Source: Candidatus Gastranaerophilales bacterium (GTDB lineage: Bacteria > Cyanobacteriota > Vampirovibrionia > Gastranaerophilales > Gastranaerophilaceae). Taken from it: DNA of 64,000 bases. Shown here one piece after another: positions 1-64,000 of this stretch. Made by a program: the position numbers and the translations under genes. A model generated the notes under the pieces. The model was not told the origin of the DNA, made no database searches, and was given only the letters and a program-made list of their open reading frames with translations. The stretch's first letter is position 1; each line of letters begins with the position of its first letter. The stretch spans positions 1-64,000 of the forward strand of contig CALUYO010000005.1 in the NCBI GenBank assembly GCA_944325005.1. Reading direction: 5' to 3'.

Positions 1-68
1 TGTAGCTCAGCAGGTAGAGCACTCCCCTTTTAAGGGATAGGTCGCGCGTTCGAATCGCGCCAAGCGCA
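1..68 (+). tRNA. tRNA-Lys (anticodon TTT), 5' end cut off by the window edge
   Basis: The D arm, anticodon arm, variable loop and T arm (GCGCG-TTCGAAT-CGCGC) are all readable, and the seven-base anticodon loop CTTTTAA gives anticodon TTT, which reads lysine codons. The 3' acceptor strand CAAGCGC plus discriminator A ends at 68, with no encoded CCA. The matching first five acceptor bases lie before the window. The anticodon stem has one C/T mismatch at its outer pair. Confidence 0.93.
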
Positions 69-71
69 AAA

Positions 72-106
72 TAAAACGGAGAAACAAATTCTCCGTTTTA
101 TTTTTA
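72..106 (+). terminator. Rho-independent terminator after the tRNA
   Basis: An 11-bp perfect stem (AAAACGGAGAA / TTCTCCGTTTT) with a 5-base loop is followed by a run of T. It begins just after the tRNA 3' end. Confidence 0.88.
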
Positions 107-156
107 TTCATAAAATTGTCTGGCAAAAAAGATTTTTTTAGGTTTTAATATCAAAT

Positions 157-350
157 GTGAAAATTTATTCTATTAATACTGCTTATAATATTGCCAATGC
201 GTGGGGGGGGGGCATAATTCTTATGTATCTTCGGATGGCTGGTTCGGAAAGAAAAAATCACAAGCTCATGATGAATTTATTAAAGAAAGTAAAACTTCAG
301 AGAATAGTCCAGCTCCTGACAATATAGACACAAAAGAATTTGCAAATTAA
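157..350 (+). pseudogene. N-terminal piece of a broken AAA+ ATPase gene carrying a G10 tract
   Basis: A GTG at 157 opens a frame (MKIYSINTAYNIANAW...) that runs into ten G at 203-212. Read straight through, the frame continues differently and ends at a TAG near 325. One extra G would instead give a hydrophilic tail that ends at TAA 348-350. One further single-base shift near 340-347 joins this to the frame of the next piece (KLNAHDVMLSLRL). I therefore read it as the start of the same gene, with one missing base at the G tract and another near 345. No clear ribosome site precedes the GTG, so the start is uncertain. Confidence 0.5.
203..212 (+). repeat. G10 homopolymer in the AAA+ gene 5' region
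   Basis: Ten consecutive G flanked by gcgt and cataat. It is one of seven identical-length G tracts in this AT-rich window. Eleven G would keep the GTG 157 frame open to 350. Confidence 0.95.
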
Positions 351-361
351 ATGCCCATGAT

Positions 362-937
362 GTGATGCTGTCCCTAAGACTTTCAGATGTTCTTTACAGG
401 CTTGATTCAAATTCTGTAATTGTTATAGGAAATCCCGAATCTGTATTTTTTAAAAATTTTGTTAAACGTGCATTAACCGAAGAAAACTCGAATATTGATA
501 ATCCCAAAGATATTAAAGATGTTTATGTGTTGAAGGAAGATATGACAGATCCTTTGATAATTACAAAAGATAAGTATAAAAAGAATTCTTTTAAATTATA
601 CGGGCTTGCACGAAATCTTGCGGATTCAAAAAAAGATTATACAACATTCAATAATACTGCAGTATATGATGACTTGATAGAAACAGAAAATAAGGTAAAA
701 ATTAAATTTATAAAAACCGGAAAAGAGTCAAATAATATTTTTTATGATGCCAAAATTCCTGTTGAAAAGTTTTATACTGAGTCAATGAACCTTCAATTTG
801 ATTATGTCGTAAATGAAAGTATGACCAGAAATAATAAAAATTCGGCTGTTGATATTCAAGAAACAAATAAGACAGACAGTTTAAATATACCTGAACGGAC
901 ATTTGATGATATTGCAGGCATGGATGATACAATATAG
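362..937 (+). pseudogene. Middle piece of the broken AAA+ ATPase (N-domain and start of the AAA linker)
   Basis: This open stretch encodes about 190 residues. The first part is unrecognised, but the C-terminal end IPERTFDDIAGMDD is the typical linker just before an AAA+ module of the Cdc48/PAN/FtsH type. The frame stops at 935-937, and the expected continuation (NIDFVKKKILFPLLYPEAF) resumes in another frame at once. The GTG 362/ATG 365 start has no convincing ribosome site, and the frame is open upstream of it, so this is probably an internal fragment rather than a separate gene. Together with the flanking pieces it makes one gene of about 518 codons with three one-base deletions. Confidence 0.6.
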
Positions 938-969
938 ATTTTGTTAAAAAGAAAATTTTATTTCCTCTT

Positions 970-1710
970 TTGTATCCTGAAGCTTTCCCAAAACCTGCCA
1001 ATAAAGGTGCTATATTTTTTGGAGAACCCGGAACCGGGAAAACTCTTTTAGCCCTTGCTATAATTGGAGAGGCAAAAAAACGCAAAAATCAGGATATACA
1101 TTTTGTTAAAATAGATTCTCAAGAATTTGAACGTTCAAGTTTTGGTGAAACAGAAAGACTATGGCGCAACTCTTTTAAAGAACTTGTTGATAAACAACCT
1201 GCAATTTTATTTATAGACGAGCTTGATGCAATTGCTCCACAGCGAAGAGAAGGTTCAAATTATGTAGGTAAAAACGGAGTTGTTGCCCAGCTTTTAACTC
1301 TTATTGACGGATTAGAAAAGCAAAACGCAAGAGTTGTAATAATTGCGACAACAAATCGACCTGATATGATTGATAATGCTATTAAAAGAAGCGGACGGCT
1401 CGGTAATCTTGTAGAAATTAAAAAGCCTGACGAAAAAGGGTGTCTTGATATCTTAAATCACTATTTAAAAGATAAAAACGTAGATGAAGATTTTAATAGA
1501 GAAGAATTTGCAAGAAATCTCTATAATTTATCCTGTACCGGTGCGGATATTAATGCAGTAGTAGATGCTGCAAGAGATAAAATGTATGAAGCATACGGTA
1601 TTTATGAAAAAATGGAAAATGGAACTTTTGAAAAATCTGATTTAAATGGTTTGGATTATACTGCAGAAGATTTTAAACTGGCATTGGAAGATGTGAAAAA
1701 CAGTAAATAA
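970..1710 (+). pseudogene. AAA+ ATPase module, C-terminal piece
   Basis: A complete single AAA+ module is visible: Walker A GEPGTGKTLLA, Walker B AILFIDELDAIAP, sensor-1/second region of homology ATTNRPDMIDNAI with an arginine in RSGRLG, and a C-terminal helical lid (SCTGADINAVVDAA). This resembles Cdc48/VCP-like and FtsH-type ATPases, which remodel or unfold proteins. No protease domain follows. The module lacks its own good start: the TTG at 970 is inside the conserved ILFPLLYPEAF stretch. It is in frame +1 relative to the preceding piece, so expression as a full protein would need a frameshift or repair. ATPase residues are intact, so the breaks may be recent, reversible or sequencing errors. 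Confidence 0.7.
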
Positions 1711-1714
1711 ATTC

Positions 1715-1742
1715 TTTACATTCTGACTTTATAAACTATAAT
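1715..1742 (+). promoter_or_regulatory. Sigma70-type promoter for glyS
   Basis: TTTACA (1715-1720), 16-base spacer, TATAAT (1737-1742), placed 31 bases before the glyS start. Confidence 0.65.
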
Positions 1743-1773
1743 TGTATTACGAACGTATAAAAAGGAACAGAGA

Positions 1774-3819
1774 ATGAGTAAATATTTATTGGAAGTCGGT
1801 TGTGAAGAATTACCTTATAAGTTTATCCCATCTGCAATTCAGCAGTTAAAATCAGGGTTTGAAAACTTTTTAAATTCAAATAAAGTTGAGTTTGAAGATG
1901 TTAAAGTTTATGCTACCCCCAGACGTCTTGCGGTTATCGTTTCAGGGCTTGATAAGGAAAGCAAAGATGAGATAAAAATCGTTAAGGGACCTATAAAAAA
2001 AGTCGCATATGATGAACAAGGAAATTTGACAAAAGCCGGAGAAGGTTTTTGTAGAAAAAATGGGATTACTCCTTCTGATTTGTATATCGAAAATGATTAT
2101 ATCCATGCAAAAATTACTGTTAAAGGAAAATCTATTGTAGAACTTTTGAAAGAAAATGTTCCGTCAATTGTTTTGAAGCTTCAAGGCTCTCACTTTATGC
2201 GCTGGGCTGATAATGATGAAAAATTTTCACGCCCTATAAGATGGATTGTTTCTATCTTGGACAGAGATGAAGTAAAAATAAAAATTATTGATAAAGAAAG
2301 CTCCAATGTTACACGCGGGCACAGATTTGCACAGCAGAATGTTTATATTAATAATCCTGATGATTATGTGGAAATAATGCGTAATTGCTGTGTTATAGTT
2401 GATCAGGAAGAAAGAAAACAAAGAATTATAGATAAAGCGAATGAAGAAGCTTCTAAATTAGGGGCAACTCCTTATTATACGGATGATTTGCTTGAAGAAG
2501 TTACATTTATTACTGAATATCCTGTACCTGCAGTGTGCGAATTTTCTGAAGAATATTTAAAATTGCCGGAGGAACTTGTCGTAACTGTCATGGCTGTTCA
2601 TCAAAGATATTTTGCTTTGTATAAAGATGGAAAACTTATTAACAAATTTATCACAATGACAAATTACCTTGGTGATGAATTTGAAAATATTAAAGCTGGA
2701 AATGTCCGTGTTATAAAAGCACGTCTTGATGATGCTGTATTTTTCTTTAACGAAGATACAAAAAAGCCTCTGGCAGATTATGTGGAAGATTTAAAAGGCA
2801 TAACTTTCCAAAAGGGTATGGGAACTATGTATGATAAAGCACAAAGACTTATTGCTTTATCAAGATTAATGATAGGTGAAAATAAAACAGTTGAACGTAC
2901 AGCTATGCTTGCAAAAGCGGACTTATCAACAAATCTTGTATTTGAATTTACTGAACTCCAAGGATTTATCGGGGCAGATTATGCAAGAGTTTCCGGTGAA
3001 CCTGAATGTGTTTGTGAAGGTATAAAAGAACATTATTTCCCTCTTAATGCGGATGGTGAGATTGCAAAAACTCTTGAAGGGCAGATAGTCGGAATAGCAG
3101 ATAAAATTGATAATATATGTGCGGTATTTGCAGAAGGCAAAAAACCTACGGGTTCATCAGATCCTTTAGGGGTTCGTCGTGCGGCTCTCGGGATTATAAG
3201 AACTATACTTGCGAATAATTTGAAAATTGACTTAACAAAATTAGTAAATGAAACACTGCTTTTATTGCCTGTTTCAACTGAAGGCGAAGGACTTGCAGAT
3301 AAGTTTAAAAAGGCTGCAGGTTCATGTATAAACAGAGTTTCCGGTAAAGTTACGGATGAAATTTATGAATTCTTTATTCAAAGACTGATAATCTATCTTT
3401 CTGATAAGTATTCTAAAAATGTTTTAGAAGCCTGCGCATCAAATAAAAATCCGCTCGCTGATTTATCGGATTATATAAAACGTGTAGAAGCTCTTTCCAA
3501 ATTTAATTCTCCATCTGTTCTTGAGAGCGCGAATAGAGTGTTGAGAATTTTAAAAGAAGAACCTAGAAAATCCGTAAATAAAAATTTATTTAAAGAACCT
3601 GCTGAAACCATGCTTTTAAATCAAATAGAAACGGTTTCTGAAAATATGGATTATGAAGCGTATTTGAAGCAGCTTGAAGAAATTAATCCGTCTGTTGAAA
3701 AATTCTTTAATGATGTTCTTGTTATGGACAAGGATGAAAATGTAAAGGAAAACAGACTGGCTCTTCTCTGGCTGTTGAAGAAAAAATACAGTTATCTTGC
3801 GGATTTTAGCAAATTATAA
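1774..3819 (+). CDS. glyS: Glycyl-tRNA synthetase beta subunit
   Basis: At 681 residues this matches the beta chain of the bacterial alpha2-beta2 glycyl-tRNA synthetase, which charges tRNA-Gly in the cytosol. It opens with the family hallmark LLEVGCEELPYKFIP and includes ATPRRLAVIVSGL, GVRRAALGIIR near residue 470 and a C-terminal anticodon-binding region. The ATG at 1774 follows AAGGA at a sensible distance and has its own promoter. The catalytic alpha chain gene glyQ is not in the window, so the subunits are probably encoded apart. No frameshift or missing region was seen. Confidence 0.95.
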   Translation: MSKYLLEVGCEELPYKFIPSAIQQLKSGFENFLNSNKVEFEDVKVYATPRRLAVIVSGLDKESKDEIKIVKGPIKKVAYDEQGNLTKAGEGFCRKNGITPSDLYIENDYIHAKITVKGKSIVELLKENVPSIVLKLQGSHFMRWADNDEKFSRPIRWIVSILDRDEVKIKIIDKESSNVTRGHRFAQQNVYINNPDDYVEIMRNCCVIVDQEERKQRIIDKANEEASKLGATPYYTDDLLEEVTFITEYPVPAVCEFSEEYLKLPEELVVTVMAVHQRYFALYKDGKLINKFITMTNYLGDEFENIKAGNVRVIKARLDDAVFFFNEDTKKPLADYVEDLKGITFQKGMGTMYDKAQRLIALSRLMIGENKTVERTAMLAKADLSTNLVFEFTELQGFIGADYARVSGEPECVCEGIKEHYFPLNADGEIAKTLEGQIVGIADKIDNICAVFAEGKKPTGSSDPLGVRRAALGIIRTILANNLKIDLTKLVNETLLLLPVSTEGEGLADKFKKAAGSCINRVSGKVTDEIYEFFIQRLIIYLSDKYSKNVLEACASNKNPLADLSDYIKRVEALSKFNSPSVLESANRVLRILKEEPRKSVNKNLFKEPAETMLLNQIETVSENMDYEAYLKQLEEINPSVEKFFNDVLVMDKDENVKENRLALLWLLKKKYSYLADFSKL

Positions 3820-3929
3820 AGAATTGTAAACAATCATTGTAAAAAAGTAAATTATTTTTTTCAGGATACTTTACAATAGTACGAAGAAGGTAATTTAATA
3901 ATTTAGCAATAAATGGTAGGAGTCAACTT

Positions 3930-4244
3930 ATGCTAAACAGATTGAAAAATCTAAAAATCGTTAAAACATTAGGACAGCAGCTCAGTCCGAAATTACGCTG
4001 GCTGAATTTTATGAATCTTAATGCAAATAAAAAATCTGCTGATTATATCAGTATGGTAAGCGGAGTTGACGAATTAAAATCAAGTTCTGACGAACGTAAG
4101 CTGGAAGCAATGGTCAGAGAACAGCTCAAAGCAGAATTTCCTAATATTGAGAATATGAAATCTTATGAGCTTCTTGTGGATGCGGTAATCCATAATTACA
4201 AGAAGAAACAGCTTCAAGCTATGGATGAGATGGAAGATAATTAA
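3930..4244 (+). CDS. Small conserved-looking protein of unknown function (104 aa)
   Basis: The start ATG follows a good AGGAG ribosome site. The protein is basic at the N terminus (MLNRLKNLKIVKTLGQQL) and acidic and helical at the C terminus (KKKQLQAMDEMEDN), with no signal peptide, membrane segment or cysteine. I recognise no family. It stands alone between glyS and a terminator at 4271, so it is likely monocistronic. Several short TTGTAA/TGTAAA motifs lie in the upstream 100 bases, but I cannot assign them to a regulator. Confidence 0.75.
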   Translation: MLNRLKNLKIVKTLGQQLSPKLRWLNFMNLNANKKSADYISMVSGVDELKSSSDERKLEAMVREQLKAEFPNIENMKSYELLVDAVIHNYKKKQLQAMDEMEDN

Positions 4245-4270
4245 GTGTCTCATCAAAAATTAATAAAAGG

Positions 4271-4298
4271 TAGCACCCGATTGAGGGTGTTATTTTTT
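4271..4298 (+). terminator. Rho-independent terminator
   Basis: Stem AGCACCC/GGGTGTT with a six-base loop followed by ATTTTTTT, 27 bases after the stop of the preceding gene. Confidence 0.85.
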
Positions 4299-4350
4299 TG
4301 TAAAAAGTTGTAAATTATGCGTGTAAACTGTTTTTAATGGGGAGGATAAA

Positions 4351-4590
4351 ATGACTGTAACTATTATCGGAGTTTGTCTTGAAAATCGAGTTGAAACTTC
4401 TGTTGAATTTCAAAAAATTATATCAAAACTCGGATGCCAGATTAGAACAAGAATAGGACTTCATCCGTCTAAAGAGGTTGTATGCTTAAATCGCGGTATT
4501 GTTCTGCTGGAAGTAAGCGGAGAAGCTGAACTTTTAATAGAGGAGCTTTCAAAAAAATGGGAAATTCAGACAATGGAATTCGAATTATAA
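4351..4590 (+). CDS. ACT/NikR-like small protein, resembling the TM1266-type iron-hydrogenase regulator
   Basis: This 79-residue protein reads as one beta-alpha-beta-beta-alpha-beta unit: TVTIIGVCLENR, a helix with VEFQKIISKLG, then RTRIGLHPS, GIVLLEVSGE and a final helix. The layout and the IGV..ENR and R.GL... positions resemble the small ACT-like family first described as an iron-only hydrogenase system regulator (TM1266). No hydrogenase gene is nearby, so the function is open. A strong GGGGAGG ribosome site precedes ATG 4351. Family assignment is from memory of the fold and pattern only. Confidence 0.55.
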   Translation: MTVTIIGVCLENRVETSVEFQKIISKLGCQIRTRIGLHPSKEVVCLNRGIVLLEVSGEAELLIEELSKKWEIQTMEFEL

Positions 4591-4664
4591 CTTTTGTAAA
4601 CCTTTTATTTTTTTATAGCAAAAAATATTTTTAGGGTGTTTAATGCTAAAGGGAATTAGACCAG

Positions 4665-6209
4665 ATGATAACGCCCGTAAATGCTTCACAACCGAATTTA
4701 CTTTCTCAGGCGCTTTGGAAGAAATCGCCGGACGGTAAAACAGAAGCAAATAAACCTGATAGGACAAGCATCTTTTATATTAACGATTTCCACGGTAAGT
4801 CCATAAACATGGAAAGAGCTGTTACTGCATCAAATGCCTTTGATCATTTTGTTCCTTCTATTCCGACAGATAAGCTGAAGCTTTCTTCGGGCGATATTCA
4901 GCTTGGAGAACCTGCTCCTGCCAATAAAGTTATGGTTGAAGCACAGAATATAATGGGAATAATGGCTTCTGCTATGGGAAACCATGAATATGATACTCCG
5001 TCCCATATTGCGGAACTTATTCCTCTTATGGGGTATAAAATGCTTGCGTGCAACATAAATATAAAACCGGACAATCCTCTATACGGTAAAGTTGAAAAGT
5101 CATACATTCAAGAGATTAACGGTAATAAGTACGGAATTATCGGAGCAACACCTGTAGATTTATTCTCCCGTCTTAAATACGGAAAAATATTTGAGGAACT
5201 TGAAATTGACGGAATAGATGATACAATACGGGATATTCAGGGAGAAGTTAATAAATTAAAACAACAGGGCGTGGATAGAATTATTCTTTTATCTCATGTG
5301 GGCTTTGGTTATGATCAAAAAATTGCCCGTGAAACAGACGGTATTGATATTATTCTCGGGGGCCATTCCCATAATCTTGTAATGGATGTTAAACCTAATA
5401 TTAATCTGTTCAGTTCAAAATCAGGAGAACCTGTTGTAATTACTCAGGCGGGCAGGGACGGTAATTATTTTGGTGTATTGAATGTCGAATGGAATAATAA
5501 AGGAATTATGACAAAAGTTCAGAATAATGTTACAAGTACACGCGGATTTAAGAGAAATCCGGTTGTAAGATATATATTTGAACAGATTTTAGGTAAACCG
5601 AAAGTTGTAGGTGTTATAAATTCGGCTCCGGCTCCGCTGAATAATGCATCAATTGAACCAAGCGGGCATGCAAATTTCCTGTGTGACTGTATGCGTGAAG
5701 AATTAGGTACTGATATTGCTTTATTCGGTTCGGCAACAATAAGAGGCTTTTTTGAAGCAGGTAAATTAGATACAAGATGGTTAGAAGATATTTCTCCGTT
5801 TAAAAATAAAATGGTTGTTGCAAATTATACGGAAAAAGAAATCGTTGATATGCTCAGAGTATCGGCAAGTTCGCTTGTTAATACTAATAATAAGCCCGGT
5901 ATTGTTCATGTTTCAGGACTAAAATATACAATATCTAAAGACGGAAAATTAAAATCTGCTTCTTTTGTAGATAAGAATGGTAAAGAAACTCCTCTTGATA
6001 TAGATAATCCAAGAGCTGATAAAATGTATAAAACAGTGCTTACTGATTATTATGCACAGGGACATGATGGTTTTACTATGCTGAACAAGTACGATAAAGC
6101 GGAAAAAATCTATGATTTTGACGTTTGTAAGTGTGTTGAGGATTATATGCATAAGCATACAGAACCTATTGATATAGTTGATGATGGAAGAATTCAAATT
6201 GTAGATTAG
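4665..6209 (+). CDS. 5'-nucleotidase/UshA-family metallophosphoesterase
   Basis: Two-domain layout of the 5'-nucleotidase family. The N-terminal metallophosphoesterase half has YINDFHGK near residue 37 (D and H metal ligands), SSGDIQLG, MGNHEYD (Asn-His) and ILGGHSHN. The C-terminal nucleotidase domain has FLCDCMREELGTDIALF and ends with the YAQGHDGFTML motif. It should hydrolyse nucleotide monophosphates or similar phosphoesters with two metal ions. Unusually for the family there is no signal peptide: the N terminus is polar (MITPVNASQPNLLSQ). The ribosome site is only a modest AAGGG about 11 bases before ATG 4665. Confidence 0.88.
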   Translation: MITPVNASQPNLLSQALWKKSPDGKTEANKPDRTSIFYINDFHGKSINMERAVTASNAFDHFVPSIPTDKLKLSSGDIQLGEPAPANKVMVEAQNIMGIMASAMGNHEYDTPSHIAELIPLMGYKMLACNINIKPDNPLYGKVEKSYIQEINGNKYGIIGATPVDLFSRLKYGKIFEELEIDGIDDTIRDIQGEVNKLKQQGVDRIILLSHVGFGYDQKIARETDGIDIILGGHSHNLVMDVKPNINLFSSKSGEPVVITQAGRDGNYFGVLNVEWNNKGIMTKVQNNVTSTRGFKRNPVVRYIFEQILGKPKVVGVINSAPAPLNNASIEPSGHANFLCDCMREELGTDIALFGSATIRGFFEAGKLDTRWLEDISPFKNKMVVANYTEKEIVDMLRVSASSLVNTNNKPGIVHVSGLKYTISKDGKLKSASFVDKNGKETPLDIDNPRADKMYKTVLTDYYAQGHDGFTMLNKYDKAEKIYDFDVCKCVEDYMHKHTEPIDIVDDGRIQIVD

Positions 6210-6238
6210 TTGAATATTAATAAAAATTTTGTTATAAT
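6210..6238 (+). promoter_or_regulatory. Promoter of the G10-gated pilin-like gene at 6271
   Basis: TTGAAT (6210-6215), 17-base spacer, TATAAT (6233-6238). It begins immediately after the stop of the phosphoesterase gene, so the pilin-like gene has its own transcript with a leader of about 25 bases. Confidence 0.7.
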
Positions 6239-6270
6239 ATATATGTCGTATAATTAAAATAAAGGAGCAT

Positions 6271-6968
6271 ATGATGAAAAATTTGTTTGAATTTGCAACG
6301 CGGGGGGGGGGCGTAATCTAGGCTCTACTCAAGCTTTTACTTTAGCTGAAGTTCTTGTAACATTAGGGATTATTGGCGTAGTATCCGCGATGACCGTCCC
6401 TACATTAATGCAAAATCATCAGCGTAAAACTTATGTCACTCAGCTTCATAAAGTTTATAACGAACTATCTCAGGCTCTCTTGCAATATCAGACTGATAAA
6501 AATGCCGTTAATCTAAAAGAAGCAGGATTAACTTCACAGGCTGCTATAAATGATTTTATAACAAATTATTTTAAAATTGTGCAAAGCTGTGAAAAGACAG
6601 ATCCTTGCTTTGCATCTGCTTATAAGCATATTGCAGGTCAGGCAGGAGAATTTACAAAAACAAATTCTTATGTATTGAGCAGTGGAGCATCTATCAGACC
6701 GAGATATTATCCGGAGGGTAATATTTTATTGTCTTTTGTCGTTGATATCAATGGACAGAAAGGACCGAATATAATAGGTCGAGATTTAACTGTTATGTAT
6801 ATATATAGCAATGGGATGATAGATGATTATTTATCAGACAATATGCCTCCTCTTACAGAAGAGATAAGAGAAACTCTTTTTGCACAATCTTGTAATTCTT
6901 CTTCGTCTACCGAGGTATATGGCTGTTTCGGAAAAATTCTGAATGATAACTGGGAGATGACCTATTAA
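6271..6968 (+). CDS. Type IV pilin-like protein, out of frame at a G10 tract (OFF as written)
   Basis: The ATGATG at 6271 sits behind AAAGGAG and encodes MMKNLFEFATRGGG. With ten G the frame becomes GGC-GTA-ATC-TAG and stops. With eleven (or eight) G it reads on as RNLGSTQAFTLAEVLVTLG, the prepilin processing site (A|FTLAE, Glu at +5) and hydrophobic helix of type IV pilin-like or type II secretion pseudopilin proteins, giving 232 residues. The body continues without a break to 6968. The C-terminal part (CNSSSSTEVYGCFGKILNDNWEM) is shared with the paralogue at 17010. The in-frame ATG at 6390 lies inside the transmembrane helix and is not a believable start. Confidence 0.85.
6302..6311 (+). 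repeat. G10 homopolymer gating the pilin-like gene at 6271
   Basis: Ten G between acgC and Cgtaat, 11 codons after ATG 6271. Eleven G would join leader and pilin; ten gives a stop three codons later. Confidence 0.96.
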
Positions 6969-6999
6969 AAAAGCTCCCTATAAACAGGGAGCTTTTTTA
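6967..6999. terminator. Bidirectional terminator between pilin-like gene and rpmA
   Basis: Perfect inverted repeat AAAAAAGCTCCCT / AGGGAGCTTTTTT with a TATAAAC-type loop, with T runs on both strands. It can serve the pilin-like gene (plus) and the rplU-rpmA operon (minus). Confidence 0.9.
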
Positions 7000-7012
7000 T
7001 TTGATAATTTAA

Positions 7013-7267
7013 TTACACAGCGTAAACACTTACTTGTTTTCTGTCGCGTCTGTGTGCTTCGAATTTCACCTGACCGTCAATCAAGGCATATAATGTATCA
7101 TCAGAACCGATACCTACATTGTTACCAGGGTGAACTTTAGTTCCTCTTTGACGAACAAGGATATTTCCGGCTTTAACGATTTCTCCGCCGAATTTTTTTA
7201 CGCCTAATCGCTTCGCTTCTGAATCGCGGCCGTTACGGGTAGATCCCATACCTTTCTTATGTGCCAT
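7013..7267 (-). CDS. rpmA: 50S ribosomal protein L27
   Basis: 84 residues with the L27 signature: [38 protein letters not shown] and [18 protein letters not shown]27 reaches the peptidyl-transferase centre of the large ribosomal subunit. The N terminus begins directly with AHKKG, without the cleavable extension seen in Firmicutes. It is the second gene of a minus-strand operon after rplU, separated by about 150 bases containing three hairpins, and has an AAGGAG ribosome site. Confidence 0.97.
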
Positions 7268-7287
7268 TGTTATATTCTCCTTATGTA

Positions 7288-7405
7288 CTACGTACGTAGC
7301 TGTAACTTACAATTTAAGTATCGCCTCTGTACGATTTTTTGTATTACTTTCCCGATGTTTTATTATCGGCTTTAATATTTGTACCCCTCTCTCATTGTGA
7401 GAGGG
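7288..7405 (-). other. Three hairpins in the rplU-rpmA intercistronic region
   Basis: Seen directly: an 8-bp stem with a TTG-type loop at 7387-7405, a 5-bp CCGAT/ATCGG stem at 7352-7369, and the 12-base palindrome CTACGTACGTAG at 7288-7299, just upstream of the rpmA ribosome site. Their roles (processing, partial termination or regulation) are not shown by sequence. None is followed by a proper T run on the minus strand. Confidence 0.5.
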
Positions 7406-7417
7406 AGGATAAGAAGT

Positions 7418-7768
7418 TTAAGCTTCTTCTGTTGTTTCAGCAGCTTTTTTCTGAGCTGAAGTTCTGATTTTAGAAATCATTACTCTTGTGAAGCCTTGTC
7501 TGTGTCCTTGTTTTTTTCTGTAACCTTTTTTAGGTCTTTGTTTGTAAACAATGATTTTCTTTTCTTTATCGTGTTTTACGATAGTACCTTCAGCAGAAGC
7601 ACCTGCAACGTAAGGTTGTCCTACTTTAGATTTTTTACCGTTTACAATCATAACGACTTTATCAAAAACTACTTTTGAATCTTTTTCGCCGTCTAATAAT
7701 TCAACATCAAGGTATCTTCCTTCTTCAACCTGATATTGTTTTCCGCCTGTTTCTACAATTGCGTACAT
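7418..7768 (-). CDS. rplU: 50S ribosomal protein L21
   Basis: 116 residues opening with MYAIVETGGKQYQVEEG and ending with the RNA-binding YRKKQGHRQGFTRVMI segment typical of L21, followed by a short acidic tail (KKAAETTEEA). L21 binds 23S rRNA in the large subunit. It is the first gene of the rplU-rpmA operon, with an AGGAAAGG ribosome site and a strong promoter about 235 bases upstream. Confidence 0.97.
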   Translation of the reverse strand: MYAIVETGGKQYQVEEGRYLDVELLDGEKDSKVVFDKVVMIVNGKKSKVGQPYVAGASAEGTIVKHDKEKKIIVYKQRPKKGYRKKQGHRQGFTRVMISKIRTSAQKKAAETTEEA

Positions 7769-7997
7769 TTTTCTTTTCCTTTCCTGGGTTTCGTTTTTTC
7801 AATAAAGCTTACGGCTTTGTATGGAGTGCCTTTTAGAGAAATTGACAAATTTTAGCATTTATCTGGTATTCGGCTTTAATCTGGCAATGCTCTCGGGTAA
7901 ACTACAAAATATCAATTTTTGCTGGGTTTATCCTTCGCACCTGTTTAGCTTGGTAAACTTTTGAAAAATTATCAACGAGTTACCGCATACTAATACA
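7769..7997 (-). promoter_or_regulatory. Long 5' leader of rplU
   Basis: About 230 transcribed, non-coding bases lie between the predicted start site (near 7997) and the L21 start codon. L21 operons in other phyla have autoregulatory leaders, so a protein-binding leader is plausible. I see only weak local structure (for example an AAAGC/GCTTT hairpin near 7806-7820) and cannot name a motif. The rest of the divergent gap up to 8116 holds the minus-strand promoter and the short murF leader. Confidence 0.4.
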
Positions 7998-8003
7998 TAA
8001 ATT

Positions 8004-8032
8004 ATTATCACCCGCTCAAAACCGCTTGTCAA
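8004..8032 (-). promoter_or_regulatory. Strong sigma70 promoter of rplU-rpmA
   Basis: On the minus strand TTGACA (8032-8027), 17-base spacer, GATAAT (8009-8004), close to the consensus. Confidence 0.85.
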
Positions 8033-8116
8033 GCACTATTAACATTTATTAACTTTATGTTTCTGCAGGTTTGTTTGAAGTAAAATTATATAAGTAAGGG
8101 AGATTAAAGTTTAGAG

Positions 8117-9448
8117 ATGAGATTTACTGTTGAGGAATTAAAAAAAGCGACAAATGCCGAAATTCTTGGTGAAATCGAAGGAAATTTTGAAATATCAACA
8201 GATACAAGAACAATTAAAAATGGCGATTTGTATCTGCCTTTAAAAGGCGCAAATTTTGACGGTGAAAACTTTTGCGATAAAGCAATTGATGCGGGAGCTG
8301 CCGGTTGTTTTTGTACTAAAGATGATTGTAATGCAAATTTTAAACTTAAAGTTTCTGATACATTGACGGCCTATCTTGAAATTGCAAATTATGCACGTAA
8401 AAAGTTTAATCCGGTGGTTGTCGGAATAACAGGAAGCTCCGGAAAGACAACAACAAAAGAAATTGTTTATTCTGTGTTGTCAGAAAAGTATAAAACTCAT
8501 AAGACTTATTCTAACCATAATAACGAAATCGGCTTTTGCCAGACAGTTCTTTCAATGCCAGAGGACACAGAAGTTTTAATAGTTGAAATGGGGATGCGCG
8601 GGAAAGGTGAAATTGAACTTATTACAAAATATGCCGAACCTGATTATGCAATTATAACTAATGCGGGCTCTGCACATATAGGACGTCTGGGAAGTCTTGA
8701 TAATATTGCAAAAGCAAAATGTGAAATTACAAAATATTTAAAAAATACTTTTATCGCAAACGATAGTGAACGAATTAAAAAATTTGCAGATTTTAACGGT
8801 GAAAAGATATTTTATTCGTTAAATGATGTTGAAATTATAGAAAAACGAAGCGGGTATTCTAAATTTATTTATAAAAATAAGGAATATGTTCTGAATGTAG
8901 AAGGTGATTACAATATTGAAAATTCTCTGTCTGCAATTGAAGTCGGTTATAAGCTTGGATTATCTTATGATGAAATCAGGCAAGGATTAGAAAAATATCG
9001 TCCTATTGAAAAAAGATGGGAAATTCAAGAAGTTGACGGATATAAAATTATAAACGACAGTTATAACGCAAATCCAGAATCAATGAAGGCATCAGTTTCA
9101 ACATTTATAGAACTTTATCAGAACCCTGTTGTAATCCTCGGGAATATGGGTGAGCTTGGAGAAAATGAAATTGAATTTCATCGTGAGGTTGGAGAGTTTA
9201 TAGGTAAAAAATTCAAGGGAAAACAGGTTTTGTTTCTTACAGTCGGAAATCTTGCAAAATATATAGGTGATGAACTTTATAAATATGGATTTGAGGTTAA
9301 GCATTTTGATAACAATATTGAAACATCCCGTTACATTCTTGCTAATTTGCATGCGGGTATTACAATATTCTTAAAGGCCTCAAGGGCGATGAAGTTTGAA
9401 GAGATAATAGATAATTTAAAAAATAAAACGGAGACTGATAATTTATGA
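8117..9448 (+). CDS. murF: UDP-MurNAc-tripeptide:D-Ala-D-Ala ligase MurF
   Basis: 443 residues in the usual MurF order: N-terminal substrate domain (STDTRTIKNGDLYLPLKG), ATP-binding motif GITGSSGKTTTKE near residue 110, the SNHNNEIGFCQTVL motif, and the C-terminal domain with INDSYNANPESMKASV. It adds D-Ala-D-Ala to the cytoplasmic peptidoglycan precursor. It heads a six-gene run and overlaps mraY by the ATGA junction. No strong ribosome site sits at the ideal distance; GGGAG is about 16 bases upstream. Confidence 0.95.
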   Translation: MRFTVEELKKATNAEILGEIEGNFEISTDTRTIKNGDLYLPLKGANFDGENFCDKAIDAGAAGCFCTKDDCNANFKLKVSDTLTAYLEIANYARKKFNPVVVGITGSSGKTTTKEIVYSVLSEKYKTHKTYSNHNNEIGFCQTVLSMPEDTEVLIVEMGMRGKGEIELITKYAEPDYAIITNAGSAHIGRLGSLDNIAKAKCEITKYLKNTFIANDSERIKKFADFNGEKIFYSLNDVEIIEKRSGYSKFIYKNKEYVLNVEGDYNIENSLSAIEVGYKLGLSYDEIRQGLEKYRPIEKRWEIQEVDGYKIINDSYNANPESMKASVSTFIELYQNPVVILGNMGELGENEIEFHREVGEFIGKKFKGKQVLFLTVGNLAKYIGDELYKYGFEVKHFDNNIETSRYILANLHAGITIFLKASRAMKFEEIIDNLKNKTETDNL

Positions 9449-10425
9449 TAATGCTAGCAGTTGCATTTTTACTTGGAATGATATTATGTTTGCTTTTTGG
9501 AGTACCTTATATTGATTTTCTGAAAAAGCATATGATAGGACAGTACGTAAAAGACTGTGCCCCTGAAGCTCATGCAAAAAAACAGGGGACTCCGACAACC
9601 GGCGGAATTTTTATAATCTTAGCGGTAATGCTGGGCTCAATTATTACTCTTGCAATGGCTCAGAGATTATCAACTGAAGCATTTATTATTCTTTTAACTT
9701 TACTGTTTTATACATTTGCAGGATTTCAGGATGATTATATAAAACTTAAGGGGAAGGGAAACGACGGCTTAACTCCAAGAGGAAAACTTTTAAGACAAAT
9801 AGCAATTGCAATGCTCCCGACTTTATATTTGATGATGTCAAAAGCCAGTGCTGGAGATGTTTCAATCGGGCATTATGTATTGCATCTCGGCTGGTTTTAT
9901 CCTGTTTTTGCAGTATTTGTTATTACAGGAGCTTCTAATGCTTATAATTTGACTGACGGGCTTGACGGACTTGCTGCATCTACAGGAATTTTCTCATTTG
10001 CTGCCTGTGCTTTAATATGCTTGTTTTCTGGCTATCCAGAAGCGGCTATTATTTCAGCAGCGGTAGCTGGCGCGCTAGCTGGTTTCTTAAAGTATAATAA
10101 ACCGAAAGCTCAAGTTTTTATGGGTGATACAGGGTCTCTGGCAATCGGCGGGTTGCTGGGAACAGTTGCTGTGCTTGGAAAATTTGAAATTCTTTTGATA
10201 CTCATTGCCGGTGTTTTTGTTATGGAAACTTTGTCGGTAATAATTCAGGTTACAAGTTTCAAAACTACTGGTAAAAGGGTATTTAAGATGTCGCCGATTC
10301 ATCACCACTTTGAATTATGCGACTGGAGTGAAAAGAAGATAGTTTTTGTATTTGCTCTGGTTTCTGCATTGCTTTCGATGAGTGCAGTTGTATTATACAT
10401 TTTGTTAAATAGAGGAATAATTTAG
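9445..10425 (+). CDS. mraY: Phospho-MurNAc-pentapeptide translocase MraY
   Basis: 326 residues with about ten membrane helices. It transfers phospho-MurNAc-pentapeptide to undecaprenyl phosphate to make lipid I at the inner membrane. Family landmarks are present: KKQGTPTTGGI, FQDDYIK, the catalytic-loop region NLTDGLDGLAAS, VFMGDTGSLAIGG and the histidine motif SPIHHHFELCDWSE. The start overlaps the murF stop (ATGA), suggesting translational coupling. The next gene, murD, starts directly after its stop. Confidence 0.97.
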   Translation: MIMLAVAFLLGMILCLLFGVPYIDFLKKHMIGQYVKDCAPEAHAKKQGTPTTGGIFIILAVMLGSIITLAMAQRLSTEAFIILLTLLFYTFAGFQDDYIKLKGKGNDGLTPRGKLLRQIAIAMLPTLYLMMSKASAGDVSIGHYVLHLGWFYPVFAVFVITGASNAYNLTDGLDGLAASTGIFSFAACALICLFSGYPEAAIISAAVAGALAGFLKYNKPKAQVFMGDTGSLAIGGLLGTVAVLGKFEILLILIAGVFVMETLSVIIQVTSFKTTGKRVFKMSPIHHHFELCDWSEKKIVFVFALVSALLSMSAVVLYILLNRGII

Positions 10426-11793
10426 ATGAAGTCATTATTGCCTAATATGAAATATGCTGATAAAAAAGTTCTTGTTCTCGGCTTTTCCAAAAGCGGTATT
10501 TCTGCTGCAAAATATTTGAACAGCCGGGGAGCAGATGTTTATATAACAGAATTTAGGGAAGAAAAAGCCGAAGATGCCGGCAAGTTACAAGAATTGAGAG
10601 AGCTTGGTATTAATATCGAGATGGGCGGGCATAGCGATGAATTTATAAATGATTCGTATATTGCCGTAACTTCTCCAGGGATCCCCCCGCGTGCCGCTAT
10701 TATGCAAAAACTGAAAGAAAATAAGATAAAGGTTATTTCAGAAATTGAACTTGCGTCATCGCAAACTGGTGCTTCATTTATTGCAATTACCGGTACTAAC
10801 GGTAAAACAACAACTACCGCTTTGACGGCTCACATTCTGTCTAGTGAATATAAAGCTGAACCGTGCGGAAATTACGGTGTTCCACCCTGTGATTTACTGG
10901 ATAAAGATGTTGATTTTATGGTATGTGAATGCAGCTCTTTTCAGTTAGAATACAGTAATTCTTTCCAGCCTCAAATTTCTGTTTTTACTAACTTTACGCC
11001 GGATCATATTGACTGGCATGAAGGTCTTGAAAATTATTTTAAAGCTAAGGCGAAGATTTTCAAAGGTCCTCAGGCGCCTGCATTTTCGGTATTGAATGCA
11101 AAAGATGCCAGACTTCTTGAATTTTCAAGGGAATGCGGCGGGACAGTATTTCTTTTTGACGGTGATATAGGCGATAATTGTTCTTATATAAAAGATGAGG
11201 CAATTTATTTTAAGCGTAACGGTAATGAAGAGAAGATTATAGATTTAAAAGATTGTCCGCTGATTGGAAACCATAATTACCAGAATGTAATGTGCGCTGT
11301 TATCGTTGCAAAGCTTGAGGGAATCTCAAACGAAAATATAAAATCTTCAATTATGTCATTTAAGGTTCCGGAACACAGACTTGAAAAATTTGCGCAAAGC
11401 GGTAAAACAGTGTTTTATAATGATTCCAAAGCTACAAATCCAGAGGCTAGTCTTGTTGCAATTAATTCTTTTAATAACTGTGATGTAGCGTTAATTGCCG
11501 GCGGCCGTGATAAAAATACGGATTTGGCGGAATTTTGTGATGCAATAAAGAAACATATTAAGACTGTAATTTTAATCGGTGAAGCCGCTGACAGGTTTGA
11601 AGAAAATCTGAAAAATAGCGGATTTGATAATATAATAAGAGAAGCAACAATGCAGTCAGCTGTTGATAAAGCAATTGAGTTAAATCCGGATGTTGTTTTA
11701 TTGTCGCCTGCGTGTGCAAGTTTTGATATGTTCAGCGGATATGAGGAAAGAGGAAAGGTATTTAAGGAATATGTCTTATCAAAGGTCAGATAG
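10426..11793 (+). CDS. murD: UDP-MurNAc-L-alanine:D-glutamate ligase MurD
   Basis: 455 residues with an N-terminal Rossmann-like domain (VLGFSKSGISAAKYL), the ATP-binding site ITGTNGKTTTTALTAH near residue 120, and the C-terminal ligase motifs YNDSKATNPEA and AGGRDKNTD. It adds D-glutamate to UDP-MurNAc-L-Ala in the cytosol. It abuts mraY, and its last 23 bases overlap the ftsW start, consistent with one operon. Confidence 0.96.
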   Translation: MKSLLPNMKYADKKVLVLGFSKSGISAAKYLNSRGADVYITEFREEKAEDAGKLQELRELGINIEMGGHSDEFINDSYIAVTSPGIPPRAAIMQKLKENKIKVISEIELASSQTGASFIAITGTNGKTTTTALTAHILSSEYKAEPCGNYGVPPCDLLDKDVDFMVCECSSFQLEYSNSFQPQISVFTNFTPDHIDWHEGLENYFKAKAKIFKGPQAPAFSVLNAKDARLLEFSRECGGTVFLFDGDIGDNCSYIKDEAIYFKRNGNEEKIIDLKDCPLIGNHNYQNVMCAVIVAKLEGISNENIKSSIMSFKVPEHRLEKFAQSGKTVFYNDSKATNPEASLVAINSFNNCDVALIAGGRDKNTDLAEFCDAIKKHIKTVILIGEAADRFEENLKNSGFDNIIREATMQSAVDKAIELNPDVVLLSPACASFDMFSGYEERGKVFKEYVLSKVR

Positions 11794-12949
11794 GAGGGAA
11801 CCGCGTAATAAACGCGGGGAACAGCCAATTCAAAGTATTATAATATCATCTCCTGACAAGACTTTATTGATTGTCGTAGCTTTCCTTGTAATTATAGGAT
11901 TTTTGGCTATATTTTCGGCCACAGCTCCGAAATGCCTGGATGAGGGTGGAAATCCTGCGCAATTCCTGATAAAACAGTTAATTTGTTTTGTTGTAGGTTT
12001 TTTCGGCTTAAAGTTTTTTATGAATTATGATTATAAAAAACTTGCTGATTGGAATGTAATTATTATGGCGTCAATTTTGATTGCATTATTTTTAGTTGAT
12101 TTTACGCCTCTCGGTGTTGTTGTTAACGGTGCGAAAAGATGGATTAATATTGCTGGTTTTCAATTACAGCCTTCGGAGTTTGCTAAACCTGCTGTTGTTC
12201 TTTTGCTTGCTAGTGCATTCAGAAAAGATGCAAATCTGTTTGATCAAAATAAATGGGTTTGGGCATTTTTTCCGATAATTGCCATGGCTGGGTTAATTTT
12301 TATTCAACCTAACCTTTCTATGGTAATTCTTCTTGGAATGACAACTGTTGTAATGTATATGGCTGCCGGCGGCTCCATGAAGTTATTTTTAAGCTGTGTT
12401 GGTGCAATGGTTATGGCGCTTGTCGTCGGACTTACAACTATTATTAAACCTTACCAGTTACAGCGTATTAAAACGTGGCGTCACCCCGAGCTTGACCCTT
12501 TAGGTGCAGGTTATAATATCATCCAATCTCTTATTGCATTTGCATCCGGCGGTTTCAGCGGCGTAGGTTACGGCGGTTCTATTCAAAAACTTTCCTATTT
12601 GCCGGAATGTCATACCGATTTTATTTTTGCAATTATAGCCGAAGAACTCGGATTTGTCGGATGTGTGCTTGTTATAGGATTATTTTTTACATTTATGCAG
12701 AGAGGTTTTGTAATAGCTGCAAGATGCCCTGATATGTACGGTAAACTCCTTGCTGTCGGGATTACTTTTTCAATTACATTTCAGGCTTTTATGAATATGA
12801 GCGTCGCAAGTTCATTTTTACCGACAACAGGTGTTCCGCTTCCATTTATAAGTTACGGCGGTTCATCTCTTATTGTATCAATGATCATGGTCGGAATACT
12901 TTTAAATATTTCGAAAAAACGTATTAAAAAGATAAGGAACAGATATTAA
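11771..12949 (+). CDS. ftsW: SEDS-family lipid II polymerase FtsW
   Basis: The ATG at 11771 (MSYQRSDRREP) is preferred over upstream starts that run deep into murD, because it follows AAGGA and gives a normal FtsW with a short basic cytoplasmic tail. About ten membrane helices follow. SEDS landmarks include NGAKRWINIAGFQLQPSEFAK, GYNIIQSLIAFASGG and SYGGSSLIVSMIMVG. Placed between murD and murG, it is most likely the division glycosyltransferase FtsW rather than RodA. Confidence 0.92.
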   Translation: MSYQRSDRREPRNKRGEQPIQSIIISSPDKTLLIVVAFLVIIGFLAIFSATAPKCLDEGGNPAQFLIKQLICFVVGFFGLKFFMNYDYKKLADWNVIIMASILIALFLVDFTPLGVVVNGAKRWINIAGFQLQPSEFAKPAVVLLLASAFRKDANLFDQNKWVWAFFPIIAMAGLIFIQPNLSMVILLGMTTVVMYMAAGGSMKLFLSCVGAMVMALVVGLTTIIKPYQLQRIKTWRHPELDPLGAGYNIIQSLIAFASGGFSGVGYGGSIQKLSYLPECHTDFIFAIIAEELGFVGCVLVIGLFFTFMQRGFVIAARCPDMYGKLLAVGITFSITFQAFMNMSVASSFLPTTGVPLPFISYGGSSLIVSMIMVGILLNISKKRIKKIRNRY

Positions 12950-14049
12950 TGGGCAGATTTTTTATAACAGGAGGCGGAACCGGCGGACATATTTACCCTG
13001 CAATTGCGGTTGCAGAAGCCTTGCAAGGGGAAGATATTTTTTATGTAGGTAATCCTGAAAATCTAGAATTTGATATTGTTTCACAAAAAGGTTATAAATT
13101 TTTAGGTGTAAATGTCCATGGAATGCCGAGACATGCAGGGTTAGAACTTATTAAATGGACTTTTCAGCTTGGTTTTGCTGTTTTGAAATGCTGCTATTAT
13201 ATTTTAAAATATAAACCTGATGCTGTATTTGGAACAGGGGGTTATGTTTCTGCTCCGGCGCTTATAAGTGCAAGACTGATGAATATTCCTTATATGATGC
13301 ATGATTGTGATGCTCAGCCCGGACTTGTTACAAGAAAACTTGCAGGCGGTGCAAAATGTGTGTCAACCGCTTTTGAATGCGCCTGTAAATTTTTACATAA
13401 TAAAAATTGTTATGTAAATGGCAATCCAATTCGTTCATCATTTAAAACTTTGTCTAAGCAAGATGCAAGAAAGGCTATGGGACTTGAAGATAAATTAACG
13501 CTTTGTATAATGGGCGGCTCACAAGGAGCACGTTCAATAAATGATGCTGCTGTTGAAGTGTTAAAAGCTTTCTCAAAAGATTTCAATATTCAGGTAATTT
13601 TTCAGACAGGAAAGAAAAATTATGAGAGAGTATTGGAGCAGTTAATTAAAATTTATCCTGAATACGAAAACGACAAGAACATAATAATTAAGCCGTATTT
13701 TGATGACATGGTTACAGTATTAAAAGCTTCAGATATTGCTGTTTCCCGTTCAGGTTCGTTAAGTATTTCTGAAATCTGCGCATCAGGAATTGCTCCGATA
13801 TTTGTACCATATCCGTATGCAGCCTCTGATCATCAGCGTAAAAATGCAAAATTTATGGAAGAGAAAAATGCAGGAATTTATATTGAGGACAGTGAAATAA
13901 CTGAAAAAAGTTTATATAGCCTTGTGAACTCTCTTATTAATGACAAAACAAAATTAGATCAGCTGCAAAAAAATTCATTATCACGTGCCAAATTTGACGG
14001 CACAGAAAAAATAGTTGAACAGTTGAAAGAAATTGCAAATGAAAAATAA
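12949..14049 (+). CDS. murG: Lipid II synthase (UDP-GlcNAc transferase) MurG
   Basis: 366 residues with both GT-B half-domains. The N-terminal FITGGGTGGHIYPAIAVAEAL binds the lipid face and GGYVSAPAL follows; the C-terminal half has IMGGSQGARSIND, VSRSGSLSISEICA and PYPYAASDHQ for UDP-GlcNAc. It converts lipid I to lipid II on the inner face of the membrane. Its start overlaps the ftsW stop (TAATG). Confidence 0.97.
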   Translation: MGRFFITGGGTGGHIYPAIAVAEALQGEDIFYVGNPENLEFDIVSQKGYKFLGVNVHGMPRHAGLELIKWTFQLGFAVLKCCYYILKYKPDAVFGTGGYVSAPALISARLMNIPYMMHDCDAQPGLVTRKLAGGAKCVSTAFECACKFLHNKNCYVNGNPIRSSFKTLSKQDARKAMGLEDKLTLCIMGGSQGARSINDAAVEVLKAFSKDFNIQVIFQTGKKNYERVLEQLIKIYPEYENDKNIIIKPYFDDMVTVLKASDIAVSRSGSLSISEICASGIAPIFVPYPYAASDHQRKNAKFMEEKNAGIYIEDSEITEKSLYSLVNSLINDKTKLDQLQKNSLSRAKFDGTEKIVEQLKEIANEK

Positions 14050-15223
14050 CTATGATAAAGCGGTAGAGCTTTTAACTTCTCAGGGAAAATTTTATATTAA
14101 TCTTGGATTGGAGCGAATTTCGGCGATTCTTGAGCTTCTAGGTAATCCACAGGATAATTTGAAATGTATTCATGTCGCGGGAACCAACGGCAAAGGCTCT
14201 GTATGTGCAATTATTGCGGAAATTCTATCAGAAGCCGGTATTAATACCGGACTTTATACAAGTCCGCATATTTTTGATTATACGGAGCGAATTAAAATTA
14301 ATGGTACAGATATTTCAAAGACTGATTTCTCTAAATATGTATTTGATGTTTGCAATCTTGCCGATAAAAATAATATTCATCTAACTGAATTTGAGATTTT
14401 AACAACTGTTATGTTCAAATATTTTGCAGATAACAATGTTGATGTTGTGGTTCTTGAAACAGGTCTTGGAGGGCGTTTTGATGCCACGAATGTTATAAAA
14501 TCTAACCTTTGTTCAATTATAACTCATATTGATTTGGACCATACAGAACGGCTTGGAAATACTAAATCTAAAATAGCTTTTGAAAAGGCGGGTATAATAA
14601 AACCAAATTGTCCTGTATTTACATCTGAAGGATATGAGGAAATTAAAGATAAAGCTGATGAATGCAATTCTTTATTTGTTATGGTTGCCCCTTTTGAAGA
14701 TACAACAAATCTTTCTCTCAAAGGTACATGCCAGCAGGAAAATTTATCGCTTGCACTTGCAGCAGTAAGGCATCTTTTTCCTCATATTTCCGAACATACA
14801 ATCCAAGAGGCTATAAAAAATGTTAAGCATCCCTGCCGTTTCCAAATCTGCAGTGATAATTTGATTATTGACGGTTCGCATAACCCTAATGGCGCTATGG
14901 CTCTTAGAGAAAGTCTTGATTTGTATTATCCTGATAAAAAAAGGTGTTTTGTGTTTGGATGTTTGAAAAATAAAGATTACAAGAAAATGATGGAAATACT
15001 GTTTTCAAAAGGCGATGAAATATATTTTTATCATTTTAATAATAAAAATTCATGCACTGTTAAAGAACTAAAAAGTTCCTGCGAGTTTTCGTCAAAAGAA
15101 TTTAAATCTTTGGATGAACTCCCTTCTGACTGTTTGAAAATAGTTTGCGGTTCATTTTATATGCTTAGTGAGATTGTGCCTGAGAATTTTGTTCGTCGGC
15201 CATTTCCTCAAGAAGATTTGTAA
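14039..15223 (+). CDS. folC: Folylpolyglutamate/dihydrofolate synthase
   Basis: A Mur-ligase-related enzyme with HVAGTNGKGSVCAIIAEIL, TSPHIFDYTERIKING, LETGLGGRFDATN and DGSHNPNGAMAL in the FolC order. It glutamylates folates (and, in bifunctional forms, dihydropteroate). The ATG at 14039 overlaps murG by 11 bases; a TTG six bases earlier is less likely. It closes the mur-fts run. The last 59 bases overlap the convergent glycosyltransferase gene on the minus strand. Confidence 0.92.
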   Translation: MKNNYDKAVELLTSQGKFYINLGLERISAILELLGNPQDNLKCIHVAGTNGKGSVCAIIAEILSEAGINTGLYTSPHIFDYTERIKINGTDISKTDFSKYVFDVCNLADKNNIHLTEFEILTTVMFKYFADNNVDVVVLETGLGGRFDATNVIKSNLCSIITHIDLDHTERLGNTKSKIAFEKAGIIKPNCPVFTSEGYEEIKDKADECNSLFVMVAPFEDTTNLSLKGTCQQENLSLALAAVRHLFPHISEHTIQEAIKNVKHPCRFQICSDNLIIDGSHNPNGAMALRESLDLYYPDKKRCFVFGCLKNKDYKKMMEILFSKGDEIYFYHFNNKNSCTVKELKSSCEFSSKEFKSLDELPSDCLKIVCGSFYMLSEIVPENFVRRPFPQEDL

Positions 15224-16745
15224 CCCTTGCAGGTTCAAAATCAGTGCATGAATTCCATATTAAAGTAGGCTTTTTCCCGTTTATAGAAGGGCTTGGATAA
15301 TCACTGTTACAGAAGCCTTTTAACATATTTGTTGAACCGTCAATATTGGATGTGAAATATTTACAGCAGCTGCAAATTTTCAGTACAAAGCCATAATCAT
15401 ATAGTTTTTGTCTTATTTCCTGTAAAGCATCTATCATTCTGAGATGCCTTCCTGTTATAAATTTTTTATTTTTATACATGAATTTGATTTTTGCAAGCCC
15501 TGATTCTGATATAAATTCAAGTTTGCATGGAAGTTCTCTGCCGGCATTGTTCATTACAAAAGCTTCAATCACAAGCTTTTCTGTTCCTTCCGGAAGTTCT
15601 TCACGTCTTGCAATTTTTGCTCTGATAACTCTTACCGGAGGAAGATTTTTAATGATATGGCAAAGCGAGTATATTGGGTATAAGCATAACAACACTATTT
15701 CTTTGAATCTTAATTTTGAATTTATAAGACTTATTCCAAAGCCGGCTACAAGAATTAAAAAAGTGAAAAGAACAATTTTAAAATCAACAAAGAAATAATA
15801 CCTGTAAGAATGTTTCATTACAACCGCATAAATAATTAAAAGCATCCAGATATTAGGATTTAATAGGGAAAAAGTATGTTCTGCAAATACAAAATTTTTA
15901 GACCAAATTTGTGTAAAGCAGTTCTTGAACAGTTCTATTCTTGCAGAGAGTCTGGGTTTTCTAAATTCATAATTAGCCGTATCTACATAGGTCTGAATAT
16001 TAGGGTTATAAGTGCAAGGACATTTAATTTTGGAAAGCATCATACTGTATTTTAATTCAGTATTAATATCTTTAAAATCTACAGATCCTGTTTCATCCAC
16101 AATATCTTTTTTTATAACGAATACACCGGAATCAGCGCTTGCTGCAAGTCCAAACAAAGAACGCGCTTTTCTCATGAAATTCATGTGATATTTCTGGTAG
16201 GCTGCCTTAATTTTATCTACAGGGCCAAGATTATCTGTAAGAATAAGTGTTTCTCCGCTTAGTGCACTGTTGTTAACAAGAGCAGAGTTAACTGTTGTTA
16301 AAAAATTCGCAGGAATGCTTCTATCTGCATCCATAAATACGTAGGAATCGATTGTCTGGTCTTTCGACAGTCTTTCAATAAGCATAGAAACAGCCTGATC
16401 TTTGCCAACTGTTCCGACACCTGTTATATTTATAAGATTTACAAACGCTTCATTTACAAATAACTGTTCGGAGCCGTCTGAACAGTTATCCAGAATAACA
16501 AACACTCTAAAATTATTTATAGGATAATCCTGCATTTTTAATTCTTTAATAAGATTTTCCAGAGTAATTTTGTTATTTCTGGCATAAATCACAACTGCAA
16601 TATTGTCTTTTTCTTCGTATTGGGAATATCTTTTTTCTATTTTAAAAGGTTTATCATTAAGGTTTCTGAGTGCCAGTGCGAAGAAATAGAGCGAATATAT
16701 TGCAACATAAATATATAAAATGTCTAAAATTAATTCCATAATCAT
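15165..16745 (-). CDS. Membrane glycosyltransferase, family 2 type, with a C-terminal cysteine cluster
   Basis: 526 residues. An N-terminal membrane helix precedes a GT-A domain: NIAVVIYARNNK, LDNCSDGSEQ, the DxD-like YVFMDADRSIPANFL and SGETLILTDN. Two or three membrane helices follow near residues 285-345, as in processive or lipid-linked family 2 enzymes. The last 130 residues form a separate domain with a cysteine pattern CSCCKYF...GFC...NSC ending in DFEPARV, suggesting a metal or Fe-S site. Sugar and acceptor are unknown. It converges on folC with a 59-base overlap. Confidence 0.8.
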   Translation of the reverse strand: MIMELILDILYIYVAIYSLYFFALALRNLNDKPFKIEKRYSQYEEKDNIAVVIYARNNKITLENLIKELKMQDYPINNFRVFVILDNCSDGSEQLFVNEAFVNLINITGVGTVGKDQAVSMLIERLSKDQTIDSYVFMDADRSIPANFLTTVNSALVNNSALSGETLILTDNLGPVDKIKAAYQKYHMNFMRKARSLFGLAASADSGVFVIKKDIVDETGSVDFKDINTELKYSMMLSKIKCPCTYNPNIQTYVDTANYEFRKPRLSARIELFKNCFTQIWSKNFVFAEHTFSLLNPNIWMLLIIYAVVMKHSYRYYFFVDFKIVLFTFLILVAGFGISLINSKLRFKEIVLLCLYPIYSLCHIIKNLPPVRVIRAKIARREELPEGTEKLVIEAFVMNNAGRELPCKLEFISESGLAKIKFMYKNKKFITGRHLRMIDALQEIRQKLYDYGFVLKICSCCKYFTSNIDGSTNMLKGFCNSDYPSPSINGKKPTLIWNSCTDFEPARVTNLLEEMADEQNSQAQSH

Positions 16746-16869
16746 CCTTTCACAATTATATTCTATTTAAAAGGATATTAAAAATCCATTACATGTTAAT
16801 AAATGTAATTAGAAAATAGTAATTTCCGGAAGTATATGTTATAATATAAAATATAGAAAGGAGCTTTTT

Positions 16870-16917
16870 ATGAATATTATGCGTTTATCAAATGTTTTCG
16901 GGGGGGGGGCAATTTAA
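16870..16917 (+). other. 16-codon leader ORF containing a G10 tract, upstream of the pilin-like gene at 17010
   Basis: ATG 16870 follows AAAGGAG and a TATAAT at 16840-16845, but no good -35. As written it encodes MNIMRLSNVFGGGAI then stops at TAA 16915. With eleven G it stays open and fuses in frame with the pilin gene at 17010, a 261-residue product. Its plus-strand flanks are strikingly like those of the 57369 tract, whose gene runs the other way, so this may be a stand-alone copy of the G10 element rather than a true coding leader. Confidence 0.5.
16900..16909 (+). repeat. G10 homopolymer upstream of the pilin-like gene at 17010
   Basis: Ten G within AAATGTTTTC-G10-CAATTTAACGCTTTTAT. It matches the flanks of the tract at 57369 over about 40 bases on the same strand. 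Confidence 0.96.
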
Positions 16918-16942
16918 CGCTTTTATCTTCGGTTTTAGGCGG

Positions 16943-16970
16943 TTGTGAAAATCAAAAATTATGCTATAAT
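16943..16970 (+). promoter_or_regulatory. Internal promoter for the pilin-like gene at 17010
   Basis: TTGTGA (16943-16948), 16-base spacer and an extended -10, TGcTATAAT (TATAAT 16965-16970). It lies downstream of the G10 tract, so the gene can be transcribed independently of it. Confidence 0.65.
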
Positions 16971-17009
16971 AGTGATGAATATCCTCACATAAATAATGGA
17001 GTTTTAGGA

Positions 17010-17654
17010 ATGAAAAAAGCATTTACTTTAGCGGAAGTTTTGGTTACTCTTGGTATAATCGGTGTGGTATCTGCAATGACAGTACCAACATTGATGCAAA
17101 ACCATCAACGTAAAACGTATGTAACACAATTACATAAAGTTTATAATGAAATTTCTCAGGTTTTACTGCAGTATCAAAGTGATAAAAATGCTGTAAATTT
17201 AACTGAAGCCGGTTTAACTTCTACTGCCGCATTGCAGAATATGATCACTTCTTATATGAAAATTGTTGCAACATGTGATAGTGTAGCTGAACCTTGTTTC
17301 AGTGATTCATATAAATACATAAATGGAAATTCTGCGGCCGGAGCATATACAAATAATGTAAAATCATATGTTCTGGCAAGTGGTGCTGCTATCCGGCCTG
17401 TTTATAGTAAACCCTCAACATATAAAATAGCTAATTTTATGGTTGATATAAATGGAGCTAAAGGACCTAATATATCAGGTAGGGACTTATTTTTTCTATA
17501 TTTATATTCAAACGGAATTATAGACGAGGGGCCGGATGAAACAGTTAATAATGCACCGTTAACGGAAGATCAGCGTGAAGCATTAAATTGTGAAACCAGT
17601 TTAAATGGTTGTTTTGGCCGATTATTGAATGATAACTGGGAAATGAATTATTAG
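17010..17654 (+). CDS. Type IV pilin-like protein with its own start
   Basis: 214 residues beginning MKKAFTLAEVLVTLG: a short leader, prepilin cleavage site A|FTLAE with Glu at +5, then one hydrophobic helix. It is a close paralogue of the 6271 protein: both share VPTLMQNHQRKTYVTQLHK and a C-terminal LNDNWEM ending. A GGAG eight bases before ATG 17010 and a promoter at 16943 make this gene expressible whatever the state of the G10 tract. With eleven G the upstream ORF would add a 47-residue N-terminal extension. A C-terminal disulfide is plausible (CETSLNGCFGRLL). Confidence 0.88.
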   Translation: MKKAFTLAEVLVTLGIIGVVSAMTVPTLMQNHQRKTYVTQLHKVYNEISQVLLQYQSDKNAVNLTEAGLTSTAALQNMITSYMKIVATCDSVAEPCFSDSYKYINGNSAAGAYTNNVKSYVLASGAAIRPVYSKPSTYKIANFMVDINGAKGPNISGRDLFFLYLYSNGIIDEGPDETVNNAPLTEDQREALNCETSLNGCFGRLLNDNWEMNY

Positions 17655-17657
17655 TAC

Positions 17658-17688
17658 AAAAAAGCTCCTGATTTCAGAGAGCTTTTTT
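17658..17688. terminator. Terminator after the pilin-like gene
   Basis: Stem AAAAAAGCTC / GAGCTTTTTT with CTG/CAG pairing inside the loop, T-rich on both sides, four bases after the stop codon. Confidence 0.85.
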
Positions 17689-17795
17689 TAACATGTTTAT
17701 AATTGTAATAAATTTAATAATGCCCTTTTTAATTTGTTTAGGTCTAATGCACAATTCAGGAAATAACGGATAATAATAATAAAAAGGGGAGTAAT

Positions 17796-18500
17796 ATGCT
17801 TAAAAGAATTATTTTATATTTCGGATTTGCTATATTTGCGATGCTTCCGGTTTCTGCCCAGAATTTTTCAGCCGATGAGCTTGTAAATATAAACGTTTAT
17901 GAAAAAATTAATCCTGCAATTGTTTCTATTGATGCAAATTTGGATGACGGATTTTCTGCAGGTACGGGTTGCATTGTGCGAGCTGATGGAGTAATTCTTA
18001 CAGGTTCGCATGTTATAGAGGGTGCAAAAGAGATTGATGTAACAACCCACGACGGTAAGATTTATAAAGCATCGGTTCTTGCCAAAATGGGTAAGAACAA
18101 AGATCTCGCTCTTCTGAAAATCACACCGAAATCAAGATTGAAAACTATTTCTTTTGGAGATTCCTCTGATGTTAAAGTCGGGCAGAAAGTTCTGGCTATA
18201 GGTAATCCTTTCGGCTTTTCAGGGACTTTAACATCCGGTATTGTTTCAAGAATAGATTACGCAAAAGGGCGTATTCAAACAGATGCGGCAATAAATCCAG
18301 GGTGTTCAGGCGGACCTCTTTTAAATTCTCAGGGAGAGGTGATAGGCATTTCACAGTCAATTTATAATCCTGATAATAACATCTCAAATATAGGAATTGG
18401 TTTTGCTATACCTGTAAATGACGCAAAAAAATTTATTGAAACAGCTAATCTAAATAATATGCCTTTAAGTAATAAAAAACGTTTTGCGTTTAAAGAATAG
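17796..18500 (+). CDS. Secreted trypsin-like serine protease (HtrA/Deg protease domain without PDZ)
   Basis: A signal peptide (MLKRIILYFGFAIFAMLPVSAQ) precedes a chymotrypsin-fold domain. The catalytic triad is readable: His in GSHVIEGA, Asp in NKDLALLKI and Ser in NPGCSGGPL (usual form GNSGGPL). At 234 residues it stops right after the protease domain, so the PDZ domains that regulate DegP/DegS are absent. It probably cleaves misfolded or specific envelope proteins outside the inner membrane. It stands alone with a GGGGAG ribosome site. Confidence 0.9.
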   Translation: MLKRIILYFGFAIFAMLPVSAQNFSADELVNINVYEKINPAIVSIDANLDDGFSAGTGCIVRADGVILTGSHVIEGAKEIDVTTHDGKIYKASVLAKMGKNKDLALLKITPKSRLKTISFGDSSDVKVGQKVLAIGNPFGFSGTLTSGIVSRIDYAKGRIQTDAAINPGCSGGPLLNSQGEVIGISQSIYNPDNNISNIGIGFAIPVNDAKKFIETANLNNMPLSNKKRFAFKE

Positions 18501-18576
18501 GTTAATTTTTGATAAACTTTTAACTCTGTTTAATTTCTTCATGGTATAGTAAATTATATAAAACTAAGGAGGAATT

Positions 18577-19491
18577 ATGACAGAGTTTTATTTTATGGAT
18601 GGTGAGTATGTTGAAGCATCAAAAGCAATGATCCCCATCCGAACACATGCTTTCTTGTATGGAACAGCTGTTTTTGAGGGTATAAGAGCTTATTGGAACG
18701 AAGAAGAAAAGCAGTTGTATGCTTTCAGGGTTCCCGAACACTATGAAAGACTTTTGCGAAGCGCAAAAATCATGTGCATGAAAAGTCCTTATACTGTTGA
18801 AGAACACTGTGAGATTACTAAAAAACTTCTTGCAAAAAATAATTACAAAGAGGACTGTTACATGCGTCCGACTTTATATAAATCTGCTCAAAAAGTAGGA
18901 CCTGGATTATATGATAATACAGATTCCTATGCTTTAATTACTAATAAAATGGGAGATTATATTGATACTTCAAAGGGCTTGAAAGTTTGCGTATCAAGCT
19001 GGAGAAGAAACAGTGATAATGCAATTCCGCCAAGAGCAAAAGTGGCAGGTTCTTATGCAAACGCTGCATTGATTAAGACAGATGCTCACAATATGGGCTT
19101 TGATGATGCTATTGTTCTTGATGAAGCAGGACAGGTAACGGAAGGTTCTGCTATGAATATGTTCCTTGTTCAGAATGGCAAGCTTGTTACTACTATGAAA
19201 ACAGATAATATTCTGGTAGGGGTTACAAGAAATACTATTATTGAGCTGGCTAGAGACGTTCTTGGTATCGAAACGGAAGAACGGGCAATAGATAGAACTG
19301 AATTATATATTTCTGATGAGGCTTTCTATTGCGGTACAGGTGCTCAGGTCAGCCCGATAGTAAGTGTAGATAATAGAGAACTCGGAGATGGTAATGTCGG
19401 ACCGATATCAAAAGAACTTCAAAAACTTTATTTTGATGTCGTAAAAGGAAGAGTCCCAAAATATAAAAAATGGTGTATGCCAATTTATTAA
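18577..19491 (+). CDS. ilvE: Branched-chain amino acid aminotransferase
   Basis: 304 residues of fold-type IV PLP enzyme with YGTAVFEGIRAYW, the PLP-lysine region RAKVAGSYANAALIK, and VTEGSAMNMFLV, DEAFYCGTGAQVSPI near the C terminus. It interconverts Leu/Ile/Val and their 2-oxo acids with glutamate. AAGGAGG precedes the ATG and a hairpin terminator follows. It has no other branched-chain biosynthesis gene beside it. D-amino acid transaminase is a less likely alternative. Confidence 0.93.
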   Translation: MTEFYFMDGEYVEASKAMIPIRTHAFLYGTAVFEGIRAYWNEEEKQLYAFRVPEHYERLLRSAKIMCMKSPYTVEEHCEITKKLLAKNNYKEDCYMRPTLYKSAQKVGPGLYDNTDSYALITNKMGDYIDTSKGLKVCVSSWRRNSDNAIPPRAKVAGSYANAALIKTDAHNMGFDDAIVLDEAGQVTEGSAMNMFLVQNGKLVTTMKTDNILVGVTRNTIIELARDVLGIETEERAIDRTELYISDEAFYCGTGAQVSPIVSVDNRELGDGNVGPISKELQKLYFDVVKGRVPKYKKWCMPIY

Positions 19492-19500
19492 TTTTTACAA

Positions 19501-19525
19501 CCCTCCCTTATCAGGGAGGGCTTTT
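19501..19525 (+). terminator. Terminator after ilvE
   Basis: Perfect 7-bp CCCTCCC/GGGAGGG stem with a six-base loop, followed by CTTTTC. It ends 12 bases before the mlaE start. Confidence 0.75.
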
Positions 19526-19536
19526 CAAGGTAATTT

Positions 19537-20265
19537 ATGATTGATTTTTTAGGGCTTTGTGTTCAAAATTTAATAAAAAGTATTAAATACCTTTTTCAGG
19601 TGCGGTTTTCTGCTGTTTTGGCACAAGCAGCAGCTATAAGTTATGATTCTTTACCTATCTCTTTAATTATTGCCTTTATTGCAGCTGCAGTAATAACTAT
19701 TCAGGTTTCAAAGCAATTTTTAATGAGCGGGGCAGAAGCTTATATCGGCGGTACTATTGCTGTGATTATGATAAGGGAAATTGCCCCCGGTTTTGTGGCT
19801 CTGGCAATTGGTGCGCGTGCCGGAACGGCTATTTCAGCTGAAATAGCAAATATGCAGGTAACTTCTCAGGTTGATGCCATGAAAACATTAAAAGTTGATC
19901 CTGTGGGTTATTATTTTACTCCAAGAATTCTTGCTGCGGCATTAACTGTTCCAATGGTTGTTTTGATTGCGGAATTTATAGGGATTGCAGGCGGAATGCT
20001 TGTTTCTCAAGCTACCATAGACTTACATCCTGCAAGATATATGAATTCTGCATGGCTTTGGATGTCAACAAGAGATATATATATTAGTCTTTTAAAAGGG
20101 GCTTTATTTGGAGGGTTGATTGCTCTTGTTTGTGCAACTCAAGGATATAGTACAAAAGGCGGGGCTAAAGAGGTTGGAATTTCAACGACTCAGGCCGCAA
20201 TATTATCTACTATATATATGCTTGTTACAGATTTTTTGGTTAATCTTGTATTTTATATCATATAA
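19537..20265 (+). CDS. mlaE: MlaE-family ABC transporter permease
   Basis: 242 residues with five or six membrane helices and the MlaE/YrbE landmarks: ITIQVSKQFLMSGAEAYIGG, IMIREIAPGFVALAIGARAGTA, EIANMQVTSQVDAMKTL and PRILAAALTVPMV. Such permeases move phospholipids or related lipids between inner and outer membranes. Its ATPase (MlaF) and MCE-domain partner (MlaD) are not in the window. Its presence supports a diderm envelope. Confidence 0.9.
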   Translation: MIDFLGLCVQNLIKSIKYLFQVRFSAVLAQAAAISYDSLPISLIIAFIAAAVITIQVSKQFLMSGAEAYIGGTIAVIMIREIAPGFVALAIGARAGTAISAEIANMQVTSQVDAMKTLKVDPVGYYFTPRILAAALTVPMVVLIAEFIGIAGGMLVSQATIDLHPARYMNSAWLWMSTRDIYISLLKGALFGGLIALVCATQGYSTKGGAKEVGISTTQAAILSTIYMLVTDFLVNLVFYII

Positions 20266-20288
20266 TATAGGTATAGTATTAATTAGTA

Positions 20289-21671
20289 TCAGGCAAGATA
20301 TTTTTGAACCGCTTCTTTTGAGAATACTTCAATGCTGTCATGCGAATGTATAAATATCATGCAACTGATAAGTGATTTAAGTGTCTCAAAATCTGAAAAA
20401 GACAATTTATATCTTAAATCTTCCATGTTGTTAGCAAGAAATTCCATGATTATTGTTTTGTTATCAAAAACAAGGTTTGCAAAATAATCAAATGCTTCTT
20501 TAGACTTTATTCCTTCAAGATAAATAATATCAGGGGATTGAAATTCTATAAAGCGAGCTGCTTTATCCATATTAAATCCGACATTTTCATTCAATTCGCA
20601 TTGATGAACATTATGAAGATTATATTTTGCGATACTTTCAAGTGTCATAATATTTTTATTTTTATCGGCAGCTTCCAAAAGCAGCGAATAAATAATATGA
20701 GTTTTACCACTTAATGGGGAGCCGCAAACTATAATAATCCCAGGATTATTCAACGCAGACTTTATAACTTTGAGGTTATTTTCAGAGTTTATAATTTGAT
20801 TTAACGGTCTTGGAGGTTTATAAACTTTAAGGAAAATTCTTTCCCCCATAATTGTCGGGAATGTTGAAATACTGGCAATAACATTTATTTCATCAACTTT
20901 AAAACTTAACTTTCCGAGTTGAGGGACTTCTGAGACTGATGCATCAAGTTCTGCAAGAGTTTTTAGCTTTGCGACAAACGAAGATGTTAATACAGATGGA
21001 ATATTACCTTTATTTTGGATTTCTCCGTTCTTCTTAAAATTAACACCTAAACCGCTGTCTTCATGTTGAAATGTAACTTCATGAACTCCTTCAAGTATTG
21101 CTTGTTTTAATATTGCGGTAATTATTTTTTTGATATGATTGTCTGATAAATCTTCACTGTGCAATTCATCACGCCAATCAAATTCCACACCGTCTTCTAT
21201 CGAAATTTCACCAACGGAAGAAGCTGACTTATAATATTCTTCAACTTTTTTTCTGATACTTTTTTCAGAAGAAATTACCGGTTCTATAGAGCATTCCGCT
21301 GTTTCAATAATCTTGTCAATTGCGAATAAATCCAGCGGATCTGCCATAGCCACAGTTAAAGTATCTTCAATTTTAAAAAGCGGGATCATTTTGTATTTTT
21401 TTGCGTCTGAAACGTTTATATACTTTAAACATTTAGGATCAAGAGTGTAATCATCAAGATTGACAAAAGGTATATGTAATTTAGCTTCCAAAAATTTTAA
21501 AATAGCATCTTCAGTTATAACTCCTGAATTTATAAGGGCCTGTCCAATATTAATATTTTGAGCATTAGCAATTTCTTCTGCCTGTTCTATTGTTTCGTAA
21601 GGCACAAGACCGGCTCTGACCATATCGTACTTTAGCTTTTCAAGAGTTTTGTTTGTAACTGATGTTTCCAT
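20289..21671 (-). CDS. Degenerate PilB/GspE-like protein with an MshEN domain
   Basis: 460 residues. The N-terminal 150 residues match the MshEN/T2SSE-N type (INIGQALINSGVITEDAILKFLE), a module that binds c-di-GMP in other proteins. The middle and C-terminal part follow the type IV pilus/type II secretion ATPase fold, with Walker A GSPLSGKT. The Walker B segment, normally a GEIRD motif, reads PDIIYLEGIKSKEAF, and the zinc tetracysteine motif is missing, so ATP hydrolysis is doubtful. It starts two bases after the response regulator stop, so the two are coupled. A regulatory role in pilus assembly is my inference. Confidence 0.8.
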   Translation of the reverse strand: METSVTNKTLEKLKYDMVRAGLVPYETIEQAEEIANAQNINIGQALINSGVITEDAILKFLEAKLHIPFVNLDDYTLDPKCLKYINVSDAKKYKMIPLFKIEDTLTVAMADPLDLFAIDKIIETAECSIEPVISSEKSIRKKVEEYYKSASSVGEISIEDGVEFDWRDELHSEDLSDNHIKKIITAILKQAILEGVHEVTFQHEDSGLGVNFKKNGEIQNKGNIPSVLTSSFVAKLKTLAELDASVSEVPQLGKLSFKVDEINVIASISTFPTIMGERIFLKVYKPPRPLNQIINSENNLKVIKSALNNPGIIIVCGSPLSGKTHIIYSLLLEAADKNKNIMTLESIAKYNLHNVHQCELNENVGFNMDKAARFIEFQSPDIIYLEGIKSKEAFDYFANLVFDNKTIIMEFLANNMEDLRYKLSFSDFETLKSLISCMIFIHSHDSIEVFSKEAVQKYLA

Positions 21672-21673
21672 AA

Positions 21674-22036
21674 TTATTTTAAATATTCTTCAACTTTTTT
21701 TACTACTTCATCTAATTCAAACGGTTTTGTAATATATTCATCCGCACCCGTTTCTTCTCCGATTAGTTTATCTTCTTCCTGCGAGCGTGCTGTAACCATT
21801 AAAATAGGAATATTTTTATATTTTGCGTCATATTTTAAAAGGCGGCTGATTTTATAGCCGTTAATTTTTGGCATCATAACATCAAGTATTATTAAATCCG
21901 GAATTATTTCTTTAGCCAGCCTTAATCCGTCCTCTCCGTTATATGCGCAATAACAGGTAAAATCAGCAGCTTCAAGAACAAACTTTAAGCTTTCAACAAT
22001 ATCCTGTTCATCGTCAACAATTAGAATCTTTTTCAT
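21674..22036 (-). CDS. Single-domain response regulator (CheY-like receiver)
   Basis: The start at 22036 (MKKILIVDDEQDIVESL) is chosen because GGAGGGATT lies directly before it. The 120-residue receiver has the acidic pocket DDE, the phospho-acceptor Asp in LIILDVMMPKING, Thr in MVTARS and Lys in YITKPFEL. It has no output domain, so it acts by contact. The PilB-like gene follows after two bases, suggesting that this is its partner. The histidine kinase at 22992-24692 is the nearest candidate phosphodonor. Confidence 0.93.
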   Translation of the reverse strand: MKKILIVDDEQDIVESLKFVLEAADFTCYCAYNGEDGLRLAKEIIPDLIILDVMMPKINGYKISRLLKYDAKYKNIPILMVTARSQEEDKLIGEETGADEYITKPFELDEVVKKVEEYLK

Positions 22037-22193
22037 AATCCCTCCGTCGCCTGATATAATTTCATTATAACATATCAAAAATCTTCTTCTATATTGTTAA
22101 ATTTTGTAATATATCCATACTACATACGCAATTTTTTATATTTATTGCTTTTCAATATTTAAGTGTGATTAGACCGAAAGGAGTTATTTTATC

Positions 22194-23018
22194 ATGGGAT
22201 TGTTAAATAAAGCAGTATCAGGTGTTAGAGATTTTGCTAAACGAGAACCGGTTTTTAGATTTGGAGGCATTCAGAGTATGGGAGCGCACACCAGGCCGGC
22301 TGATACCAGAACAACAGAACAATTAATGGCTAATATAGATTATTTTGCACAGCGTAACCCTGAGGTTGCCCAGTTTAAAAATGAATTGAAGCAGATGAAC
22401 CCTGAACATTTGGGTCTTGTTTCTGATATCTGCGAACTGGCAAATAGAAGGGAAATGATTCCTACAAATATTGATATCAGGAATCCAAAGCAAGTTGGAA
22501 AAAATATTTTTGTAAAGTGGATTGAAAAACTCCCGAAAGCATCAAAGGAAAATCCGGAAGCTTTGAATTTTACCCAGGAAGTTATAAATCATACTGATAG
22601 CACTGCGTCAAAATATTTTCTTGCCTCTGCGGTTGATTTGCTTGAACATCCCGAAGCTGCAAGTCATTTGAGGGCAACAAAACCTCTTGTGAAAGATATT
22701 GCTGAATCTGCATTAAACGGCGGTTACACAATGGATTATTCAAAAGAAAAGGACTTTGTGGATGCTGTCGGAGCTTTTATAAATCCTGCGTCTGATGCAA
22801 GAAAAATAGAAATGCTTCCTGAAGTTATAAAGGCAGCAGATGAAGCTCCAATAGATAAGGTCTACATTGATTCAATACCTTTTATTCAAAGCAGAACTCC
22901 GATTGAACAAATTAGAGAAAACTTAAAAGTATTCCCGGAAGTTGCAAAAGGTTTATCAAAACAAACGGATGAGGTTAATATAACAGACTTTTTAACCCGC
23001 AACGTTAATCTGGACTAA
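22194..23018 (+). CDS. Unknown helical protein (274 aa)
   Basis: Behind an AAAGGAG site, this predicted soluble protein has no signal peptide or membrane segment. It is rich in helical repeats of about 30 residues (for example NPEVAQFKNELKQMNPEHLG and IEMLPEVIKAADEAPIDKV), suggesting an alpha-solenoid. The N terminus carries MGLLNKAVSGVRDFAKREP then VFRFGG. I recognise no family. Its last 27 bases overlap the convergent histidine kinase gene. Confidence 0.75.
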   Translation: MGLLNKAVSGVRDFAKREPVFRFGGIQSMGAHTRPADTRTTEQLMANIDYFAQRNPEVAQFKNELKQMNPEHLGLVSDICELANRREMIPTNIDIRNPKQVGKNIFVKWIEKLPKASKENPEALNFTQEVINHTDSTASKYFLASAVDLLEHPEAASHLRATKPLVKDIAESALNGGYTMDYSKEKDFVDAVGAFINPASDARKIEMLPEVIKAADEAPIDKVYIDSIPFIQSRTPIEQIRENLKVFPEVAKGLSKQTDEVNITDFLTRNVNLD

Positions 23019-24692
23019 TTCTTTAACAACCGGAATTACAAAATAGAATTTAGAACCTTTATTGAGCTCACTGTCGCACCAGATGGCGCCATGGTGAGCT
23101 TCTAATAATTGTTTGGCAATCGGAAGCCCTAAACCTGTTCCGCCGGCTTTTCTGGAAAGTGAATTTTCAATCTGTGCAAATTTGTCAAAAGCGTGAAGCA
23201 GGTCTTTTTCTGCTATACCTATTCCTTCATCTTCTACGCAAACCTCTACATAATCCCCATCGTCCAACTTTATTGAATCTTTAAAATACTCGTTAATTTT
23301 TATATCTTTAGAGCTAATCATAGACGAAGATATTCTTATTGTTTTATTCTCCGGTGTAAACTTGATTGCATTAGAAACAAGATTTGTCAAAACCTGTTCA
23401 AGTCTTTGCGCATCCGCCGTAATTTCAGGTAAATTTTCCTTTTCATCTGTTATGAGATTTAATCCCTTGGATTTTGCAACTTCTGATAATGCGGATTTCA
23501 CATATTCAATGACGGTGTTTACGTTAGTCGGGGCAAAATTGAAATCCATTTTTCCGGCTTCAATTTTTGATAAGTCTAACAGGTCGTTAATTATTCCGGA
23601 AAGTCTCTGCACATTTCTCATTGCCATTGAAAGAAATTTGTCTGCAGATGGGGTTATGTCAAAACAGCGTCCGCTCATTAAGATGTCTAGAGAGTTCTTT
23701 ATTGACGTGAGCGGTGTTCTCAATTCGTGAGATACTATTGAGATAAATTCTGATTTCAGCCTTTCCAGTTTTTCTAATTTTGCGTTTGTTTCAATGATTT
23801 CCTGATATAATGTTGCGCTTTTCAGCGGAAGAGAAACCTGTTGGGCAATTGTTTGGAAGCAGGTTGAGTCCTCGGAGGTAAAAGAAGCTTCCTTAAATAT
23901 TTCAATACATCCAAAAAAGTTATCGCCGAGGCTTATTGGTGCAAACATGTTATCGTATTGAAATAGTGTAAAAGTAAACCTGCTTGCGGGATACTTAACC
24001 TGTTTGACAACTTTTAAATTTTCTGCATTAAGATCTAACGGTGCCTGTTTCCCTTCAAAAAGCGAGTTATAATTCAGTATTGTTCTTAGTTTTAACGCGG
24101 TAATAAGTTCATCTGAAAGTTCATACAGGGAATTTAATATTAGCACAGGCTCCTCGTTGGTACATAGCGAAAGAGTACAGGTCAGAGAAAAACTTAAAGC
24201 CTTATCCATTCCCTCTATCATATATTGAATAAGTTTTGACTTATCAAGGGTTCCCGCAAACTGTGAACTTGTGCTGTATAGTGCGTTCAGCCTGTACAGA
24301 CTGTCAGCAAGATCTTTGTTTGAATTAGAAAGCATATCCAGAGAATTTTTCATTCTGAGATTAATATTAATTGTTGATAAAATTATATCTTCGCTCATAT
24401 CGCAGGTAATAAATGCGTTGGCATATTTGACTAATTCTTTGTCAACTTTATTGCCTGATATATAAAAAATTATTATGGTATTTTCGCATTTATCTTTGAC
24501 TATTTTAATTAGATTTTTAATATTAGCTGCATTTTCGTCAACAATAATTATATCTGGAACTTCTATACTTATGGTGTCTGCTATAAACTTTTCATTTGCA
24601 AGTATTGAAAAGTTATACGGCTTTTTATTAAATATTTTATGAAATTTATCTGTTTTTGTAATGTCATCACATACCAGCAAAATATTAATCAT
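22992..24692 (-). CDS. Soluble sensor histidine kinase with receiver-like and GAF-like regions
   Basis: 566 residues and no membrane helix. Residues 1-110 look like a receiver domain (NILLVCDD, IIIVDENAAN) with a degenerate phospho-site. Residues 140-300 are GAF-like (TIAQQVSLPLKSATLYQEI at the end). The kinase core has the phospho-His in IVSHELRTPLTSIKN, N box TNLVSNAIKFTPEN, G1 DEGIGIAEKD and G2 GGTGLGLPIAKQLL. It should sense an internal signal and phosphorylate a receiver, possibly the one at 21674-22036. Confidence 0.92.
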   Translation of the reverse strand: MINILLVCDDITKTDKFHKIFNKKPYNFSILANEKFIADTISIEVPDIIIVDENAANIKNLIKIVKDKCENTIIIFYISGNKVDKELVKYANAFITCDMSEDIILSTININLRMKNSLDMLSNSNKDLADSLYRLNALYSTSSQFAGTLDKSKLIQYMIEGMDKALSFSLTCTLSLCTNEEPVLILNSLYELSDELITALKLRTILNYNSLFEGKQAPLDLNAENLKVVKQVKYPASRFTFTLFQYDNMFAPISLGDNFFGCIEIFKEASFTSEDSTCFQTIAQQVSLPLKSATLYQEIIETNAKLEKLERLKSEFISIVSHELRTPLTSIKNSLDILMSGRCFDITPSADKFLSMAMRNVQRLSGIINDLLDLSKIEAGKMDFNFAPTNVNTVIEYVKSALSEVAKSKGLNLITDEKENLPEITADAQRLEQVLTNLVSNAIKFTPENKTIRISSSMISSKDIKINEYFKDSIKLDDGDYVEVCVEDEGIGIAEKDLLHAFDKFAQIENSLSRKAGGTGLGLPIAKQLLEAHHGAIWCDSELNKGSKFYFVIPVVKELVQINVAG

Positions 24693-24948
24693 AATATTAA
24701 TTTTAGCAGTATTGAAACATTAAGCAAGTAAATTAAATTTTCTTTACTTACTTCTGAATTTTTATCCCGGTTTAACCTGCCGGAATTTACAGTTAGTATC
24801 AAACATATAACCCCATAAAACTGGTTTACGTCATTCAAATAAGCATGATGGCATAGTCGTTGCCGCCACAACTCCGATCCGAGGGGCATTAAAATTCCGA
24901 TAAGGGCAAACCTATAGAGTCCTTATGTTTATTTCTGTTTGAATTAGG
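24693..24948. other. Unassigned 256-base intergenic region with a G+C-richer core
   Basis: Between rel and the kinase gene on the minus strand. Read on that strand it holds an ATAAGG/CCTTAT hairpin (about 24900-24926), an AGTTG/CAAC hairpin (24860-24880), a CCGG/CCGG hairpin (24767-24783) and an 11-bp hairpin with one wobble (24719-24752). The core is richer in G+C than its surroundings, as structured RNAs often are in AT-rich genomes. I cannot match it to 6S, SRP, tmRNA or a riboswitch. A 66-codon minus-strand frame here looks fortuitous. Confidence 0.3.
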
Positions 24949-27165
24949 TTATGTCCCTTTTTTTTTCGGATTTTTATTATGTCTTGGCTTCCCGTTATTT
25001 CTTTTCGGCATATTCGGGGTTGAATAGGATGTTTGAATTCGTTTTACACTGTATACATCAGGTATTGCCTGTATACTTAAAATAACTTTTTTCAATGTGT
25101 CAATGTTATCCAGTTCTATTCCCAACTCGATAATACCTACTTTTCCCCCTTTAGATTTTACATTTGCATAATTAATATTGGTATTATTATCTGATACCGC
25201 AGCAATAATATCTTTTAGTAGCCCCTGTTTTTCTGCTGTTTCAACTCTGATTGTTGTATTGTATGTTTTGTTAACATTATCGCCTGACCAGCGTATATCC
25301 ATTAATCTTTCCGGTTCTATATGATCAAGCATTTGACAGTCCATTCTGTGAACAGTAACCCCTTTGGCCCTTGTAACAACTCCTACTATAGGTTCTCCGG
25401 GTATTGGAGAGCAGCATTTAGCTATTGAATATAATAAACCCTCCAGGCCTATTATATCTTTTTCAGATTTTTTTCTTTTGGGACCATGGAATGAAGCTTC
25501 GGAAGGTTTTGTTGGTTCCGGCTTTTTGAGTTTATTAATTATTTTGTTTAATGTTGTCTCACCATATCCCAGTGCTGCAAATAAATCTTCGGCAGAAAGA
25601 TAATTCATCTGTTTTGCTACTTTGTCAAACTCTCCTGATTTCATGTAATCATCAAATACTGCTTTGGTAAGTTCATGTTCAAGGTTTGATTTACCTACAT
25701 CAATATGTTCTTCACGGTTATTTTTCTTAAACCATTGTTTAATTTTCGAGGATGCCTGCTTGGTCACTACAAAATTTAACCAGTCAAGACGTGGGGCAGG
25801 TGTTTTTGATGTTAGAATTTCAACGATATCACCATTTTTGAGTTTCGTATCAAGCTGTGCAATTCTTCCGTTAATAAGTGCTCCAACTGTTTTATTACCG
25901 ACTTCTGAGTGAATTCTGTATGCAAAGTCTACAGGTGTTGCATTTACAGGTAAGTCAAATACGTCGCCATTAGGCGTGAATGCAAATACCTGATCAGAGA
26001 ATAAATCAAGTTTAACAGAATTAACATAATCTTCGGCAGATGTCATATCTTTATCATATTCAACAAGCTTTCTCATCCAGGAAAACTGCATATCTGTCGG
26101 ATTATTGGCCTTTTGTGAGCCTTTTTCTTTGTAGCGCCAGTGTGCGGCAATACCATATTCAGCTACTTCATGCATTTCCCATGTCCTGATTTGAACTTCA
26201 AGAGGTTTTGAGCGCGGACCGATTACAGAAGTGTGTAATGACTGATACATATTACCTTTTGGCATGGCTATGTAGTCTTTAAACCTTCCAGGAATTGGTT
26301 TAAACTGAGAATGAATAAGCCCTAAAACTTCATAGCATTCTTTTTCTGTATCAACTATAACTCTTACTGCTGTTATGTCATATAAATCATGGAATGCAAT
26401 ATTCAGCCGTTTCATTTTGCTGTAGATACTGTAATAATGTTTTGCCCGTCCGGTAATCTGTGCGTTAATACCTGCTTTTTTTACATCTGCTGTAATTTTA
26501 TCTATAAGAATTTTTACTGTTTCTTCTCTGCTGGCTTTTGTTTGTGATACAAGACGTGCAATTTCAAAATATTTATCAGGTTCCAGATACCTTAGGGACA
26601 AATCCTCAAGCTCTGCTTTAATTTTGTAGATACCTAAACGGTTTGCAAGCGGTGCGAAAATATCAAGAGTTTCTCTTGCGATTTTCTGTTGTTTGCTTGT
26701 TGTCATGAAATTCAGGGTTCTCATGTTATGCAGTCTGTCAGCAAGTTTTAAAAATACTATTCTGATATCATTTGCCATTGCGATAAAAAGACGTCTGAAA
26801 TTTTCGGCCTGACGTTCTTCTTTTGATTTGAACTGCAGTTTCCCGAGTTTCGTAACACCTTGAACAAGTGTTAAAACATCTTTTCCGAACAATTTTTCAA
26901 TTTCTTCAGGTTTTGTATCGGTATCTTCAAGAATATCATGTAAAAACGCTGCTTGAAGAGTATGAGAATCCACTTTTAGTCCGACAAGAATTTTTGCGAC
27001 TTCGACAGGATGAATAATATAAGGTTCTTCAGATATTCGGTATTGACCTTCATGCAATCTTTTTGCAAAAAGATATGCTTTTTCTATTTGTTCAATTTCT
27101 TCCGGTTCTCTGTTCTGTGCAATAAGCTCTTGTTTTATATCATTAAAAAGTGGTTTTTCGGTCAT
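24949..27165 (-). CDS. rel: Bifunctional (p)ppGpp synthetase/hydrolase (Rel/SpoT type)
   Basis: 738 residues. HD hydrolase domain first (EEPYIIHPVEVAKIL, HDILEDTDT), then the synthetase domain with RFKDYIAMPKGNMYQSLHT, TGS domain (VFAFTPNGDVFDLP), a zinc-finger-like region with AKCCSPIPGEPIVG, and a C-terminal ACT domain. The RFKD motif is the form found in SpoT and bifunctional Rel, against EFDD in RelA. It sets the stringent response in the cytosol. Promoter elements place the transcript start about three bases before the ATG, so the message is nearly leaderless. Confidence 0.95.
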   Translation of the reverse strand: MTEKPLFNDIKQELIAQNREPEEIEQIEKAYLFAKRLHEGQYRISEEPYIIHPVEVAKILVGLKVDSHTLQAAFLHDILEDTDTKPEEIEKLFGKDVLTLVQGVTKLGKLQFKSKEERQAENFRRLFIAMANDIRIVFLKLADRLHNMRTLNFMTTSKQQKIARETLDIFAPLANRLGIYKIKAELEDLSLRYLEPDKYFEIARLVSQTKASREETVKILIDKITADVKKAGINAQITGRAKHYYSIYSKMKRLNIAFHDLYDITAVRVIVDTEKECYEVLGLIHSQFKPIPGRFKDYIAMPKGNMYQSLHTSVIGPRSKPLEVQIRTWEMHEVAEYGIAAHWRYKEKGSQKANNPTDMQFSWMRKLVEYDKDMTSAEDYVNSVKLDLFSDQVFAFTPNGDVFDLPVNATPVDFAYRIHSEVGNKTVGALINGRIAQLDTKLKNGDIVEILTSKTPAPRLDWLNFVVTKQASSKIKQWFKKNNREEHIDVGKSNLEHELTKAVFDDYMKSGEFDKVAKQMNYLSAEDLFAALGYGETTLNKIINKLKKPEPTKPSEASFHGPKRKKSEKDIIGLEGLLYSIAKCCSPIPGEPIVGVVTRAKGVTVHRMDCQMLDHIEPERLMDIRWSGDNVNKTYNTTIRVETAEKQGLLKDIIAAVSDNNTNINYANVKSKGGKVGIIELGIELDNIDTLKKVILSIQAIPDVYSVKRIQTSYSTPNMPKRNNGKPRHNKNPKKKGT

Positions 27166-27174
27166 GATATAATC

Positions 27175-27203
27175 ATAATACAGATTTTATTTGAATTTTT
27201 CAA
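27175..27203 (-). promoter_or_regulatory. Promoter of rel, almost abutting the start codon
   Basis: On the minus strand TTGAAA (27203-27198), 17-base spacer, TATTAT (27180-27175). The predicted start site near 27168 leaves a leader of about three bases and no ribosome site. Confidence 0.6.
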
Positions 27204-27241
27204 GTAAAATAAGATAATTTCATTCATAAGGATTACAAAAA

Positions 27242-27535
27242 ATGTTGCGAGAAGCTAAAAACGGATTAATTCTAGATTTGAGAATATTGCCTAATGCATC
27301 TAAAAATGAAATTATTAAATCCGATAATATGATTAAAGTCAGGATTACGGCCCAGCCTGTGGACGGGAAAGCAAATAAAGCTCTTATTGAATTTTTATCC
27401 AAACAGTTTAAAGTTCCAAAATCTATGTTTGAAATTATTAGAGGACAAATATCAAAAGATAAAACTGTATTGATAAGGGTATCAGATATTGAAAAATTAG
27501 ATAACATAAAAACTTTTGTTAATAATTTATCGTAA
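27242..27535 (+). CDS. DUF167/YggU-family protein
   Basis: 97 residues with the family pattern [14 protein letters not shown], then [21 protein letters not shown] and a basic C-terminal half ([14 protein letters not shown]). The function of the family is unknown; structures show a small mixed alpha/beta fold. It starts 75 bases from the divergent rel gene, with AAGGATT upstream. Confidence 0.88.
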
Positions 27536-27586
27536 TAGCGCAAAAAATTATATTTACGTTTTTTAGAAATTTTGAAGGAGTAAAAG

Positions 27587-28138
27587 ATGGAAATTAATAG
27601 AATTGATAATAGTATAAATTATAGTAAAAAATGTAATGCACCTTCTTTTAAAGCCGGTATTAGCAGCAGATTATTTAGCAAACTTCGGCAGGACGGTGCT
27701 GATATTGTTGAAATAATGAAAAAAACTGATGATATATATAATATAAATGATAAAAATTTTGTACTTGCTGATGCAGTGTACAATGCAAAAGAAAAAACGG
27801 CAGATTTCTTCTTGTCTGCAGTAGATATGATAAAATTTATTCCGGGGTTAGAAAACGTAAGCCCAAAAGTCGTTAAGGCAAAAGGTGAAAAACTTTCTGA
27901 TGCTTTTCAAAATATTAAATTAAATGATTTAAAACAGGCTAATATGTCACTTGCAGCCGGATATAATAAACGTTACGAAGAAACAAAGCCATTACGTGCT
28001 GAATTAAAATCTAAACGTGAGGCTGTAGAAGCAAAACTTAAAGAAAAATTTGAAAAAGCTGACGGTTTTTGGAATAATTATTATAGAAAACTGGACGAAG
28101 CTAAAGATAAGCTTGCAAAAAATGTTACTTTAGGTTAG
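27587..28138 (+). CDS. Unknown protein with an N-terminal PSFKAG motif
   Basis: 183 residues behind a GAAGGAG site. The N terminus is polar and Asn-rich (MEINRIDNSINYSKKCNAPS) and ends with FKAG near residue 21, a short motif seen in several other unrelated proteins here. The rest is helical and lysine-rich, with a likely coiled coil near the C terminus (RAELKSKREAVEAKLKEKFE). No signal peptide or recognised domain. It may share a transcript with the leader ORF and membrane protein that follow. Confidence 0.75.
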   Translation: MEINRIDNSINYSKKCNAPSFKAGISSRLFSKLRQDGADIVEIMKKTDDIYNINDKNFVLADAVYNAKEKTADFFLSAVDMIKFIPGLENVSPKVVKAKGEKLSDAFQNIKLNDLKQANMSLAAGYNKRYEETKPLRAELKSKREAVEAKLKEKFEKADGFWNNYYRKLDEAKDKLAKNVTLG

Positions 28139-28160
28139 AATAACATATACAGGAAAAATA

Positions 28161-28226
28161 ATGATTAAAAACAATTCTTTAAAATTGCATCATATACATT
28201 ATCATAGCGTCCTTGGAAGGCTATGA
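28161..28226 (+). CDS. Histidine-rich 21-residue leader peptide (candidate regulatory uORF)
   Basis: ATG 28161 has its own AGGA six bases upstream. The peptide is MIKNNSLKLHHIHYHSVLG plus RL, with four His in the six codons 10-15. The stop codon (28224-28226) falls inside the left arm of the strong hairpin described at 28210. The position, length, ribosome site and codon bias are those of an attenuator leader peptide. Whether histidine is truly the signal is inference. Confidence 0.5.
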   Translation: MIKNNSLKLHHIHYHSVLGRL

Positions 28227-28353
28227 ATTGATGTTTTACGCTTTTAAAGAATAAAAAATGAATTTCAATTCTTATAAAATAGTCTTTCAAGGAACCCTTT
28301 AAAAAGCGTTGTGAGACTGTTTACAGAACTTTATGTTCTATTAAGAATTGGAG
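28210..28353 (+). promoter_or_regulatory. Candidate RNA switch: hairpin, crossing stem and anti-Shine-Dalgarno
   Basis: Arm A 28210-28224 pairs with 28279-28293 over 15 bp, of which two are G-U, and 28225-28230 (GAATTG) pairs with 28266-28271 (CAATTC). Segment 28238-28249 in the loop pairs with 28297-28309 (12 bp, one bulged A). Segment 28263-28274 can instead pair with 28342-28353 (12 bp, two G-U), covering the GGAG ribosome site of the gene at 28362. Hairpin A uses part of the anti-SD segment, so the two folds exclude each other. The wobble pairs fit an RNA on the plus strand. Confidence 0.5.
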
Positions 28354-28361
28354 AAAATAAG

Positions 28362-29636
28362 ATGACAATAACAAATATAATTTCAGCTATAGGAAATAAT
28401 AGCAGTGTATACCCCTTAATAGTCCGCGATTGCGGGATTGAAGTACCTACTAAAATTATTCTTACTTATGATCAGAATAAGAAAGAATCAAAAGGTATAG
28501 CATATCTTGCCGCAAGAGAACGCTTTCTTGATGAATATGCTACATCAGCTGTCTGGCTTGGTGGTATTCCTCTGGTGGGCTGGCTTGTTGATAAATATAT
28601 AAAAACTAAAGGCCTTAATCCTAAAGTAAATTTGAAATTATTTAAAGAAGAAGCAGGGATTCAAGGGATTGATTATAATATCAATAAGTTTAAAAATTCT
28701 GCACCGGAGGCTGTGAAGGATTTGCTAAAAGTTAAAGAAAATAAAAAACTTTATGAGAAACTTCTTGCAGGAAAATTTATTGCATCAACAACAATTCCAA
28801 TTCTTTTTATGGGCTTTATTCTACCTAAATTAATTTTTGCTTCATCTGCAAAGAAAATTGAAAAGCTAAGAAGCAAAGAGGCTGAAAAGAAAAATTATGT
28901 TCAGCAAATAAGTTTTTTACAAAAAGATAAATTCTATAAGTCCAAAGATATTAATTTTACGGGAAGCTGGATTACAAAGGCCGCAAACTTCTCCGCGCAG
29001 GACAAAATGGCTGTAACCGACGGAGGATATGCGGCAGGCAGAATTATTACAGCACGTAATAAGAATGAACGTTATGATTTAACTTTTAAAATGGCCGGCA
29101 TGATGTTTCTTAACTTTGTCGCTCCAAAATGGATTGAGAAGGGGTTAAACCGAATTACCGGAGTAGAACTTGATCCTCTGATACTGGCCGACAAAGAGTT
29201 CGCTAAGCAAATAAAAGAAGGAACTTTAAAGCTTCCGGCAAATAACTCTCCTGTTGAACTTCTTGAATTTGTAGATAATATTGAAAATAAGGACACTCTT
29301 TTCATAAAATATGCGAAAAAGTTTGGCAAAATTAAAATGCTTGATAGCGGGATTAGAGATCCGCGCGAATATGTTGATATAAAAAAACTCGGAAAATTCA
29401 GAAATGATATTGAAAATTTTGCCTCAAATGCCTTAAAAAATTCTGATTTTAGCGGTTTTGTCAAAAAAGCAAGAGTTGCAAAATCCGCAAATATTATCAC
29501 AAATGTTGCTTTAAGCAGTTTTCTTCTTGCTTACATATTGCCTAAAGCTCAATTTGCATTTAGAAAACTTATTACAGGATCTGATCTGGAACCGGGGTTA
29601 GCTCCTGCTGAAAAAATTGTTGATAATAAAGAATAA
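28362..29636 (+). CDS. Unknown membrane protein (424 aa)
   Basis: ATG 28362 is preferred because TTGGAG lies nine bases before it; an open frame extends upstream through the leader but has no site. About four hydrophobic segments are visible (WLGGIPLVGWLV, STTIPILFMGFILPKLIFA, MAGMMFLNFVAP, NVALSSFLLAYILPKA). Between them are lysine-rich loops, one with DINFTGSW. I recognise no family. Its ribosome site is within a candidate RNA switch. The gene ends four bases from a convergent pilin-like gene. Confidence 0.75.
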   Translation: MTITNIISAIGNNSSVYPLIVRDCGIEVPTKIILTYDQNKKESKGIAYLAARERFLDEYATSAVWLGGIPLVGWLVDKYIKTKGLNPKVNLKLFKEEAGIQGIDYNINKFKNSAPEAVKDLLKVKENKKLYEKLLAGKFIASTTIPILFMGFILPKLIFASSAKKIEKLRSKEAEKKNYVQQISFLQKDKFYKSKDINFTGSWITKAANFSAQDKMAVTDGGYAAGRIITARNKNERYDLTFKMAGMMFLNFVAPKWIEKGLNRITGVELDPLILADKEFAKQIKEGTLKLPANNSPVELLEFVDNIENKDTLFIKYAKKFGKIKMLDSGIRDPREYVDIKKLGKFRNDIENFASNALKNSDFSGFVKKARVAKSANIITNVALSSFLLAYILPKAQFAFRKLITGSDLEPGLAPAEKIVDNKE

Positions 29637-29640
29637 ATGT

Positions 29641-30494
29641 CTATGGTAAACAGTCAAAATAAGCCTTTGAACTGTCATACGGGCATTCATTTCTTAGTGC
29701 GTAATAAGAGCAGCCAATTCCGTTTGCCTTTTGGGTTGATGTTAAATTGCATGGATTCCCGGCTCTTTCTTTTGAATACTCATTTTCATAATTACCATTT
29801 TCCAGTTCCTCGTCGGAAATATTTTCGGGTTTTGTAGAATAGAATGATAGTATGTCTTTTTTATTGTCCAGGGCAAAAATAAATATATCATGTCCAAGTT
29901 TGTTTGGTTTATTGCCACCATTAGTATCAATTGTAATATATAGACGTTTTTCTACAATATTAAAGTTTATGTAACTGCCATCTGGCATTGCGTAAGTACT
30001 AAATATAGCAGCACCTATTCCGGCAAGAGCTGTAGATGTTACTTTTTGTTTGTTATTATATGTTCGTATGTTATCATAATGTCTATTTATATAATAGGCA
30101 TTTTCAGAGTAATAATTTGTTTGTCCTTGAATATTTAGAAGACTTTTGTATAAAAGTTCAAAGCACTCTTTTGCATGATCATAGGGCATGCCGCTATCAG
30201 ATGCATACGGATAGTAAGTACAGTATTCAGCGAAATTATCCATTCCAAAATCGGCCTTAGCTTTTAATACTGCCTGTGAAACAACAGAGACAGATTTTTT
30301 ATATTGTGCTTCAAGAGTTTTGTTTCTAAATTTATTAATAAGAGACGGTATGGTGAGTGCAGCAACAACCCCAATAATTCCCAGGGTTATAAGTACTTCT
30401 GCAAGGGTAAAAGCATTTTTTGCTTTATTATAAAATGCGTCTAGACTTGAGTTTTCGGGGGGGGGGCAATCTTAAAAGCTTTGTTATTATTCAT
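29641..30494 (-). CDS. Type IV pilin-like protein, out of frame at a C10 (G10 on plus) tract
   Basis: ATG at 30494 behind GAGGAG encodes MNNNKAFKIAPPP. With ten C the frame passes to CCG-AAA-ACT-CAA-GTC-TAG and stops; with eleven (or eight) it continues to NAFTLAEVLITLGIIGVV, the prepilin site A|FTLAE and hydrophobic helix, then an unbroken 284-residue protein. The body (ASDSGMPYDHAKECFELLYK...) ends with two Cys in CPYDSSKAYFDCLP. A strong promoter (30527-30555) serves this gene alone. The ATG at 30243 is internal. Confidence 0.85.
30457..30466 (+). repeat. G10 homopolymer gating the minus-strand pilin-like gene
   Basis: TTTTC-G10-CAATCTTAAAAGC on the plus strand. In the coding strand it is C10 and encodes the APPP of the leader. 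Confidence 0.96.
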
Positions 30495-30526
30495 CTTTAA
30501 ACTCCTCTTATTCCAATAACTTTTTT

Positions 30527-30555
30527 ATTATTTACTATTTTTTATAGTTTGTCAA
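30527..30555 (-). promoter_or_regulatory. Strong promoter of the pilin-like gene at 30494
   Basis: On the minus strand TTGACA (30555-30550), 17-base spacer, AATAAT (30532-30527). Confidence 0.8.
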
Positions 30556-30563
30556 GACCGCAG

Positions 30564-30597
30564 ACAAAAAGCACTGATTATTTCTCAGTGCCTTTTG
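30564..30597 (-). terminator. Terminator after the uracil-DNA glycosylase gene
   Basis: 7-bp GCACTGA/TCAGTGC stem followed by TTTTTGT on the minus strand. It insulates the pilin promoter just downstream. Confidence 0.85.
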
Positions 30598-30614
30598 TTA
30601 TTTTATTTTTTGAA

Positions 30615-31274
30615 TTAAACCATTGCAATTTCTTTGGGTTCCATAAATACAACATCATTGTTATCCATGGAATGATCAACATCAGGCAGTATTTCTTCTT
30701 TAATATTTTTCAAATCTTCCTGCATTAATCTTCGTGGAGAGCCGTCGGCCATTGAGTTATTTCTTAAAAGGTAAGACGGGTGGAAAATAGTTATTGCTTT
30801 GTAATCTTTTCCGTCAACATTAATTGTCATCCACTGTCCTCTTACTTTAGAGATTGTCTGTTTTTTATCAAGTTCAACAAAAGATTTTAGCGCAGTAGCT
30901 CCGCACAGAACTATAGCTCTCGGATTAATAATGTCAATTTGAGCATTTAAGAATTTTCTGCATGCAGATTGTTCTTCTTCTGTAGGAACTCTGTTTTCCG
31001 GAGGTCTGCATTTTACAGTGTTAATAATATAGACATCTTCATCACGTGATATACCGGCATCAGAAAGAAAGTCGTTTAAAAGCTGGCCTGCACGTCCAAC
31101 AAACGGTCTGCCTGTTTCATCTTCCAGTTCACCAGGAGCTTCTCCGATAATTACAATTTTAGCTGTTGACGGGTTGCCGTCAGAAAAAACAACATTTTTT
31201 CTTGTTTTTGCAAGTGCGCAGCCTGTGCAGTTTTCACACTTTGATCTTACTATCTCCAGACAATCTTTCTTCAT
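30615..31274 (-). CDS. Uracil-DNA glycosylase, family 4 (4Fe-4S type)
   Basis: 219 residues. The N-terminal CENCTGCALAKTR and later cysteines in KCRPPEN and SACRKF fit the iron-sulfur ligands of family 4 enzymes. The active-site segment GEAPGELEDETGRPFVG and the C-terminal FHPSYLLRN motif are present. It removes uracil from DNA in base-excision repair. Its start overlaps the end of the symporter gene by 41 bases, so the two are co-transcribed, and it ends at a good terminator. Confidence 0.94.
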   Translation of the reverse strand: MKKDCLEIVRSKCENCTGCALAKTRKNVVFSDGNPSTAKIVIIGEAPGELEDETGRPFVGRAGQLLNDFLSDAGISRDEDVYIINTVKCRPPENRVPTEEEQSACRKFLNAQIDIINPRAIVLCGATALKSFVELDKKQTISKVRGQWMTINVDGKDYKAITIFHPSYLLRNNSMADGSPRRLMQEDLKNIKEEILPDVDHSMDNNDVVFMEPKEIAMV

Positions 31275-32748
31275 TTTCTAATCTCTCCTCGTTATTTTTA
31301 AATAAACCTACATTATATTTTTTACAATATCTCTTTAATTCTTTCATGATTACATCGGATAACATGAATACTGCTATTAAGTTTGGCACAGCCAGAAATA
31401 AAGTAAATGCATCAGATAGATTAATTATACTTTTGAAATTCATGGCAGAGCCGATAATTATGAATATACAATATATAACCTGAAAAGTGCGTGTTGTCAA
31501 TTTTGTATCGCCAAATAAATAATTCCATGCCTTAATTCCGTAGTAAGACCCGCAAAGCATTGTGGAAAGCACAAAACAGCTTGCCATAAATGTTAGCAAA
31601 ATTGGGAAAAACGGGCAAACGCTTCCAAATGCTTTTGATGTTAACTCAATCCCTGCAATTCCTGTGGTATTAAGATATTCTCCGGAAACGACAATGACAA
31701 ATGCTGTTGCTGAGCCTACAATTACCGTATCAACAAACGGCTGAAGCATGGCTATAAATGCCTGTGCAGCCGGATTGTTTGTTTTCACCGCAGAAAAAGC
31801 AATAGGCGCAGTGCCCAGTCCTGCTTCATTTGCAAACATAGCACGTCTGAATCCCCAGAGCATACACATCATCCAGCCGCCGGCTAATGCTTTTGGCTGA
31901 AACGCTTCTTTTAAAATTAGTGCAAATGTATGAGGAACATGCCCTATATTGTAAAGGCATACTGCAAACGCTGTCAAAACGTATAAAGTACACATTACGG
32001 GAGTAACCTTAGATGTAAATTTGCCGATAGCCTTAATACCGCCGATAATTGTAAAATATGTTATTACTGCAACTATAAGCCCTAAAAGCCAGCTTTGATG
32101 TGCAAAAAAGCTGTTTTCTCCTCCGGTAACTTCTGTGATTTGTGTTGTCATTGCATTTATCTGGAATAAATTCCATCCGCCAATCATTGCAAAAATACAG
32201 CATACCGCATAAATTTTAGATAAATGAGACGCAAACCTTCCAATATATTTGTTATTTTTTAGAGCTCCCTCAATATAATACATGGGACCGCCCGCAATTG
32301 TACCGTCAGGATTAACTTTGCGGAATTTCAGTCCCAGTAGAACTTCCGCAAATTTTAAAGCCATAGAGAAAAATCCAGCCATAATCATCCAGAATATTAC
32401 TCCTGGTCCTCCTATTGAGACTGCAGCAGCAGATCCTGCAACATTTCCTATGCCTGCAGAGGCTGAAATTGTTGCAGTCAGAGCTTGAAAAGATGAAACT
32501 TCGCCTTTTTTCTTTTTTACACGAATTTCTTTGTGTTCATAATTTTTTGTAATAAGCTTTATTGCATGTTTAAACCCCCAGATGCCAATAAATCTTGTAC
32601 GAATAGTAAAATAAAATGCCGCAATCATAAGCAGGGCAACAAGAAATTCTATTTTTACACCGTTAATTGTTATTGAACTGAATATTATCCCTGAAATTTT
32701 ATCGGCTATTGGTGATAGAAATGTATCTATAGCTGTGTCTAAATTCAT
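31234..32748 (-). CDS. Sodium:alanine/glycine symporter (AGCS family)
   Basis: 504 residues with about eleven membrane helices. AGCS landmarks include SSFQALTATISASAGIGNVAGSA, GPGVIFWMIMAGFFSMALKFAE, GGPMYYIEGAL and RAMFANEAGLGTAPIAFSAV. It imports alanine or glycine with sodium across the inner membrane. The last 41 bases overlap the glycosylase gene; the C-terminal tail (NNEERLENEERLSGDSKIKV) is charged and probably disordered. Confidence 0.93.
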   Translation of the reverse strand: MNLDTAIDTFLSPIADKISGIIFSSITINGVKIEFLVALLMIAAFYFTIRTRFIGIWGFKHAIKLITKNYEHKEIRVKKKKGEVSSFQALTATISASAGIGNVAGSAAAVSIGGPGVIFWMIMAGFFSMALKFAEVLLGLKFRKVNPDGTIAGGPMYYIEGALKNNKYIGRFASHLSKIYAVCCIFAMIGGWNLFQINAMTTQITEVTGGENSFFAHQSWLLGLIVAVITYFTIIGGIKAIGKFTSKVTPVMCTLYVLTAFAVCLYNIGHVPHTFALILKEAFQPKALAGGWMMCMLWGFRRAMFANEAGLGTAPIAFSAVKTNNPAAQAFIAMLQPFVDTVIVGSATAFVIVVSGEYLNTTGIAGIELTSKAFGSVCPFFPILLTFMASCFVLSTMLCGSYYGIKAWNYLFGDTKLTTRTFQVIYCIFIIIGSAMNFKSIINLSDAFTLFLAVPNLIAVFMLSDVIMKELKRYCKKYNVGLFKNNEERLENEERLSGDSKIKV

Positions 32749-32788
32749 CTTATTTTCATTTTAACATAAACAAAATTATGCAAATTTA

Positions 32789-33514
32789 TCACCATGGATA
32801 ATCCTTTGTAATCTTCCATCCATTTTGGATTATTTTATTAATGCAGTAGTGGCCATATTGTTTGCATTTTTCCGGAGTCGCATCATATACTTGTTTGCAC
32901 TTTATACCGTTGCAGCCACCGCTGCTTGATATTCCGGTAACTCTTGTATTTTCCGGATAACCTCTAATTTCAAATAAAAATAAATCTTTTCCAGCTATAT
33001 TGGGTTTTTTAGGCCCGTTAATGTCTACAAAAACCTGCCAAACACAATTATACCAGGCTTGATTTTGATGCATACCAAAGCCATAAAGCATCCCGTCTTT
33101 TGTTAAAAAATAATTATCTGACCAGTAATCACTATAAGCGTTTCCATCTAAAGTTTTAAATGCTGTATAACTTCCGTTATCGAGAGTATCTCTGTTATAA
33201 CCTATTTTATCCAAAAAATTTGTTGCATTGCCGGATAATGAGCTATCTATGACTTCAAAATATGGAATAACATATGACTGAAAACGATTATCAGTTGATG
33301 AACCAACGCTATTTATTGCCCAATTACAAAATGAGCCGTTATCTGCTTCTGCTTTTTGTAAATATTGTCCTATTGCAGAATATGCTTTTTTTACTTTGGC
33401 TTCTGTTTCTTTTTTTTGATAATTTTCTATAAGTGCAGTCATTGTTAATGCTGCAACTACCCCGATAATACCGAGTGTGAGCAGCACCTCTGCCAGTGTG
33501 AATGCGTCTTTCAA
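32789..33514 (-). CDS. Type IV pilin-like protein without a G tract
   Basis: TTG start at 33514 with GGAGGA seven bases before it. The short leader MKDA is followed by FTLAEVLLTLGIIGVVAALT (Glu at +5). The 241-residue body carries several Cys (SFCNWAIN, GGCNGIKCKQ, EKCKQYGHYC) and ends NGWKITKDYPW, like the 57406 protein. Its leader is only four residues long and holds no homopolymer, so this gene is not gated and is a useful contrast to the G10 genes. It has its own promoter at 33546-33574. Confidence 0.9.
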   Translation of the reverse strand: MKDAFTLAEVLLTLGIIGVVAALTMTALIENYQKKETEAKVKKAYSAIGQYLQKAEADNGSFCNWAINSVGSSTDNRFQSYVIPYFEVIDSSLSGNATNFLDKIGYNRDTLDNGSYTAFKTLDGNAYSDYWSDNYFLTKDGMLYGFGMHQNQAWYNCVWQVFVDINGPKKPNIAGKDLFLFEIRGYPENTRVTGISSSGGCNGIKCKQVYDATPEKCKQYGHYCINKIIQNGWKITKDYPW

Positions 33515-33545
33515 GATTTGTCCTCCAAAATATCAGCTTAATCTA

Positions 33546-33574
33546 ATTATAACATGCGATATAGTAATTTTCAA
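33546..33574 (-). promoter_or_regulatory. Promoter of the pilin-like gene at 33514
   Basis: On the minus strand TTGAAA (33574-33569), 17-base spacer, extended -10 TGtTATAAT (33551-33546). Confidence 0.75.
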
Positions 33575-33627
33575 TACGTTCAATTAAGACTAAAACTAAT
33601 TAAAAATAAAGTGTAGGTTGTTATAAA

Positions 33628-33948
33628 ATGAGTGATATTAAAAAGAAACTCGGTAAAAAAATTAAATATTACAGAGAATTAAAGGGGTTAACACAGGAAG
33701 AGTTGGCGGAAAGAATTGATTTTAACTGCCGTTCGCTCTCATTTATAGAATGTGGAACTAATTTTGTAACTGCAGATTCTTTGGAAAAATTATGCAGAGA
33801 ACTGTGTGTTACCCCAAAACAGCTTTTTGATTTTGATTATTATTCACAAAATCCTGAAGATATTGAAAAAGAACTCACAAAACTAATAAACAAGAATAAG
33901 GAAAAATTGACGGATATTTACAATATTCTGAGAGGCTTTTTGGGTTAG
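33628..33948 (+). CDS. XRE-family helix-turn-helix regulator
   Basis: 106 residues. An N-terminal HTH (KKIKYYRELKGLTQEELAERI, then CRSLSFIECGTNFVTADSLEKL) is followed by a short acidic C-terminal helix region (NPEDIEKELTKLINKNKEK). It should bind DNA as a dimer. Divergent from the pilin-like gene at 33514, whose promoter lies in the shared 113-base gap, so control of that gene or of itself is plausible. No good ribosome site is visible before ATG 33628. Confidence 0.88.
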   Translation: MSDIKKKLGKKIKYYRELKGLTQEELAERIDFNCRSLSFIECGTNFVTADSLEKLCRELCVTPKQLFDFDYYSQNPEDIEKELTKLINKNKEKLTDIYNILRGFLG

Positions 33949-34730
33949 GACACTTTTGCATAATTGTTTTCTTTAGCGTAATTTACTAGTGCCTTAAATA
34001 CAAATGGATGTAACTTTTCTTCTTTTACATCCTGATATATTATTGTTAAAGCCTGTTTAGGCGTCAATGATTTTTTATATACACGATTTTCTGTCAGTGC
34101 GGAATATTTATCCGCAATTGAAAGGATTTGTAAATTTATATCAGCATTAAAATCTTTGCCGACCCATGGATAACCTGTTTTTTTAGCGTTTTGATGATGG
34201 TTTCTTATCAATTTAAGTGTTTTATCACTCAAATTTGTTGTTTTAAGAAGTTCATATCCAAGTTCCGAGTGCTTATGCATTATACGTATTTCGGCATCAT
34301 TAAGTTTATCTGGTTTATTTAAAATTTCTGAAGGTATCAGAACTTTCCCTAAATCGTGAAGGTATGCGGCTTTTTCAACAGCATTAATATCAACTCTGTT
34401 TTTTAAGGTGAAAGGCAGATTATCAGCTATGCCTTTTACAATATCTCGGGTATCTTGCAAGTGATTTGCTTTAAGTTCGTTCAATTCTTTAATATTTAAG
34501 CTCAAATCGGGATTAAAATCTTTTACTAAATTTTTAACTTTTGGATTTGCTGCAATCATTTTTTTTATTGCTTGTTCAGATGTGTATGGTTCAACAGATC
34601 TTATTTCAAAAGTGTCCGCATTAAGTTCATTGCCGAACCCGATATTATATCTGTTCAGGTTATTAATATATATATTTGGCTGTAATGCGCCCACACCAAG
34701 CGCTCTTGCTATTTCCAGTCCCATTAGCAA
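33945..34730 (-). CDS. HD-GYP domain protein (putative c-di-GMP phosphodiesterase)
   Basis: 261 residues. After about 85 unrecognised residues comes an HD-GYP module: AAYLHDLGKVLIP (HD), MHKHSELGYELL, NHHQNAKKTGYPW (the HHE..DGxGYP region, Glu changed) and ADKYSALTENRVYKKSLTP. Such proteins hydrolyse c-di-GMP or act as degenerate sensors; the HHQN change makes activity uncertain. No receiver or membrane region is attached. Its last four bases overlap the convergent XRE gene. Confidence 0.85.
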   Translation of the reverse strand: MLMGLEIARALGVGALQPNIYINNLNRYNIGFGNELNADTFEIRSVEPYTSEQAIKKMIAANPKVKNLVKDFNPDLSLNIKELNELKANHLQDTRDIVKGIADNLPFTLKNRVDINAVEKAAYLHDLGKVLIPSEILNKPDKLNDAEIRIMHKHSELGYELLKTTNLSDKTLKLIRNHHQNAKKTGYPWVGKDFNADINLQILSIADKYSALTENRVYKKSLTPKQALTIIYQDVKEEKLHPFVFKALVNYAKENNYAKVS

Positions 34731-34876
34731 TACTACACTTTAAATAATTAACACTACTACATATTTATTAAGTAATTTTTTTATAGTAAATTGCTTTAAA
34801 GATTATATATATGTAGAATTTTTAACAAAGTTTCATTAAAGATATATTAAGAATGTAAAATTTTTATATTCTCTAT

Positions 34877-34884
34877 GTTAGAAT
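34877..34884 (+). promoter_or_regulatory. Extended -10 element placing a leaderless start at 34891
   Basis: TGtTAGAAT ends at 34884, exactly six bases before ATG 34891, with no ribosome site between. No clear -35 hexamer. Confidence 0.45.
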
Positions 34885-34890
34885 TAAAAT

Positions 34891-35841
34891 ATGAACACTA
34901 TAAAAAATGTTTTGATCTGTGGTATAGGTGCTGTCGGGAGTATTTATGCTGACAAATTGCAACGTTATGATGAAGAAAGTCTTAGAATTCTTGTCGATAA
35001 GGTCAGACTTGAAAGATATTTAGAAAATCCGATAATTTTTAACGGAAAAGAACTTCACCTGAATTATATATTACCTGATGATAATAGCTATAAGGCAGAT
35101 CTGGTGATAATTGCAACTAAATATGACGGTTTGGATGATGTGATAAAAAATATGAAAAATTTTGTTCATAATGACACTGTTATTCTGGCTTTGTTAAACG
35201 GAGTTATGAGTGAAAAAATTATTGCAGAGACTTATGGACGTGAAAAACTTTTATATTCATACTTTATCGGTCACAGTGCTATTCGGAACGGCAGAAATGT
35301 TGTCCATGATGATGTTAATACAATTGTGTACGGTTCCGCAAATTCTGATGATTATGAAAATGTTCAAAGAGTAAAAGAATTTTTTGATAAAGCCGGTATT
35401 AACTATGAAATTCCGGAGGATATAATTCATTCATTATGGTTAAAGTACATGCTTAATGTTTCTGCAAATCAGACAACTGCGCTTTTAAAATTTACTTTTG
35501 GAGAAATGCTAGCCAATGATAAGTGTATGGAGTTTGCAGTTAATATTATGAAAGAAGTTCAGTCGGTCGCAAAAGCTGAAGGTGTCAGAAATACTGATAT
35601 AATGATTGATGAAACAATTGTAAATTTGCATAAAATGATTCCTGACGGCAAGACATCAATGCTTCAAGATGTTGAAGCGGGCAGAAAAACTGAAGTTGAT
35701 ATGTTTGCAGGAACTATTATAAAATTAGGACTGGAACATAATATCCCAACTCCTTATAATAAAATAATTAAAGAGATGCTTGAAATTATTCACAGAGATC
35801 AGGATTTAAAGCGGGCATCAAAAATTCCTGTTCCTGCATAG
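34891..35841 (+). CDS. Ketopantoate reductase-family protein (PanE/ApbA)
   Basis: 316 residues. The N-terminal Rossmann fold has VLICGIGAVGSIYADKL and the C-terminal helical domain has SLWLKYMLNVSANQTTALL and TSMLQDVEAGRKTEVD, both typical of 2-dehydropantoate 2-reductases, which use NADPH in pantothenate synthesis. The second strand and turn after the nucleotide motif are less standard, and there are no pantothenate genes nearby, so another 2-oxo acid could be the substrate. The ATG appears to be at the transcript start. Confidence 0.82.
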   Translation: MNTIKNVLICGIGAVGSIYADKLQRYDEESLRILVDKVRLERYLENPIIFNGKELHLNYILPDDNSYKADLVIIATKYDGLDDVIKNMKNFVHNDTVILALLNGVMSEKIIAETYGREKLLYSYFIGHSAIRNGRNVVHDDVNTIVYGSANSDDYENVQRVKEFFDKAGINYEIPEDIIHSLWLKYMLNVSANQTTALLKFTFGEMLANDKCMEFAVNIMKEVQSVAKAEGVRNTDIMIDETIVNLHKMIPDGKTSMLQDVEAGRKTEVDMFAGTIIKLGLEHNIPTPYNKIIKEMLEIIHRDQDLKRASKIPVPA

Positions 35842-35978
35842 ATTATTTACATTTTCTTCTGTATTCCGTATGAGTACATCACAATCTTAATAATTCATAT
35901 TTTTTTATCAATATTTAAGCAATTTTTTTTATTAAAATGTTTTTATATTAATACGGGGAAAATATAGGAGAAAAAAAT

Positions 35979-36653
35979 ATGTTAAATTCTATTTCGGGGG
36001 AACAAGCATATATTAATGCTGTTATGGCAAATTTGCCTGAAGTCAAAGAAAAAAAAGAACATATCGTTCAAAAAGGAGAAAGTCTCTGGTCTCTGGCAAA
36101 GAAGGAACTTAATAAGAAAAATGCATCAAATAAAGAAATCAGCGATTATATGCTTTTAATTGCAAAGATGAATAATCTTGAGACTGTTGAGAAAATGAAT
36201 AATATTAAGGCTTCTCAAAAAATTTATCTTCCTGGTAAAGTTGAAGGAAATCAGAAACAAGCTGAATTTACAGCTGCTGAAAAAACTGTTGTTGAAGCGA
36301 TTGATGCATTGAAAAATGATAAGACAATCAGGATTAAAAAAGCTGAAGTCCCAAGTGGGAACTTATATCATGTATTTAATGAAAAGAAATATTATAACGG
36401 ATTTATTTCAAAAAATCATCCTCTGCTTTCGTTTAGTGTTGACAGAGCCGGCGATATAAAATCAGTAGCTCTTGACGATTCGCAAAAGGACAGATACATG
36501 TATGGTTTTGACTATAATGTTGACAAGAATGGGACTATTACTATAAGAAGATATCCTTATGAAAAGTATGGACAATTAACTGAGGCTCAAAACAACGAAT
36601 TGCGTTCAGAATTGACAGAATTGTTGAATGCATCAGGACTTAGAAACAAATAG
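35979..36653 (+). CDS. LysM-domain protein without a signal peptide
   Basis: 224 residues. One LysM unit spans about residues 27-78 (HIVQKGESLWSLAKKEL ... NNIKASQKIYLPG), the usual peptidoglycan or chitin-binding module. The remaining 120 residues (KTVVEAIDALKNDK, then MYGFDYNVDKNGTITIRRYP) are unrecognised. The N terminus (MLNSISGEQAYINAVMANL) is not a signal peptide, odd for a wall-binding protein. AGGAG precedes the ATG. Confidence 0.82.
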   Translation: MLNSISGEQAYINAVMANLPEVKEKKEHIVQKGESLWSLAKKELNKKNASNKEISDYMLLIAKMNNLETVEKMNNIKASQKIYLPGKVEGNQKQAEFTAAEKTVVEAIDALKNDKTIRIKKAEVPSGNLYHVFNEKKYYNGFISKNHPLLSFSVDRAGDIKSVALDDSQKDRYMYGFDYNVDKNGTITIRRYPYEKYGQLTEAQNNELRSELTELLNASGLRNK

Positions 36654-36666
36654 TATAATTATATAA

Positions 36667-37167
36667 TTACTCCTGCATTATTTGCTTGTTGTAATCAATT
36701 GTTTTATTGCGCATTTGTTCAATTTCGTTTACCGTCTGGTCAACATGTTCCTGAACACTTTGCGTATTAACTGTTGACCCGTTTAATTTCAGTGATGAAA
36801 CACCTTTAATGGCGTTAAAGCCTATAAAAAATACAACAGCAGTTATTACAAGCCCTATTAGTAAATCGATAGCTCCAAAACCCAGTTTATTTTTGTTGAT
36901 AAAAAATTTAATTGCTTCTTCTGTAGTTCTCGGAGTTTTTAAGATTTCTTCTTCAGGGGAATGCGGTCTTTGTTGTTTCGCAAAAAGTTTTTTATAGACA
37001 GCTAAACCTGCAAATATTATAATTGAAGAAAGGATAACTCCGCCCATAGCAAGCCCGAATTTAATTACTGCAGTATGCATAACAGCAGAGCGGGTCTGTT
37101 CGCACAAGCCCGCATTTGCCGTTAAAAATATAAATGTAAAAAATGTATTACAGATTTTATTCTTCAA
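36667..37167 (-). CDS. Small membrane protein downstream of RNase E/G
   Basis: I choose TTG 37167, which has GAGG at an ideal distance and yields a signal-like N terminus (MKNKICNTFFTFIFLTANAGLC). An upstream ATG at 37296 would only add lysine-rich residues read out of frame from the RNase tail. Of the 166 residues, two further hydrophobic segments (FGLAMGGVILSSIIIFAGLAV and GAIDLLIGLVITAVVFFIGF) suggest an inner-membrane protein with a cytosolic loop. Family unknown. It overlaps the RNase gene by 11 bases and is the last gene of the operon. Confidence 0.7.
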   Translation of the reverse strand: MKNKICNTFFTFIFLTANAGLCEQTRSAVMHTAVIKFGLAMGGVILSSIIIFAGLAVYKKLFAKQQRPHSPEEEILKTPRTTEEAIKFFINKNKLGFGAIDLLIGLVITAVVFFIGFNAIKGVSSLKLNGSTVNTQSVQEHVDQTVNEIEQMRNKTIDYNKQIMQE

Positions 37168-38920
37168 CTTTTTCCTCTGTTGTTTCTTTCGCTTTTTTGG
37201 CTCGCGGTTTTCTTGTTTTAGATGTTCCGCGGTTTGGTCTGCGTGTTTTTTTAGGCTTTTCTTCCGTTTGCTCAGCCGGCTGAACTTCAGCTTCACTGTT
37301 TTGATGTTCGGTTTTTTCCTCTGCTTCAGGTTCTATTACTGGTTTAATTTCTTCATTTGGTTTAAGAACGGTTTCAGCTGTTTCAATTGATTGTTCAATT
37401 GTTTCCTGCTGTTCTTGTTTTTTCTCAAATTTATTTTTTCTGTTTCCGCGTTTTTTCTTGCTGTCACGTTTTTCAGTTTCCTGAACAGCTACTGTTGAAG
37501 GATTTTCAACCTCAATTTCCGGAGTTTGCTGAATTTCCTGTTGTTCTGCCTGTATAGTTTCCTGCTGAGGTGCTGGCTGATTTTGGTTTTTATTGTTGTT
37601 TTTATTCTTTTTAAAGTTATTTACAGGCAGTTTCATTTTTGCTGCTTTTGCTCTGTATTCTCCTTCTGCAGTCGGGGTTGCAAAGTTAAATTCGTTCATG
37701 AAATACCCTGTTCCCTGACAATGCGGGCATTTTCTTGTAAATATTTCTGATAAAGACTGTCCCTGACGGTGTCTTGTAAGTTCTACAAGTCCTAAATCAG
37801 AAATTTGTCCGACCTGCGGTTTTGCTTTATCAGGTTCAAGAGCAATTTCAAGTTCTTCAAGCATTGCAAGTTTATCAGCTCTGGACATCATATCAATGAA
37901 GTCTACAATAATCATTCCGCCGATATTTCTCAATCTCAACTGGCGCGCAATTTCGTGGACTGCTTCTATATTTGTTTTAAGGATTGTTTCATCCTGAGTG
38001 GAAGAGCTTGTAAACTTACCGCTGTTAACGTCGATTACAGTAAGAGCTTCTGTTTGCTGAATAAACAAGTATCCGCCTGAAGGCATATTTACTTTTACAT
38101 TTAAAGCAGCTTTGATTTCTTTGTGTACATCTGTTGCTATTAAAAGCGGTTCTGTACCTTTATATAAAGTTACCTGAACATTTTTATTCATATGCCAGTT
38201 TTGCAGAATGTTTTGAACTCTCTGCATTGCAAAAGCTGTATCTACAACAATTTCTTTAACATCTTCAGTGCAGGCTTCTCTGATTGTTCTGTAGAGTAAG
38301 TCCTGATCTCTGTAAAGAAGGTTTGGAGGAGTCATTGTTTCTGCAGCTGTAATAATATTATTCCATTTTTCAAGAAGAATTTCTAAATCTTCCTGAATAT
38401 CTGCTTCTGACTGTCCTTCTGCTTCTGTGCGGATAATAACTCCGACTCCTACAGGTTTAATAAGGCTTACAACTGATTTTAACCTTGCTCTTTCTTTTGA
38501 GTTTTCAATTTTTTTACTGATACTTATACCTGGTTCATTCGGCATCAATACAAGAAATCTTCCTGGAAGGCTTATTTCTGTCGTAACTCTCGGTCCTTTA
38601 TGCCCTGTAGGTTCTTTTACTACCTGAACTATGAGTTTTTGTTTAGGTGAAAGTTTATCTTTTAAAGCGCCTTTTCCCATAACATCCTGAGCGTGTAAAA
38701 AGCCCATTTTATCTGTTCCGACATTTACAAATGCCGCATCAATACTCGGGAGAATGTTATCAACAGTTGCAAGATAAACATCTCCTAAAATTACATCACC
38801 TCTAGAAATAAAAAAGTCGGTAACTTTACCATTCTCCATTACTGCGGCAATGTTGTCCCGTTCTGCAATGATAATTCGTTTCTCAACATTTCCGTTTTTG
38901 TTGTGTCTGTCGTTTGCCAT
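37157..38920 (-). CDS. rng: Ribonuclease E/G
   Basis: Start at 38920 (MANDRHNKNGNVEKRIII), behind AAGGA. An S1-like RNA-binding region (GDVYLATVDNILPSIDAAFVN) is followed by the DNase-I-like catalytic core with the metal-binding Asp in VIDVNSGKF and IIVDFIDMM, and the zinc-link CPHC (RKCPHCQGTGYF). The last 170 residues are a low-complexity Gln/Glu/Lys tail ending in a basic KKTRRPNRGTSKTRK stretch, as in RNase E scaffolds. It processes and degrades RNA. It lies downstream of the radical SAM gene, a conserved arrangement. Confidence 0.93.
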   Translation of the reverse strand: MANDRHNKNGNVEKRIIIAERDNIAAVMENGKVTDFFISRGDVILGDVYLATVDNILPSIDAAFVNVGTDKMGFLHAQDVMGKGALKDKLSPKQKLIVQVVKEPTGHKGPRVTTEISLPGRFLVLMPNEPGISISKKIENSKERARLKSVVSLIKPVGVGVIIRTEAEGQSEADIQEDLEILLEKWNNIITAAETMTPPNLLYRDQDLLYRTIREACTEDVKEIVVDTAFAMQRVQNILQNWHMNKNVQVTLYKGTEPLLIATDVHKEIKAALNVKVNMPSGGYLFIQQTEALTVIDVNSGKFTSSSTQDETILKTNIEAVHEIARQLRLRNIGGMIIVDFIDMMSRADKLAMLEELEIALEPDKAKPQVGQISDLGLVELTRHRQGQSLSEIFTRKCPHCQGTGYFMNEFNFATPTAEGEYRAKAAKMKLPVNNFKKNKNNNKNQNQPAPQQETIQAEQQEIQQTPEIEVENPSTVAVQETEKRDSKKKRGNRKNKFEKKQEQQETIEQSIETAETVLKPNEEIKPVIEPEAEEKTEHQNSEAEVQPAEQTEEKPKKTRRPNRGTSKTRKPRAKKAKETTEEKVEE

Positions 38921-38933
38921 AAATAAAAATCCT

Positions 38934-41465
38934 TTATAATTCTTGTAAATCTTTGTCAAAGAACCGTGTCCGCTTTATATCAAAAGTTACATCGGGTGCA
39001 ATTAAATTCATAAGCATATCAGCTCTCAGTGCCGGAATTCCGTTTTCAACCGTTCCGTCTGCTTTATTAATTGCAGATTGACCTGTTTTTAGTACTATGA
39101 ACAGACTCTCGTCTTCAAATCTGTAAGATTTAATAGATTGTTTAATGTCTGTTTTTTTGATTAAACCTTTTTTGTTTTTCTTCTCTATAAAAATTTCTTT
39201 TGAAGATAAAACTCTGTCTGTATTATATCGTAAATTTTCAAAATCGTAAAGTGATTTATTAAAAATCTCAACTTTATATTCCGCCCATTGTGCAGTCATA
39301 TCAATTGCCTGGGCATTTTTTTCTATTTTAACAATACTTATAATTTTTGATTGTTCGGGTAAAACTTTCTCTAACTTTAGTTGGAGTTCATTCGGCGTTA
39401 AATTGTCAAACAGTTCTATGTCGGCAAGTTCACATTCGCTTTCAGCAAATAGAGGAAGTGCAATTCCCATTGAAACCTTCATAGAAGGGTTATAGCCCAG
39501 CGAATAAACTATATTTAAATCTGTTCTTGCAAGTGCTTTAAAGAATGTGTTCTGCCAGTCAAGATGTGAGAAATACTTCAGAATACCTTTTTTTGTAAGT
39601 TTAATTCTATATTTGAAAATTTCTCTGTCATAGCCCTGACAGGTTTTAGGATCTTTTACTTCTATTTTTAAATTTTGAGCTTTTTCACAGGCTTTGAATG
39701 GCTTTGCAAGAATTTTATGTGTTTTAAGATTTTTGCATACGCCGCAATTGACACATCCTGTTTCGCAGGTTGGTTTTGAATTCGAATTATTAAATTCCTG
39801 TATAAACCAATTTTTATCAACACCTATATTAATAAAATCCCATGGGAGAATTTCAGCTGTTGAATATTGTTTTTGGGCTAGTTCTGCAAGGTTAATACCG
39901 AGCTCTTCGGCTGTTTCATGCCAGGTATCTTTGTTAAAATATTCTCCCCATGCATCTAAATAGCATCCTTTTTTATAAAGAGCTTCTATATATTTGCAAA
40001 GGCTTGCATCTCCTCGGGTGAGGACAGCTTCAAGCTGTGATATGGTGTCTTCATGATAATTGATTTTTAATCCCTTAATATGAGCTGTTTTTTCTTTTAA
40101 ATATCTGATATGTTCGTCAACTTCATCGAGCTTCATTTGACCGTACCATTGAAAAGGCGTAAAAGGTTTCGGTACAAAAATCGATAAAGTGCAGGTTATG
40201 TCAAGCCCGTGATTTAACCCTTTTTCTTTTTTAATCTGTTTGCATCTATATTTTATCTTACCGAGAAGCTCTGCCATTTCGTCCATATCTTCCAGAGTTT
40301 CTGTCGGAAGTCCGCAGATAAAGTAAAATTTAATTTTTGACCAGCCGTTTTCATACAAAGTAAGAACAGCATTTAAAATTTGTTCTTCTGATATATTTTT
40401 TTTAATTTTGTCGCGTAAACGCTGGCTTCCTGCTTCAGGAGCAAGTGTCATTGTTGATTTACGGACACTTTGAACAAGGTTCGCAAGTTCGAGGTTGAAA
40501 CCGTCAATTCGCTGGCTCGGAAGCGATACGGAAACTTTTTTTTCGTTAAAATCAACAGCAAGTTCTTTTATTACTTCGTTTATATTTTTGTAGTCGTTAG
40601 AAGAAAGCGACAGCAGTGAATATTCATCATAACCTGTATTTTTGACTAATTCTTTTGCAATTTTTACGATATCTTCTGCCGGACGTTCTCTTATCGGTAA
40701 TGTTACATGTCCAGGCTGGCAGAAACGGCACATTCTTCCGCATCCGCGTCTTATTTCAACTACGGCTCTATCCTGAACAGAAGTCGAAAAAGGAATCGGG
40801 TAAGATTTTAATGCTGTATCATATTCCAATTGCGCAATTCTTTTTGTAACAGTTCCGCCGGTTAATGCAGACCATCGGCCGCAATTTTCCCCTTCACATA
40901 GAGCTTTAATTCTTTCTTCTCTTGGCATTCCCTTAGTTTTTTCTAAAATTTGGCAAACCTCAATAATACTGTCCTCTCCGTCGCCAATCATAAATACGTC
41001 GATAAAATCCTGCACAGGCAGCGGGTTAAATGCACATGGACCGCCGGCAATTATAATAGGATCACTGTCGTTTCTCATATCATTACGATATGGTATTTGT
41101 GCCATTTCTAGCATTTTTAAAACTGTCGGATACGCCATTTCATATTGGAGAGAAAATCCAACAGCATCAAAATCTTTTATATGTCTTTTACTTTCAAGAG
41201 CATACAAAATATCCGGCTGAAAATCCGCTTCCGGTGCGTAAACTCTGTCTGCCATATAACAGGGTTGTTTATTTACTAAATCATATAATACCCTTAAACC
41301 GAGATTGCTAATCCCAATTTCGTATTTGTCAGGAAACGCGAAAGCAAATCTGACTTTAGACGTTTCAAAGTCTTTATTGTAAGACAGAAATTCGCCGCCC
41401 ACATACTGATAAGGTTTGTTGCATTTATATAAGGCTTCGTGGTTTTCTCTAAAAAAACAATTCAT
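38934..41465 (-). CDS. Radical SAM protein (TIGR03960-type) fused to a DUF2344 domain
   Basis: 843 residues. A B12-binding-like N-terminal region (SNLGLRVLYDLVNKQ, GFSLQYEMAYPTVLKML, IIAGGPCAFNPLP) leads to a radical SAM core with CGRMCRFC and SLSSNDYKNINEVI. A Cys-rich spacer follows (TGCVNCGVCKNL near residue 590). The C-terminal 230 residues match the radical-SAM-linked DUF2344 type (FSHLDWQNTFFKALARTDL). The fused form and its position before RNase E/G are known in Cyanobacteria and Firmicutes; the substrate is not established. Confidence 0.9.
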   Translation of the reverse strand: MNCFFRENHEALYKCNKPYQYVGGEFLSYNKDFETSKVRFAFAFPDKYEIGISNLGLRVLYDLVNKQPCYMADRVYAPEADFQPDILYALESKRHIKDFDAVGFSLQYEMAYPTVLKMLEMAQIPYRNDMRNDSDPIIIAGGPCAFNPLPVQDFIDVFMIGDGEDSIIEVCQILEKTKGMPREERIKALCEGENCGRWSALTGGTVTKRIAQLEYDTALKSYPIPFSTSVQDRAVVEIRRGCGRMCRFCQPGHVTLPIRERPAEDIVKIAKELVKNTGYDEYSLLSLSSNDYKNINEVIKELAVDFNEKKVSVSLPSQRIDGFNLELANLVQSVRKSTMTLAPEAGSQRLRDKIKKNISEEQILNAVLTLYENGWSKIKFYFICGLPTETLEDMDEMAELLGKIKYRCKQIKKEKGLNHGLDITCTLSIFVPKPFTPFQWYGQMKLDEVDEHIRYLKEKTAHIKGLKINYHEDTISQLEAVLTRGDASLCKYIEALYKKGCYLDAWGEYFNKDTWHETAEELGINLAELAQKQYSTAEILPWDFINIGVDKNWFIQEFNNSNSKPTCETGCVNCGVCKNLKTHKILAKPFKACEKAQNLKIEVKDPKTCQGYDREIFKYRIKLTKKGILKYFSHLDWQNTFFKALARTDLNIVYSLGYNPSMKVSMGIALPLFAESECELADIELFDNLTPNELQLKLEKVLPEQSKIISIVKIEKNAQAIDMTAQWAEYKVEIFNKSLYDFENLRYNTDRVLSSKEIFIEKKNKKGLIKKTDIKQSIKSYRFEDESLFIVLKTGQSAINKADGTVENGIPALRADMLMNLIAPDVTFDIKRTRFFDKDLQEL

Positions 41466-41469
41466 TTTA

Positions 41470-41799
41470 TTATGCTAAATCCTCAGGAAAATATTTATCA
41501 ATTTCAATAATTGTACCATCAAGAGTGTTTTCTTCAAATGATTTCATAAATTTAAAAAGGTCGCTGTTTGGAACATCATAATTGTAAAGGACTGTTTCTC
41601 CTTTATATTCACGCATAACCCTTACAATGTAATGGCATTTTTCTGCATATTTTTTCAAATGTTCGGCATTGAATTTATTACCGTTATGGTCTTTATCAAT
41701 TCTGACATAATTGAAACCCGCATAAAATTTTACTTTTTCTTTACTCTCAGCCGGTTTTGAAAAAATATCTATAACTTTTTTATTAATTTCATCTGACAT
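41470..41799 (-). CDS. Unknown small protein at the head of the radical SAM - RNase operon
   Basis: 109 residues, acidic, soluble, no cysteine except one (KCHYIVRVMREY), no recognised motif. The pattern KFYAGFNYVRIDKDHNG and a C-terminal acidic helix are the only notable features. It ends four bases before the radical SAM start, so it is very probably co-transcribed with it and with rng. Confidence 0.75.
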   Translation of the reverse strand: MSDEINKKVIDIFSKPAESKEKVKFYAGFNYVRIDKDHNGNKFNAEHLKKYAEKCHYIVRVMREYKGETVLYNYDVPNSDLFKFMKSFEENTLDGTIIEIDKYFPEDLA

Positions 41800-41886
41800 A
41801 TTTATATTTAACTATATCAATGGCAGGCATGGCTAAAATGTTAACAATTTGTGATATAATAAGTGAGAATTTAAGGAGAGTGTATA

Positions 41887-42828
41887 TTGTTTATTAAAAA
41901 GAATAAAATGACTGGAAGATTGATTGTAAACCTGTTTGGGCTGCGTTTGAAGTTTCGTCTGCCGGTGAAAAATAAAAATCAGGAGGAAAGGCTGGCTAAC
42001 CTTCTATATGAACTTGCAGATCCGAGAACGCTTGAAAAAGTTAAACTGCCGAAGGTGTTAAATCTCTATGATACTTTATACGCTCTCGTTGATTCGGATA
42101 AGTCACTTGCTCGTTTTGGTGACGGTGAGTTTAAAATAATGATGGGCGAAAGTATAAATTTCCAAAAATATGATGCAAAGCTTGCAAGACGTCTGGAAGA
42201 AATTTTATCAAATAAAGATGAAAATATTTTAGTTGGAATTCCTGATGTGTTCGGTTACTGCCCTAGTGAATATTTCAGGCGTGTTTTAGCTTCATGCAGA
42301 GAACACTTATATAAATTTATGAATTTTGAAAGAACATACTGTGATGCATTCTTAACGCGCCAATCTAAATTTGAAAGCGAAACTAAGGGCAACGATTATT
42401 ACAGAAACATGAAAAAACTATGGGAAAATAAAGATATTGTTATAGTTGAGGGAGAAGGCAGCAGACTTGGCATCGGTAATGATTTATTTTCAAATGCAAA
42501 ATCTATCCGTAGAATTCTTTGTCCAATAAAGGATGCTTTTTCAAAATACGATGAAATTTTAAATGCATGCAAAAATTCGGGGGGGGGGCTGTTTATAGCT
42601 GCCCTTGGACCTACTGCTACGATACTTGCTTATGATTTGAGCAAAGAAGGCTTCAGGGCTCTTGATGTTGGGCATATAGATACAATGTACGAATGGTTTT
42701 TGAGAAAGGCTACAAAAAGCATTCCTATTGAAGGAAAAATTGTGTTTAATGAAGAAAGAAATAAAAACAGTTTAAAACCCTGTAAGGATAAAAGGTATTA
42801 TGAACAAATAATTATAACCATAGAATAG
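41887..42828 (+). CDS. GT-D fold glycosyltransferase (DUF1792/GT-D type) with an in-frame G10 tract (ON)
   Basis: 313 residues from TTG 41887 (AGGAG eight bases before it; ATG 41908 is the alternative). The DxE-type motif SLARFGDGEFKIMMGE near residue 75, FGYCPSEYFRRVL and the C-terminal ALGPTATILAYDLSKEG...DVGHIDTMYEW match the GT-D family acting in surface glycan or adhesin glycosylation. The ten G at 42579-42588 encode the Gly of KNSGGGLF and are in frame. Gain or loss of one G would truncate the protein near residue 231, before the conserved GPT motif. A secreted-type hydrolase follows after nine bases. Confidence 0.85.
   Translation: MFIKKNKMTGRLIVNLFGLRLKFRLPVKNKNQEERLANLLYELADPRTLEKVKLPKVLNLYDTLYALVDSDKSLARFGDGEFKIMMGESINFQKYDAKLARRLEEILSNKDENILVGIPDVFGYCPSEYFRRVLASCREHLYKFMNFERTYCDAFLTRQSKFESETKGNDYYRNMKKLWENKDIVIVEGEGSRLGIGNDLFSNAKSIRRILCPIKDAFSKYDEILNACKNSGGGLFIAALGPTATILAYDLSKEGFRALDVGHIDTMYEWFLRKATKSIPIEGKIVFNEERNKNSLKPCKDKRYYEQIIITIE
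42579..42588 (+). repeat. G10 homopolymer inside the glycosyltransferase gene
   Basis: AAAAATTC-G10-CTGTTT, codons 231-234. It is the only one of the seven tracts where ten bases keep the gene open. Confidence 0.96.
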
Positions 42829-42836
42829 GAATGTTT

Positions 42837-43595
42837 ATGATGAAAAAATTTATATATTTTTTTTCAATATCACTAATACTAGTAATTTTATTTACAACCT
42901 CAATTTATACAGCCAAAAATATCAATATTAAAAAAAATGAAAATCTGATAAGCAGTGAGTTTGAAAAAATATTCAGTTATAAGGCTGAATATTATACAGG
43001 CTCGGGGAAGAACTCAAAAAATTGTGAACTTAAGCTGCTTGTGCTCGGTAATTCTATTTCCAGCGGGGTAATTGTCGATAATATAAAAGATGACTATGTA
43101 AATATACTTATTCGTAAAATTTCTGCAAAACAAAATAACCGTCCTGTAAGAGCAAGGGTTTATAATATCTCGAATTTCGAACGTCATTATCAGAATTATA
43201 ATTACGATGTCTTAAAACCTTTGCTGGAATATGAGCCGGATATTATAATCTTTCAACTTGGAGAAAACTACCTTAAAGAGGACGATGAACTGTATTTTCA
43301 GCGTTTTGTAACTCTTATTAAGACTTTTGATAATGCAAATATTAAAATTGTTACTTCTCCATACTGGGGGCAGCGGCGAAAGAATAAATTGAATGAAAAT
43401 GCGGCTCTTGCGACAAATTCTTTTTATGTGGATTTATCTAACTTATTTGTTTATGATAAAAAAACAAGAGCAGATTATAAGAAACATTTTGAAAACAAAG
43501 CACTCGGTGAACATCCGGGAGAGTATGGGATGAAACGAATTGCCGAAGAGATTTTCGTATTGATAAATGCATGTATATATAAAAAGCTTATTTAA
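42837..43595 (+). CDS. Membrane-anchored SGNH/GDSL hydrolase
   Basis: ATG 42837 is best placed after AGGA. An N-terminal hydrophobic anchor (FIYFFSISLILVILFTTSIY) precedes an SGNH-like domain: LVLGNSISSG with the nucleophile Ser in GNS, IIFQLGENYL in the third block, and HPGEYGM with His in the last block. These enzymes add or remove acyl groups on glycans. It follows the glycosyltransferase after nine bases and shares its promoter, so both probably modify one surface glycan. Its last bases overlap the convergent RWYD gene. Confidence 0.78.
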   Translation: MMKKFIYFFSISLILVILFTTSIYTAKNINIKKNENLISSEFEKIFSYKAEYYTGSGKNSKNCELKLLVLGNSISSGVIVDNIKDDYVNILIRKISAKQNNRPVRARVYNISNFERHYQNYNYDVLKPLLEYEPDIIIFQLGENYLKEDDELYFQRFVTLIKTFDNANIKIVTSPYWGQRRKNKLNENAALATNSFYVDLSNLFVYDKKTRADYKKHFENKALGEHPGEYGMKRIAEEIFVLINACIYKKLI

Positions 43596-43902
43596 ACTTT
43601 TTTGCGTAATCTTTGTATTCTTTGATAAAACTGATAATCTCTAGAGCAAGCTCTTTTCTTATATCAACAGGGGCATTTTTTAAATATTCCATGGCATGTG
43701 ATACTTTAATATTTTTGTCATACCATCTTCGCATTATATAATTATATTGATCGTCAAGAGACATTTCAATATTGAAATCAATATCTTTCAATCTTTCTAT
43801 AATAAAGTCGGCACAACGAATTTGAATGTACTCTTCAGCCTTTTCCAGTTCGGCAACCGCTCTGCTTACAGTAGGGTCAATATCATACCAGCGTTTATTC
43901 AT
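43588..43902 (-). CDS. RWYD-repeat protein, copy 2
   Basis: 104 residues made of two related halves, each starting with RWYD: RWYDIDPTVSRAVAELEKAE and RWYDKNIKVSHAMEYLKNAP, each followed by a helix (ADFIIERLKD, LALEIISFIKEY). The neighbour at 43942 has the same plan. No signal peptide or known domain; small helical repeat proteins like this may bind other proteins. It lies 39 bases after the first copy, on the same strand. Confidence 0.75.
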   Translation of the reverse strand: MNKRWYDIDPTVSRAVAELEKAEEYIQIRCADFIIERLKDIDFNIEMSLDDQYNYIMRRWYDKNIKVSHAMEYLKNAPVDIRKELALEIISFIKEYKDYAKKFK

Positions 43903-43941
43903 ACATTCATAATACAGATTTTTTTTATTTGTGTCAAGCGT

Positions 43942-44241
43942 TTATGCTACAGCAGAATTCATCAACGCGAGAACAGATAAAGAAACATCTTTTTGAATAT
44001 CTTTAGTTGTTCCTTTCAAATACGAGAATGCTGTTGAAATTGTTTCATTTTTATCATACCACCTGTTGTACTTTCTTTCTATGTTGCTAATAGTGGTATT
44101 TTTAATGTAATTCATATCCGAATCTTTCTCTTTAACAAGTCTTATTATGTATTCGGCATATTGAATCTGTTCACTTGTTTCAGCACATTCAATCATACTA
44201 ATTGCCATACAGACATCAGGCTCAAGGTCATACCAGCGCAT
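43942..44241 (-). CDS. RWYD-repeat protein, copy 1
   Basis: 99 residues with the same two-repeat plan as the next gene: RWYDLEPDVCMAISMIECAE and RWYDKNETISTAFSYLKGTT, each with a following helix. It starts with MRWYD behind GGGAGG. Sequence identity between the two copies is moderate, so the duplication is not recent. Function unknown. Confidence 0.75.
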   Translation of the reverse strand: MRWYDLEPDVCMAISMIECAETSEQIQYAEYIIRLVKEKDSDMNYIKNTTISNIERKYNRWYDKNETISTAFSYLKGTTKDIQKDVSLSVLALMNSAVA

Positions 44242-44328
44242 TCAGCTTCCTCCCAAACATATGCACAAGTTTATTATGCCCGTATTTATATAAAATAAAA
44301 CATGCCGCAATAAATTTTTTGTATTTTT

Positions 44329-44357
44329 TTGAAATTATGTTTAAACTGTTGTATAAT
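44329..44357 (+). promoter_or_regulatory. Promoter giving a leaderless message for the gene at 44364
   Basis: TTGAAA (44329-44334), 17-base spacer, TATAAT (44352-44357). The predicted +1 is the A of ATG 44364. Confidence 0.7.
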
Positions 44358-44363
44358 CCTGAT

Positions 44364-45518
44364 ATGAAAAGATTTATTGCTTTGTTAATATTATTTTCAT
44401 TTATTGTCGGGCATTCTGCAGTGTTTGCAGAAGTCCTTGAAGGCCATGCTGAAAAAACTGATGTTTATGAACAGCAGTTGCAGAAAGAATTATTTACCGG
44501 TCAAATCGAACATCTTGAAAGAAAAGACGTCATTAACATGACTGTATCTCAGGTGCTTGATAGTAATATTAATATAGAAGGAGACGAGTTTTTCGCAGAA
44601 GTTACAGACGAAGTTAAAGGAGACAAAGGCGTAATTATACCGAAGGGAACTATTGCCCACGGAAAAATTACTCAGACTGCAGATGCTAAACGACTTGGCA
44701 GATCAGGATGGATAGAGTTGGATTTTGACTATTTGATTACCCCTGACGGGCGTGAAATTCCTATTGAAGGTAAGATGTCTACCAAACTGCATCCGGTTGC
44801 TGAAGCTTCAAAAATTGTTGTTCAGGACGTAGGCTATACTCTTGCGGGTGGGGCCGTCGGAGGTTTTCTTGCTTTAAATTGGCTTGGACTTGAGGCAGCT
44901 ATTGCGTCTCAGGGCTATACTCTCGCCGGCGGAGCTGCAGTAGGAGGGGCAATAGGGCTTGGTATGGCATTAATCAGAAAGGGGCACGATGTTTTAATTG
45001 CTCCTGGTGATGAAATCAGGGTTAAAATAAATACAACGGTCCCGTTGCCTGTTTACAAAGAATCTGCTTTAATGCAGCATGAATTGTTTTATCCTGGGCT
45101 TGATATTCATATAAGTGATATAAAACATGAAACTGATCCTTTTGGCGAAGTTAATACTATTACTTTGACAGTTATGATTTCAAATATGTCCGATAAAACT
45201 TTTTCGGGTTTTGATATGGCACTTGTGAACGATTATAATTCTGTCTTTAGACCTTCAATCTTCGGAGATACAAAATTAATGTTTAAACAGATACGACCGG
45301 GAGATAAGTTTGCCGGCAGAGTTTCTTTTGCTGTTGATAACATTAACAGGAGCTTCTGGCTGACATTTTATGACAGAAGAAAAGGGACTGCTTTAACAAA
45401 AATTTCGCTTGATAATGCATATAGAAATGTTTCGGACAAAACTAAAAAGAAAAATCAAAGACTGAGAAAACGTAAAACAAATTTTAAAAAAGAAGAAGAT
45501 CTCCTTGATATCAAGTAA
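44364..45518 (+). CDS. Unknown secreted protein with a glycine-rich hydrophobic centre
   Basis: ATG 44364 gives a clean signal peptide (MKRFIALLILFSFIVGHSAVFA) and coincides with the predicted transcript start; an upstream frame from 44202 is not supported. The 384 residues include VIIPKGTIAHGKITQTADAK and WIELDFDYLITPDGREIPI, a pattern that recalls pore or secretion proteins with a KGT...GKI core. Two Gly-rich segments (YTLAGGAVGGFLAL, YTLAGGAAVGGAIGLGMA) repeat the same motif. The C-terminal half is beta-rich and the tail basic. Family not identified. Confidence 0.75.
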   Translation: MKRFIALLILFSFIVGHSAVFAEVLEGHAEKTDVYEQQLQKELFTGQIEHLERKDVINMTVSQVLDSNINIEGDEFFAEVTDEVKGDKGVIIPKGTIAHGKITQTADAKRLGRSGWIELDFDYLITPDGREIPIEGKMSTKLHPVAEASKIVVQDVGYTLAGGAVGGFLALNWLGLEAAIASQGYTLAGGAAVGGAIGLGMALIRKGHDVLIAPGDEIRVKINTTVPLPVYKESALMQHELFYPGLDIHISDIKHETDPFGEVNTITLTVMISNMSDKTFSGFDMALVNDYNSVFRPSIFGDTKLMFKQIRPGDKFAGRVSFAVDNINRSFWLTFYDRRKGTALTKISLDNAYRNVSDKTKKKNQRLRKRKTNFKKEEDLLDIK

Positions 45519-45542
45519 TTGTAACGTTTTTTTAGTATGAGA

Positions 45543-45570
45543 TTGAAATAAAAAAAAATTATGTTACAAT
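45543..45570 (+). promoter_or_regulatory. Promoter of the BlaI-type regulator
   Basis: TTGAAA (45543-45548), 16-base spacer, extended -10 TGtTACAAT (45565-45570). Just downstream a TTAGTAAT-TAGTAAT direct repeat (45571-45586) could be an operator. Confidence 0.6.
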
Positions 45571-45610
45571 ATTAGTAATTAGTAATGATACAAAGAAAGT
45601 AGAGGAATTT

Positions 45611-45952
45611 ATGGTGTGCGGGAAATTGGAAATTGATATTTTGAATTCTCTCTGGAATTTGGCAGAAGAGAATGAAGACAGAGATATTTCCATTCAGGAT
45701 ATAGTTGATGAGCTGTCTGCTAACGGAGTTGACAGGGCTTATACTACTATAAAGACAGTTATGGACAGACTTACCGTTAAATCAATTCTTGTACGTTATA
45801 AGGTTGGTAAAAAATTCTATTATAAAGCAGCAATGAACAAAAATGAAATGGCTATGGAAGCTGTTAAAACTGTTGCTGAACAATTTTTTGACGGTAATTT
45901 TATCGATATGATTAAATTTGTTGAGAACAATACTCAAAATATTTTAGTGTAA
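45611..45952 (+). CDS. BlaI/MecI/CopY-family winged-helix repressor
   Basis: 113 residues with the winged-helix core: LEIDILNSLWNLAEE, DIVDELSANGVDRAYTTIKTVMDRLTVKSIL, then the wing VRYKVGKKFYYKAAM and a C-terminal dimer helix. The family represses beta-lactamase or copper genes and its own promoter, often together with a BlaR-type protease. No such partner is nearby. The next gene starts almost at its stop codon. Confidence 0.88.
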   Translation: MVCGKLEIDILNSLWNLAEENEDRDISIQDIVDELSANGVDRAYTTIKTVMDRLTVKSILVRYKVGKKFYYKAAMNKNEMAMEAVKTVAEQFFDGNFIDMIKFVENNTQNILV

Positions 45953-45953
45953 A

Positions 45954-46319
45954 ATGAGTTACTATAACGACAGAGTATTAGTTGCCGGTCTGATACGTCA
46001 GGTTTTAATTTCTCGTATGTGTGTGAGAGAAGCTGTTTTAAATTTTCCGCGTGATACTGATGATAAAAGTATTCATGCGGCTTATCATGCACTGGTGCAT
46101 TATGAAGCTGATGAAGAATTAAGAGCGAGGGATGAGTTATATAGAGAAGAACAGGACGATTATCTGGAGTTTATTTCACATGTTCTTGAACGGGGAGAAG
46201 ATCTGCCGGAAAATATTATAAATAACTATGAAAAATATTACGTTTGTGCTAATATTCCGCATGAAAAAAATGCAAAAGGTTTCTTAAAAGGTTTTTTAAG
46301 ATTTTTGAATATTAAATAA
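45954..46319 (+). CDS. Unknown small protein coupled to the BlaI-type regulator
   Basis: 121 residues, helical, very acidic in the centre (HYEADEELRARDELYREEQDDYLE) and basic at the C terminus (KGFLKGFLRFLNIK). It starts two bases after the regulator stop and lacks its own strong ribosome site, so translation is probably coupled. No signal peptide, and no family recognised. Confidence 0.75.
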   Translation: MSYYNDRVLVAGLIRQVLISRMCVREAVLNFPRDTDDKSIHAAYHALVHYEADEELRARDELYREEQDDYLEFISHVLERGEDLPENIINNYEKYYVCANIPHEKNAKGFLKGFLRFLNIK

Positions 46320-46328
46320 GGAGAAAAG

Positions 46329-47369
46329 ATGAAAAAGTTACTTGTATTATTGTGTATTTTATTGCTGGCCGGCGGAGCGGCTATGGCAAAAACAGAAAAG
46401 TCGCTTGATGTTTTACCTCTTTTAGCTTCCCCATCCAATCAGGCTAACAGAGTTTGGGTTGGAACATTTCAACTTGTTTGGAATGATTTGATGGACGGGA
46501 TTGTAAAAGGTCCTGTTAAATTTGAGGATTATAAATCACCGCTGGCAAAACAACTTAACAAACAAAAATTTAAAGCTGATCAATTGTCTGAAGATTCTTA
46601 CTATAAAACATACGGAGAAACTTCTCCGGAGTTAAAAGCTCAGATAGAAACCGCTATTAAAGAAAAATTTAATGAAACGAGTGATATTTTAAATTCTTTT
46701 GACTGGACACCTGAGCCTGGGAAATACTTTATTTATGCAATGCTTAAAAAAGATTTTAAATTCTTAACCGCTTTTGATAAACTAAAACCGGCGAGATTTG
46801 CTCATTCTTTTAAAAAGGTGGATTACTTCGGGATTGATGAAAATAGCGATAAAGTTTTAGATAATATGATAAATGTTCTTTTCTATAATTCCAAAGATGA
46901 CTTTGCTATTGCTATAAGAACTGATGGTAATGATATTGTTTATTTATACAGAACTGATGATGACAAAACTTTTGATAAACTCTATTCTGACATGTTTATG
47001 AAAAAAGCTTACTATGAGGGCCCTTCAAAGTTTAATGAAAATGATGAACTGAAAGTTCCGAATATTAATTTGTACAGGGAAAAATCATTTGATGAGCTTT
47101 GTAATCATAAAATTAAAGGTACTGATATGATTATTTCAAAGGCGCTTGAGACTATAGATTTTAAAATGGATAACCAAGGAGTTAAATTAAAATCAGAAGC
47201 AGCAATGGCAGTGACGACCTGTGCGTTAATCCCTGAAAAACAGGAGCCTCGTAAATTCTATTTTAATGATACATTTGTTCTTTTCTTGCAGGAAACTGAT
47301 AAAATCAAACCGTATTTTGCCTTACGGGTAGACGATGTGTCACTGATAAATAAAACAGGTCGAAAATAG
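46329..47369 (+). CDS. Secreted protein with serpin-like features
   Basis: Signal peptide MKKLLVLLCILLLAGGAAMA, mature part about 326 residues, in the size range of serpins. Near the C terminus GVKLKSEAAMAVTTCALIPE resembles a serpin hinge and reactive loop (EAAAAT form), and KFYFNDTFVLFLQETDKIKPYFALRV resembles the closing strand motif (F..dhPF.f.I). The N-terminal region is less like known serpins. If right, it would be a bacterial envelope or secreted protease inhibitor; the identification rests on pattern only. It ends at a strong terminator. Confidence 0.5.
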   Translation: MKKLLVLLCILLLAGGAAMAKTEKSLDVLPLLASPSNQANRVWVGTFQLVWNDLMDGIVKGPVKFEDYKSPLAKQLNKQKFKADQLSEDSYYKTYGETSPELKAQIETAIKEKFNETSDILNSFDWTPEPGKYFIYAMLKKDFKFLTAFDKLKPARFAHSFKKVDYFGIDENSDKVLDNMINVLFYNSKDDFAIAIRTDGNDIVYLYRTDDDKTFDKLYSDMFMKKAYYEGPSKFNENDELKVPNINLYREKSFDELCNHKIKGTDMIISKALETIDFKMDNQGVKLKSEAAMAVTTCALIPEKQEPRKFYFNDTFVLFLQETDKIKPYFALRVDDVSLINKTGRK

Positions 47370-47402
47370 TACTAAAAAAGGGATTTGCCCCTTTTTTAGT
47401 AT
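47370..47402. terminator. Bidirectional terminator
   Basis: ACTAAAAAAGGG / CCCTTTTTTAGT with a short loop, T runs on both strands, between two convergent genes. Confidence 0.88.
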
Positions 47403-47614
47403 TAATCAAGACATTTTTCCTGAAGCTCAAACCTTTTTATATCAAGTCTTTCACATTTATTTTTTAGTAAATTTATAATAATATAAAGATATTTACCTGT
47501 ATCGTTAATGTTTTCTTCGCTGCAAATAACCTCAAGAAAATCAATCATTTGCGAAATTTCTAATATATAGTTATCCATTGACTCAAATAGTTTTTTCATT
47601 TCTTTTCTGTCCAT
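47402..47614 (-). CDS. Small unknown protein (70 aa)
   Basis: A helical, acidic 70-residue frame (MDRKEMKKLFESMDNYILEI...) with three Cys (EVICSEE, KNKCERLD, EKCLD). There is no ribosome site of note and no family. It is divergent from the XRE regulator at 47697 and ends at the bidirectional terminator, which supports its being real. Confidence 0.5.
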   Translation of the reverse strand: MDRKEMKKLFESMDNYILEISQMIDFLEVICSEENINDTGKYLYIIINLLKNKCERLDIKRFELQEKCLD

Positions 47615-47696
47615 GTATTCTTTTTGTGTATAATTAGTATCATATTTTGTATAATAATATATAGAAATGGTATTGTCAATAGTATAATATATATAA

Positions 47697-47933
47697 ATGA
47701 ATAAAAGAAATGATTTAGCAATTTTGGGTGATGGTATAAGATTGGAGCGTTTGCGCAGAAAATGGTCGCAAGAGTATCTTGCTGATGTGGCAGGTTTATC
47801 GCAGTCACAGCATGTTAGCAGGATTGAAAGCGGTAAAGTGGATATGCAGGTAACTACTCTGTTTGCTATTCTGCGTGCACTTGATTGCGATTTGAACGAG
47901 CTTATTGATCTTCGCGGAGCAAAAAATGGCTAA
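47697..47933 (+). CDS. XRE-family helix-turn-helix protein
   Basis: 78 residues, almost only an HTH domain: GIRLERLRRKWSQEYLADVAG, then SQSQHVSRIESGKVDMQVTTL. A TATAAT at 47683 lies very close to the ATG and no ribosome site is seen. The stop overlaps the radA start by eight bases, so the two are linked. It may regulate its own promoter and the divergent small gene. Confidence 0.85.
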   Translation: MNKRNDLAILGDGIRLERLRRKWSQEYLADVAGLSQSQHVSRIESGKVDMQVTTLFAILRALDCDLNELIDLRGAKNG

Positions 47934-49305
47934 AGTTAAATCAAAATGGATATGTCAGGAATGTGGTTATGAAACGGCAGGGTATCTTGGTAAATGCCCT
48001 GAATGCGGAGCATGGGGAAGTTTGGTTGAAGAAGTTCAATTCAATGTAAAACAGACTGTAAATTCTCCTCATGACGAATTTATTAATACTGAAAAACCTG
48101 AACTTTTAAAAGATATTCATATTGGTGAAGAAGTCAGGGTTTCTACTAATATTTCTGAATTTGACAGGATTTTGGGCGGCGGGCTTGTGCAGGGTTCGCT
48201 TGTCTTAATAGCAGGTGATCCTGGAATTGGGAAATCTACAATTCTTTTGCAGACAAGCGGAGAGCTTTGTAAAAGCAGTAAAAAAGTTTTATATGTGTCA
48301 GCTGAAGAAAGTGCAAGCCAGTTAAAACTTAGAGCTCAGCGTCTTTCTATTGATGCTGATAATTTATATATTTATCCGCAGACGTCTATGGAAAATATTA
48401 AGTCACAAATTGAAGATTTAATGCCGGATGTCGTTGTTATCGACAGTATTCAGGCAATTTATTCTCAAAATGTTGCAAGTTCTGCTGGCAGTGTTTCTCA
48501 AATAAGAGAGTGCACAAATCTTTTAATGCATATTGCAAAATCGAAAAATATAACGATTATTGTAATAGGACACGTTACAAAAGAAGGAAACATTGCTGGA
48601 CCTAAAGTGCTTGAGCATATGGTTGACACCGTAATCTATTTTGAGGGCGATAAATATAAATCTTACAGAATGCTTCGTTCAATGAAAAATCGTTTCGGTA
48701 ACACATCTGAGGTCGGAATTTTTGAAATGGGAACAGACGGTCTAAAATGTATAACCAATCCTAATGAGTTGTTCTTGAATGAGCGTTCACAGGTTTCTGT
48801 TCCGGGCAGTGCAATTATTGTTACGAATGAAGGGACTCGTCCGCTTCTGGTTGAAATTCAGGCTCTTGTTGGAACTACTCCGTATCCAGCTCCAAGGCGC
48901 GTTACAAATGGCGTTGACACAAGCAGGGTTTTACAAATTCTTGCTGTTCTTGAAAAAAGGGTAGGACTGAATTTATCAAAACAAGATGTATATGTAAATG
49001 TTATGGGCGGTATTGATGTTTATGAACCATCTGCAGACTTAGGTATTGCTCTTGCTGTTGCAACCTGCGCCCGTGATGTGGTTGTAGATCCGCAAACAGT
49101 TATAATCGGAGAAATAGGTTTATCTGGCGAAATTCATCCTGTCAATAATATTGAAAAACGTCTTAATGAAGCTGTTATGACAGGTTTTAAAAAGGCAATA
49201 GTTCCTTATGCAAACAGAATTGAAGATAAACGAATTGAAATTGTCCCTGTTAAGCGTCTTATAGATGCGATAGGTGCCTGTATTTCACCTATTGAAAAAA
49301 TATAG
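47926..49305 (+). CDS. radA: DNA repair protein RadA
   Basis: Start at 47926 (MAKVKSKWICQECGYETAGY) behind GGAG; 459 residues. C4 zinc finger CQECG...CPECG, RecA-like ATPase with Walker A GDPGIGKST, the RadA motif KNRFGNTSEVGIFEM, and a Lon-like C-terminal domain (NVMGGIDVYEPSADLGIALAV). RadA drives branch migration during recombination repair. It overlaps the XRE gene, and the promoter of the next pilin-like gene begins inside its end. Confidence 0.96.
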   Translation: MAKVKSKWICQECGYETAGYLGKCPECGAWGSLVEEVQFNVKQTVNSPHDEFINTEKPELLKDIHIGEEVRVSTNISEFDRILGGGLVQGSLVLIAGDPGIGKSTILLQTSGELCKSSKKVLYVSAEESASQLKLRAQRLSIDADNLYIYPQTSMENIKSQIEDLMPDVVVIDSIQAIYSQNVASSAGSVSQIRECTNLLMHIAKSKNITIIVIGHVTKEGNIAGPKVLEHMVDTVIYFEGDKYKSYRMLRSMKNRFGNTSEVGIFEMGTDGLKCITNPNELFLNERSQVSVPGSAIIVTNEGTRPLLVEIQALVGTTPYPAPRRVTNGVDTSRVLQILAVLEKRVGLNLSKQDVYVNVMGGIDVYEPSADLGIALAVATCARDVVVDPQTVIIGEIGLSGEIHPVNNIEKRLNEAVMTGFKKAIVPYANRIEDKRIEIVPVKRLIDAIGACISPIEKI

Positions 49306-49320
49306 AGTATAATTTATAAT
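49292..49320 (+). promoter_or_regulatory. Promoter of the G10-gated pilin-like gene at 49341
   Basis: TTGAAA (49292-49297), 17-base spacer, TATAAT (49315-49320). It overlaps the radA end. Confidence 0.75.
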
Positions 49321-49340
49321 AGTAAAAAAGGAGTTGAAAT

Positions 49341-50185
49341 ATGAAAAATTTAATTAATTTTAATTCTCGGGGGGGGGGCAACTAGAAGCTCCTGCCAAGT
49401 TTTTCACAGATTTTTGCAAGATGTTATTGCCGGAACAAGATATACGATTGGCTTTTACTCTTGCAGAAGTATTAATTACATTGGGAATTTTGGGTGTAGT
49501 TTTTTCTATGACTTTGCCTTCTTTAATCCAGAAGCATCAAGAAAAGGTTACGATAACTCGTTTAAAAAAAGCATATTCAATTTTATCGCAGTTATATGTT
49601 CAAGTAACAAATGATTACGGATATCCTAATGAGTGGGAGCCGTTACAATCAACAGATGGAACTCCAGATGAAATATATACTGCTTATAATATATTTAAAA
49701 ATTATATTAAGTATATAAAAATATGTTCAACTTCTGATTGTCTAAATCAACAATATAGATTATTAAATGGGCAGGATGACGGTAATTCTAGCTATCGAAT
49801 AGCGGCTTATTCGCTGATTTTGCCCGATGGAAGTTTTCTTAAGATTAGTGATAGTCCGACTGACGGCAATGGTGTTGTTTTGAAAGATTGTAATATTGTT
49901 AGGGGGTCAACAAATGCATTAAAAAGTATTTGTAGAGAAGTTTATGTTGATATTAACGGTATGCAGAACCCTAATACATATGGAAGGGATGTTTTTGTGT
50001 TTTATTGGTCAAAATATGGAATAATTCCTGCAGGAGGGCCTGATGAACCGGTTTCTTCTGTTATGGACTTTGAAGCCTGCTTAAACAGCGGTTATGGTTG
50101 CACTGCTTGGGTATTGATAAATGAAAATATGGATTATATTCATTGCGATGGACTGTCATGGGAAGGTAAAAAAGCTTGTAAATAA
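49341..50185 (+). CDS. Type IV pilin-like protein, out of frame at a G10 tract (OFF as written)
   Basis: ATG 49341 behind AAGGAG encodes MKNLINFNSRGGG. With ten G the frame goes GGC-AAC-TAG. With eleven (or eight) it reads QLEAPAKFFTDFCKMLLPEQ and then RLAFTLAEVLITLGILGVV: prepilin site A|FTLAE and helix, 281 residues in all. The mature part has Cys pairs (KICSTSDCLN, EACLNSGYGCTAW) and a C-terminal CDGLSWEGKKACK. The leader resembles the 6271 gene (MKNLF.F..RGGG). An ATG at 49421 just before the helix has no ribosome site. Confidence 0.85.
49369..49378 (+). repeat. G10 homopolymer gating the pilin-like gene at 49341
   Basis: AATTCTC-G10-CAACTAGAAGCTCC. Eleven G would open the frame; ten meets TAG two codons later. 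Confidence 0.96.
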
Positions 50186-50192
50186 TAAGAAA

Positions 50193-50540
50193 TTAGTCTT
50201 TATGAGTTGCAACACCCGGCACATCTTTTATTATAAAAGGTCTTACAAAAGCATATGTCCCGTATAATGAGGTTAAAAGGCCTGCAGCCATGGTTCCTTT
50301 GAAAAGTTTAGGATGCTTTTTTTTATTTACAAGTCCCCCTAAAGTTACAAGAGTTGTTCCTGTCATAATTCCTAGATATCCTTTGAAAATAGTTCTTGCA
50401 ACAACAATTGTGTCATTCATATCGGCTGAATTTTTCGTATAAGAATGAAATTTGTCAAGAAAAGTTTGTTTTTTTGCTTGAGATTCATTTTTAAATTCAG
50501 GATATTTTGTATTTGTAATGTTAATTTTACTTACCAGCAT
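50193..50540 (-). CDS. Small membrane protein with an N-terminal FKN motif
   Basis: 115 residues. The polar N terminus (MLVSKINITNTKYPEFKNES) resembles the FKG/FTG leaders of other proteins in the window. Two hydrophobic segments (GYLGIMTGTTLVTLGGLV and MAAGLLTSLYGTYAFVRPF) suggest a membrane hairpin. Family unknown. It converges on the pilin-like gene. Confidence 0.7.
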   Translation of the reverse strand: MLVSKINITNTKYPEFKNESQAKKQTFLDKFHSYTKNSADMNDTIVVARTIFKGYLGIMTGTTLVTLGGLVNKKKHPKLFKGTMAAGLLTSLYGTYAFVRPFIIKDVPGVATHKD

Positions 50541-50619
50541 ATCAAAATAATATATTGCCGGTAATATTTTTGCAAGAATAATTTAACTTTTTTTTAACAT
50601 TTTAAACGTTTTTACCTAC

Positions 50620-51691
<1,072 letters not shown>

Positions 51692-51710
51692 TCTATTAAA
51701 ATTATAAAGA

Positions 51711-51746
51711 AAAACAAGCTCAATAATTATTGAGCTTGTTTTTTTA
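51711..51746 (+). terminator. Terminator after gap
   Basis: AACAAGCTCAATAA / TTATTGAGCTTGTT near-perfect stem followed by T7. Confidence 0.9.
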
Positions 51747-51782
51747 TGTTTGATGTGCTAATTTATTTTAAGGAGGTTTTAT

Positions 51783-52142
51783 ATGAAAAAGAAAATATTA
51801 TCTACTCTACTGATTTTTTCTTGCGGGTTAGCTTCTTTTGCCGGAGGTTATTTGAATACTAAATTCCCTTTGCCCGGAGAAAGTATTGCAGATCACAAAG
51901 CTCAAATTAACACAATTGGTTATGTTTTTTCTTATGCGGCACGTAATGTCAGAGGATGTAATAATTTCAAGGTAACAGATACGAAAGTTACTGCTGAGCT
52001 GCAAAATGCATCATATAAAAACGGAAGATTAATAACCGGAAACTGGTCAGAGGAATGGGTAGTTGACGCCTGCGGGATTAATGTTAATGTACCTGTTGAT
52101 TTTAAAATAAATAAAAGTCATACCGAGTTTTATTTAAAATAG
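51783..52142 (+). CDS. Secreted two-cysteine protein, copy 1
   Basis: 119 residues behind AAGGAGG. Signal peptide MKKKILSTLLIFSCGLASFA, then a small beta-rich domain. It shares with the next gene the pattern A..V..C.NF...DTK ... G.W.EEWVV.ACG..V.VPV.FK. The two conserved Cys (GCNNF, DACG) probably form a disulfide outside the inner membrane. Family not recognised. Confidence 0.8.
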   Translation: MKKKILSTLLIFSCGLASFAGGYLNTKFPLPGESIADHKAQINTIGYVFSYAARNVRGCNNFKVTDTKVTAELQNASYKNGRLITGNWSEEWVVDACGINVNVPVDFKINKSHTEFYLK

Positions 52143-52165
52143 TTTTATATTAGAGGAGATTTTTT

Positions 52166-52564
52166 GTGAAGAAATTATTATTATTTTTTATGATGACCAT
52201 TTTTACCGGCAACTTGTGTTTTTCTATGTCTGAAGATAATATTCCTGTAAAAGGAGAGACAGTTCTTCGTGAATTATGGCAGCGTGAAGTTCAGGCAGTT
52301 GTTTATTCAAGAGCTGCAAAGGCAGTCAAAAGTTGTAGAAATTTCGAGTTGGCTGATACAAAATTAAAATCACCAAATGGGGCTTTTGTAAAAGATAATG
52401 AAGGAAAGGTTATTTACGGAAAATGGAATGAAGAATGGTTTGTGAATGCATGCGGTCAGACAGTGAGCGTACCGGTAGCTTTCAAGCAAAAACAATACGG
52501 GCACAAATACAGCAGATATAACAGATTAAGATATACGGTTGGTGATGGTGAAATTTTAAATTAA
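52166..52564 (+). CDS. Secreted two-cysteine protein, copy 2
   Basis: GTG start with GAGGAG upstream; 132 residues. Signal peptide MKKLLLFFMMTIFTGNLCFS. The core repeats the plan of the preceding gene (SCRNFELADTK, GKWNEEWFVNACGQTVSVPVAF), with an added basic, Tyr-rich C terminus. The 23-base spacing points to one transcript. Divergence between copies suggests distinct roles or partners. Confidence 0.8.
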   Translation: MKKLLLFFMMTIFTGNLCFSMSEDNIPVKGETVLRELWQREVQAVVYSRAAKAVKSCRNFELADTKLKSPNGAFVKDNEGKVIYGKWNEEWFVNACGQTVSVPVAFKQKQYGHKYSRYNRLRYTVGDGEILN

Positions 52565-55348
52565 TGATTCGAGATATTCTTTGTTCGCATTTAGGGTATT
52601 TTCAGTCGCAATAATTGAGTATGTCGGTTTACCTGAAAAGATGTAGTTTGCAGCGTTATAAATATCATCTGCCGTAATTTTCTCTATTTCTTCCAATATT
52701 TGATTTTCTCTTGTGATACCGTAAGGGGAATCTAAACCTTGCATAAGGCTTATTGTTCTTCCAAACGGAGAATGATTGGAATTTAAAATACTGTTTTTAA
52801 GGCTGAGTTTTGCATTATTGAGTTCTTCTTCAGTAACTTTTTCGGTTTTCATTTTTTGAATGTGTTTATTGAAGCCTTCAATTGATTTTTGTACATTGTC
52901 AAAACTTTGTTCGCCTGTTTCTTTATTATCAGTTGTAGTGCCTATTTTCAGTGTCAAAACTCCTATATCATTGTTTATTTCATAGTTTGATCTTACATGA
53001 TAAGCCAGTTTTTGGTTTTCACGTAAATCCGTAAACAGTCTTGATGACGGGTTGCCACCGAGAATTGTGTTTAAAAGTTCAAGTGTTACCCGATCTTTAA
53101 TATTTTGATTTACCTTAAATTTATAAGCCTCAATAATTTCTGCCTGATTTTTAAAATTTGTATCTGTTAAAATTTTTGTTTTTTCAACCGGTTTATAAAC
53201 TTCCTGCAAAGTTTTTGGCGTATGAGGCTGTACCTGTTTAAATCCTGATAAAGTATTGAAAAGAATATTATTTAATTCCGTTTTTTTGTTAAAAGGAGCG
53301 GATACTGCAATTTGGCCTTTCCCGTTTTTGATTGTATATTCGTATTGAGCTTTAACATCATCAAGTGTTAATGTTTCAAGATCTTTTAGGATTTCGTCTT
53401 TAGAATAACCTTCTGGCAGCCCCTTAAATATTTCGCTGTCAAGCTTATCAAATGCTGATTTATCTGATGTTAATATTGCTTCTTTAATATCGGCTTTTGC
53501 ATGTTCAAATTCTTCAGAAGTAAATCTCGGGTTTTCAACAGTTTCCTGTAAACTTTTTAGGGCCTTAGCCAAATCATCGCTGTCACACGTTAAGGATGCC
53601 GAAATACTATCATATCCGGCACCGATAGAGCTATCTATACCGTTTTTAGCCAAATCCGTTTTATAGGTTTCCTGATTTTTGAAAATTGACCCTTCATCAA
53701 GAATTTTGTCCAGCACAAGTGCTGCAGACGGTTTTCCGTTGAATGTTTTGTCAGCTGTTATTCTGAAGTTAATATTTGCATTATTTGTTTTTGAATTTAT
53801 TGTTATGACGCGGTAATTGTTTTGCATATTGAATTCTTTTACGTTTGCCATATTTATAGCTTCTTTTTTTGCGCCTGTAAAAGAAACATTTTTGTAATTT
53901 TGATTAATACTTTCTTTTGTTGCAGATGAAGGATGAATAACTGTTACAGATGCTTTATTTATGTCAAAATATTTTTTTGCGGTATTCGTAAGGTCCTGCG
54001 CTGTCATAGATTTTACTATTGTTTCAAAATTATTCAAGTATTCTTCATCATTTTCTAAAATTGAAGTTCCTATTGCATTGTTTGTCGCAAACGATCTTTC
54101 GAAAATGTTTGAAAAGGAGTTAAGCATTTTTTTCTTAACAATCTGCATTTCATCATCAGTCGGAGGATTATTTGCTATGTTGCCGATTTCATTAAACATT
54201 GTTTTCAAGACTTTTTCAGAATTTTCATCAGAGCATTCGGACATTATCATCAAAACTCTGCCGTCTTTCGGGTTTGTGCTGATTTTTTCTTCTTCGGCCC
54301 TGCTTGCGGTATTATATTGTTTAATTTTTTTATCAATTCTGGAAGTTGCTGACATTGAAAGTAATCGCATTAGAGCTTCAGAATAAATTCTGTCTTTTGT
54401 ATTATCAGATTCCGGTCCGTTAAAACCTATAACAATAGATGCAGCATTTGCTTTATCAGAAATAATATCTTCTCTAACAGTGTTTTTAATTGGATTAAAT
54501 TGTTCAATATGTTGTTTTATGTTTGGTTGTTTCTTTGATGTAAAGTATTTAGATATAAGCCGAATTGTTTCATCAGGTTTTACATCGCCGGTTATAACCG
54601 TCACCATATTTGCCGGATAGTAGTTATTATTGAAGTAATTTACAACGTCTTCTCTTGTTAAATTTGTTATATTATCAGTTGTTCCGCCAATTAAGTCCAT
54701 TGAAGTTGATTTAATTCCGTAAAGATTTTTAATCATTCTGTTTATAGCGAGATTTTCAGGATCTGATGTAATCATATTGATTTCAGAATTAACAATACCT
54801 TTTTCTTTTTCCAGTTTATTAACTGCAAAAATAGGAGTTTCAAGCATTGATGCATGAAGTTTTATTTTATTTTCCAGATCCGAATCATTTAAGAGATTTG
54901 AACTTATATAATAATTTGTTTCCGCAAAACCTGTTGATGCGTTTGTAGAAGCCCCCATTTTATCAACCTGTTTAAAGAAATCGCCTTCTTCGAGCCATTG
55001 TGAGCCGTTGAATAGATTGTGCTCTATATAGTGGCTGATCCCGCGTAGTTTATCCAGTTCATTCATAGAGCCTGTGTTTACATAAGTTCTTAAAACTGTT
55101 TCCCCCTCCTGCGGGACGATAATTACCTTCTGACCGTTTGAAAGTTTGTAACAATAAGCCTTTGTATCATAAGGAAAATTCATTTCTCCTGTTTTAACAT
55201 AAGGCATAGGAGTTTTTACTGCATAATCAGGGCGGACATCAGGTATTTGTTCAATCTGTTGATTTGACTGAGCTTCACTGCCCTTGAATGCGGGTTTGTT
55301 ATTTATCTGGTAATTATTTACACTGTTAATTGAATTTATTCTAACCAC
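52556..55348 (-). CDS. M16-family zinc peptidase, two-domain
   Basis: 930 residues with two M16 halves. The N-terminal half has the inverted zinc motif HYIEHNLF (HxxEH) near residue 104 and a downstream Glu in EKEKGIVNSEIN, so it should be catalytic. The C-terminal half (KNQAEIIEAYKF, GGNPSSRLFTDLRENQKLAY) is the usual inactive partner. No signal peptide: the N terminus is Asn-rich with KPAFKG near residue 20. A similar VSFTGAKKE lies between the halves. Location is therefore unclear. It overlaps the preceding secreted gene by nine bases, convergently. Confidence 0.9.
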   Translation of the reverse strand: MVRINSINSVNNYQINNKPAFKGSEAQSNQQIEQIPDVRPDYAVKTPMPYVKTGEMNFPYDTKAYCYKLSNGQKVIIVPQEGETVLRTYVNTGSMNELDKLRGISHYIEHNLFNGSQWLEEGDFFKQVDKMGASTNASTGFAETNYYISSNLLNDSDLENKIKLHASMLETPIFAVNKLEKEKGIVNSEINMITSDPENLAINRMIKNLYGIKSTSMDLIGGTTDNITNLTREDVVNYFNNNYYPANMVTVITGDVKPDETIRLISKYFTSKKQPNIKQHIEQFNPIKNTVREDIISDKANAASIVIGFNGPESDNTKDRIYSEALMRLLSMSATSRIDKKIKQYNTASRAEEEKISTNPKDGRVLMIMSECSDENSEKVLKTMFNEIGNIANNPPTDDEMQIVKKKMLNSFSNIFERSFATNNAIGTSILENDEEYLNNFETIVKSMTAQDLTNTAKKYFDINKASVTVIHPSSATKESINQNYKNVSFTGAKKEAINMANVKEFNMQNNYRVITINSKTNNANINFRITADKTFNGKPSAALVLDKILDEGSIFKNQETYKTDLAKNGIDSSIGAGYDSISASLTCDSDDLAKALKSLQETVENPRFTSEEFEHAKADIKEAILTSDKSAFDKLDSEIFKGLPEGYSKDEILKDLETLTLDDVKAQYEYTIKNGKGQIAVSAPFNKKTELNNILFNTLSGFKQVQPHTPKTLQEVYKPVEKTKILTDTNFKNQAEIIEAYKFKVNQNIKDRVTLELLNTILGGNPSSRLFTDLRENQKLAYHVRSNYEINNDIGVLTLKIGTTTDNKETGEQSFDNVQKSIEGFNKHIQKMKTEKVTEEELNNAKLSLKNSILNSNHSPFGRTISLMQGLDSPYGITRENQILEEIEKITADDIYNAANYIFSGKPTYSIIATENTLNANKEYLESLI

Positions 55349-55396
55349 ATTAATATAAAAACATGAACAAGAGAAAAATTGCTTTTCTTATAATTT

Positions 55397-56674
55397 TTAT
55401 TTAAAAATTGTTTGTTCTCTATCGGGTCCTACACTTATTATAGAAATAGGTACTTCCAGTAACTCCTCAAGTCGTGAAAGGTATTTTTTGCAATTTTCTG
55501 GTAATTCATTGTATTCTCTGGTATCTGATACGTTTACTCCCCATCCTTTGTGTGTTTCATAAACAGGTTCTAAGTATTTATGTATAAATACATCTGTCGG
55601 GTAGCTTGTATAAAGTTTTCCATTTCGTTTATCTTTGTATGCTGTACAAACTTTGATTTCATCAAAAGTATCAAATACGTCAATTTTTGTTAGCGCAACA
55701 GATGTAAGCCCGCCGACTAAAACTGCATATTTCATAGTAACAGCGTCAAACCATCCGCAGCGTCTTGCTCTGCCTGTAGTAACTCCATATTCATGTCCGA
55801 TTTCTCGGATTTTGTCACCTGTTTCATCTGTTAATTCAGTTACAAAAGGACCTTCTCCTACTCTGGTAACGTATGCTTTTGCAACACCAATAACTTCTTC
55901 AATCATTGTCGGTCCGTAACCTGAGCCTGTTGCTGCCCCTCCGCCTATCGGGTTTGAAGATGTTACAAAAGGATATGTACCGTAATCTATATCTAGCATA
56001 ACCCCTTGAGCACCTTCAAATAAAATAGCTTTTTTCTCTCGTTTTGCATCTTCCAAAACCTTTTGCCAGTCAAAGCATACGTAAGGTTTGAAAATTTCTG
56101 CATATTTTTTGCATAAATCTAAAATTTCATCTTTGGTATATGTTTTTAAACCATAAACTTCTTTTAGCATTTTATTTTTTAACGGAAGAATTATGTCAAG
56201 TTTTTCTGATAAGGCATCTTCTGAATATAAATCTTGAACTTTTAATCCTATTCTTGCCATTTTATCAGTATAAGTCGGACCTATTCCTTTTTTTGTAGTT
56301 CCAATTTTTCCTTTTGTCGCCGTATTCTCTGAATAGCCGTCAACTTCTGTGTGATAAGGCATTGTAATTGATGCCAGAGGATTAATTTTTAAACCGGAAA
56401 CGTCAATACCTTCTTTTATAAGCCCTTGAACTTCTTCTTCAAAGTATTCCGGCAGGATAACTGTTCCGGCGCTAATAAAGCATGTTTTTCCTTTATATAA
56501 AATTCCTGAAGGTATCAGGTGAAATTTAAAGGTTTTATTATGTGCAACAACTGTATGCCCAGCGTTGCAGCCACCTTGATATCTTATTACTAAATCTGCA
56601 TCCTGAGCCAGTAAATCCGTAATTTTTGCTTTACCCTCATCACCCCATTGTGCTCCGACTACAACCTTATTCAT
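55397..56674 (-). CDS. purA: Adenylosuccinate synthetase
   Basis: Start at 56674 (MNKVVVGAQWGDEGKAKITD), directly after AAGGGAT; 425 residues. GTP/IMP-site motifs include GAQWGDEGK, YQGGCNAGHTV, GTTKKGIGPTYTDK, FEGAQGVMLDIDYGTYPF and VTTGRARRCGWFD. It joins IMP and aspartate on the way to AMP. It stands alone on the minus strand. Confidence 0.97.
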   Translation of the reverse strand: MNKVVVGAQWGDEGKAKITDLLAQDADLVIRYQGGCNAGHTVVAHNKTFKFHLIPSGILYKGKTCFISAGTVILPEYFEEEVQGLIKEGIDVSGLKINPLASITMPYHTEVDGYSENTATKGKIGTTKKGIGPTYTDKMARIGLKVQDLYSEDALSEKLDIILPLKNKMLKEVYGLKTYTKDEILDLCKKYAEIFKPYVCFDWQKVLEDAKREKKAILFEGAQGVMLDIDYGTYPFVTSSNPIGGGAATGSGYGPTMIEEVIGVAKAYVTRVGEGPFVTELTDETGDKIREIGHEYGVTTGRARRCGWFDAVTMKYAVLVGGLTSVALTKIDVFDTFDEIKVCTAYKDKRNGKLYTSYPTDVFIHKYLEPVYETHKGWGVNVSDTREYNELPENCKKYLSRLEELLEVPISIISVGPDREQTIFK

Positions 56675-56735
56675 ATCCCTTAATCCTTTCTTTGAAAAAC
56701 AGGTCAATTACTTATTTATTTTAGCACAAAAAGAA

Positions 56736-57406
56736 TTACTTTATCCATGGGTAATCTTCCGGGATTTTCCAGCCATTTTGCATTATTAATGCTGCACAAC
56801 CATGCCTTTGAACATTTCCGGTTTGATAGCAATTACTTTTTAAACTGCTTATACTATTAGTTTTCCATATCGGTTCAATTCGTCCGTTATTATACGTAAA
56901 TAAAAATTCATTTTTTCCGTCGAGATTTGTTAGAGTCGATGAATCGGTATTATAGTTTAGTCTGTAAAATATGTAGAATACATCGTTGCTTCCAATATAC
57001 CCCCTAAAGCCTGAGCCATCTAGAAATACTACATCATAATAGTTCTGGTTATATTTTTCATCTTTTATTTTAACTAAATATTTTGTGATATATTGTTTAA
57101 AAAATTCTTCACCTTCTTTACTGTGTTCATCATTATTTGTGTCATTTACAAAATTAAACTCAATTTCTCCATGTTCGGCAACAGACATTTGTAATGCCTG
57201 ATTAATGACGGAATAGAATTTTTTAAGTCTTGTTTCGGCATTTTGTCTTTTATATTTTGTTATTACAGAAGGTAATGTTAGTGCTGAAACAACTCCAATG
57301 ATTCCCAGAGTAATTAAAACTTCTGCTAATGTAAAACCTCTAAAACCCTTTAACCACAAATGTTTTTCGGGGGGGGGGCAATCTCAAAAGCTTTTATATT
57401 TATCAT
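56736..57406 (-). CDS. Type IV pilin-like protein, out of frame at a C10 (G10 on plus) tract
   Basis: ATG at 57406 behind GGAGGG encodes MINIKAFEIAPPP. With ten C the frame ends in a TAA six codons later; with eleven (or eight) it runs EKHLWLKGFRGFTLAEVLITLG, with the prepilin site G|FTLAE, for 223 residues. The mature part ends NGWKIPEDYPWIK, like the ungated gene at 33514. Leader and gene at 30494 share the form MN..KAF.IAPPPE. A TTG at 57359 inside the leader is the only start for the OFF form. A near-consensus promoter serves it. Confidence 0.85.
57369..57378 (+). repeat. G10 homopolymer gating the minus-strand pilin-like gene at 57406
   Basis: CAAATGTTTTTC-G10-CAATCTCAAAAGCTTTTAT on the plus strand. 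C10 in the coding strand, encoding APPP. Confidence 0.96.
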
Positions 57407-57426
57407 ATTCCCTCCTTATTATTTTA

Positions 57427-57455
57427 ATTATCTATTATTAGCCAGTTTTTGTCAA
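57427..57455 (-). promoter_or_regulatory. Near-consensus promoter of the pilin-like gene at 57406
   Basis: On the minus strand TTGACA (57455-57450), 17-base spacer, GATAAT (57432-57427). The -35 overlaps the end of etfA. Confidence 0.85.
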
Positions 57456-58450
57456 GATGCTGTGTTGCTGAATATCTTTGTTAATTCTGGTAAAACCTCA
57501 AAAACATCACCAACAATTCCGCAGTTACAATGTTCAAAAATCGGAGCTTTTTCATCATTATTTATTGCAATAATTTTATCACTATCCTGCATTCCTACAA
57601 TATGCTGAATGGCGCCTGAAATCCCGCAGGCAATATAAAGTTTCGGAGTTACTGTTTTGCCTGTCTGTCCTATTTGAATATCCGCAGATGCAAGCCCCAT
57701 ATCAACAGCTCCTCTGCTTGCTCCTATGCAGGCTCCTATACTTTCTGCAAAATTTTTCAATAATTCAAATCCTGCTTCATTTTTCATACCCTTTCCGCCT
57801 GCAACTATTATTTCGGCACTATCAAGTTCGTTTATTGATGTATTTAATCCTTTTACAAATTCTATAAATTCAACTTTTTTCTGTATATTGTCAATTTCGG
57901 GTTTTATATAAATAAATTTGGTATCTTTGACAATATTTTCAGGTGCGGGTTTAAAAACTTTCGGTCTAACAGTTGCCATTTGCGGCAGTGTTTTGCACAG
58001 TATTGTGGCCATTAATTTCCCGCCAAAAGTAGGACGTGTTGCTGCAAGCTGTCCTTTTTCATTAATGTCCAGACCGATACAATCTGCCGTAAGTCCGGTA
58101 TGTAAAGCTGCTGAAATTCGTGGCGCAAGATCTCTTCCCTGCGTTGTCGCACCGATAAGCATTATGTCAGGTTTCACTTCGTTTATAATATCTACTGCGA
58201 CTTTTGAATACAGCTCTGTTGAATAATGTGTAAATCTGTTACTTTCTGCTATATAAACAAAATCAAATCCGGAATTTATAAATGCTTCTTTAAAAGTTTC
58301 CGCAAGACCGGACTTGCATATTAGAAGAGCTGAAACAGATGCATTATCAAATTTTTTTGACAGCTCCTGAGCCTTATATGCAAGTTCAAAAAGCACTGTA
58401 TGGAGATAATTTTCTTTTGTAACTTCTGCATATAACATAATACTACTCAT
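57452..58450 (-). CDS. etfA: Electron transfer flavoprotein alpha subunit
   Basis: ATG 58450 has GGAGG upstream and overlaps the etfB stop by eight bases. 332 residues. The C-terminal FAD domain is standard: AGGKGMKN, ASRGAVDMGLA, QIGQTGKTVTPKLYIACGIS and GAIQHIVGM. Etf heterodimers carry electrons between dehydrogenases and membrane or bifurcating partners. No acyl-CoA dehydrogenase or Etf-QO gene adjoins; instead the operon starts with an NfnA-like flavoprotein. Confidence 0.93.
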   Translation of the reverse strand: MSSIMLYAEVTKENYLHTVLFELAYKAQELSKKFDNASVSALLICKSGLAETFKEAFINSGFDFVYIAESNRFTHYSTELYSKVAVDIINEVKPDIMLIGATTQGRDLAPRISAALHTGLTADCIGLDINEKGQLAATRPTFGGKLMATILCKTLPQMATVRPKVFKPAPENIVKDTKFIYIKPEIDNIQKKVEFIEFVKGLNTSINELDSAEIIVAGGKGMKNEAGFELLKNFAESIGACIGASRGAVDMGLASADIQIGQTGKTVTPKLYIACGISGAIQHIVGMQDSDKIIAINNDEKAPIFEHCNCGIVGDVFEVLPELTKIFSNTAS

Positions 58451-59228
58451 TACAAATTCCTCCAAATTCTTTTATTTTTTCTGCCAGTGTATCACAGTTT
58501 ATGCAGAATTCACATTCTCCCCTTGTGTTAACCGGACGAAATGCTTTGCTGACATACGTAGGAGAGCCTTTTAGGCCCGCTTCTTCCGGTGTCAGACCTG
58601 TATCTTCTATTGTATAAACAGTTATATCTGAATTTTGAGCTTTTATTATTCCGTTAATTGTCGGGCGTGTTGGTTCTTCAAAACCTTTTAACACACAGAT
58701 AAGAGCCGGTAGCTCGACTTTGACCGTTTCAAATCCTTCTTCAATTTCTCTTTTAGCATAAATGCATTTGCCGTCGCATTTACTTAGCTCTCTGACATAA
58801 GTCACCTGAGGAATGTTAAGCTGGCTTGCAATACTCGGACCTGTTTGAGCCGTATCACCGTCTACCGCAAATTGACCGCAGATTATTAAGTCGTAATCCG
58901 GTAATTTATTTTGTATTGCAGAGGCAATTGTTTTTCCTGTTGCATACGTATCTGCGCCGGCAAACTTTTTATCAGTGAGCAGCACTCCGTTATCGCATCC
59001 AACTGAAATTGCCTTTTTGAGCATTTCTTTAGCTTGAAGCGGTCCCATTGTGAGAACTGTAATTTCAACATTTCCCAAACTTTTTTTTAATTTAAGGGCT
59101 TCTTCAATAGCATATACATCAAAAGGGTTGATGACACTTTCGACACCTTCCCTTTGAATAGTATTATGTTCAGTCCACTTGATATCAGTCGTATCCGGGA
59201 CCTGTTTTATACAAACAAGAATTTTCAT
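58443..59228 (-). CDS. etfB: Electron transfer flavoprotein beta subunit with a C-terminal Cys cluster
   Basis: 261 residues with EtfB landmarks: KILVCIKQVPDTTDIKW, NPFDVYAIEEAL, VLTMGPLQAKEML and GQFAVDGDTAQTGPSIASQL. It binds AMP or FAD with EtfA. The last 30 residues are unusual: GECEFCINCDTLAEKIKEF then GGICNE supply C-x2-C-x2-C and a fourth Cys, suggesting a bound metal or iron-sulfur cluster not found in classic EtfB. It lies between the small Cys protein and etfA, with nine bases to the former. Confidence 0.93.
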   Translation of the reverse strand: MKILVCIKQVPDTTDIKWTEHNTIQREGVESVINPFDVYAIEEALKLKKSLGNVEITVLTMGPLQAKEMLKKAISVGCDNGVLLTDKKFAGADTYATGKTIASAIQNKLPDYDLIICGQFAVDGDTAQTGPSIASQLNIPQVTYVRELSKCDGKCIYAKREIEEGFETVKVELPALICVLKGFEEPTRPTINGIIKAQNSDITVYTIEDTGLTPEEAGLKGSPTYVSKAFRPVNTRGECEFCINCDTLAEKIKEFGGICNE

Positions 59229-59237
59229 AAAATTACC

Positions 59238-59420
59238 TTATCTGTGTTGTTGAGCTGCTCTCTGTCTTGCATTGGTTTCTAATAATGCATTATATGCAAG
59301 CATGTACATTGCACATTTTTTTACGCTGGGAACATACCAGGCACAGCTTTCCAGTGTACACACCTTGTCAATATCAGAACCTGCACTCATTAGCGGGCAA
59401 TATGGAATATCTTTAGCCAT
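59238..59420 (-). CDS. Small four-cysteine protein in the Etf operon
   Basis: 60 residues behind AAGGAG. Cys at 8, 21, 26 and 36 (YCPLM, VCTLESCAW, KKCAMY) could hold a zinc or iron-sulfur site. It has no signal peptide and no family I can name. It sits between the NfnA-like gene and etfB with gaps of 11 and nine bases, so it is very likely part of the same redox complex. Confidence 0.75.
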   Translation of the reverse strand: MAKDIPYCPLMSAGSDIDKVCTLESCAWYVPSVKKCAMYMLAYNALLETNARQRAAQQHR

Positions 59421-59431
59421 TAATTTTCTCC

Positions 59432-60283
59432 TTATTTATTAGATATTTCTGCTGCTTGTTTTAGTAAATTACAGTTTTGATCGCGTTTTCTTTCCTGATC
59501 TTTATATATTTTTGTTCTGTTAATTACCTCATCAAAATCTATTTTGTGGGCATCAAAATCAGGACCGTCCACACAGGCAAATTTTGTTTCTCCGCCGACA
59601 GTCACACGGCAGGCTCCGCACATACCGGTTCCGTCAACCATAATCGGGTTCATACTTGCTTCAGTATAAATCCCTTTATCACGTGTTAAATCCGCCACTG
59701 CTCTCATCATTGGCATAGGTCCGACAGCTATAGCATAATTAATTTCTTCCTTTTTCATCAGACGTTCAAGAACTTGGGTGACAAATCCCTTTTCTCCTAA
59801 AGAGCCGTCATCTGTTGTAATAAATAACTCGGTACAGGCATCTTTCATTTTGTCCTGCCAGAATATTAAATCTTTTGTTCTGGCTCCCATTATCATATAC
59901 ACTTTGTTACCTGCTTCTTTAAGCGCTTTTGCAATTAAATAGCATGGAGCAGCCCCGTATCCGCCGGCAAGGCAGACTACTGTTCCGTATTTTTTTATGT
60001 GTGTCGGTTGCCCAAGCGGTCCAACTATATCATGAATTTCATCACCAGCGTTTAATGACGCCAGTTGTTTGGTAGAGTAACCAACAGCCATAAATACAAG
60101 AGTTAATTCCCCTTTTTCTTTATTTACATCAGCAATGGTTAAAGGAACACGTTCACTGTCGGCATTAGCTCTGAAGATTATAAACTGACCGGCTTTTGCA
60201 TTTCTTACAACGTATGGAGCATCTATTGTTATTTCATATTGATTGGGACAAAGCTCTTTTTTTGATAATATTTTATATCCCAT
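59432..60283 (-). CDS. NfnA/SudA-like FAD/NAD-binding flavoprotein with a 2Fe-2S motif
   Basis: Start at 60283 (MGYKILSKKELCPNQYEI) after AAGGAG; 283 residues. FAD domain with SERVPLTIADV, NAD domain with CLAGGYGAAPCYLIAKAL, and a C-terminal cluster motif GTGMCGACRVTVGG...FACVDGP. It matches the small subunit of NADH-dependent ferredoxin:NADP oxidoreductase (NfnA) and sulfide dehydrogenase/PyrK-like proteins. The NfnB (GltD-like) subunit is not adjacent. It leads the operon with the Cys protein, etfB and etfA. Confidence 0.88.
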   Translation of the reverse strand: MGYKILSKKELCPNQYEITIDAPYVVRNAKAGQFIIFRANADSERVPLTIADVNKEKGELTLVFMAVGYSTKQLASLNAGDEIHDIVGPLGQPTHIKKYGTVVCLAGGYGAAPCYLIAKALKEAGNKVYMIMGARTKDLIFWQDKMKDACTELFITTDDGSLGEKGFVTQVLERLMKKEEINYAIAVGPMPMMRAVADLTRDKGIYTEASMNPIMVDGTGMCGACRVTVGGETKFACVDGPDFDAHKIDFDEVINRTKIYKDQERKRDQNCNLLKQAAEISNK

Positions 60284-60432
60284 AATTTTCTCCTTCTTAT
60301 ATACAGACATTATACTATAAAATGTGAAAATTAGAGAAATTTTTTAAAAAATATAAAAATTTAATTTGTTAGTTACTTTTATAGGTTATTAAGCTAAGGA
60401 AAAAATTTTTATATTTATTTACCATGTAAGAT

Positions 60433-60957
60433 ATGTATAGTTCTGAAAATGAAAAAAAACAATTTTATGAAAGAATGCAGTGCAAGGCTTTATGTCATAA
60501 ATACAATTCTGTTTCACCTGAGATGTTGGGCATAAGGCAGGACTTGATAAAAAGGCTGCTGGGAAAAACAAGATCAATTTTTTTGATAGAACAGCCGTTT
60601 ATGTGTGATTACGGGTATAATATAGAAATAGGTGAGAATTTTTATTCAAATCATAATTTACTAATTTTAGATGCCGAAAAGGTTGTTTTTGGGGATAATG
60701 TATTAATAGGTCCTAATTGTTCTTTTTTTACATCTGTCCATCCTCTTGCCCCTGAGAAAAGGTGCAGCGGGATTATTGAAGCTAAACCTCTCCTTGTTGG
60801 AAGTAATGTCTGGATATGCGGTAATGTTACTGTATTACCAGGGGTAAAAATAGGTAATAATTCGGTTATAGGTGCAGGAAGTGTTGTTTCAAAAGATATT
60901 CCGGAAAATGTACTTGCTGTCGGTATTCCTTGTAAAGTGATTAAATCTATAGATTAA
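60433..60957 (+). CDS. Maltose/galactoside-type O-acetyltransferase (left-handed beta helix)
   Basis: 174 residues. N-terminal Mac domain (NEKKQFYERMQCKALCHKYN) then hexapeptide repeats: IGENFYSNHNLLILDAE, CSFFTSVHPL with the catalytic His, VWICGNVTVLPGVKIGNNSV and IGAGSVVSKDIPENVLAVG. It should transfer acetyl from acetyl-CoA to a sugar hydroxyl. No ribosome site is evident before ATG 60433. Alone on its strand. Confidence 0.9.
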   Translation: MYSSENEKKQFYERMQCKALCHKYNSVSPEMLGIRQDLIKRLLGKTRSIFLIEQPFMCDYGYNIEIGENFYSNHNLLILDAEKVVFGDNVLIGPNCSFFTSVHPLAPEKRCSGIIEAKPLLVGSNVWICGNVTVLPGVKIGNNSVIGAGSVVSKDIPENVLAVGIPCKVIKSID

Positions 60958-60960
60958 ATA

Positions 60961-61503
60961 TTATTTTTTTATTGCTTTTATTACACCATTTACAAAATCA
61001 AAATAATTATTTTTTATAGCTTCAATAACTTCTGCTGCATGCAATTGTTTTATATCACTTACATGTTTATCCGGAATTGAGTAAGCTAAGTGTGCAATAA
61101 ATCTTTTGCTTTCTTCCGATGCATTATATTTAGTGCCTTTTCGCTTTTCAAGCATTGCATCAAGCATTCCATCGGGATTATCATGGAAACCTGCTTCAAT
61201 CATTGAACGGACTTCTTTAAATGGTTTTTCATGTTTAGGATAAGATACAAAATTATATTGTTGGTAATTTTTTGAAAGAAAATTAAGTAAAGGGTTTGTA
61301 TCCTGATTTGTTGCAACCAAAAGTTCTGTTACAGGTGTGTTTTCTTTCGGAAGTGTATATAATCCTGCATAGTTATAAACTTTTGTGCCGTCACCTGAGA
61401 ATTTATATTCTTCTCTGTATTTATTGTCTATTGTGGATTCGATTTGTTTTAATTCGTTATATGGGCCTTTAATAGTATATAAACCTGTAAATGTTATATT
61501 CAT
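60961..61503 (-). CDS. Unknown protein with an N-terminal ITFTG motif
   Basis: 180 residues behind AAAGGAG, beginning MNITFTGLYTIKGPYNELK. Soluble, no cysteine, no membrane segment. The middle has YAGLYTLPKENTPVTELLV, echoing the N terminus, and the C-terminal part is helical with basic ends. Family unknown. The opening FTG motif matches a short motif near the N terminus of several other proteins in this window. Confidence 0.75.
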   Translation of the reverse strand: MNITFTGLYTIKGPYNELKQIESTIDNKYREEYKFSGDGTKVYNYAGLYTLPKENTPVTELLVATNQDTNPLLNFLSKNYQQYNFVSYPKHEKPFKEVRSMIEAGFHDNPDGMLDAMLEKRKGTKYNASEESKRFIAHLAYSIPDKHVSDIKQLHAAEVIEAIKNNYFDFVNGVIKAIKK

Positions 61504-61541
61504 TTGTAACTCCTTTTAACGAATATAAAAACCGTAAAAAA

Positions 61542-62588
61542 TTATTTTGCTATTTGATATTGATAATCAGGTTTAGCCTTTAATTTTTTTTCTATTTCAT
61601 CGAAAGTAAGAAGTCCCTGTGTTGCCCCGAATTCTGACACAACACCGGCAGAGTTTACTGAAGCATACATTAGAGCCTTGCCTATATCAAGTTTTGTTTT
61701 TCCTAATGCTCCGCAGAAAGTTGATGCAAAAGCATCACCTGCTCCAAGTGTTGATACTACGGGACCGTCAAATACCGGACAGTAATAATATTTGTGCCCG
61801 TCATAAGCGTATGCACCATGTCCGCCATCAGTTATTACTATAATTTGGTAATCTCTGACTTTTAATTTTTTAAACATCTCTTTAACATCAGGATGAATAA
61901 GTTCTTCCGAAAATTTTTCTTCTCTTGTATCCGGTCTTACCTGAATCTGGGTAGCCATTGAAGCTTCTTCTTTATTCATAACCACTATATGAGCATTTTC
62001 TAAAATCTTTTTAATATAGTTAAATCCTCGTTTTAAGCTGGAAGTCCCGGCATTAAAACATACTTTTACATTGTTATCTTTCGCAAAGTTGACAATATCA
62101 TCAAGAACTTTTGTACTATCACCGTTTAGAGGTGCTATATAAAGAAGCTTTGCATTTTTTATTGCATCAAAATTTATATCGGATTTTTTAATTTTGGCAT
62201 TTGCACCGCGGTGTGCAAGGACTGTTCTGTCCCCTTGAAAACTTACCAGAATTATAGAAAATCCAGTACTGATAGAACTATCCTGTATAATATTTGAGAG
62301 GTCAACTTTTTTATCTTTGAATGATTCTAATATCCCATCAGAATAAATATCATCCCCGATTTTAAATATTGCGCTTGTTTTAAAACCAAGATTAGCAAAA
62401 TTACAGGCTGTATTTACACCGCCGCCGCCGACTTTTGACGCAAAGGCTGTTATTTCAACTTTTGCACCGTATGGGTAGCTCATAAACTCTGACTTTTTAT
62501 TTTTGGTATAAACGGAAACAATGTTAGCATCATCACTTTCTACAAATACATCCATTGTAGCACTTCCGATAGTTATTACATCGCACAT
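61542..62588 (-). CDS. PfkB-family carbohydrate kinase
   Basis: 348 residues of ribokinase fold: ITIGSATMDVFVESD at the N terminus, VGGGGVNTACNFANLGF (PfkB signature 1), the ADP-side VITDGGHGAY, and the catalytic TLGAGDAFASTFCGAL (signature 2, Asp base). It phosphorylates a sugar or nucleoside; the substrate is not evident. Alone on the minus strand. Confidence 0.9.
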   Translation of the reverse strand: MCDVITIGSATMDVFVESDDANIVSVYTKNKKSEFMSYPYGAKVEITAFASKVGGGGVNTACNFANLGFKTSAIFKIGDDIYSDGILESFKDKKVDLSNIIQDSSISTGFSIILVSFQGDRTVLAHRGANAKIKKSDINFDAIKNAKLLYIAPLNGDSTKVLDDIVNFAKDNNVKVCFNAGTSSLKRGFNYIKKILENAHIVVMNKEEASMATQIQVRPDTREEKFSEELIHPDVKEMFKKLKVRDYQIIVITDGGHGAYAYDGHKYYYCPVFDGPVVSTLGAGDAFASTFCGALGKTKLDIGKALMYASVNSAGVVSEFGATQGLLTFDEIEKKLKAKPDYQYQIAK

Positions 62589-62713
62589 CTTTTTCTTCCT
62601 CCAATTACTTTTAGCTTAGCACAAAAAATTTTTTTGTTTAAATAGTAGCAAAAAAATTTTTCTTTTTATTTAAAATAATGTGTATATGTATTTCGTAAAA
62701 ATGTTGGAATAAT

Positions 62714-64000
62714 ATGAAAATAGAAAAAGTTACCCCATTATATTACAATTATAAAGCAATACAAAAATATGATAATAAATTAAAAGCAGAAAGCGGTCAC
62801 TCAGATTATACTTATAATCCGTTTGCATATAAAGATTACAATATAAACTTTACGGCCCGTCTTTTTAGAACGCCGGCAAATTTTTTTGAGCAAGAATTTA
62901 ATAGAAATGGCATGCCTGATACTATGAAAACTTACCTGTTTGATGATTATGAGGACAGGCAGAATATGCCTCCGGCTCAGATGATGAAGCTGGTATTCGA
63001 TGACATGAATGAGGCAAAATCTCTGGAACAGGTTAAACATATTTATTCGGATGAACCATTATTTAATAAGTTGAACGACGAGCCCAACAGAAAGACCAGA
63101 ACCGGTGTTATTGCTGAAATTGATTTAATGAAACAGCCGGATAAATCTTTATTTAAAAATGGTAATGATAATTTAGGACTTTATATACTTAAAAAGATTT
63201 ATCTAGAAGGTAAAACCCTAAAAGAAATTAATAAAGATTTTGAAAAAGATATTTCTGTTCATTATAAGGGATTAAGTCCGATAAAATATGAAACTCTTTC
63301 TGCTTATGGAATTAAATTCCCTAATAGTGCTTTCTGGAAATCGTTTATTGCTACGCGTGAAGATTTCCCATACGAATACAAGCCAAGAAAGGTAGCTGTT
63401 CAAAGGACTGTAATTAATACAGATAATGCTATACGTAGCAAAAAGGAAATAGAAAAGAAAAAATTTGACAGTGTTAAAGACTGGGAGATTGATAAACTTG
63501 CCGATGGCTTAATTAAAGGAATAGGCAGTGAAGAAGAAACAGGGAAGCAGCTGAAAAAACATAACGTAAAAAACAAAGAAGCAAGTAATTTTGTTGCAAA
63601 ATATATGAGTGAAATAAATTCTATAGTTCTTGAAAAAGTTCATGCCTCTGAAGAAATGAAAGATTTTTATGCGAATTATGATAATTTATCCAGTTCTCAG
63701 AAAAGTATCTTTAAAGCTTACTGGAACAGCGATCCCCTGATAAAACAACAGCGTTCTGAAGCTATGAAAGATACAATTAAGCTGTTTATGGATTCGTACG
63801 GTGCAGACGGAAATAATGAAGAATTTCAAGACCTTCTTAATTATGCACGTAGTATTAAGCCAAGAAGGATGGAAGAACAAAAAGAGCATGATAAGATTCA
63901 GGCTGAATATGATGAAATGTTTGCTAATTTTGAGGTTAAACCGGAAAGTAAAGTCACAGGAGTTTTTGAAGATGTGCTAGAGCCTGTTGAAGATGTTTCT
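62714..64000 (+). CDS. Large unknown protein, truncated by the window end
   Basis: An uninterrupted frame of 429 codons from ATG 62714 (MKIEKVTPLYYNYKAIQ) to the last base, so the gene continues beyond the window. A weak GGA site precedes it. Around residue 48 is NINFTARLFRTP, another copy of the short FTG/FTA-type motif. The rest is charged and helical (KTLKEINKDFEKDI and KKEIEKKKFDSVKDW) with no signal peptide or recognised domain. The small minus-strand frames inside it are shadows. Confidence 0.8.
   Translation, partial: MKIEKVTPLYYNYKAIQKYDNKLKAESGHSDYTYNPFAYKDYNINFTARLFRTPANFFEQEFNRNGMPDTMKTYLFDDYEDRQNMPPAQMMKLVFDDMNEAKSLEQVKHIYSDEPLFNKLNDEPNRKTRTGVIAEIDLMKQPDKSLFKNGNDNLGLYILKKIYLEGKTLKEINKDFEKDISVHYKGLSPIKYETLSAYGIKFPNSAFWKSFIATREDFPYEYKPRKVAVQRTVINTDNAIRSKKEIEKKKFDSVKDWEIDKLADGLIKGIGSEEETGKQLKKHNVKNKEASNFVAKYMSEINSIVLEKVHASEEMKDFYANYDNLSSSQKSIFKAYWNSDPLIKQQRSEAMKDTIKLFMDSYGADGNNEEFQDLLNYARSIKPRRMEEQKEHDKIQAEYDEMFANFEVKPESKVTGVFEDVLEPVEDVS

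Follow-up and report, generated by a model that had tools for sequence, protein, structure and literature searches.

The histidine-rich leader open reading frame (ORF) at 28161 of the window (the whole 64,000-nucleotide stretch of Candidatus Gastranaerophilales DNA that was analyzed) raises the question of what is sensed ahead of the membrane-protein gene that follows it, and what that protein provides to the cell. The answer that we consider likely is that a leader-peptide attenuator, sensing through histidine codons, controls a 424-aa membrane protein by which histidine-auxotrophic Gastranaerophilales obtain histidine. Comparative computation establishes the parts of this system, shows that they are conserved and covary, predicts which way the switch turns and reveals an anticorrelation of the gene with hisD; from these we infer that ribosomes stall in the leader, that the stalling is caused by a shortage of charged His-tRNA, and that the protein imports histidine. 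The elements on which the argument depends are the following:

28113..28141, plus strand: candidate sigma-70 promoter, TTGCAA-N17-TAGAAT (9/12 consensus, weak alone)
28161..28226, plus strand: leader peptide ORF, MIKNNSLKLHHIHYHSVLGRL (21 aa), with its TGA stop at the end of arm A
28188..28205, plus strand: sensor, four His codons in six (CAT CAT ATA CAT TAT CAT), a conserved HHxHHH-type run with variable flanking residues
28210..28230, plus strand: arm A (UCCUUGGAAGGCUAU) plus a GAAUUG extension, 5' arm of the predicted ON hairpin (pairing, covariation z -10.3)
28238..28249, plus strand: D, loop segment predicted to pair with D' in a pseudoknot (covariation z -5.7)
28263..28274, plus strand: anti-Shine-Dalgarno (anti-SD) segment UUUCAAUUCUUA (covariation with the SD z -6.9; folding)
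28277..28293, plus strand: arm B (AAAUAGUCUUUCAAGGA), predicted to pair with A (ON) or C (OFF)
28297..28309, plus strand: D', partner of D, between B and C
28313..28322, plus strand: arm C (GAGACUGUUU; B:C covariation z -8.2), with a U-run that is degenerate here
28342..28353, plus strand: Shine-Dalgarno (SD) region UAAGAAUUGGAG of the target gene, complementary to 28263-28274
28362..29636, plus strand: target gene, encoding a mostly helical, probably membrane protein of 424 aa

An AGGA ribosome site lies 6 nt upstream of the leader ORF (28161-28226), and transcription from the candidate promoter would start some 10-15 nt before it; a TTGCAA-N17-TAGxAT arrangement is also found upstream of the leader in several congeners (for example L003 and L004). 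The 21-residue His-rich ORF with its own ribosome site, first proposed in a sequence-only reading of the window, is borne out by the sequence, and a His-rich leader ORF occupies the same place in all 80 of the named homologous loci from Candidatus Gastranaerophilales, 127-214 nt upstream of the homologue. Examples from relatives include MLQNQSLKLHHIHHHSDLERLWDWWCTL, MQSRFTTRQHHNHHIVPIRL and MFTPSVKRHHHNHHHCH, and variant forms are present in further genera; none of 15 loci of arginine-leader paralogues (described below) has a His-rich leader. Specificity within the genus was judged by a pattern search, in which the matches belonged to the target gene, at most one per genome, plus two extra hits with three mismatches. 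The named relatives of the target protein are mostly from Candidatus Gastranaerophilales assemblies. Three records titled Fusobacterium sp. CAG:439, Heliobacteriaceae bacterium and uncultured Brachyspira (L096, L133 and L155) carry both the target gene and the leader, and are therefore probably mislabelled Gastranaerophilales.

Some individual leaders depart from the common form. At one locus (L154) the leader is short and weak (MYHHSYGTHG) and may be decaying. In part of the genus (L100-L104 and L106) a TGG stands at the position of the window's TGA stop and the leader ends in LWDWWCTL at a TAA inside D, so that a finishing ribosome would cover A and D together. Upstream of the homologue at L062 (G062:C93) there are two consecutive His-rich ORFs, MNTLFTQAERHHHHN and a second with HHHHCEHH, and a terminator-like hairpin follows MNTLFTQAERHHHHN, which suggests tandem attenuators.

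The hairpin formed by 28210-28230 with 28266-28293, the anti-SD pairing and the crossing helix had all been read from the window's letters, and each lies where it was placed; arm C, the third arm, which pairs with B, had been missed. In nearly all relatives some 5 nt separate the end of the His codons from the start of arm A. All 12 positions of A pair with B in 52 of 81 sequences, and at least 11 do so in 69 of the 81; the paired sequence varies by lineage (CCUUGGAAGGCU:AGUCUUUCAAGG, CCUGAAAAGGCU:GGCCUUUUCAGG, CCCGAAAGGGCU:GGCUCUUUCGGG). The anti-SD segment (28263-28274) has two possible partners, the GAAUUG that follows A (ON) or the SD (OFF), and AAGAATTGGAG of the SD region is kept in most relatives. 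In many relatives arm C reads GACUAUUUUUU and forms the 3' half of an intrinsic-terminator-like hairpin. D:D' joins the loop of A:B to the interval between B and C, and by sequence comparison it is a conserved, predicted pseudoknot (for example ACGCUUUU:AAAAGCGU, GGUGCU:AGCACU and UUGUUCGU:ACGAACAG).

Covariation in related genomes, which the sequence-only reading had named as a check, was assessed by permuting arms between 32 divergent representative loci. None of 5000 permutations reached the matched arms for any helix: the mean energies, matched and permuted, were -22.5 and -13.5 for A:B (a figure inflated by B having been located through its pairing with A), -15.0 and -10.3 for B:C, -9.0 and -7.1 for D:D', and -12.0 and -9.7 for anti-SD:SD. 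A:B and B:C, mutually exclusive helices with a common arm, are thus supported by covariation, as is found in amino-acid leader-peptide attenuators. That reading had also held that its proposal would fall if relatives with the gene lacked these elements; the ORF, the hairpin and the anti-SD pairing are conserved together with the gene.

What the gene product does was approached through its sequence, its predicted fold and its distribution. Searches of Pfam, NCBIfam, PHROGs and PDB sequences returned nothing for the 424-aa protein, and we found no description of its family. An AlphaFold2 model built from 40 sequences is helical (pLDDT 80, pTM 0.74); Foldseek against the PDB gave a best E of 0.4 and no convincing fold match, and the best VIA-align hit (Z 5.5 over 71 residues) is within the background for helical proteins. 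Known amino-acid transporter families give neither a profile match nor a convincing fold match, although a missing fold match need not mean that the protein is no transporter. Sequence and model together, as we read them, suggest about four membrane-spanning helices, few for a lone transporter. A RelA/SpoT-like gene, as judged by sequence, lies about 1 kb from the leader (24949-27165, minus strand), which may be coincidence.

The sequence-only reading had called the target unknown, and this holds as far as family matches go; its distribution, however, tracks the loss of histidine biosynthesis. The window's genome (2.0 Mb, 99.95% complete) yielded neither hisD nor hisG, hisD was found in 0 of 33 genomes of the genus, its own included, and histidine synthesis appears to be beyond this bacterium. 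A 2013 study had reported that gut Melainabacteria produce neither histidine nor arginine (PMC3787301). In a set of 192 family genomes, almost all of which are 90% complete or better, 3 carry both the gene and hisD (histidinol dehydrogenase), 114 the gene only, 46 hisD only and 29 neither; hisD is therefore present in 3 of 117 gene carriers versus 46 of 75 non-carriers, with a Fisher p of 9e-21 that is too small because the genomes share ancestry. The same exclusion is seen inside single genera: 7 gene only, 3 hisD only and 1 both in g6; 5, 6 and 0 in g21; and 1, 9 and 0 in g41. From this context we infer that the target is a histidine-acquisition protein, possibly a transport protein, controlled by His-tRNA supply.

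A second member of the family, on contig C17 of the same genome (L175; L059), has two tandem arginine-codon leaders: MNYQLRRIVRLMKGLL, followed by a terminator-like hairpin, and then MKNNIRRNSTIKANAPIVKLMNLIWGL. All 20 further congeners that were fetched have at least one arginine-codon leader, 16 of them both, and similar leaders occur in order-level relatives. The genus lacks argG, and so do most of the order-level genomes that carry arginine-leader paralogues, a correlation that is smaller and weaker than that with hisD. With a His leader on the target and Arg leaders on its paralogues, it seems that the amino acid served by each family member can be read from its leader codons. No leader is visible at a third paralogue, on C9. 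The second arginine leader (C17; L178-L197) ends in a conserved NLIWGL, and the arm after its Arg codons is complementary to an SD-proximal stretch, in pairs that vary among order-level relatives (ATAACTCAAG:CTTGAGTTAT, TACTCAAA:TTTGAGTA, TACACAA:TTGTGTA).

The same attenuator could control a protein that is not for histidine uptake, low histidine serving instead as a signal of starvation or of the host niche, and the protein acting in the envelope, in adhesion or in protein degradation. The lack of similarity between the target and transporters favors this reading, as does the reported use of amino-acid limitation as a host signal in other bacteria (PMC5864092). However, the gene and hisD almost exclude each other, within single genera too, and arginine-leader paralogues occur in lineages without argG; both facts agree better with a role in obtaining the cognate amino acid, and we consider a role outside uptake unlikely, if the most serious of the alternatives.

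In the proposed mechanism, scarcity of charged His-tRNA would stall the ribosome at 28188-28205 and leave arm A free, A:B would form together with the pseudoknot D:D', and this hairpin would block B:C and occupy the anti-SD CAAUUC, allowing the gene to be expressed. When His-tRNA is plentiful the ribosome would translate as far as the stop, located where arm A ends, and cover that arm, whereupon B:C would form, CAAUUC would pair with the SD, and the gene would be off. Folding computations are consistent with this direction. The leader region is more stable than 200 of 200 dinucleotide shuffles (z -3.6), and RNAfold returns either the hairpin or the SD-covering fold according to the length of free leader. 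When a ribosome was modeled either on the second His codon or on the stop, with a rough footprint and the pseudoknot ignored, the mean probability of B:C over 77 loci was 0.15 stalled versus 0.83 at the stop; it dropped by more than 0.2 on stalling in 59 of the 77 and rose in none. In the window itself the values are 0.00 and 0.91. Ribosome position is thus predicted by computed folding to select opposite folds, as in the attenuator class, and the translational-attenuation logic that had been proposed for the window, in which a stall at the His codons exposes the SD and arrival at the stop blocks it, gains support from conservation, covariation and folding alike.

The output of the switch seems to differ among relatives. 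B:C followed by a U-run (at least 6 U in 8 at the hairpin end), the arrangement expected of an intrinsic-terminator attenuator, is present in 39 of 77 loci, so that in about half of the relatives B:C and the U-run would act as a transcription terminator, judged by sequence to be an ancestral or parallel output. In the window the U-run is absent (GACUGUUUACAG) and no terminator was detected; there, CAAUUC-B and C-GAAUUGG align into a single long helix across the SD, and a translational output is on these grounds proposed for the window and its close relatives. With the ribosome at the stop, or with none on the leader, the window SD is predicted to be paired; stalling leaves it free in part, the mean unpaired probability of UGGAG being about 0.30 when stalled and about 0.11 at the stop, a modest change. 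Over the whole set of relatives the mean SD exposure hardly changes (0.50 versus 0.44), which argues that SD hiding is not the general output. We therefore consider the output of the window copy to be probably translational, through hiding of the ribosome-binding site, its U-run having been lost.

The degenerate U-run, the undetected terminator and the weakness of the SD switch in the window's folding would also suit a history in which the terminator branch alone ever mattered, the window leader being a decaying remnant and the gene constitutively expressed. Against this, the window's sub-clade retains A, B, C, D, D', the anti-SD, the SD and the His codons, and the continuity of B:C with the SD pairing looks like a changed output. 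We regard such decay as improbable.

It is more doubtful still that the leader is an arrest peptide whose nascent His-rich chain responds to a metal or small molecule and not to the charging of His-tRNA. L-K-L/F before the His run is kept within the genus, with synonymous changes, and His-rich peptides generally bind metals, both of which speak for such a peptide. Across genera, however, leader peptides diverge widely and the flanks change completely, the His codons alone remaining, which points to codon sensing and not to a peptide signal; nor does a metal model give any reason for the anticorrelation with hisD, and the paralogues have Arg codons instead. Taken singly, helices can be matched by shuffled sequences, above all D:D', whose own pairing is weak in most sequences. 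As an explanation of the whole, however, chance pairing in AT-rich DNA is refuted by the 80 of 80 conservation together with the covariation, and its likelihood is negligible.

A histidine-codon attenuator invites comparison with systems already described. A search of the window leader against Rfam returned nothing meaningful at curated or permissive thresholds, the permissive hits being sub-threshold matches to unrelated families; His_leader (RF00514) had no match at E 10 in the window or at E 1 in eight relatives, and the T-box riboswitch covariance model (RF00230) had none to the window. The locus does share with amino-acid leader-peptide attenuators a small conserved ORF that precedes a gene and repeats codons for a single amino acid, although the gene at 28362 matches no his family and so does not place the leader upstream of histidine biosynthesis genes. 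We also considered that the leader had been borrowed from a his operon and rejected this, as no His-rich leader was found upstream of hisD in ten relatives.

Like the enterobacterial his operon leader (hisL, RF00514), the locus has mutually exclusive folds that would be set by ribosome position, with a terminator form in many relatives. It differs from hisL in its target, one orphan membrane-protein gene carried by organisms that lack the histidine biosynthesis pathway, and in having three arms (not the classical ladder), a predicted pseudoknot and, in the window, a probable SD-hiding output. In translational attenuation of the erm/cat type, a ribosome stalled on a leader uncovers a ribosome-binding site that had been hidden; there the trigger is a drug, whereas here the proposed one is a shortage of charged tRNA. 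The independent candidate His attenuators described in Firmicutes (Bacillus cereus group, Peptostreptococcaceae and Erysipelotrichales; PMC9413887) likewise have a His-codon leader and a terminator/antiterminator, are not RF00514 and were found by comparison. They belong to a different phylum and control his biosynthesis and/or known ABC transporter operons, and neither a pseudoknot nor an SD-hiding output is reported in the parts of that source consulted; Firmicutes auxotrophs also place histidine transport genes under T-box RNA control (PMC9413887). The LEU element upstream of leuA in Actinobacteria resembles the present leader in its amino-acid-codon ORF, pseudoknot and SD-box pairing, and differs in its leucine biosynthesis target and in that the leucine codons themselves pair with the SD; the reported evidence speaks against classical attenuation there (PMC1262725). 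No paper on attenuators in Melainabacteria was found in a literature search mostly without subscription journals. Leader-peptide attenuation is itself known; the target family and the biological setting look new.

A broader proposal, to which we give about even chances, is that an undescribed membrane-protein family mediates amino-acid-specific uptake (histidine, arginine) in auxotrophs under leaders made of codons for its own substrates, and that a pseudoknotted histidine anti-terminator has moved its output between termination and ribosome-site hiding within one lineage. If true, the leader codons would be a direct substrate prediction for an orphan membrane-protein family, and would offer a hint, in histidine and arginine, for growing a large group of gut bacteria that are mostly uncultured. 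Ribosome-mediated attenuation would be extended, with a pseudoknot, to a branch sister to the cyanobacteria, and the evolution of attenuators could be tested side by side in naturally occurring versions whose main difference is whether the output is a terminator or a hidden ribosome site.
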